Position numbers and translations under genes: made by a program | Virus record (IMG/VR): IMGVR_UViG_3300035034_000343 | Location: 1 to 20,075 of that record | DNA from: a virus | DNA length: 20,075 nucleotides | Direction: 5' to 3' (one strand) | Notes under the pieces: model-generated | Databases searched by the model: none | The model's input: only the letters and a program-made list of their open reading frames with translations | What the model was told of the DNA's origin: nothing | Shown here: one piece after another, positions 1 through 20,075 of the stretch | How the letters are laid out: each line of letters begins with the position of its first letter | Position numbering within the stretch: position 1 is the stretch's first letter

Positions 1-315
1 ATCCTTTGTGTTGCAGAGGCTTTAAACAATCTCGTCTCAATCGGAGCGGTGGAGCATAGTAAATTCTGGGGTGTTGATCCCGTCCAGCTTGTCGATGACC
101 TAAATGAAGATTTAGCAAATGCTCTAGCTCTGATGTCTGCAAACTCTGATTTGTTCGCGGCTGCAAATGCGTCTTTGGATATTCTTAGCCTTCCGCAATA
201 CGCCAAGCGCGCACCGACTGAAATCGGGAATCCCACGATCACGTTTGATGGCGAGGCGTTTGTCTATACCGCACCGCCAGAACCGGAGATAGAAGAAGAA
301 GAGCAACTCCCATGA
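1..315 (+). CDS. Unrecognised phage protein, C-terminal part (5' end outside window)
   Basis: The reading frame is open from base 1 to the TGA at 313-315, so the gene most likely begins before the window. A GTG at base 49 is possible but no start signal stands out there. The visible part is about 104 residues, mostly helical and alanine/leucine-rich, with the segment DVDDLNEDLANALAL-like in character, and it ends in an acidic proline/glutamate tail (PPEPEIEEEEQLP). I do not recognise the family. Its stop overlaps the ATG of the next gene (ATGA), which suggests translational coupling. Position just upstream of the portal gene suggests a virion or assembly role, but this is inference only. Confidence 0.6.
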   Translation: MLCVAEALNNLVSIGAVEHSKFWGVDPVQLVDDLNEDLANALALMSANSDLFAAANASLDILSLPQYAKRAPTEIGNPTITFDGEAFVYTAPPEPEIEEEEQLP

Positions 316-710
316 CAATACCAAACCAAGACATCGAATGGGAAGTCATTCCCAAAATTGAACTTACCAGTGTGCCTCCACACGACAAGTTCATTTGTTC
401 TCGTGTTGGTATAGTTCACTTGGGAGATCAAACAGTTCATTTCCACCTTGGTTGGACTACAGATATATCCTCAACCCCTAGAATATTCTTGCCGATTCTC
501 CCACAGATTGGGGGTCATAATTCCGCAGCAATACTTCATGATATTTTATTGGATATGGATTGGACGCGACATTTGGCGCATTTTTGGATGGGTAAGCAAC
601 TATCACTTCTATTAGAGAAGGGGGACATATCTAAGTTCCGCTTTTTTGTCATGTATTATGGGGTCAAGTTAAACGACTGGCGGTTGAAGATATTCCATGG
701 AAAACATTAA
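312..710 (+). CDS. DUF1353-like phage protein
   Basis: This 132-residue protein has the pattern of the DUF1353 family found in many tailed phages: a central TTDISSTPR segment (family pattern T-D-x-A-S-x-P-R), then a glycine-containing stretch, AAILHDILLD (family pattern A-A-x-x-H-D), and a C-terminal helical part. The role of the family is not settled; members often lie near structural or lysis genes. The start overlaps the previous stop (ATGA), so the pair is probably one transcript with coupled translation. It has no TAAATA element of its own. The 74 bases after it carry the promoter-like element of the portal gene. Alternative: an unrelated small structural protein with the same short motif. 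Confidence 0.6.
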   Translation: MTIPNQDIEWEVIPKIELTSVPPHDKFICSRVGIVHLGDQTVHFHLGWTTDISSTPRIFLPILPQIGGHNSAAILHDILLDMDWTRHLAHFWMGKQLSLLLEKGDISKFRFFVMYYGVKLNDWRLKIFHGKH

Positions 711-773
711 GGAATCGTTGTCTGATAATTGAAGAATAACCAGTTGGTAATTTGCTTTATGTGACTATTTTCC

Positions 774-779
774 TAAATA
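774..779 (+). promoter_or_regulatory. Late-promoter-like TAAATA before the portal gene
   Basis: CTAAATA lies with 5 bases between its end and the ATG at 785. It resembles the T4 late -10 core (TATAAATA). With T4 geometry, transcription would begin at or next to the A of the start codon. Confidence 0.6.
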
Positions 780-784
780 TATAA

Positions 785-2542
785 ATGGCAATATGGAATA
801 ACACATCCAAACCAAAACAGGAGAAATACTCAGGTAGCATGGATTCTTCCCTTAAGAGTAAGGGAATGTTCCATGTGGAACCACCGGAGGAACAAAAAAA
901 TACGAAATATAAATATTTCCAGAAGGTTGGAATGCGTAGACCGGAAGCTATTGCTAAGAATTCCGTAGCTCTTAATAATGATTGGAATAACACCGCATAT
1001 TCCCACATTGAACAGGATAAGACCTTTTCAGACCTAATGTATGCAAGGGCATCTGAGGATAAGCCCAACGGTCTTGCAGATTACCGTATGATGGCAGGCT
1101 TCTCGGAAGTTGCAGATGTGCTTGACGAAATTTGCGACGAGACAATTAACGTCGATGAGAATCAAGAAATTGTCAAATTATCTCTAGTTGGAGATGATCT
1201 GGACTCCGATAAGAAGAAAGACCTTGAAGAAGAATTTGCTAGATTTATAAACCACTTGGAACTCGAAGACAACGGAGAAAGATATTTTAGGCAATTTCTA
1301 ATTGAAGGTGAATTATACTTCGAGCTTATCGTTAGGGAGGATTACCTAAGACATGGCGTGGTTGCAATCAGGAATTTACCCGCAGACCAGTTTGATCCCG
1401 TATATGATAATATACAAACCATGCTGGTGAAAGCTTTCATCTATAGGAAGCCAATTTTCTCGTCCATTGATCCAAAAGTGGTTGAGCGATGGGAATATAT
1501 ACCATTTGAACAAAATCAGGTTCTTTATATTAATAGTGGTCAATACAATGAATCCAAAGAGTTTGTTATTCCATTTATTGAGAATTGCCGTAGGGCATAT
1601 AGACAGCTTTCCATGATCGAAGATTCCGTGGTAATTCATCGGATGGTTCACGCTCCTCTTCGATTCGTTTTCAATGTTGACGTTGGAAGGCTAAATGTCC
1701 CACAGGCCGAATCTTATCTTAGGAAGTTACAAAGTCAATATTGGTCTACCAAGACATTTGATGCAGATCAAGGAGATATTGTTAAAAAATACTCTCCTCA
1801 ATCCACTATGGATAGTTTCTGGTTTGCTAAGAGGCAGGGTCAAGAGGCCACTACAGTCGACACATTCGGGGGGCAACCCAATGATGGTAACTTGGAAGTT
1901 TTGGATTGGTTCATTAAGAAACTTTACAGATCTCTTAAAACTCCAACATCTCGTTTGGATTCTGATACAAGCTTCAACGACGGAACTGAAATGCTTAGGG
2001 AGGAACTTAAATTTGCTAAGATGATTATTCGTCAGCAGAAAATGTTTGCCTCTGGGATTAAGCGAGCTTTCATCACCCATCTTAAATTTTGTGAAAAGTT
2101 TGATGATTGGGATCTATACGAAGAAAATGTAAAAGTTCATTTCAATTCTCCTACTAATTTCTATGACATGAGAGAGAGTCAGAAGCTCAACCTCAAAATG
2201 GAAATTTTCAATAATGTCACTGCCAATGAAAATGTATCGTCCATATGGGCGATGAAAAAGTATTTGGATTGGAAAGATACTGATATTCTAGCCAATGTTG
2301 AATTTCTTCGTAAAGAGGCTAGTATTCAATTTGAAATTGATCAGATTCGCACAAATGGTCCTAAATGGAAGGAGATGCTTGCACAACAGGCCGAAGAGGG
2401 TATGGGCGGTGACATGGGTGGAATGGGTGGAGGAGATTCTGGTGGCGGTATGCCCCCAGATTTCGGCGGCGCACCTGTGGACGACGGTATGGAGGATACC
2501 CCTGAACCCGACGCCGAAGTTCCCGATGAACCTACTCAATAA
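785..2542 (+). CDS. 20: Portal vertex protein, T4 gp20-like
   Basis: This 585-residue protein is the dodecameric portal at the head vertex through which DNA is packaged and ejected. Recognition rests on the gp20 core: the APLRFVFNVDVG segment (about residues 290-301), a region around DQGDIVKKYSP, the FWFAKRQGQEATTVDTFGG block (about 345-365) and KKLYRSLKTPTSRL (about 380-393). These follow the T4 and cyanophage order. Length is somewhat above T4 gp20 (about 520) because of a C-terminal Gly/Met-rich stretch (GMGGDMGGMGG region, about 540-565) and an acidic proline-rich tail. Start chosen because TAAATA sits 5 bases upstream. The 3' end overlaps by 7 bases the end of a minus-strand membrane peptide gene. 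Confidence 0.95.
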   Translation: MAIWNNTSKPKQEKYSGSMDSSLKSKGMFHVEPPEEQKNTKYKYFQKVGMRRPEAIAKNSVALNNDWNNTAYSHIEQDKTFSDLMYARASEDKPNGLADYRMMAGFSEVADVLDEICDETINVDENQEIVKLSLVGDDLDSDKKKDLEEEFARFINHLELEDNGERYFRQFLIEGELYFELIVREDYLRHGVVAIRNLPADQFDPVYDNIQTMLVKAFIYRKPIFSSIDPKVVERWEYIPFEQNQVLYINSGQYNESKEFVIPFIENCRRAYRQLSMIEDSVVIHRMVHAPLRFVFNVDVGRLNVPQAESYLRKLQSQYWSTKTFDADQGDIVKKYSPQSTMDSFWFAKRQGQEATTVDTFGGQPNDGNLEVLDWFIKKLYRSLKTPTSRLDSDTSFNDGTEMLREELKFAKMIIRQQKMFASGIKRAFITHLKFCEKFDDWDLYEENVKVHFNSPTNFYDMRESQKLNLKMEIFNNVTANENVSSIWAMKKYLDWKDTDILANVEFLRKEASIQFEIDQIRTNGPKWKEMLAQQAEEGMGGDMGGMGGGDSGGGMPPDFGGAPVDDGMEDTPEPDAEVPDEPTQ

Positions 2543-2697
2543 TCTTTAAAGTAGCACCCCATCAATAGATCAACGAGTGCTATGAGGGCTAACCACGATC
2601 CCCACATTGTAGACCCAGAAGATATAAGAATCAATGCTATTGATCCTACAATGACTGAAAACCAGAATGTTGAATGCTTTGGTGGGGTAAGTCTCAT
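2536..2697 (-). CDS. Small two-helix membrane protein (53 aa)
   Basis: A short ORF reads MRLTPPKHSTFWFSVIVGSI at its start. It then has a first hydrophobic helix (about residues 11-27), a short linker with SGSTMWG, a second hydrophobic helix (about 33-46) and a polar end (CYFKDY). This is a plausible two-pass inner-membrane peptide. Tiny membrane proteins starting with a similar MRLTPPK-FW pattern are, as I recall, common in phage genomes, but no function is known to me. Support for it being real: TAAATA sits 5 bases before the ATG on this strand, as for its neighbours. It is the last of three minus-strand genes and runs convergently into the portal gene, overlapping its last 7 bases. It could be a holin-like peptide, but nothing shows that. 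Confidence 0.6.
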   Translation of the reverse strand: MRLTPPKHSTFWFSVIVGSIALILISSGSTMWGSWLALIALVDLLMGCYFKDY

Positions 2698-2702
2698 ACT
2701 AA

Positions 2703-2708
2703 TATTTA
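2703..2708 (-). promoter_or_regulatory. Late-promoter-like TAAATA (minus) before the membrane peptide
   Basis: TTAAATA on the minus strand ends 5 bases before the ATG at 2697 and lies just before the end of the PAS gene (stop codon 2712-2710). It supports the otherwise easily missed 53-residue gene. Confidence 0.5.
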
Positions 2709-2709
2709 A

Positions 2710-3405
2710 TCAAAGCCCCATACCATATTGCTTGGCATATGCCTTGGCTTCAGCGTCGAAGGGATACAAAGCCCCGTGCCATATATAATCATCCACCAAA
2801 TCTAGGGATTCTACCCTCCCAAGCATTCTGATTCTTATTGTCCATTCTCCACGATATTCATCGTTTTTGTTTTTAAATTTAAGTTTAGATGAAAATTGCG
2901 ATAACTCATGAGATGATAATAACCACCTTTTATAATAATCATCCGCTTGTTTTTCATCAAAGGCAAAGTTTTTCCAACCCAGCTTCATGAGTTCGTTGGA
3001 AGTTACCCCACATAGTTGGCAGAACGCTTCATTCACAAAAATGTTAAGACCTGATGATGTAGTTCTAAAAGTCGGCCTCGGGCTAAGCCAATTTGATGCT
3101 TCAATTTCAGCTTTTATTAATTGAATAGATTCTCCCGTTCTTCTTTGGATATCTTTCATGGAGCCTCCCCCATTTGGAGACACCTCATACTCAACTATTT
3201 TCATTCTTTCCTGTAATTCGTCAAGATCTCTATCGATCTTTATAATCATTTTTGGCATATCATCTTTCGCCTTTGAATTTTCTCTATATTTATTATAAAT
3301 ATCTCTGAAATATTTCCTAACCCCCTTAAAAAATAGAGATATTACACCAACGGCAGACCCCCCCATAATTATATATTCAAAGACATCTCTAATGGTGGGG
3401 TGCAT
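2710..3405 (-). CDS. Membrane-anchored PAS domain protein
   Basis: This 231-residue protein has three parts. Residues about 10-29 form one hydrophobic segment (YIIMGGSAVGVISLFF), probably a membrane anchor. About 40-95 is charged and helical (DRDLDELQERMKIVEYEV), probably coiled coil. About 100-215 looks like a PAS domain: NIFVNEAFCQLCGVTSNELMKLGW matches the PAS pattern V-N-x-A-F/Y-C-x-L-x-G-x-T-x-E-E-L, followed by a predicted helix and a beta-rich end with GEWTIRIRMLG. PAS domains sense ligands or redox state or mediate protein contacts. No kinase, GGDEF or other output domain follows, so it cannot be a complete classical sensor kinase. It is antisense to the head operon, with a TAAATA 8 bases before its ATG. 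Family call is good; function is unknown. Confidence 0.75.
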   Translation of the reverse strand: MHPTIRDVFEYIIMGGSAVGVISLFFKGVRKYFRDIYNKYRENSKAKDDMPKMIIKIDRDLDELQERMKIVEYEVSPNGGGSMKDIQRRTGESIQLIKAEIEASNWLSPRPTFRTTSSGLNIFVNEAFCQLCGVTSNELMKLGWKNFAFDEKQADDYYKRWLLSSHELSQFSSKLKFKNKNDEYRGEWTIRIRMLGRVESLDLVDDYIWHGALYPFDAEAKAYAKQYGMGL

Positions 3406-3413
3406 CGTTTTAT

Positions 3414-3419
3414 TATTTA
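3414..3419 (-). promoter_or_regulatory. Late-promoter-like TAAATA (minus) before the PAS gene
   Basis: CTAAATA on the minus strand ends 8 bases before the ATG at 3405. It lies in the gap after the stop of the upstream minus-strand ORF (3431). Confidence 0.55.
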
Positions 3420-3430
3420 GTTATATTGAA

Positions 3431-3733
3431 CTAATCACAAAAACTGACACAATTAAATGCCGATGAGTAATAATATGCTGTGGAATTATTATTGGAAAAA
3501 TCAACTCCAGAGGTTGATGGGACATCACACTCCAAAAAGTAATAAATAGTTCCATTATTTGTTTGGGGTTGAGTGTATGTATCACTCTGACCCCAAAGTA
3601 TAAAATCATTCGAAGATACCCCATAATAAAATGATCCATTATTATCCTCCAGTGATGATAAGGCATCAGAGTCTGATGCTACTCCACATGATAGGGTATA
3701 CTGCCTAGTTCCGTTGTTGTCTTCAAAGCTCAC
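3431..3733 (-). CDS. Small repeat protein, unknown (minus strand)
   Basis: I chose the GTG at 3733 because TAAATA lies 7 bases upstream on this strand; the frame stays open to a TTG at 3802, inside the gp13 gene. The 100-residue product carries four imperfect repeats centred on asparagine pairs: FEDNNGT (about 3-9), LEDNNGS (28-34), QTNNGT (57-62) and FSNNNST (79-85), each followed by a Tyr-rich beta-like strand (QYTL, FYYGV, IYYFL, AYYYS). Composition (Ser, Asn, Tyr, Thr, five Cys, few Lys/Arg) suggests a beta-structured surface or fibre-like protein. No signal peptide or membrane helix is seen. I do not recognise a family. It could instead be a chance open frame, but the repeats and the promoter element argue for a gene. 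Confidence 0.5.
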   Translation of the reverse strand: MSFEDNNGTRQYTLSCGVASDSDALSSLEDNNGSFYYGVSSNDFILWGQSDTYTQPQTNNGTIYYFLECDVPSTSGVDFSNNNSTAYYYSSAFNCVSFCD

Positions 3734-3746
3734 TAAATAGTATTTA
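3734..3746. promoter_or_regulatory. Palindromic two-way late-promoter element
   Basis: TAAATAGTATTTA is an almost perfect palindrome that gives TAAATA on both strands (plus 3734-3739; minus complement of 3741-3746). On the plus strand it stands 7 bases before the ATG at 3747 (gp13). On the minus strand it stands 7 bases before the GTG at 3733. It could drive both divergent genes from one overlapping site. Confidence 0.5.
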
Positions 3747-4892
3747 ATGAGCGACTTCTGTGAAATTACCCCCGTGTCAGCATTTATGTCTACTAATCTC
3801 AATAGTCAGATGGAATGTTACCAAAGACTGGGAGAGAGAATTCTAAGAACATTGGGACACCCTATGGTTAATGTTGAGCTTCATCCCGATCAATTATACG
3901 AAGCTATCAGTATGTCTCTAGATTTTTTCACATCTTATAATGGATACACGAAGGAAACACTTCTATTCGACAGTAAATTATATGAACATGATAAGGGCAT
4001 TCGACTCGACCATCTTTTCACCGTGGCCAATACGGGATATACCACATCTGAAATCCTAAAAGATAAAAAGATTGGACCCGATCCTGATTTCCAAGTTGAT
4101 ATTCCTGAAACATTATATATCTCACAATCCGCTATCCCATATACCTTATTTGCAACTGCGTCATCTCTAAGTGCTTCTGTCCCCGATAATGGTATAACTA
4201 AGATGCAGATCATAAATGAGGCTACATATCAAGAGTTGATATTCTTCGATGCAAATCTAACCAATTTATTCATTCCGTCCAAACCACAAAACTTTACAAT
4301 TCAATGTAACCCCGAAGAGGATGTAAAAACATTTAACAACCTATTTGATTATGATATTCTAGATTATAGAAAAGTGATAGATGTCGTTGGCTTTGAGGAA
4401 GGATCTAGTAATGGCGTGAATAATCTATTTTCCATGGAAAGTATCTTAGCTCAACAGGCTTTCTCTTCTTTTGCTATGGGTAACTTCGGATTTGATATGT
4501 TGTCTTGGCATACAACTAAAAGTTGGATCGATATGCGAGAAAAGGTTTTTGCAACTAGGCGAGATATGTCATTCGACAACAGAACTCAATACTTGAGATT
4601 CTTTCCACAGCCAAGGAATAGTCACTTCTTTGGTGCAATTGAATGCTACGTCGAAAGACCTATTAGAGATTTGGTTAAAGAAAAGTGGGTATTGGAATAT
4701 TCCACAGCTTTAGCTAAGATTATGTGGGGTAGAATTCTCACAAAAATTAGTGGTGTTAATTTACTTGGTGGTGGCACTTTAAATGGTGGTGAAGTCCTCC
4801 AAGAAGGAGTCGCTGACAAGGAGAGACTTGAGACGATGCTCATAGAAGGTGGTTATGGCGGGATGGAGCCAATTATGATGTCGGTCTTCTAG
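3747..4892 (+). CDS. 13: Neck protein, T4 gp13-like
   Basis: This 381-residue protein is the head-closure/neck protein that joins the portal vertex to the tail. The N-terminal block RILRTLGHPMVNVELHPDQL (about residues 31-50) matches T4 gp13 (ILRRLGAPIINVELTPDQI). The C-terminal block EYSTALAKIMWGRIL...LLGGGTLNGGEVL...DKERLETML also follows T4 gp13 (DYATALAKELNGQIL...LPGGVTIDGQRLIEEA). It is longer than T4 gp13 (309 residues), with extra length in the middle. The ATG at 3747 was chosen for its TAAATA; an internal ATG at 3786 would give an N-terminus closer to T4 in length and cannot be excluded. The gp4-like gene follows after 17 bases, probably on the same transcript. Confidence 0.85.
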   Translation: MSDFCEITPVSAFMSTNLNSQMECYQRLGERILRTLGHPMVNVELHPDQLYEAISMSLDFFTSYNGYTKETLLFDSKLYEHDKGIRLDHLFTVANTGYTTSEILKDKKIGPDPDFQVDIPETLYISQSAIPYTLFATASSLSASVPDNGITKMQIINEATYQELIFFDANLTNLFIPSKPQNFTIQCNPEEDVKTFNNLFDYDILDYRKVIDVVGFEEGSSNGVNNLFSMESILAQQAFSSFAMGNFGFDMLSWHTTKSWIDMREKVFATRRDMSFDNRTQYLRFFPQPRNSHFFGAIECYVERPIRDLVKEKWVLEYSTALAKIMWGRILTKISGVNLLGGGTLNGGEVLQEGVADKERLETMLIEGGYGGMEPIMMSVF

Positions 4893-4909
4893 GTTATCCA
4901 ATACTCATT

Positions 4910-5365
4910 ATGTTACCTCTCCGTAAAGATAAGCGTTTCCACCAAGGATACTTCCAGCCTAGAAATCCTGAAAAGTATCTTGGGAGAGATGCCATTGTAT
5001 ATAGAAGTGGACTAGAATTAAAGTTCTTTAGATTTCTCGACACATCTCCAAATGTTATTAAGTGGAATAGTGAACAAGTTAAAATTGCCTACTTTGATAG
5101 TTTAAAAAAAAAGAATAGAACCTATTATGTAGATAATCTAGTTTTTATTAAAGAGGGTGATCATATTAAGAGATATCTAATTGAAGTTAAGCCATCTAAA
5201 CAAACTAAGCCCCCCAAAGAATCGAATAGAAAGAAAAAATCTAGCCTGTTGTTTGAGCAAGTGGCTTGGAGAAACAATTGTGATAAGTGGGACTCGGCAA
5301 TTAAATTTGCTAAGAAACATGGGATGGAATTTAAGATTATCACCGAAAAAGAATTAAAGTCTTGA
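4910..5365 (+). CDS. 4: Head completion nuclease, T4 gp4-like
   Basis: This 151-residue protein matches T4 gp4 (150 residues) along its length: YRSGLELKFFRFLDTSPNVIKW against YRSNWEKFFFEWLDKNPEIIAW in T4, then YVDNLVFI, LIEVKPSKQTKPP and a C-terminal DKWDSAIKFAKKHGMEFKIIT (T4 DKWKAAQSLAEKRGIKFRILT). Residues E36, D75, E92 and K94 fit a PD-(D/E)xK nuclease core, as proposed for this TnsA-like family. In T4 it completes the filled head before tail joining. It begins 17 bases after gp13 without its own TAAATA, so it is probably co-transcribed. It has no clear Shine-Dalgarno sequence. Confidence 0.88.
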   Translation: MLPLRKDKRFHQGYFQPRNPEKYLGRDAIVYRSGLELKFFRFLDTSPNVIKWNSEQVKIAYFDSLKKKNRTYYVDNLVFIKEGDHIKRYLIEVKPSKQTKPPKESNRKKKSSLLFEQVAWRNNCDKWDSAIKFAKKHGMEFKIITEKELKS

Positions 5366-5392
5366 TTAATGTGATTTTATTAAATGAATAGT

Positions 5393-5611
5393 TCACGGAC
5401 TCATCGTGATTGTTCCGAGAAAGTATCCCCACTCATGCCCCGTGAATCCTTCGACCATCCTGATCCGCAGACTGTAACTTAAAAAACGGACGATAACATT
5501 CAGGTTGTTACGGTCTTGCCGCTGTGTTACACACTCACAGCACGATGGAGTTGTCCATAAAATCAAAGCATCGCTCACAATACCAGCATCGCAGGATTTA
5601 TCATAAGTCAA
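5393..5611 (-). CDS. Doubtful minus-strand ORF in the gp4-gp21 gap
   Basis: The 315-base gap between gp4 and gp21 has no convincing plus-strand gene. Its minus strand holds a 72-residue open frame with only weak starts (TTG at 5611, or GTG at 5578) and no TAAATA. The product contains SCDAGIVSDALILW, a Cys cluster (SCCEC) and an end RMVEGFTGHEWGYFLGTITM that reads like a real beta-rich protein. The DNA here is visibly richer in G+C than the flanks, hinting at a different origin. A small inverted repeat (GCTGTG at 5521-5526, CACAGC at 5536-5541) lies inside. I do not recognise it; it may be a gene, a remnant, or non-coding. Confidence 0.3.
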   Translation of the reverse strand: MTYDKSCDAGIVSDALILWTTPSCCECVTQRQDRNNLNVIVRFLSYSLRIRMVEGFTGHEWGYFLGTITMSP

Positions 5612-5668
5612 TAATTAATAAAATATATAACATTAGTGGTTATTTGTTGGATTAAAATAACATTTAGA

Positions 5669-5674
5669 TAAATA
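5669..5674 (+). promoter_or_regulatory. Late-promoter-like TAAATA before the prohead protease
   Basis: ATAAATA ends 6 bases before the ATG at 5681. It is the first such element after the gp4-gp21 gap and probably starts the protease-core-scaffold run. Confidence 0.6.
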
Positions 5675-5680
5675 TGATAT

Positions 5681-6346
5681 ATGTCGATAAAACTTAAACT
5701 GATCGCTGAGAATCCCGAAAACCTTGGAGATTTTGAGATTATTGAGGAACAGAATAAAATTGGAACCCCATCCACTCTATATGTAGCTGGTCCAATGATA
5801 GGATGTAACCAAAAGAATAAAAACGGAAGATACTATGATTTCGACTCAACTAGACCCGAAGTTAATAGATACATTCAAGAGATGGTCAATCAAGGTAGGG
5901 CAATGGGGGAACTCAACCATCCAGCTTCTGGTGATGTAAATCTCGAAAGAGCATGTCACCTAGTTACAGAAATGCGGGAAATAGAAGATGGCTACTATGG
6001 TAAAGCTAAAGTCTTATCGACTCCATGTGGTCACATTCTCCGTTCTCTGGTAAATGATGGAGTCAAGATTGGAATGTCAACCCGAGCTTTGGGGTCACTT
6101 CAGGAGTCTAAGGATTATAACCTAGTTCAAAATATGCATTTGGTTGCGGTTGATGCTGTTGCTGATCCGTCACATACTAAGGCATTTGTGAATGGTATCC
6201 TAGAATCAAAAGCTTGGGTAGTTGCAGATGATGGGTCGTATGAACAGATCTACGAAAACTTAGAAAAGGCCATAAAAACAATGCCCAAAAAAGATATGGA
6301 TTCATATCTACGTGAGCAGATCGTTAAATTCATCAAATCAATCTAA
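5681..6346 (+). CDS. 21: Prohead core protease, T4 gp21-like
   Basis: This 221-residue serine protease matures the prohead by cutting scaffold, core and capsid proteins, in T4 after (L/I)xE. The family signature is clear: GRAMGELNHP with the catalytic His80, the LERACHLVTEM segment, GYYGKAKVLSTPCG, then KIGMSTRALGS with the nucleophile Ser133, and VDAVADPS with the likely acid residue (Asp158 or Asp162). Length is close to T4 gp21 (212). It is followed after 8 bases by the small core gene, whose TAAATA overlaps this gene's stop codon. Substrate-like sites are visible in the capsid protein and in right-end proteins of this window. Confidence 0.93.
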   Translation: MSIKLKLIAENPENLGDFEIIEEQNKIGTPSTLYVAGPMIGCNQKNKNGRYYDFDSTRPEVNRYIQEMVNQGRAMGELNHPASGDVNLERACHLVTEMREIEDGYYGKAKVLSTPCGHILRSLVNDGVKIGMSTRALGSLQESKDYNLVQNMHLVAVDAVADPSHTKAFVNGILESKAWVVADDGSYEQIYENLEKAIKTMPKKDMDSYLREQIVKFIKSI

Positions 6347-6349
6347 ATA
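6344..6349 (+). promoter_or_regulatory. Late-promoter-like TAAATA before the small core gene
   Basis: CTAAATA includes the TAA stop of the protease gene and ends 5 bases before the ATG at 6355, so the stop codon and promoter core are merged. Confidence 0.55.
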
Positions 6350-6354
6350 GTAAT

Positions 6355-6642
6355 ATGGGTAAGAAAATTTCAAAAGATATTAAGGATACGGGTAAGGTCG
6401 TGTTTGACGGTCCGTCCGTTAAAAAACGTAAGAACTTCGCTCCAGCCACTAAGAAGGAAACCCCTAAAAAGGGTAAGGGGTCATATGATCGTAAAGTGGT
6501 TGATGAGTCCCAACATATTTCATCTTTCGTTCAATGCGTTATGGATAGTGAACATTCCAAGGCTTTTGATCATTTGAAAAAAGCCGTTACCTCCAAAATA
6601 CAAGCTCGTATCTCGGATGAGATAGACAAACCAATATTCTAA
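6355..6642 (+). CDS. Small prohead core protein, gp67/gp68-like by position
   Basis: This 95-residue protein has a very lysine-rich N-terminal half (KKISKDIKDTGKVVF, VKKRKNFAPATKKETPKKGK) and a helical C-terminal half (SSFVQCVMDSEHSKAFDHLKKAVTSKIQARI). The C-terminal part resembles the pattern of small core proteins in T4-like phages, where a short repeat-like helix pair ends in V-x-x-K-I-x-x-x-I. In T4 the small genes 67 and 68 lie next to gene 21 and encode prohead core components; here it lies between the protease and scaffold. Assignment rests mostly on context and composition. The basic N-terminus could also bind DNA. Confidence 0.5.
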   Translation: MGKKISKDIKDTGKVVFDGPSVKKRKNFAPATKKETPKKGKGSYDRKVVDESQHISSFVQCVMDSEHSKAFDHLKKAVTSKIQARISDEIDKPIF

Positions 6643-6653
6643 CCCCCATATAA

Positions 6654-6659
6654 TAAATA
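6654..6659 (+). promoter_or_regulatory. Late-promoter-like TAAATA before the scaffold gene
   Basis: TATAATAAATAA contains TAAATA ending 5 bases before the ATG at 6665. It lies in the 22-base gap after the small core gene. Confidence 0.6.
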
Positions 6660-6664
6660 ACCTT

Positions 6665-7537
6665 ATGAAGAAAAATTTGAAGAATCTCTTTTCCGAAGAT
6701 GTGCAGAAAATCCTAACAGATGAAACTCTCACTGCCATCGAAGAAGCCATCGAAGTTAAACAAACATTAGCAGTTGAATCTGCTCTTGCCACACAGGATG
6801 ATGAGTATGCTGAGAAGCTAAAAACACTCATCAAGTCCATCGATGCTGATCATACCGATAAAACTAAGCGTATTATGGAGGCTTATGATAAAGATAAGTC
6901 CGTGAAGCTTGTCAATCTCGTTAAGAAGTATGAGCGTGAGCAAGGTTCGGATCTACATAAATTTAAAAAGAGTATTGTCGAATCTGTAGGAGCTTTCATC
7001 GATGAATTTATCAATGAGTCAATCTCCAAAGAAGATCTCACACAAGCTGTTAATAATAAAGCCGCTTATAATGTCCTCAAGAATCTCCGTGGAGTTCTCG
7101 CAATCGACAGTGTAGTTATGAAAGAATCTGTTTCAGCCGGTCTTAAAGATGCTAAAGATAAAATTGATTCTCTTGTAGCTGAGAATGCCAAGGTTAAAAA
7201 TAATTTTAAAATTCTTAAAGAGCAAAAAGAAAATTCTGACAGAAAGTTATTCCTAGAGCAGAAAACTTCCAAATTCTCCGAAGATAAAAAGAAATTTGTA
7301 TCAAAGGCTCTTGGTGACAAATCGGCGGAATTCATCAAGGAGAACTTTGATTACACAATGCGTCTCTTCGATAAACAAGAGAAAAAGCAAATCCGAGTTA
7401 TTAAAGAAGAAGCGATTGAACGACGCTCTGTCAAGCCAGATTTTGTTAAGAATGAAAAAGTTCTAGCGGAAAAGGTAAATAATATCAAGGACGCATACGA
7501 TCCGTATGTTGCCGAAATGGAAAAAATGAAATTTTAA
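6665..7537 (+). CDS. 22: Prohead scaffold (core) protein, T4 gp22-like
   Basis: This 290-residue protein forms the internal scaffold on which the capsid shell assembles and which the gp21-type protease then degrades. It is almost entirely charged and helical with long coiled-coil stretches (about residues 55-110 and 165-255), rich in Lys and Glu and lacking Cys and Trp. Size and place (directly before the capsid gene, after protease and small core gene) match T4 gp22 (269 residues). Short (L/I)xE sequences such as AIEE-A near residue 27 and further ones in the C-terminal half could be protease sites. The sequence is poorly conserved in this family, so context carries much of the call. Confidence 0.85.
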   Translation: MKKNLKNLFSEDVQKILTDETLTAIEEAIEVKQTLAVESALATQDDEYAEKLKTLIKSIDADHTDKTKRIMEAYDKDKSVKLVNLVKKYEREQGSDLHKFKKSIVESVGAFIDEFINESISKEDLTQAVNNKAAYNVLKNLRGVLAIDSVVMKESVSAGLKDAKDKIDSLVAENAKVKNNFKILKEQKENSDRKLFLEQKTSKFSEDKKKFVSKALGDKSAEFIKENFDYTMRLFDKQEKKQIRVIKEEAIERRSVKPDFVKNEKVLAEKVNNIKDAYDPYVAEMEKMKF

Positions 7538-7600
7538 TAGGATTTCCCAGCACTATGAGGGTGAATAGCCCTGAACAAAGAAATAGAAAGTCAAAAAAAT

Positions 7601-9067
7601 ATGAATAATATCCCACAAACACAAGTAAACGAAAGCAAAGTTCAAGGCATTGTTAATAAATGGCGTAAAGTTCTGGATTATACCTCTGATACAATCAAGC
7701 CAATCCAAAACGAACACACTTATAAATGTGCAGCTATGCTTCTCGAAAACCAAGAAAAGTGGTGTATCGAAGAAAGTAACGTCGGAGCTTCCGGTGGTGT
7801 CTTTGGCGCAACTCAATCCGTTGGATCGGGTATTGCGAACTCAGATTCCTACGCCGCAGGTGATGCACGTCTTCCTAAGATCCTCATTCCTATGATTCGA
7901 CGCACTTTCCCAGAATTGATCTCCAACGAAATCGTTGGTGTTCAGCCAATGGGTGGTCCAGTAGGACTCGCTTTTGCACTTCGTTACGCATACCAAGGGG
8001 ATACTCTTGGAACTGGTATCGATGGTAAAACCGTCCCTACAGGATCTCCTACTACTCGTGGTAACGGCTCGTCCGATTACACTGGTAACGCTGGACTCCC
8101 TAACGACGAAATGGGTTATCAACTTCTGGATACACGTTTCACTGGTACTTCCAGCGCATTCCTCTCCGGCCACGCCGAGTGGAGCTTCGCTGACCAAGAC
8201 CGTGGTGTTGCAGAACTTCTTGCTAATTACGAGCTGACCGGAAATATCCCTCAGATCGAGCTTAAGTTCGAAAAGACCGCTGTTGAAGCAGGAACTCGCA
8301 GACTCGCCACTCGTTGGTCTGTAGAACTTGAGCAAGATATCAAAAACATGAACGGTATTGATATCGACGGGGAACTCACTAACGCAATGTCGTATGAGAT
8401 CCAAGCCGAAATCGACCGCGAAGTTGTGATGCGTATGATCCAAACCGCGTTTAACGCTGGTTTTGGTGCTGGTTACTCCATCTGGAGTCCGGTTAGTGCT
8501 GATGGTCGTTGGACTGCTGAACGTAACCTTACATTCTATCAACGTCTTATCATCGAGGCTGGCCGTATGGCCGCTCGTAACCGCCGTGGTGCTGCTAACT
8601 TTGTTATCGCCACCCCTCGCGTTTGCTCCATTTTGGAAATGCTTCCAGATTTCAAAACTTTTGAAATCAGCGGAACTGTTACCACAACTGGTGTTGGTAT
8701 TGCCAAAGTTGGTACTGTCGGATCACGTTTCACCGTTTATCGTGATACAAGGACTGAAGTTCAGAATTCTTCCCTCTACTCGCCTAATTACTACACTAAC
8801 GCACCTAACGGTGGTGGTGGTGTTGAATACGCGCTCATGGGTTATAAAGGTTCTGAATACTACGACACAGGAATTATCTACTGTCCGTATATCCCTATCA
8901 TGGTGCAAAGGACTATTGGACCGAACGATTTCGCGCCTCGCGTTGGACTCATGACCCGTTACGGAATCGTGAACAACATCTTTGGTGCTGATCTCTTCTA
9001 CCATCTCATTATCGTTAAAGGACTCGGAACGGCGTTTACGCCCGGATCGACCTCCACTTATCTGTAA
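7601..9067 (+). CDS. 23: Major capsid protein, T4 gp23-like
   Basis: This 488-residue protein builds the capsid shell. The motif IVGVQPMGGPVGLAFALRY matches the T4 gp23 block CGVQPMNSPTGQVFALR, and the later MAARNRRGAANFVIATP and YKGSEYYDTGIIYCPYIP follow the same family order. A protease site of the T4 type is seen at I56-E57-E58 before S59, close to T4's cleavage after residue 65, so about 58 residues would be removed in the mature shell. Codons are visibly richer in C-ending forms (AAC, ATC, TAC, GGT) than in neighbouring genes, as expected for very high expression. It has a 63-base leader after gp22 with no TAAATA near the start, unlike most genes here, and contains a weak AGGG/CCCT hairpin at 7558-7572. 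A strong terminator follows. Confidence 0.97.
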   Translation: MNNIPQTQVNESKVQGIVNKWRKVLDYTSDTIKPIQNEHTYKCAAMLLENQEKWCIEESNVGASGGVFGATQSVGSGIANSDSYAAGDARLPKILIPMIRRTFPELISNEIVGVQPMGGPVGLAFALRYAYQGDTLGTGIDGKTVPTGSPTTRGNGSSDYTGNAGLPNDEMGYQLLDTRFTGTSSAFLSGHAEWSFADQDRGVAELLANYELTGNIPQIELKFEKTAVEAGTRRLATRWSVELEQDIKNMNGIDIDGELTNAMSYEIQAEIDREVVMRMIQTAFNAGFGAGYSIWSPVSADGRWTAERNLTFYQRLIIEAGRMAARNRRGAANFVIATPRVCSILEMLPDFKTFEISGTVTTTGVGIAKVGTVGSRFTVYRDTRTEVQNSSLYSPNYYTNAPNGGGGVEYALMGYKGSEYYDTGIIYCPYIPIMVQRTIGPNDFAPRVGLMTRYGIVNNIFGADLFYHLIIVKGLGTAFTPGSTSTYL

Positions 9068-9100
9068 TATTGGTAGCTGTTCAACAGTAATACGAATCAT

Positions 9101-9133
9101 AAAAACCCGAGGTTTAAACACCTCGGGTTTTTT
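9101..9133 (+). terminator. Intrinsic terminator after the capsid gene
   Basis: A perfect 13-base-pair stem (9101-9113 with 9120-9132, GC core CCCGAGG/CCTCGGG) with a 6-base loop, running into a T tract, starts 33 bases after the gp23 stop. Strong classical rho-independent terminator. Because the A/T arms are symmetrical it might also work on the minus strand, where no gene is seen to end. Confidence 0.9.
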
Positions 9134-9180
9134 CGTTTTTATATTACCACTTGATTTCTGTATCGGGTCTGATAGTCTGT

Positions 9181-9186
9181 TAAATA
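9181..9186 (+). promoter_or_regulatory. Late-promoter-like TAAATA before homing endonuclease 1
   Basis: GTTAAATA ends 5 bases before the ATG at 9192, downstream of the capsid terminator, so the endonuclease would have its own transcript. Confidence 0.55.
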
Positions 9187-9191
9187 ATTAT

Positions 9192-10661
9192 ATGGCGAAG
9201 ATTTATAAAACTGATGAGGTGGTTAAAAATTTCATTGAGGTTCATGGTGATAGATATGATTATTCTAAGTATGTATACCCCGGTAGAAAAGAACTTAAGG
9301 GTATTGTCATATGTTCTAAGCATGGGGAATTTGAAACATCTCGTATGCATCATATGAAAGGCATTGGATGTCCTGAGTGTGCTGGAGTTCCAAGAGGGGG
9401 GTTTAAACGTAAGAGTCGAGATCAATTCATGGTAGAATTAGAAGAGAAATACGACAAGTTTTCAGAATATGATTTTTCTAAGTTTGTATATAAAAATAAT
9501 ACTACTAAAGGTATTGTCATATGTCCTAATCATGGGGAATTTGAAATTACTCCAAAACACCTCATACGTCGTGGTTACGGATGCCCTGAGTGTTCAGGCA
9601 AAAAGAAATTAACATTGGAGGTTATACAGGATAGATTAGAGATTTCTAGATCTGAAAATATATACAAAATATCACCCGACCAGATATATATTAATAATAA
9701 AACTCCTATCAAAGTTTTATGTGAGATTCATGGTGAGTGGTTGGTAAGACCTGACAACCTCTTAAATTCTAATACAAGATGTCCAAAATGTTTTGGATCT
9801 ATATCTGGAATAGAATTGGAGATTTTAAATTTTGTGAAAGAGTGTGATCCATGCGTGGTAGGTAGTAGTAAAAAAATAATCTCCCCCATGGAGATAGATA
9901 TTTATTCACCAGTAAATAAATTAGCAATTGAGGTAAATGGGCTATATTGGCATGGAGAGATTAACGGAAAGGATGTGGGATATCATTTAAACAAGACTAA
10001 TAGATGTTTAAGTGAAGGTATAGATCTATTACATATATTTGAAGATGAGTGGATTAATAAGAAAGATATATGGAAATCCATGATTAGTAATAGATTTGGT
10101 ACGTCTGATAAGATTGGGGCTAGGAAATGTGAGATATTAAACGTCTCGTCATATAATTCGAATAAATTTCTAAATGATAACCACTTACAAGGAGAGTCTA
10201 AAGGATCTGTCAGGATGGGGTTATATTACAATGGATTACTTGTGGCTTTGCTTGTGATGGGTAAGAGTCGATTTGATAAAAGTGTAGAATGGGAAATACT
10301 TAGGTATGCTAATATTAGGAACATGTCCATCATTGGAGGATTCTCCCGCCTTTTCAAACATTTTAAAAATATATACTCACCGGAATCCATTGTAACATAC
10401 GCTGATAAGCGGTATTCTAATGGTAATTTATATAAAAAATGTGGGATGATTGAGAAGGGGGATAGTAGGCCAAATTATTATTACTTTAATAAGCATGAGA
10501 TGGTTCGTCACAGTCGGCATAAATTTCAGAAACATAAATTACCAGATATATTGGAAACGTTTAATATTGATAATTCTGAAAAGGATAACATGTTGATGAA
10601 TGGCTATGATCGTATTTGGGATTGTGGTAATAAGAAATTCTTGTGGACATCGGTTAAATAA
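9192..10661 (+). CDS. Free-standing Vsr-like homing endonuclease 1
   Basis: The frame is open further upstream, but the ATG at 9192 fits the TAAATA spacing and matches the paralogue's start, giving 489 residues. Three zinc-knuckle repeats (about residues 8-64, 76-133, 140-200) each carry C-x2-H-G-x-(F/W) and C-P-x-C (ICSKHGEF/CPEC, ICPNHGEF/CPEC, LCEIHGEW/CPKC). A nuclease core follows (about 203-300): MEIDIY, then LAIEVNGLYWHG and HIFEDEW, the pattern of Vsr-like PD-(D/E)xK homing enzymes known from split-intein loci of environmental phages. A C-terminal domain (about 310-489, ARKCEILNV, NHLQG, RMGLYYNG, GGFSRLFKHF) is of uncertain fold. Such enzymes cut uninvaded alleles so that their gene spreads. 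It lies between gp23 and a small virion gene, comparable to segD in T4. Confidence 0.8.
   Translation: MAKIYKTDEVVKNFIEVHGDRYDYSKYVYPGRKELKGIVICSKHGEFETSRMHHMKGIGCPECAGVPRGGFKRKSRDQFMVELEEKYDKFSEYDFSKFVYKNNTTKGIVICPNHGEFEITPKHLIRRGYGCPECSGKKKLTLEVIQDRLEISRSENIYKISPDQIYINNKTPIKVLCEIHGEWLVRPDNLLNSNTRCPKCFGSISGIELEILNFVKECDPCVVGSSKKIISPMEIDIYSPVNKLAIEVNGLYWHGEINGKDVGYHLNKTNRCLSEGIDLLHIFEDEWINKKDIWKSMISNRFGTSDKIGARKCEILNVSSYNSNKFLNDNHLQGESKGSVRMGLYYNGLLVALLVMGKSRFDKSVEWEILRYANIRNMSIIGGFSRLFKHFKNIYSPESIVTYADKRYSNGNLYKKCGMIEKGDSRPNYYYFNKHEMVRHSRHKFQKHKLPDILETFNIDNSEKDNMLMNGYDRIWDCGNKKFLWTSVK
10655..10660 (+). promoter_or_regulatory. Late-promoter-like TAAATA before the 124-aa virion-type gene
   Basis: GTTAAATA overlaps the stop of endonuclease 1 (TAA 10659-10661) and ends 5 bases before the ATG at 10666. 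The end of the mobile gene thus carries the next gene's promoter core. Confidence 0.55.
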
Positions 10662-10665
10662 TAAC

Positions 10666-11040
10666 ATGTCGCAACTTTACTCCTTCTACACCACCCTACT
10701 TTCCGCTGAAAAGACAGGAACTCCTAACTTAGTATCCCAATCTTTATCAGCATCAGGAGTCAATACAATCTCCCTATCTACTAACGACATAGGTATTTCC
10801 TTTACTCCGAATGACACTCTCACGGGAACACTTAAACTTACGACCATCGAAGGTTCCAAGTTTAATATCGACACGTCTTATAATCAAACGAATTCACAAA
10901 TGGTTCTTCTTAAGAATGATGGATCGGGAACAATCTTCCAATACGCATCCGCAGGAACCGTAGGAGTTGCCCTTTCCGCAGGATATAAAAGCTTTACTAC
11001 ATCCGAAAGCCGACGCAAGTGGGTTCTTGGATATCGTTAA
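10666..11040 (+). CDS. Small beta-rich protein, possibly a capsid accessory
   Basis: This 124-residue protein is rich in Ser, Thr, Asn and Gly with alternating hydrophobic residues (TISLSTNDIGISF, GTLKLTTIEGSKF, SGTIFQYASAGTVG), typical of beta-structured virion proteins. It ends in a basic, aromatic segment (SESRRKWVLGYR). I do not recognise a family. It lies after the capsid gene and before a strong terminator, so a decoration, vertex or head-fibre role is plausible but only from position. The open frame extends upstream into the endonuclease; the start was chosen for the TAAATA 5 bases before it. Confidence 0.65.
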   Translation: MSQLYSFYTTLLSAEKTGTPNLVSQSLSASGVNTISLSTNDIGISFTPNDTLTGTLKLTTIEGSKFNIDTSYNQTNSQMVLLKNDGSGTIFQYASAGTVGVALSAGYKSFTTSESRRKWVLGYR

Positions 11041-11063
11041 TCTCTCGCACGACACGCGCTCCC

Positions 11064-11097
11064 AAATCCCAAGAGGTTTCATTCCTCTTGGGATTTT
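11064..11097 (+). terminator. Intrinsic terminator after the 124-aa gene
   Basis: A perfect 13-base-pair stem (11064-11076 with 11084-11096, AAATCCCAAGAGG and its complement) with a 7-base loop ends in a short T run, 24 bases after the stop. It separates the head genes from the baseplate spike genes. Confidence 0.88.
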
Positions 11098-11166
11098 CTA
11101 TTGACGACCACGATATCATAAGGTTTGATTATCAGACCAGAATTATTGAAGTGGGATCGTGATGTT

Positions 11167-11172
11167 TAAATA
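11167..11172 (+). promoter_or_regulatory. Late-promoter-like TAAATA before the gp5-like OB-fold gene
   Basis: TTTAAATA ends 8 bases before the ATG at 11181. It lies downstream of the terminator and probably starts the baseplate spike transcript. Confidence 0.6.
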
Positions 11173-11180
11173 GGTATAGT

Positions 11181-11900
11181 ATGTTTATTCGTGGTGGAGG
11201 ATCGGGAGAAGAATACCGTAGAGTTGATCAAGCTCTTTATAGGGGGATTGTGGTCAAAAATAATGATCCCGCAAAACTCAACCGTGTGAAGGTTTATATC
11301 CCCGAATTATCCAATCAGCCATATGATGAATGGTTTGAAAAATATAAATCCATCAATTTAAGAAGTCCCGGCAAAAATAACGAAAATGATACTTGGAAAG
11401 ATACCAAGATATTTGATGAAATTGCCATAGGTATTCCATGGGCAGAACAGATGATGCCGATGTTTGGAGAATCAAACAACTCCAGATATTACTCGGAGGA
11501 TGAAATTGTTACCATATCTGATTGTAATTATGTTGAAGGATTTAGAGAGAACGACACCGAAGGTATCTCTTTGTCGTCAGGAGCCTTCTCCCCAGCCTTC
11601 TTGTATGAAAATGACTCTACAGTCATTGGAGATGCCTTCGGCTCACCCAATAGCAATTTCTCAGGTAAGTGTAATCCATATGCATTCTCATACAGACCAT
11701 CCAAACATGTCAACAAGCTCAAGGGTATTATAGGTATTCCAGAAGTGGGAGCTAAGGTATGGGTTACTCATTCTGGATCAGATTTGAATTTTCCAATTGT
11801 TATGGGGGCATATCAAGATTACAGATCTCTTACCCTACTAAACGATACTGATAATAAGAATAAAATATCCCCCACATATCCAAGTGATTTTGAGAATTGA
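11181..11900 (+). CDS. Baseplate hub OB-fold protein, gp5-like N-terminal part
   Basis: This 239-residue protein begins after a short glycine-rich leader with ALYRGIVVKNNDPAKLNRVKVYIPEL (about residues 18-43), the first strands of the OB fold found at the N-terminus of T4 gp5 and related hub proteins (pattern G-V-V-x-D-x-x-D-P-x-x-x-G-R-V-x-V). IGIPWAEQMMPMFG follows at about 83-96. The fold is completed near the C-terminus by GIIGIPEVGAKVWVTHSGSDLNFPIVMGAY (about 183-212). The middle is a low-complexity acidic/serine insertion. No lysozyme domain (T4 gp5 has one) and no beta-helix needle are present, so it equals only the first third of gp5. The needle-like part may be supplied by the gene at 12174. 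Confidence 0.7.
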   Translation: MFIRGGGSGEEYRRVDQALYRGIVVKNNDPAKLNRVKVYIPELSNQPYDEWFEKYKSINLRSPGKNNENDTWKDTKIFDEIAIGIPWAEQMMPMFGESNNSRYYSEDEIVTISDCNYVEGFRENDTEGISLSSGAFSPAFLYENDSTVIGDAFGSPNSNFSGKCNPYAFSYRPSKHVNKLKGIIGIPEVGAKVWVTHSGSDLNFPIVMGAYQDYRSLTLLNDTDNKNKISPTYPSDFEN

Positions 11901-11931
11901 CTTTTTATAATATATCATTAAATTATAATAT

Positions 11932-12135
11932 ATGAAAGATATTGAAAAGATAGCAGGTGAATTATATGAGACTTATTGTTTGGCGGTCGGAGGAGTAGCT
12001 TTTAATGGCGATGCACTTCCAACTTGGGAAGAATTTGGATCAGATTCGACCAAGACCAAGCAATCGAATGCGTGGAGGGCAGTTGCTAAAATATCTGGTC
12101 TCGACACATCATCTATTTTAGATGATGTGAAATAA
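11932..12135 (+). CDS. Small protein of unknown function (67 aa)
   Basis: The product begins MKDIEKIAGELYETYCLAVGG and continues with LPTWEEFGSDSTKTKQSNAWRAVAKISG. The W-E-E-F...AWRAVAK pattern resembles small phage proteins of about this size in which a helical pair surrounds a P-x-W motif; no function is known to me. It lies between the two spike-type genes. Upstream is a variant element, TAAATT (11919-11924), 7 bases before the ATG. Its N-terminus resembles the leader of the right-end proteins (D-x-x-x-I-x-G-x-L-Y), with LYE at residues 11-13. Confidence 0.65.
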   Translation: MKDIEKIAGELYETYCLAVGGVAFNGDALPTWEEFGSDSTKTKQSNAWRAVAKISGLDTSSILDDVK

Positions 12136-12161
12136 TTTCATGTCTTATTGACTGTGACACT

Positions 12162-12167
12162 TAAATA
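12162..12167 (+). promoter_or_regulatory. Late-promoter-like TAAATA before the spike gene
   Basis: CTTAAATA ends 6 bases before the ATG at 12174. Confidence 0.6.
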
Positions 12168-12173
12168 TCCCTG

Positions 12174-13760
12174 ATGGGAAAATATAAGAATAAAGTTGTT
12201 ATCAATCAACGTGGGGCATCCATTGATATCAACAACGGAACCGACGATGAGAGTATTAAGATTTCCCAAAGATCTGGAAGTAATATAGGAATCAATAATG
12301 TAGTAAATTCCGAGCTGGCCACAAATAACAAACAGGTCAATGTCATATCCGACGATTTCAAAACAGTTTTGGGAGAGTCTACTGAATTCGTTGGCAGAAC
12401 GAAGAATATTAGATCGGGGGAAGATGTATATGATATGTCCGGATTCAATACTCAGGATGAGTTGGATGCGATGGAAGAGTGGAAGGAACTTTATAGACCC
12501 GTAGCAAATTTAAATTCTCAATTTAAAATTAAAAGGGGGGGTTTTTCATATCCAAATGGAGTCGAAACCGAAAAAAAGGGCGATAGATTACCCAACCCAG
12601 TAATAGGATCTAGGGTTTTTACTGTCAACAATGCATTCAGTGGATATGATTCGGGGGTAGCCGTTAGATATAGTAATAAAGATGAAGTGGCCTCTTACCT
12701 TAAGGTTCCCGATAGAGGAAAGACCGAACCCGCCAAAGATTGGGAAATTACTAATATCGATGTCAAAAATTCAGCGGGAAATACGGGTTCGCAAGCCCCG
12801 GGAGTTATGGAGTTTGGGGAAATGGCGAGTGCTGCCACAGAAAATGGATCGTGGGATTTAAACGCCGAAGCCCAAAGTATTGTAGCTGCTATTTCAGATG
12901 TTCGAGAAGATCTACTACCCGTGGAACAGAGAATGGGTAATGGGGGCGACCGAGTATTATTCACCAAGATGAATAAGACTGAACAGGTGGGAGGGGCATT
13001 TAATGATTACCCATCCATCAGAATTGATGAAAAGGGTCGGAGTCAGCCTCTGGAACTCCTAGTTGGAAATACTGGGGCATTTAAAAATCATGATTATGTC
13101 CCTCATGTTGAGGAAATTGACAATTCTTCTAATTTCCCCGGCGGGGAGGATTCTAAAACCATTGGAAATAGACTGATGCGAAAAGTGGGGTCGGGAGGAA
13201 TTGATATAAAAACTCTGGGGTGTGTCGAAATCGGGGGAGCTACTTTAAAGGGTGGATTTAAAAAAATAAATTTAAACGCCTCCCATGGACTACATATCGG
13301 ATCTGAAAGTAATATTGAAATACAATCTCTCAAATCCATAACTCTGAGAACAAACCGACAGGTTTATGTAGAATCATCATTTGGAGTTAAGAATAACGTA
13401 ATCGTGGGTGGTGGACTATTCGTAGAAGGGGAGACATACGTCAATCATATAACTGCTCCCGTGGAAGTCCAACAAACAGAGGATGTTACAATATTGGGAC
13501 AATTTGCGACCGACTTCGATAGAAGACTTTTAATAGCTGAGTGCGAGATCGGGGGGGCATTTTATCCAGTGTATGCCTTGGCCAAGAAAGATATAATTAT
13601 AAATTACCCCCACTCCCACCACTTCAACAACATACCTCTTAGGTTAGTCGATTCAAATGGTAGAGTGAGGGTAAAGGCACAATTAGAGAATATCAATAAG
13701 CATAATACAATCAGTCAATCCCTTCCTCAAAGACATGAGAAAAGGAATGTTGAGGTATAA
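12174..13760 (+). CDS. Baseplate central spike protein, beta-helix type
   Basis: This 528-residue protein looks like the needle part of a T4 gp5/VgrG-type spike. The N-terminal 85 residues are short alternating strands (VVINQRGASIDINNG, ESIKISQRSGSNIGI, NVISDDFKTVLG, TEFVGRTKNIRSG) typical of intertwined beta-helices. The middle (about 90-340) is a large less regular region. A second beta-repeat zone follows (about 345-430: GGIDIKTLGCVEIGG, KKINLNASHGLHIGS, NIEIQSLKSITLRT, GVKNNVIVGGGLFVEG). Near the C-terminus PHSHHFNNIPL is histidine-rich and could bind a metal, as some spike tips do. It would trimerise at the baseplate centre and pierce the host envelope. The stop abuts the clpP stop directly. 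Confidence 0.65.
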   Translation: MGKYKNKVVINQRGASIDINNGTDDESIKISQRSGSNIGINNVVNSELATNNKQVNVISDDFKTVLGESTEFVGRTKNIRSGEDVYDMSGFNTQDELDAMEEWKELYRPVANLNSQFKIKRGGFSYPNGVETEKKGDRLPNPVIGSRVFTVNNAFSGYDSGVAVRYSNKDEVASYLKVPDRGKTEPAKDWEITNIDVKNSAGNTGSQAPGVMEFGEMASAATENGSWDLNAEAQSIVAAISDVREDLLPVEQRMGNGGDRVLFTKMNKTEQVGGAFNDYPSIRIDEKGRSQPLELLVGNTGAFKNHDYVPHVEEIDNSSNFPGGEDSKTIGNRLMRKVGSGGIDIKTLGCVEIGGATLKGGFKKINLNASHGLHIGSESNIEIQSLKSITLRTNRQVYVESSFGVKNNVIVGGGLFVEGETYVNHITAPVEVQQTEDVTILGQFATDFDRRLLIAECEIGGAFYPVYALAKKDIIINYPHSHHFNNIPLRLVDSNGRVRVKAQLENINKHNTISQSLPQRHEKRNVEV

Positions 13761-14390
13761 TTATCTAATTTCATCCACAAGTCCATAGTCCAAACACTCT
13801 TGAGCGGATAGATATAGATCATGTTTTAAAATCTCTTCTAGGCGTTTCATGGGAATTTTGGTATTCTCTTTGTAGAAATCCTTAAGGACTTTCATAAGCT
13901 TTTTGGTATCATTGAAACCACCTTCCAAGTCGGAGAATTTCCCATAAAGAACTGTAGACAATTCATGGACTAGCATGTATCCATACTTACCTATAAATCT
14001 TTTTTTACCAACGCATGAGATTAGAGTAGCCGCCGATGCTGCCAATCCATCTACGTATGTATATACATCAGTATTCATAGATTTTATTGTATCGACGGTT
14101 GAAAAGGCTGGGTATATCTCCCCTCCCGGTGATTGTATATGTAAATGTATGGTGGGTTTATAGTCCCCCCCCAGAGATAGCTTCAATGTTTGTATTTTTA
14201 AGTCCATGTCCATGAGACACTTATTAAGCTCTAAACATGATTCAGATGTGATATCATAGTAGAATAAAATCCTATTCTCAGTTGTCCTGATACTTCCCGA
14301 TCCATAAGACACATCATCTGAAGATGTCATTATATTGATTTGGGGGATTGGACTTTCCAAATCACCACTTGTCATTTTTTTATATTTCAT
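13761..14390 (-). CDS. clpP: ClpP-like serine protease
   Basis: This 209-residue protein has the ClpP fold signatures with a complete catalytic triad: Ser119 in DGLAASAATLIS, His142 in GYMLVHELSTV and Asp191 in KHDLYLSAQECLDYGLVDEI. IQSPGGEIYPA (about residues 86-96) is the substrate-strand region. Length is typical of ClpP. No ClpX/ClpA ATPase is in the window, so it may use a host partner, or act as a free peptidase or in virion maturation; the gp21-type protease already covers the prohead. It follows nrdA by 14 bases on the same strand. Start is uncertain: ATG 14390, or a second in-frame ATG five codons later (MTSGDLE), since TAAATA overlaps the first ATG. Confidence 0.85.
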   Translation of the reverse strand: MKYKKMTSGDLESPIPQINIMTSSDDVSYGSGSIRTTENRILFYYDITSESCLELNKCLMDMDLKIQTLKLSLGGDYKPTIHLHIQSPGGEIYPAFSTVDTIKSMNTDVYTYVDGLAASAATLISCVGKKRFIGKYGYMLVHELSTVLYGKFSDLEGGFNDTKKLMKVLKDFYKENTKIPMKRLEEILKHDLYLSAQECLDYGLVDEIR

Positions 14391-14404
14391 ATTTATTATT
14401 TTTA

Positions 14405-16051
14405 TTATTCACACGATGTGCAATTCAGAATATCTCTAGCTAACATTTGAGCCGGATTACTGGATCGTTGATAGTATAGAGATTTGAGTCCCTGTTCCCA
14501 AGCGAAGATCATAAGTTCATTAATTTCTTTAGGTTTTGCGGATGGGGGAATCATGAGATTCAATGACTGACCCTGATCGATATACTTTTGTCTAGCAGCG
14601 GCTTGGATGAGAATTTCTTTTTGTGAAATTTCTCCAAATGTTTTAAACACATCTTTTTCATGCTGTGTGAGAAAATCCAAGTGTTGGACGCTTCCCCCAT
14701 GGCTGAGAATAGATTTCCACGTCAAAGTATCATCTTTACCCTTTTCCCCTAGAAGATCTTTCAGCTTTCTATTCTTATATGTGAAATTTCCTTTGGCCAA
14801 AGCCTTCACGAAGTAGTTACTATTGAGAGGTTCGATGGATGGGGATACCTGACCGAGAATGAAACTACTACTTGTAGTAGGAGCCACGGCCAACATTGTA
14901 ACATTTCTTCTGCCATATCCTTTCAATAGTTCGGGTTCTCCGTAAAGAGTTGCGAGCTTTTTAGTTGCTTCGTCCGTTTTATCTTTAATGTTCTTCCAAA
15001 TTTCAATATTTAAAAACTTAGCATCCATAGATTCCCATGCAATCATTTTCGATTGAAGTAGATCGTGCCACCCAAGAACTCCAATTCCCAATGCTCTTTG
15101 GTTTTTTGCGAAGTTGTTTGCAGCTCCCATGAGATCATTATCTTCGGTTTTCTCGATGAATTCAGACATCACGGCATCAAGGAGAAATGATAAGACTTCA
15201 ATGGCATCGGTATCCTTCCACTCGTCCCATTTATCTAAGTTCATTGACGATAAATCACATACAAATGACTCATTATCAGTCGATTGCAAGAAAATCTCAG
15301 AACACATATTCGACGAATTGATCATACACCCTTTATCTTTATAAACTTGAGGCTTATTATCGTTTGCATTATCAGTGAAGAAAATATATGGATATCCACT
15401 TTCTGATCTTTTTTTGATGACTTTACCCCACAATGATCTTTTGGGTTTATCCCCATCAATCATGGACTGCATCCATTCGTTGGATACGCAAACACCGATA
15501 GACATTTCTTGAATCGTATGTCCCTCTCCCCTGATTTTTAGGAATTCTTCGATGTCTCCGTGATCGATTGGTAGGTATGCCGCGAAATGCCCCCTACGAG
15601 TGCTTCCTTGGCTGATAGAGTTGGTTACGTCATAGAACATCTCCATGACTCTCACTGCCCCTTCAGCCTTACCCCCAGTTGAAATAAGGGAACCCCTCGA
15701 CCTAACATCTCCAAAGTATCCAGAGGTTCCCCCTCCATACTTAGACATCATCCCAACCTCTGCTTGTTTTTTGAGGAAGTTGTAAACTGAATCTGAAATG
15801 TGGCTATTGAAACATGAAATCCCAAGACCCCTATTGTTACCAAATGAAATCCATATAGGAGTTGAAAGACTGTAGAACCCTCTGCTCATATAATCCTCGA
15901 ACTTATCAGAATATCCTTTTATTTTAAGAATTTTTTCTGCATTGTCTCCTATTTCTCTAACCCTTTGCTCCGCTGTTTGTCCATTTATTAGATAATCTCT
16001 GTCTAGAAAATTTCTAGAATCTTTATTAAGCCATTCGTATTTTTTATTCAT
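14405..16051 (-). CDS. nrdA: Ribonucleotide reductase large subunit, class I
   Basis: This 548-residue subunit converts ribonucleotides to deoxyribonucleotides for phage DNA synthesis. Conserved features are Cys80 (GISCFNS) and Cys265 (SFVCDLSSMNLDKW), the redox pair. The finger-loop motif N248-M-C250-S-E252 holds the thiyl-radical cysteine, Tyr526-Tyr527 (LYYQRSS) belong to the radical path, and C-terminal Cys544 and Cys547 (NCTSCE) form the reducible tail. It is much shorter than E. coli NrdA (about 760) because the ATP-cone activity-control domain is absent and loops are trimmed, as in other phage enzymes, so dATP inhibition is probably lost. N- and C-termini look complete; there is no intein. 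A variant TAAATT lies 7 bases upstream (16064-16059). Confidence 0.95.
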   Translation of the reverse strand: MNKKYEWLNKDSRNFLDRDYLINGQTAEQRVREIGDNAEKILKIKGYSDKFEDYMSRGFYSLSTPIWISFGNNRGLGISCFNSHISDSVYNFLKKQAEVGMMSKYGGGTSGYFGDVRSRGSLISTGGKAEGAVRVMEMFYDVTNSISQGSTRRGHFAAYLPIDHGDIEEFLKIRGEGHTIQEMSIGVCVSNEWMQSMIDGDKPKRSLWGKVIKKRSESGYPYIFFTDNANDNKPQVYKDKGCMINSSNMCSEIFLQSTDNESFVCDLSSMNLDKWDEWKDTDAIEVLSFLLDAVMSEFIEKTEDNDLMGAANNFAKNQRALGIGVLGWHDLLQSKMIAWESMDAKFLNIEIWKNIKDKTDEATKKLATLYGEPELLKGYGRRNVTMLAVAPTTSSSFILGQVSPSIEPLNSNYFVKALAKGNFTYKNRKLKDLLGEKGKDDTLTWKSILSHGGSVQHLDFLTQHEKDVFKTFGEISQKEILIQAAARQKYIDQGQSLNLMIPPSAKPKEINELMIFAWEQGLKSLYYQRSSNPAQMLARDILNCTSCE

Positions 16052-16073
16052 ATATTAAAATTTATAGATATTG

Positions 16074-16148
16074 TCAAATTAATTGATTTGTGTATTGCTC
16101 AACGTATTCTTCATCTAAGATTGTATCAATCGGAACATCATCTCGCAT
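16074..16148 (-). CDS. Tiny ORF or gene remnant between endonuclease 2 and nrdA
   Basis: A 24-residue frame reads MRDDVPIDTILDEEYVEQYT and ends NQLI. It looks like protein rather than random sequence (acidic, helical), yet it is too short to assign. It may be the surviving end of a gene displaced by the endonuclease, or a chance ORF. A second ATG at 16158 gives only a five-residue peptide. Its beginning lies inside a 10-base inverted repeat. Confidence 0.2.
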   Translation of the reverse strand: MRDDVPIDTILDEEYVEQYTNQLI

Positions 16149-16156
16149 GATGTTCC
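16132..16156. repeat. Perfect 10-bp inverted repeat, 5-base loop
   Basis: GGAACATCAT (16132-16141) and its complement (16147-16156) flank CTCGC. No T tract follows on either strand, so a simple terminator is unlikely. It lies 17 bases beyond the end of endonuclease 2 and upstream of nrdA, so it could shape the mRNA between them or be a protein-binding site. Confidence 0.6.
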
Positions 16157-16175
16157 ATAATTAATCTTGACTTAT

Positions 16176-17867
16176 TTAGTGGGATTTCATCCATTTATAT
16201 TTTTTATTTCCACAATCATAAATCCTGAAATAACCCAAATCTTTCATTATTTCTTTTTCGGTTTTTTCTTTGGGGAATCCTTTTGATACTAACACATCCT
16301 TTCTAAAAGTAAACCTATTATGTCTTTTTAATCCTTTGACATAAAAATAATTAGGATTGGTTAGATGTTTTTCCAAAAATCCCAATTGGATGTAGAGATT
16401 ACCTGTTCCGTAACGCATATTACAAAAAGATATTATATTATTTGGATTTCTTTTTTTAATGAAATTTTTGAAAAGTTTAGACGCTCCACCGACAACATTA
16501 TAATTTATCTTATTACAATATCGAAGAAGTTCATATTCGTCTTTTTCGGTTTCATTATTACCCATATTCTTTCTCTTTTTGCCGAAGGTCATTAAAGAAA
16601 CCAATTCACCATTATAGAACAACCCCATACGATGCTTCGATACACAAAACCCCTGTATGTGATTATCTATTAAAAATTTCTTGGCTGTTTTGTAGTCAAC
16701 TTCAAATATTGAACATTTACGAGCGAAAATTTTATTATTTGTTTTATTAAAAGCGTTTTGTAACATACTTTCACATATACTTCTATTGGATATCCATTCA
16801 TCTTCAAATATTTGAATTAATCGGTATCCTAAGTCATTCATCTTTTTTAATTTATCAGAGTGATAATTATTTGATTTAAAAATATCACTATGCCAATATA
16901 GTCCATTAAACTCAATTCCAATTTTATGACTCTCCGATAAAATATCAATTTCTTTAATATTTTCCATCCTTCTAACGCTTCCCTCTATATCGTCAATACC
17001 TATCGATTTTAAAAATTCTAAAATTTCCAATTCATATGAGCTTACGAATGATGTGCATTTGGGGCAGTGTCCCTTACCAGATACGTGGATGTAAGCTTTG
17101 ATCTTAAAATCTCCATGAATTGGGCAAGTTATCAACGCATCATCGTGTGATTTTGTATAAAATGTTTTATCATATGAATATTTTCCACCATGTAATGATT
17201 TAGACTTTTCTATGAAAGTGTCTAAATCATGTGTCATGTTTTCAACTTTACAATTCTTACATCCGAAAAAGATACTATCAAGTGCATTTCTCGGGGTGGT
17301 TTTATATTTTCCATGTGAGATGCATGTAGGATATATACTTGTTTGTAGATTTTTGAAATATCCAATATCACTAAAATTATATTTTTTGAAATTATCCTTT
17401 TCTGATAACCGTTCAATAAAATCATCACCAGTAGTTCTTAATTTATCAGCGGTTCTTATTTCACCACACGACGGACATCCCTGCTTATTGTTTATGTGAT
17501 TACTAGCCTTCATGGAAAATTTTCCATGAATCGGGCAGATAATATCAACATAATCTAAAGCGTGGGTATATATTACTGAAGTATAGTCATAAAAATCTCC
17601 ATGTATTTTTGTGGCCTTTTTTAAGAAGTATTCTATATCTTTGCGATGCCTGTTACCATTTGCTGCATTCACGCACCCCCTACACCCCCCGTTTTCTGTT
17701 ATTAGATGATTACTTGGAGTGGTTGTAAAATGTCCATGTTCTCTACATACAAAAGAGGTTGGGGTTGATGTGTTTTTATAAATTGTGTTATTGTAATCAA
17801 AACGTTCGGAGTGTTTTTTTATACATTTATCTATAAATTGTTCAGTTGTAACCGTAGGTTTTCTCAT
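16176..17867 (-). CDS. Free-standing Vsr-like homing endonuclease 2
   Basis: This is a 563-residue paralogue of endonuclease 1. I chose the ATG at 17867 rather than one eight codons upstream because TAAATA ends 5 bases before it. It has four zinc-knuckle repeats instead of three (CREHGHF/CRGC, CPIHGKF/CPSC, CISHGKY/CKNC, CPIHGDF/CPKC) over about residues 8-265. A Vsr-like nuclease core follows (KEIDILSESHKIGIEFNGLYWHS, then QIFEDEWIS), then the shared C-terminal domain (ARKCSIFEVD, NHIQGF, RMGLFYNGELVSLMTFGKKR, GGASKLFKNF, YDCGNKKYKW). It sits between nrdB and nrdA on their strand. Both nrd genes look complete, so it is intergenic, not an intron or intein insertion. Confidence 0.8.
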   Translation of the reverse strand: MRKPTVTTEQFIDKCIKKHSERFDYNNTIYKNTSTPTSFVCREHGHFTTTPSNHLITENGGCRGCVNAANGNRHRKDIEYFLKKATKIHGDFYDYTSVIYTHALDYVDIICPIHGKFSMKASNHINNKQGCPSCGEIRTADKLRTTGDDFIERLSEKDNFKKYNFSDIGYFKNLQTSIYPTCISHGKYKTTPRNALDSIFFGCKNCKVENMTHDLDTFIEKSKSLHGGKYSYDKTFYTKSHDDALITCPIHGDFKIKAYIHVSGKGHCPKCTSFVSSYELEILEFLKSIGIDDIEGSVRRMENIKEIDILSESHKIGIEFNGLYWHSDIFKSNNYHSDKLKKMNDLGYRLIQIFEDEWISNRSICESMLQNAFNKTNNKIFARKCSIFEVDYKTAKKFLIDNHIQGFCVSKHRMGLFYNGELVSLMTFGKKRKNMGNNETEKDEYELLRYCNKINYNVVGGASKLFKNFIKKRNPNNIISFCNMRYGTGNLYIQLGFLEKHLTNPNYFYVKGLKRHNRFTFRKDVLVSKGFPKEKTEKEIMKDLGYFRIYDCGNKKYKWMKSH

Positions 17868-17872
17868 GATAT

Positions 17873-17878
17873 TATTTA
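17873..17878 (-). promoter_or_regulatory. Late-promoter-like TAAATA (minus) before homing endonuclease 2
   Basis: GGTAAATA on the minus strand ends 5 bases before the ATG at 17867, between the end of nrdB and the endonuclease. Confidence 0.55.
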
Positions 17879-17919
17879 CCCATAGTATCACCTTTTAATA
17901 GAAAAAGTCAATCAAGTTA

Positions 17920-18966
17920 TTAAAATAACTCATCTTCGTCAAACGATTGATTTTTCTTAGAATAGTCAACGCTTCTTCCATGAAAAAAATCAACCATTGA
18001 GTTCCCATGTAATTGTTCTTCGAACCACATGGTATCATCCAATAGAGATTGATCAACCTCAAATACTTTATCAAATCCAATTTGTTCCATGGATTCGTTG
18101 ATGCGGTTTTTGACGAACTCTTTGAGTATATCCGCAGACAGGTGTTCCTTATTTACACCGTTCACCATCCAGTCGATCATTTTTGACTCCGCTTTGAAAG
18201 CCTCTTCAGCTTCGTGGTGAATTCTTTCTTCCAATTCCTTATCAAAAATCTCAGGGTGTTCTTTGCGAATAGTATTGATAATTTTTATACCAACCAAAGC
18301 GTGTATAAGTTCTTCATTTCTGGTGTATTTCACCTGTTGGTCGGTGTCCTTTAGGACATTCTTGTAAGTATTGAACCAATTGATGATATAAAACTGCGAG
18401 AATAGAGAAACGTTTTCAACAAATAATGTGAAAAGAATTAGTGCATATACATACTGTTTCTTAGAATCTTTATAAAATCTATGTGTATATTTTTTCAGAT
18501 ACTTAACCCTACCTTGAATCCATTCCAGTTTGAGGTTTTCCTCGAATACATCATTAAGATCTAGAACATCCAACAAACGCTCATATGCGTTATTATGAAT
18601 AACTTCCGTGTTGGCCATAACGTATCCTAAATCCTGTAACGCTGGATGGGGGAGATTATCTCCAAGCTTTGACCAGAATGTCTTAACTGCCACTTCGATT
18701 TGTCCAATAGCTGATAATGTTCTAACTACAATTTCCCGCTCTTGATCGTTTAGAACGGTTTTAAATTGGTGTACGTCTGACTTGAATGAAAATTCCCTAT
18801 CAGTCCAAAATCCATCATGCATCGCATTTATGAACTGAACCGTCCATGGATATTTGTTGGGTTTTCTGCTCGTCTGCTCTTCAAAAATGCTATGTGTGTC
18901 TTTTCCCATGTCGTTCTTCAGCACTATATCATTATCCATAAAATTGTCAATCATCTGATTCATCAC
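17920..18966 (-). CDS. nrdB: Ribonucleotide reductase small subunit, class I
   Basis: This 348-residue subunit carries the diiron centre and tyrosyl radical used by NrdA. Likely metal ligands are Glu91 (IGQIEVAVKTFW; Asp in E. coli), Glu121 and His124 (NTEVIHNNAY), Glu184 (FVENVSLFSQF), and Glu219 and His222 (NEELIHAL). Tyr128, four residues after His124, is in the place of the radical Tyr122 of E. coli. The acidic tail ending SFDEDELF should dock on NrdA. Start: GTG at 18966 gives the usual promoter spacing (6 bases), ATG at 18963 is nearly equivalent. It is first in the minus-strand order nrdB, endonuclease 2, nrdA, clpP. Confidence 0.95.
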   Translation of the reverse strand: MMNQMIDNFMDNDIVLKNDMGKDTHSIFEEQTSRKPNKYPWTVQFINAMHDGFWTDREFSFKSDVHQFKTVLNDQEREIVVRTLSAIGQIEVAVKTFWSKLGDNLPHPALQDLGYVMANTEVIHNNAYERLLDVLDLNDVFEENLKLEWIQGRVKYLKKYTHRFYKDSKKQYVYALILFTLFVENVSLFSQFYIINWFNTYKNVLKDTDQQVKYTRNEELIHALVGIKIINTIRKEHPEIFDKELEERIHHEAEEAFKAESKMIDWMVNGVNKEHLSADILKEFVKNRINESMEQIGFDKVFEVDQSLLDDTMWFEEQLHGNSMVDFFHGRSVDYSKKNQSFDEDELF

Positions 18967-18972
18967 TTGGAT

Positions 18973-18978
18973 TATTTA
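18973..18978 (-). promoter_or_regulatory. Late-promoter-like TAAATA (minus) before nrdB
   Basis: GGTAAATA on the minus strand ends 6 bases before the GTG at 18966 (9 before ATG 18963). Nucleotide-metabolism genes are usually early or middle in T4, so a late-type element here is notable. Confidence 0.5.
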
Positions 18979-19026
18979 CCACACAAAATTCTAGAATTTT
19001 TCACATTTAAAAAATGAGTTAATGGT

Positions 19027-19032
19027 TAAATA
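19027..19032 (+). promoter_or_regulatory. Late-promoter-like TAAATA before the 110-aa gene
   Basis: GTTAAATA ends 5 bases before the ATG at 19038. With the minus-strand element at 18973-18978 it makes a divergent promoter region of about 70 bases. Confidence 0.6.
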
Positions 19033-19037
19033 TACGA

Positions 19038-19370
19038 ATGGGTTGGATGAAAGACATTGGTAATATATACGATAATGAGCCTATCACAGAAAGCTGGAAG
19101 AATGCCACACCTGCTGGAGATAAATTATCATATCGTAATAATAAGATGGGGATGGGAGTGTCTAATATGGCCGCTGACAGCCTTGCGGGTAATGTCCAGT
19201 TCGGTAATCCATACGAACAAGAGGAAGTCCTTGTGGACGGTTCTATGGACAAGCAGGAGCTATTGGGAGAGATTGATAAGTTACTTTCGGGATTGTCCGA
19301 TTCTTCTCCTACCGATAGGGTTGCAGTGATGGTTTTAAGTCAACTTAAAAAGAAAATATATAATATATGA
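19038..19370 (+). CDS. Unknown protein with leader-like N-terminus (110 aa)
   Basis: I do not recognise the body of this protein: a polar middle (KLSYRNNKMGMGVSNMA) and a C-terminal helical part (DKQELLGEIDKLLSGL, DRVAVMVLSQLKKKIYN). Its N-terminus, MGWMKDIGNIYDNEPITES, shares I7-G8-x-x-Y11 spacing with the next two genes and has I16-T17-E18 before S19, a site of the (L/I)xE type cut by T4 prohead protease. This would fit a head-packaged protein with a removable leader; it is an inference from a short motif. Its stop overlaps the ATG of the next gene (ATGA). Confidence 0.65.
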   Translation: MGWMKDIGNIYDNEPITESWKNATPAGDKLSYRNNKMGMGVSNMAADSLAGNVQFGNPYEQEEVLVDGSMDKQELLGEIDKLLSGLSDSSPTDRVAVMVLSQLKKKIYNI

Positions 19371-19386
19371 ATGATTATGATAATAT
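19354..19386 (+). repeat. 33-base direct repeat, copy 1
   Basis: The 33 bases covering the upstream AT-rich element and the first six codons of the gene at 19367 are repeated exactly at 19893-19925. This copy is preceded by A where copy 2 has T, so it lacks the TAAATA hexamer. Confidence 0.9.
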
Positions 19387-19894
19387 GGGAAAGATGTATG
19401 CAACTTTATTATTAGAAGAGGCTGGGTATGTGGTGGGATTCCATGGGAGTTATGGTAATAAAACCTTCGATAATAAAAATGAAAGAGGAATTTGGTTTGC
19501 TGAAGATGTCAATAGTGATATAATTGAGTATTATTCTAATAGAGGTGATGGTAGAACTGTAATTGAGGCTAAATTAAAATTAGGTAAAAATTTAGATCTT
19601 TCCATGTATAATGCAGATGAAATGATGAACAGTTCTTATGCTGACTCATTTTTAAATGATATGGAAATTGAAGATGAGGATGTTTCTAGATTTATGGATT
19701 ATTTCTTCTTTGAAGATTACGAAACAAATCAAGACGAATATGGGGAACCTACTTTATCTGCATCTGAGATTTTGAATCATGTGATCAATTTATTGTTGAT
19801 ACCGAATAAATTATATGATTCCGTTTCTATTTTAGAAGGAGATGATCACATGACATACTGTATGTTAAATGAACAAAATATTGAAATGATTTAA
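19367..19894 (+). CDS. ADP-ribosyltransferase-like protein with leader
   Basis: This 175-residue protein has, after a 20-residue leader, VVGFHGSYGNKTFDNKNERGIWFAED (about 21-48), then IIEYYSNRG and VIEAKLKLGKNLDL. This is the layout of small ART-fold domains seen in polyvalent phage proteins (F/Y-H-G-x at the NAD-binding strand, G-x-W/H-F-x, a Y in the following helix, then V-x-x-V-x-L-x-x-x-N-x-L). A C-terminal TYCMLNEQNIEMI resembles the usual last strands and could supply the catalytic Glu. Such enzymes transfer ADP-ribose from NAD to host proteins, as T4 Alt does. The leader MNDYDNMGKMYATLLLEE ends in an LEE-A site at 16-19. Activity is not proven by sequence; the acidic region 85-135 is unusual. 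Confidence 0.5.
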   Translation: MNDYDNMGKMYATLLLEEAGYVVGFHGSYGNKTFDNKNERGIWFAEDVNSDIIEYYSNRGDGRTVIEAKLKLGKNLDLSMYNADEMMNSSYADSFLNDMEIEDEDVSRFMDYFFFEDYETNQDEYGEPTLSASEILNHVINLLLIPNKLYDSVSILEGDDHMTYCMLNEQNIEMI

Positions 19895-19897
19895 ATA
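19892..19897 (+). promoter_or_regulatory. Late-promoter-like TAAATA before the last gene
   Basis: TTTAAATA includes the stop of the ADP-ribosyltransferase-like gene and ends 8 bases before the ATG at 19906. Confidence 0.55.
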
Positions 19898-19925
19898 TAT
19901 AATATATGAATGATTATGATAATAT
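19893..19925 (+). repeat. 33-base direct repeat, copy 2
   Basis: Exact second copy of 19354-19386, spanning the start region and first codons (MNDYDN) of the gene at 19906. The 539-base offset equals one gene unit, suggesting duplication or recombination between leaders. Confidence 0.9.
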
Positions 19926-20075
19926 CGGAGAGCTATACTCCGAAATGGCACTTACCAATATGCAGAAGATTGGTAAGTGGGACGATAAGAAAAATAGACA
20001 TGGTTATGATAAGGCATCCGTGGGTATATTATCATCTCCATCTGGATTGAAGAAGCTGGAAGATAAATTCAATCG
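19906..20075 (+). CDS. Leader-bearing protein, 5' part only (runs off window)
   Basis: Fifty-six complete codons are visible. The protein begins MNDYDNIGELYSEMALTNM, with the first six residues identical to the ADP-ribosyltransferase-like protein, followed by a basic region (KIGKWDDKKNRHGYDKAS) and LLS-like PSGLKKLEDKFN. The body is unrecognised. An IGE at residues 7-9 is the only (L/I)xE match; the 16-18 position is LTN instead. The start is fixed by the duplicated 33-base segment and TAAATA 8 bases upstream. Confidence 0.7.
   Translation, partial: MNDYDNIGELYSEMALTNMQKIGKWDDKKNRHGYDKASVGILSSPSGLKKLEDKFN

Follow-up and report, generated by a model that had tools for sequence, protein, structure and literature searches.

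Two Hef-like endonucleases ending in a predicted Mom-like domain, probably homing genes, at the gp23 and nrdB-nrdA sites of a virus genome

The capsid and ribonucleotide reductase genes of T4-like phages are known neighbours of free-standing nuclease genes. In phage T4 the order of the reductase genes is nrdA-mobE-nrdB, while segD lies by gene 23 and is antisense to it (PMC2988022); SegD is a GIY-YIG and MobE an HNH enzyme. In phage U5, Hef, which gave the Hef-like family its name, takes the place of mobE between nrdA and nrdB (Sandegren 2005, as cited in PMC2988022 and PMC3322345), and both Hef and MobE are reported to cleave nrdB (PMC2988022). In T4-like phages, Hef-like genes have been tabulated as a class (PMC2993671, PMC3296691), and occupation of one site by different nuclease classes has already been described (PMC2988022, PMC10448857). 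Related nucleases also occur in introns, e.g. I-Bth0305I, which is intron-encoded and has a solved EDxHD nuclease domain (3r3p), and the CapR-like endonucleases of phage introns, in which CapR/DUF4379/DUF723-like repeats are followed by an EDxHD/Vsr nuclease described as the C-terminal domain (PMC12350094). In jumbo phages, GNAT domains of the Mom family are joined to nucleases of the REase fold; these fusions have been interpreted as restriction-modification systems, with five momylating enzymes counted in phage PA5oct, in a text that uses neither the words homing endonuclease nor Hef (PMC7824862). The Mom protein of phage Mu is itself a stand-alone DNA modifier without a nuclease.

We consider here the window, i.e. 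the whole 20,075-nucleotide stretch of IMG/VR virus record IMGVR_UViG_3300035034_000343, for which a preliminary description had proposed two paralogous Vsr-like homing endonucleases at the sites that T4 uses for segD and mobE. Both open reading frames are intact, one behind gp23 and the other between nrdB and nrdA (Table 1). The neighbourhoods are indeed those of segD and mobE, but the likeness to T4 stops short of gene arrangement, as the order nrdB-endonuclease 2-nrdA is reversed relative to T4 (and to U5 Hef), and endonuclease 1 is co-oriented with gp23, whereas segD is antisense to gene 23. The enzymes also differ in class from SegD and MobE, being EDxHD/Vsr nucleases; neither contains a GIY-YIG or HNH Pfam domain, and Rfam detected no intron in the window. 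To find a Vsr-like nuclease at the nrd site is neither new nor surprising, since U5 Hef, likewise free-standing, had been published there. A 24-aa open reading frame between endonuclease 2 and nrdA, considered as a leftover of another gene, had no match.

Table 1. Coordinates of features around the two endonuclease genes (positions in the window)
Feature	Position	Strand	Evidence or remark
gp23 major capsid gene, conserved neighbour of endonuclease 1	7601..9067	+	PF07068 E 1.7e-83
Intrinsic terminator of gp23	9101..9132	+	Equivalent hairpin in aligned relatives, site filled or empty
TAAATA late-promoter-like motif, directly upstream of endonuclease 1 start	9181..9186	+	
Endonuclease 1, Hef-like, probable homing endonuclease, 489 aa, intact ORF	9192..10661	+	PHROG match
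Endonuclease 1, three N-terminal CxxHG...CxxC (DUF723/CapR-type) modules, predicted DNA-binding array	9192..9800	+	
Endonuclease 1, Vsr/EDxHD nuclease domain	9801..10106	+	E208 D236 E247 H254 H265 D285 present
Endonuclease 1, predicted Mom-like GNAT domain	10107..10658	+	
Small gene 3' of endonuclease 1	10666..11040	+	TTAAATAATAAC-ATG motif overlaps endonuclease 1 stop codon
nrdA, large ribonucleotide reductase subunit, 548 aa	14405..16051	-	PF02867
Inverted repeat GGAACATCAT-GCGAG-ATGATGTTCC, between endonuclease 2 and nrdA	16132..16156	-	Sequence
Endonuclease 2, Hef-like, probable homing endonuclease, 563 aa, intact ORF	16176..17867	-	PHROG match
Endonuclease 2, predicted Mom-like GNAT domain, N replaces conserved D	16179..16742	-	PF25680 E 5.2e-5
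Endonuclease 2, Vsr/EDxHD nuclease domain	16743..17048	-	3hrl Z 12.8
Endonuclease 2, four CxxHG...CxxC modules	17049..17867	-	
TAAATA late-promoter-like motif upstream of endonuclease 2	17873..17878	-	
nrdB, small ribonucleotide reductase subunit	17920..18966	-	PF00268

The two enzymes share 37% identity over 487 aa (E 8e-92), and both match the homing endonucleases of PHROG 559/3339 (E 6e-98 to 8e-126), with full-length matches to phrog_559 at E 7.7e-126 and 5.3e-119; the label 'HNH endonuclease' carried by phrog_559 is merely a name. Their database relatives carry Hef-like annotation, and both genes are members of this already known family, ordinary as such. The Vsr-like nuclease that had been proposed is borne out by the match of a profile built from 46 relatives to I-Bth0305I (E 1.9e-9) and by the Pfam families Vsr and REase_MTES_1575, found in 10 and 29 of these relatives respectively. 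Equivalents of all the catalytic residues of endonuclease 1 (Table 1) are present in endonuclease 2. The zinc-knuckle arrays were likewise correctly recognised, with modules at residues 41, 111 and 177 of endonuclease 1 and at 41, 111, 182 and 248 of endonuclease 2. What had been overlooked is that the C-terminal ~180 aa of both enzymes form a GNAT domain similar to Mom of phage Mu. Each enzyme thus has its zinc array N-terminal and its Mom-like domain C-terminal to the nuclease, unlike I-Bth0305I, while in comparison with the CapR-like intron endonucleases the GNAT domain is placed after the nuclease, as it also is in AR9_g146. The texts read on Hef (PMC2988022, PMC3322345, PMC2993671 and PMC3296691) make no mention of a Mom-like domain.

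Mu Mom (8bv8) ranks first in Foldseek for both predicted models and has Z scores of 13.0 and 13.6 against them, with other GNATs scoring similarly. The Mom family PF25680 was found in 21 of the 46 relatives (best E 2e-9). Endonuclease 1 alone had no match to it, and endonuclease 2 reaches 23.4 bits, which is below the gathering cut-off of 27.1, so the domain is called only Mom-like. Searched from DNA, the whole record had no match to PF25680, and the comparison with Mom therefore rests on the isolated domain of endonuclease 2, the relatives and the structure. Among 153 relatives, H331, Q333, R371, G382 and Y414 are kept in 94-98%, and E368, D405 and R407 in 84-90%. Six of the conserved pocket residues align with identical residues of Mu Mom (H58, E108, R111, D149, R151 and Y157), all of which are present in endonuclease 1. 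Taken with the predicted models, these alignments indicate that both endonucleases carry at their C-terminal end a Mom-like GNAT domain whose pocket is conserved. Presence of the domain does not follow whether a gene is free-standing, as a GNAT-bearing Hef copy lies in the AR9 RNA polymerase gene, which matches group I and group II introns in Rfam, and some GNAT-less copies elsewhere have no Rfam intron detected nearby. The idea that the GNAT-less members are the intron-encoded ones is accordingly unsupported.

It is quite possible, though not what we would bet on, that the domain is no longer an enzyme and that the GNAT fold has been kept for additional DNA contact or dimerisation in an otherwise ordinary homing endonuclease. 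The residue at D405 is N in endonuclease 2, in Ah1 and in one PA5oct enzyme, some of the PA5oct copies also differ at further positions of the pocket, and the similarity to Mom is remote (13-14% identity). Against a loss of activity stand the high conservation of the pocket and its identity with Mu Mom at six positions, as well as a median dN/dS of 0.10 in the GNAT part against 0.13 in the nuclease, over 34 pairs that are not all independent of each other, values which indicate that the GNAT domain evolves under purifying selection.

The relatives bear out the suggestion that free-standing homing genes from different nuclease families are drawn, time and again, to conserved capsid and nrd genes. 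We examined whether both genes occur in all relatives with no empty alleles, and this is not the case, with relatives lacking the insert found at either site. Behind gp23, the insertion zone is the spacer 3' of the gp23 terminator. About ten loci are empty there, and an orthologue of the small gene 3' of endonuclease 1 borders the empty site; other loci are filled by genes of the endonuclease 1 type in either orientation, Vsr enzymes with a different N-terminus, GIY-YIG-type genes, or unrelated cargo (177-aa and 666-aa genes). In the closest relative found (L386, gp23 89%), the gp23 site is taken by another Vsr enzyme in inverted orientation. At the second site, nrdB and nrdA are adjacent in 70 relatives (4-60 nt apart; 38 distinct alleles), and others hold HNH+NUMOD3, GIY-YIG-type or Hef-like genes, a SET-domain gene in one case and a gene of no known family in another; a further, independent nrdB-Hef-nrdA arrangement is seen in L220, and none of four E. 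coli T4-like genomes examined has a Hef at this site. The GIY-YIG assignments at both sites are PHROG homing-endonuclease matches with a visible motif, for which Pfam gives only NUMOD3 or nothing. Exact insertion junctions were not obtained by flank comparison, the spacers of the nearest empty alleles being too divergent. Presence of the Hef gene varies between genomes, and one copy (G004) has decayed, with three stops.

IMG/VR yielded few or no relatives to single endonuclease sequences, and its relatives were obtained with alignments as query. On a tree of 159 relatives, endonuclease 1 clusters with enzymes that other phages have at the gp23 site (support 98) and endonuclease 2 falls in another clade of 48 rows (support 99), so that 'homologous' should replace 'paralogous' and a recent in-genome duplication as the source of the pair is ruled out. 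Counting only loci found through the endonuclease, 15 of 158 distinct Hefs are no more than 1 kb away from a gp23-type capsid gene, 12 of them within 300 nt, and all 15 are 3' of it; this position requires at least ten independent changes on the tree. Other Hefs lie beside or split further essential genes, namely DNA polymerase, tail sheath and head genes in PA5oct and the RNA polymerase gene in AR9. There is a fair argument, which we nonetheless do not favour, that such hot spots reflect only the tolerance of inserts 3' of a terminator or between the genes of an operon, and not targeting of the flanking genes by the enzymes. The non-nuclease cargo at both sites would fit, whereas the tight clustering of Hefs on the 3' side only of capsid genes, seen in phages that are very divergent, and the reported cleavage of nrdB by Hef and MobE, argue for targeting.

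The intact reading frames, nuclease motifs, empty or alternative alleles, repeated occupation by unrelated nucleases and the decayed copy together point to homing, and both genes are very probably free-standing, intronless Hef-like homing endonucleases. In the mechanism we propose, which follows known homing biology, the zinc modules would recognise a long target within or next to the capsid or nrdB/nrdA gene of a phage infecting the same cell. The Vsr/EDxHD domain would break the target DNA, and repair would copy the endonuclease gene, together with flanking sequence, into the recipient. The TAAATA motif just upstream of each of the two genes, which precedes 13 of 21 gene starts, suggests that the phage's own late promoters drive expression of both. 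More tentatively, the Mom-like domain might acylate adenines near the target and so mark donor DNA against re-cutting or competing nucleases. The Hef-like family as a whole could then, although we hold this doubtful, combine a homing endonuclease with a built-in enzyme that marks adenines at or near the target and so protects the donor without interrupting its target gene, as a selfish restriction-modification element spreading by homing.

A single-protein restriction-modification weapon, in which the Mom-like domain shields the phage's own DNA and the nuclease attacks that of the host or a superinfecting phage, would agree with the published interpretation of the Mom-REase fusions and with the correspondence in PA5oct, where the five enzymes counted there face five Hef-like matches, all reaching the end of the model and all with a GNAT domain. 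We consider it improbable, since the genes are placed as mobile genes are, next to essential genes or interrupting them, with empty alleles and swaps with HNH and GIY-YIG-type enzymes; the long zinc arrays also suggest that the targets are long and rare. One and the same gene could both home and exclude rivals. That endonucleases 1 and 2 are relics, domesticated or dead, is very improbable, for although decay is known in the family (the G004 copy), both reading frames are intact with complete nuclease motifs and the family is under purifying selection.

The gathering of Hefs on one side of the capsid gene, in phages that are very divergent, offers a clear and quantifiable case of repeated site occupation. 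Two separate literatures, one on Hef-like homing endonucleases and the other on Mom-nuclease fusions as restriction-modification systems, appear to treat the same proteins. Should the Mom-like domain prove active, homing genes without an intron would bear their own mark of self, and the way in which such a free-standing enzyme avoids cutting its own genome, where the target gene is uninterrupted, would become directly testable in isolates such as PA5oct and AR9.

The window, 20,075 bases of a T4-type phage, encodes portal gp20, gp23, a baseplate OB-fold protein, ClpP, nrdA and nrdB, and its gp23 shares <60% identity with all isolates in the phage collection. The preliminary description had placed two endonucleases at the gp23 and nrdB/nrdA sites, and the ORFs bear this out: the proteins are 37% identical, and almost their whole length is covered by matches to PHROG 559 and 3339, both homing-endonuclease families. 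Relatives were found by tblastn in 949 (endonuclease 1) and 891 (endonuclease 2) phage records, with Hef-like homing endonuclease a frequent annotation. Its Vsr-like nuclease behind a zinc-module array also stands, as three (endonuclease 1) or four (endonuclease 2) N-terminal CxxHG...CxxC modules, with DUF723, CapR and DUF4379 matches, precede a nuclease domain whose 46-member profile matches I-Bth0305I (3r3p; E 1.9e-9); Vsr or REase_MTES_1575 was matched by single members of that set. Catalytic-type residues are almost invariant across 153 non-redundant relatives (D236 100%; E247, H254 and K268 99%; H265 95%). The CapR and EDxHD/Vsr architecture is already in print (PMC12350094), and the presumed novelty of this family at the nrd site falls, since Hef in place of mobE between nrdA and nrdB, and the targeting of one gene by different classes, have been published (PMC2988022; PMC3322345).

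Features of the window and alleles at the two sites in fetched loci (L) of relatives
Feature	Position or locus	Strand	Remark
Endonuclease 1	9192-10661	+	starts 124 bases behind gp23, past its terminator
Endonuclease 2	16176-17867	-	between nrdB and nrdA, co-directional with both
gp23 terminator	9101-9132		
Inverted repeat	16132-16156		perfect 10-bp, 5-nt loop; between endonuclease 2 and nrdA
Gene starts with TAAATA upstream (examples)	785, 5681, 9192, 10666, 12174, 17867		
gp23 site, empty	L007/L136, L011, L014, L017, L018, L087, L119, L120, L162		
gp23 site, endonuclease 1-type	L006, L385	same	
gp23 site, endonuclease 1-type	L003	opposite	plus GIY-YIG-type gene
gp23 site, Vsr-GNAT enzyme, other N-terminus	L008, L013, L015, L016, L019, L388		DUF7487 in L019
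gp23 site, Vsr-GNAT enzyme, other N-terminus	L386	inverted	closest relative found, gp23 89%
gp23 site, non-nuclease cargo	L004, L012		
nrd site, HNH-type	L095, L116	antisense	
nrd site, HNH-type	L121, L145	sense	
nrd site, GIY-YIG-type	L126, L127, L141		
nrd site, SET-domain gene	L140 6967-7371		
nrd site, 142-aa gene	L083		no family match

Relatives without the inserts were found at both sites. In 70 fetched loci (38 distinct alleles) nrdB is followed by nrdA 4-60 nt away; nine further loci carry inserts, classed by family searches on L121, L126 and L095 and otherwise by their resemblance in sequence. A Hef-like gene also stands 20 nt behind nrdB in the divergent phage L220, arranged as in the window. 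Alongside an intact Hef, one relative genome holds a decayed copy interrupted by three in-frame stops (G004:C1:2631-3176). There is thus turnover at both sites.

Several further observations concern these loci. The gp23 terminator loop of the window is GGTTTAAACACC, while aligned relatives, filled or empty, have a CCGAAG-type loop. A 665-666-aa antisense gene with no assigned function lies behind gp23, alone in L012 and adjoining the Vsr-Mom enzyme in L015. Contig G002, from a relative, carries a LAGLIDADG intein of about 389 aa in nrdA (L176 13390-14560), a Hef-like gene immediately 5' of nrdB and an endonuclease 1-type gene behind gp23. A 24-aa ORF beside the inverted repeat had no match.

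Of 158 distinct Hef ORFs, all from loci found via the endonuclease alone, 15 have a gp23-type capsid gene no more than 1 kb away; all 15 are on the 3' side of that gene, 12 of them at 300 nt or less. The phylogeny of both enzymes, a quick 159-row tree with 56 weak forks, clusters endonuclease 1 with L172/L003-type enzymes and L006, all behind gp23 (support 98), and places endonuclease 2 in a separate 48-row clade (99). The capsid-3' position requires 15 changes, of which well supported branches force at least 10; shuffled labels need 20.9 (as low as 15 in 0/500). Lineages therefore persist at this site, which is also recolonised. In PA5oct, an unrelated jumbo phage, one Hef follows the major head gene at about 120 nt, another follows the tail sheath and a third separates two DNA polymerase pieces; in AR9 two follow RNA polymerase genes and one lies inside such a gene. 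On placement, allele pattern and family, both endonucleases very probably serve homing.

TAAATA, which resembles the T4-type late promoter, precedes 13 of the 21 window gene starts by no more than 16 nt, both endonucleases included, but just 16/874 ATGs overall; this suggests late transcription of each endonuclease gene from its own promoter. Because of this spacing, late transcripts may be nearly leaderless.

The C-terminal ~180 residues form a GNAT fold in AlphaFold2 models of good confidence (endonuclease 2 pLDDT about 97). Foldseek ranked phage Mu Mom (8bv8) first for both (E 4.5e-6 and 9.3e-7), and VIA-align gave Z 13.0 over 145 and 13.6 over 163 residues, with equal scores from other GNATs; it is sequence evidence that singles out Mom. 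PF25680 matches the endonuclease 2 domain at E 5.2e-5, under its cut-off, and 21/46 relatives (best E 2e-9). A family HMM ranked Mu Mom first against 20,000 shuffles, with a weak score (E 0.026), aligning H331, E368, R371, D405, R407 and Y414 (84-98% conserved in 153 relatives) with Mom H58, E108, R111, D149, R151 and Y157; the D position is N in endonuclease 2. Across 34 pairs of relatives, the GNAT part has a median dN/dS of 0.10 and the nuclease one of 0.13; the values are indicative, as some pairs share contigs. Among 261 ORFs that extend to the nuclease model's end, 252 contain the GNAT domain; full-length relatives are over-represented in this sample. AR9_g147 (L379 4035-4943), annotated group I intron VSR, stops after the nuclease and lacks the domain; AR9_g146, in the same gene, has it.

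A structural or DNA-contact part is a reasonable reading of this domain, if short of an even chance. More doubtfully, it would mark donor DNA. Limiting such self-protection to free-standing genes is weakened because the AR9 copy inside an RNA polymerase gene, which has group I and group II intron matches, bears the domain. It may also belong to a weapon against rivals.

The published account of Mom and REase fusions in jumbo phages interprets them as restriction-modification and counts five momylating enzymes in PA5oct (PMC7824862). We found exactly five Hef-like matches there, each with a GNAT domain, and from count and architecture we infer that these are the same five. A literature search, its coverage mostly outside subscription journals, returned no paper combining Mom with homing endonuclease, acetyltransferase and phage. 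The useful result is to join the homing-endonuclease and the Mom-REase restriction-modification readings of these proteins.

Follow-up and report, generated by a model that had tools for sequence, protein, structure and literature searches.

Exchangeable N-terminal leaders ending in predicted prohead-protease sites on late proteins of uncultivated T4-like phages

Head-gene region and the three leader-bearing proteins

The window, by which we mean the whole analysed stretch of DNA, is a 20,075-nt fragment of an uncultivated virus (IMGVR_UViG_3300035034_000343). It contains a T4-like head-gene region in the order gp20-gp21-gp22-gp23, with Pfam matches for gp20 (3.9e-84), the gp21 protease (1.3e-24) and gp23 (1.7e-83). 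Predicted cuts are marked with an arrow throughout.

785..2542, + strand: gp20 portal protein, assigned by Pfam; a context gene without leader
5681..6346, + strand: gp21-type prohead protease (Peptidase_S77), with catalytic His (GELNHP) and Ser (GMSTRALGSL) present
6665..7537, + strand: scaffold at the gp22 position, with 7 candidate sites, the N-terminal LFSE↓D being conserved
7601..9067, + strand: gp23 major capsid protein, assigned by Pfam, with maturation site CIEE58↓S59

The His and Ser of the window protease align with two Ala positions of the solved T4 gp21 construct (5jbl), and the same two positions are His and Ser in wild-type T4 gp21. The protease also has a candidate site near its own N-terminus, LIAE↓N at 10. 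A ClpP-like protease, recognized by eye beside the head genes (13761-14390, − strand; QSPGGEIYPAFSTVDTI...VDGLAASAATLI), lacks a leader of the kind described below, as do nrdB and the ribonucleotide reductase large subunit. Two large, similar-looking ORFs (9192-10661, + strand; 16176-17891, − strand) contain repeated Cys-rich CPxHG units and are likely homing endonucleases; one is inserted after gp23, the other between the two ribonucleotide reductase genes.

At the right end of the window, ORFs starting at 19038, 19367 and 19906 encode proteins 1, 2 and 3, whose leaders belong to class A as defined below.

19027..19037, + strand: late promoter element of protein 1, TAAATA box at 19027-19032, 5 nt before the start codon
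19038..19370, + strand: protein 1, 110 aa, class A leader followed by a small clade-conserved family (C-terminal ..EQEE..LKKKI)
19038..19091, + strand: leader of protein 1, MGWMKDIGNIYDNEPITE, predicted cut between E18 and S19 W20 (SWK)
19354..19386, + strand: first copy of the exact 33-nt repeat, spanning bases upstream of protein 2 and its first leader codons
19367..19894, + strand: protein 2, 175 aa, class A leader followed by a domain resembling ADP-ribosyltransferases at motif level only
19367..19420, + strand: leader of protein 2, MNDYDNMGKMYATLLLEE, predicted cut between E18 and A19 (AGY)
19892..19897, + strand: TAAATA late-promoter-like box of protein 3, 8 nt upstream of its start
19893..19925, + strand: 33-nt exact repeat, copy 2, at protein 3
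19906..20075, + strand: protein 3, of which the window contains the first 56 of about 287 aa (completed via G013/L176), class A leader followed by a conserved MALTNMQKIGKW... domain
19906..19944, + strand: leader of protein 3, MNDYDNIGELYSE, likely cut between E13 and M14 A15 L16

Protein 1 begins MGWMKD-I7-G8-N-I-Y11-DNEP-I16-T17-E18↓S19, protein 2 MNDYDN-M7-G8-K-M-Y11-ATLL-L16-E17-E18↓A19, and protein 3 MNDYDN-I7-G8-E9-L-Y11-SEMALTN (full start MNDYDNIGELYSEMALTN, interrupted by the window end). The motif [IM]7-G8-x-x-Y11 is therefore common to all three translations, with every number as the first-pass annotation had given it. The sites ITE↓S and LEE↓A, which it had placed at residues 16-19 of proteins 1 and 2, are present and fit the protease rule obtained from gp23 homologues; an (L/I)xE-type site thus ends the propeptide of both proteins, and protein 3 has it only in the form YSE↓M. 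For protein 3 it had pointed to IGE at 7-9; this site is probably mistaken and was dropped, since IGE is not conserved in the homologues, E↓MAL is conserved in all of them, and Y11-S12-E13↓M14 fits better. The 67-residue ORF at 11932 had been offered as a further member; its LYE does lie at 11-13, but with no late promoter box, no homologue and a weak match to the leader it was dropped as the fourth member.

Predicted TAAATA boxes lie upstream of proteins 1 and 3, and protein 2 overlaps protein 1 by 4 nt. A TAAATA box exactly 5 nt before the start, the dominant spacing of the clade, was found at 291 late genes of the window and its relatives, the window genes being those with + strand starts at 785, 6355, 6665, 9192, 10666 and 19038; the same spacing occurs in pelagiphage HTVC008M (9/14) and not in the T4 regions examined. 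SD-like sequences precede only 0.9% of late genes. If the start-site spacing of T4 holds, the late mRNAs would begin at the AUG, i.e. be leaderless.

The 33-nt repeat is the sole exact direct repeat of at least 24 nt in the window. As it covers the start regions of proteins 2 and 3, their leaders are not independent, and one was probably copied from the other. The first residues of protein 1 differ, which makes it an independent occurrence; the window thus holds two independent occurrences and a copied leader.

Homologues of protein 1 are present in G006 and G007 and, via profile comparison, in a nine-genome family; a direct search for its relatives found none. One homologue keeps the class A motif despite its diverged sequence (MWINDIGKLYTE↓SW), and E↓SW is kept behind differing leaders in others (YTE↓SW, LEE↓SW). 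Protein 2 likewise has a diverged homologue that keeps the class A motif, MSNCFKDLGLIYENM, beyond which no relatives were found. Searches of protein 2 against Pfam, PHROGs and NCBIfam gave no match. Its motifs HGS...GIWFAED...YYSNR resemble the PF18760 member of G006 (L104), and the alignment of protein 2 to this ART-PolyVal protein is weak (E 0.34). Because no profile matched and the AlphaFold model, built on two sequences only, failed (pLDDT 39), we only infer that protein 2 may be an ADP-ribosyltransferase.

In the homologues of protein 3, E↓MAL[ST]N is invariant while the leader varies. Profile search found no sequence family for protein 3, and its model (pLDDT 76) had no significant match in Foldseek. 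The top fold matches were of zincin type but weak, with Z at most 3.8, and the invariant HRIGH lacks the Glu of the zincin HExxH. No cultivated relatives of proteins 2 and 3 were found among 50,697 phage records. In L177 and L178 (6001 onward), the homologue of protein 3 is broken after about 120 residues; sister contigs have intact copies.

The last 127 bases of the window (19949-20075) are identical to bases 1-127 of L176, a locus of the 72.7-kb contig G013 (IMGVR_UViG_3300035034_000461). G013 very likely continues the window, as the identical overlap has the size of an assembler k-mer. It completes protein 3, directly followed by two further leader genes, MNDQQQISEIYE↓SLDFEKRG and MSSFDDIGNLYVEMILEKGGG.

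Two leader classes on late genes

Relatives were drawn from IMG/VR (80 gp23 loci, 58-86% identity), and the sample comprised 14 contigs, the window and 13 relatives, with about 2,700 called genes. A gene was taken as late when [TC]TAAATA, the T4-type late box, lay within 24 nt of its start. Class A leaders have a charged stretch followed by hydrophobic-[AG]-x-[LI]-Y with the Tyr near 11-13 (..Dxx[IL][AG]x[LI]Y..). Class B leaders follow Mxx[FY]xx[FY]xxE, with aromatics at 4 and 7 by definition; examples are MKTFYQFFWE↓A, MIPFKKFFFE↓S and MISFHEYFLIRE↓A. Both definitions were made by eye on the first contig set. We used fixed rules with controls, counting each protein family once; an iterated matrix search was dropped because it overfitted and gathered unrelated N-termini.

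The search for more leader-bearing proteins that the first-pass annotation had called for found about 35 otherwise unrelated late-gene families across the window and the 13 related contigs, a figure reached because 38 late families match a leader rule and a few endonucleases do so by chance. Late genes have leaders 4-7 times as often as other genes do. Over the 14 contigs, the class A core was found in 11.2% of late and 1.6% of non-late families (an internal control position in late genes gave 0.6%); class B in 7.8% versus 2.0%; and the site at 8-24 in 30.4% versus 9.7%, with 46.2 families observed compared with 14.6 ± 2.9 in shuffled N-termini. A stricter core, [ILM][AG]x[LIM]Y with the Tyr at 8-16, gave 6.4% of late versus 0.6% of non-late families. 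For the first eight contigs, the values were 10.9% versus 1.8% for the class A core, 7.0% versus 2.2% for class B, and 15.8% versus 3.7% for [ILM]xE↓[AGS] with P1 at 8-22; control motifs (D- or K-containing, reversed) were flat between late and non-late families.

Six further contigs were fetched after the rules had been fixed. Class A was found there in 12.2% of late and 1.4% of non-late families, class B in 9.8% and 2.1%, and the site in 32.0% and 10.4%, exceeding all shuffled controls, although the first set already contained relatives of most of these late families. For the 18 late families without such relatives the direction was the same, yet only the site clearly beat shuffling.

Several class B leaders occur in G013, e.g. 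MKTFLQFLTE↓D and MQSFIKFFYE↓D; since G013 is the probable continuation of the window, classes A and B probably coexist in the window's own genome. More distant relatives (gp23 identity 59-64%) also have class B leaders, e.g. MKSFKEFILEK. Conserved late families of the portal, head-tail adaptor, sheath, tube and baseplate wedge are without leader and rarely have any site near the start. A DNA methyltransferase (MFEINKIYNEN; G003/G016) fits class A by chance, with no late box and no site. Some endonucleases do so as well, those of GIY-YIG type owing to their AGIY, and their exclusion changes nothing.

Protease site and leader exchange

The site rule for this lineage was derived from gp23 and is therefore independent of the leaders. 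An alignment of 79 gp23 homologues showed I/L/F at P3 of the maturation site in 70, Glu at P1 in 64 and A/S/G at P1' in 67; the window has IEE↓S, and its relatives conserve [ILF]xE↓[AS]. A canonical site follows the leader in about 70% of leader-bearing late families and is absent in about 30%, including protein 3 of the window (YSE↓M). The site is present in 67% of late class B families versus 11% of non-late class B families; for class A, part of its association with the leader follows from the definition, as [LI]Y already provides P3 and P2.

The two classes replace each other on homologues. In one orthologous family, present in nine genomes, the leader is of class B in eight (e.g. MKSFYQFFWE↓AFSDLGKLSPEQL) and of class A in the ninth, G014 (MKLTQKDQSEIANLYSEILVE↓AFSDLGKLSPEQL), with AFSDLGKL following the cut in both. 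The first invariant column after Met1 is the Glu of the predicted site, and homology begins there. This family is weakly GNAT-like, below the Pfam cut-off. Other cases of exchange are LIRE↓AKF versus VLTE↓GKF and VLEE↓G versus LLLE↓N, the latter being the ends of a class B/class A pair. A cassette adjoining nrdB in G006 holds a homologue of protein 1, an unrelated leader protein of 109 aa and a homologue of protein 3 with a class B start. As read from this arrangement, the middle gene, in the slot of protein 2, is exchanged in G006, and a leader is kept. The tags, their concentration on late genes, the sites, the intact protease and the exchange between homologues can all be read directly in the genomes.

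Proteins carrying the leaders

Several carriers have recognizable enzyme domains. An S-adenosylmethionine (SAM) lyase of G004 has a class A leader with LNE↓S (PF23780, 1.2e-9), and an ART-PolyVal protein of G006 has a class B leader (PF18760, 1.4e-12), the only match to this profile over 17 contigs. CCA-adding/poly(A)-polymerase carriers (PF01743, to 2.9e-25) come with HD and once with NUDIX. Further ART-like, ParB-like, zincin-like and kinase-like carriers were recognized by eye only; for the kinase-like carrier L214 the best PDB matches are protein kinases, weakly (E 0.1 over 35 residues). Some leader genes, e.g. the SAM lyase, are without a TAAATA box of their own. Conserved site-bearing late families of unknown function show IWE↓S, LQE↓A and IYE↓A.

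In G010 and G012 (L132-L143, L150-L153), T4-CTS-like leaders are followed by FFPGAFKPPHK or LLPGGFKPP, a nucleotidylyltransferase (NMNAT-like) signature. An 82-aa ORF of G006 (L107, 5448, + strand) has a class A-like start and then resembles the N-terminal part of gp23 (VDGYAAGDNRIPKILGG); it is possibly a capsid-protein fragment or decoy.

Proposed function and alternative explanations

We propose, as highly probable, that the leaders are interchangeable capsid-targeting propeptides and that their carriers are injected internal proteins comparable to T4 IPI-III and Alt. Proteins of unrelated kinds, synthesized late in infection, would start with a tag of class A or B, 10-21 residues long, and the tag would dock its carriers into the prohead scaffold core. 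The gp21-type protease would then cut after the Glu of the hydrophobic-x-E↓small site and free the mature protein inside the head. The mature carrier would enter the next host with the DNA and work there immediately on targets of the host or its defences. What we infer from the genes described are the steps of docking, cleavage, packaging and injection and, for most carriers, proteins 1-3 of the window among them, the biochemical role. The suggestion of the first-pass annotation that the shared N-termini form a cargo-packaging leader ending in a gp21-type site thus gains strong support from several comparisons: family-weighted counts show the leaders enriched in late genes, and further genomes repeat this; one leader type replaces another precisely at the site; these phages also have leaders like the T4 CTS; and the carriers include proteins with activities in host takeover or against restriction. 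The packaging itself is a prediction. One may go further and regard the two classes as two addresses in the prohead core, differing in docking partners or copy numbers, with a leader swap setting the dose or place of the injected protein, but this we consider rather doubtful.

The shared N-termini might instead reflect common descent only, through partial paralogues or a copied 5' end without targeting function. The 33 identical nucleotides over the start regions of proteins 2 and 3 are just what such copying would leave. However, the three proteins are unrelated beyond the leader, homologues retain the motif after their sequences have diverged, two dissimilar leader types replace each other at the protease site, and the enrichment holds when each family is counted once, so we give this explanation only a slim chance. 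Even less probable is that translation initiation has shaped these N-termini, with the 5-nt promoter spacing and maybe leaderless mRNAs favouring A/T-rich first codons such as those of MNDYDN. The many late genes with exactly this spacing and the rarity of SD-like sequences would suit it; yet most late genes, encoding portal, sheath, tube, baseplate and scaffold, share the promoter geometry without a leader. A codon preference accounts neither for the Glu site nor for leader exchange at that site, and the leader type is associated with the protease site here.

The leaders may also dock to another part of the virion (portal, neck, tail tube or inner shell face), making the carriers structural proteins rather than injected effectors. 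Protein 1, in its small clade-conserved family without enzymatic domain, and the conserved families with IWE↓S, LQE↓A and IYE↓A would agree with such a role. Many carriers, though, are enzymes without structural logic (SAM lyase, CCA-adding enzyme, ART), and carriers are patchily distributed, with differing genes in the same slot. We therefore regard structural docking as improbable, about as much as common descent.

If the leaders are capsid-targeting propeptides, their exchange on homologues would offer a phage a way to convert an ordinary gene into head cargo. A leader readable from sequence would further provide a list of the hidden injected proteins of uncultivated phages. One clade already yields a SAM lyase, ADP-ribosyltransferases, CCA-adding enzymes and many family-less proteins as candidates for the first minutes of infection.

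Comparison with known systems

The mechanism itself is already known, whereas a second class of leaders, the exchange of leaders and the presence of enzymes among the predicted cargo are new. In the T4 record, the corresponding N-termini are MKTYQEFIAE↓A (IPII, IPIII), MKTFKEF...STITE↓A (IPI) and MAKINELLRE↓S (gp24), with cuts placed by the L/IxE rule. The IPIII-type capsid-targeting sequence (CTS) of T4 has its targeting residues at 4 and 7, while its processing involves residues 8 and 10 (PMC9026906). As with the T4 CTS, a gp21-type protease is encoded in the same phage and a short propeptide stands on unrelated proteins. The comparison with T4 IPI-IPIII and Alt leaders, also called for by the annotation, gave a divided answer. 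Class B, the leaders of G013 included, is spaced like the T4 CTS: it has the aromatic pair at residues 4 and 7, and position 10 is the commonest one for its Glu. The three class A leaders of the window lack the aromatic pair and resemble neither CTS nor Alt leader. Class A is therefore a variant of the same kind of device and not the same element as the T4 CTS.

Like the carriers described here, T4 IPI, IPII and IPIII have a short N-terminal propeptide, an (L/I)xE cut and unrelated mature parts, and anti-defence roles have been reported for T4 internal proteins (PMC9026906, PMC12373910). In contrast to T4, the window leaders are class A, the classes alternate on homologues, and the carriers include enzymes, with about 35 families over few genomes. 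T4 Alt, a packaged ADP-ribosyltransferase, is matched by ART-type late proteins with leader and protease site, but the Alt leader MELITELFDE is unrelated in sequence and the confirmed ART, that of G006, is ART-PolyVal (PF18760). In SPN3US-type giant phages, ejection and head proteins have N-terminal propeptides, and a gp21-related protease cuts at a similar motif (PMC7411985); several of these propeptides, however, exceed 100 residues, and the phage lineage is another. Polyvalent proteins of phages and conjugative elements include ARTs among others and are predicted to enter with the DNA (PMC5512222). Their enzymatic repertoire overlaps with that of the carriers, but their domains are fused in one long chain, whereas here every small protein has its own leader.
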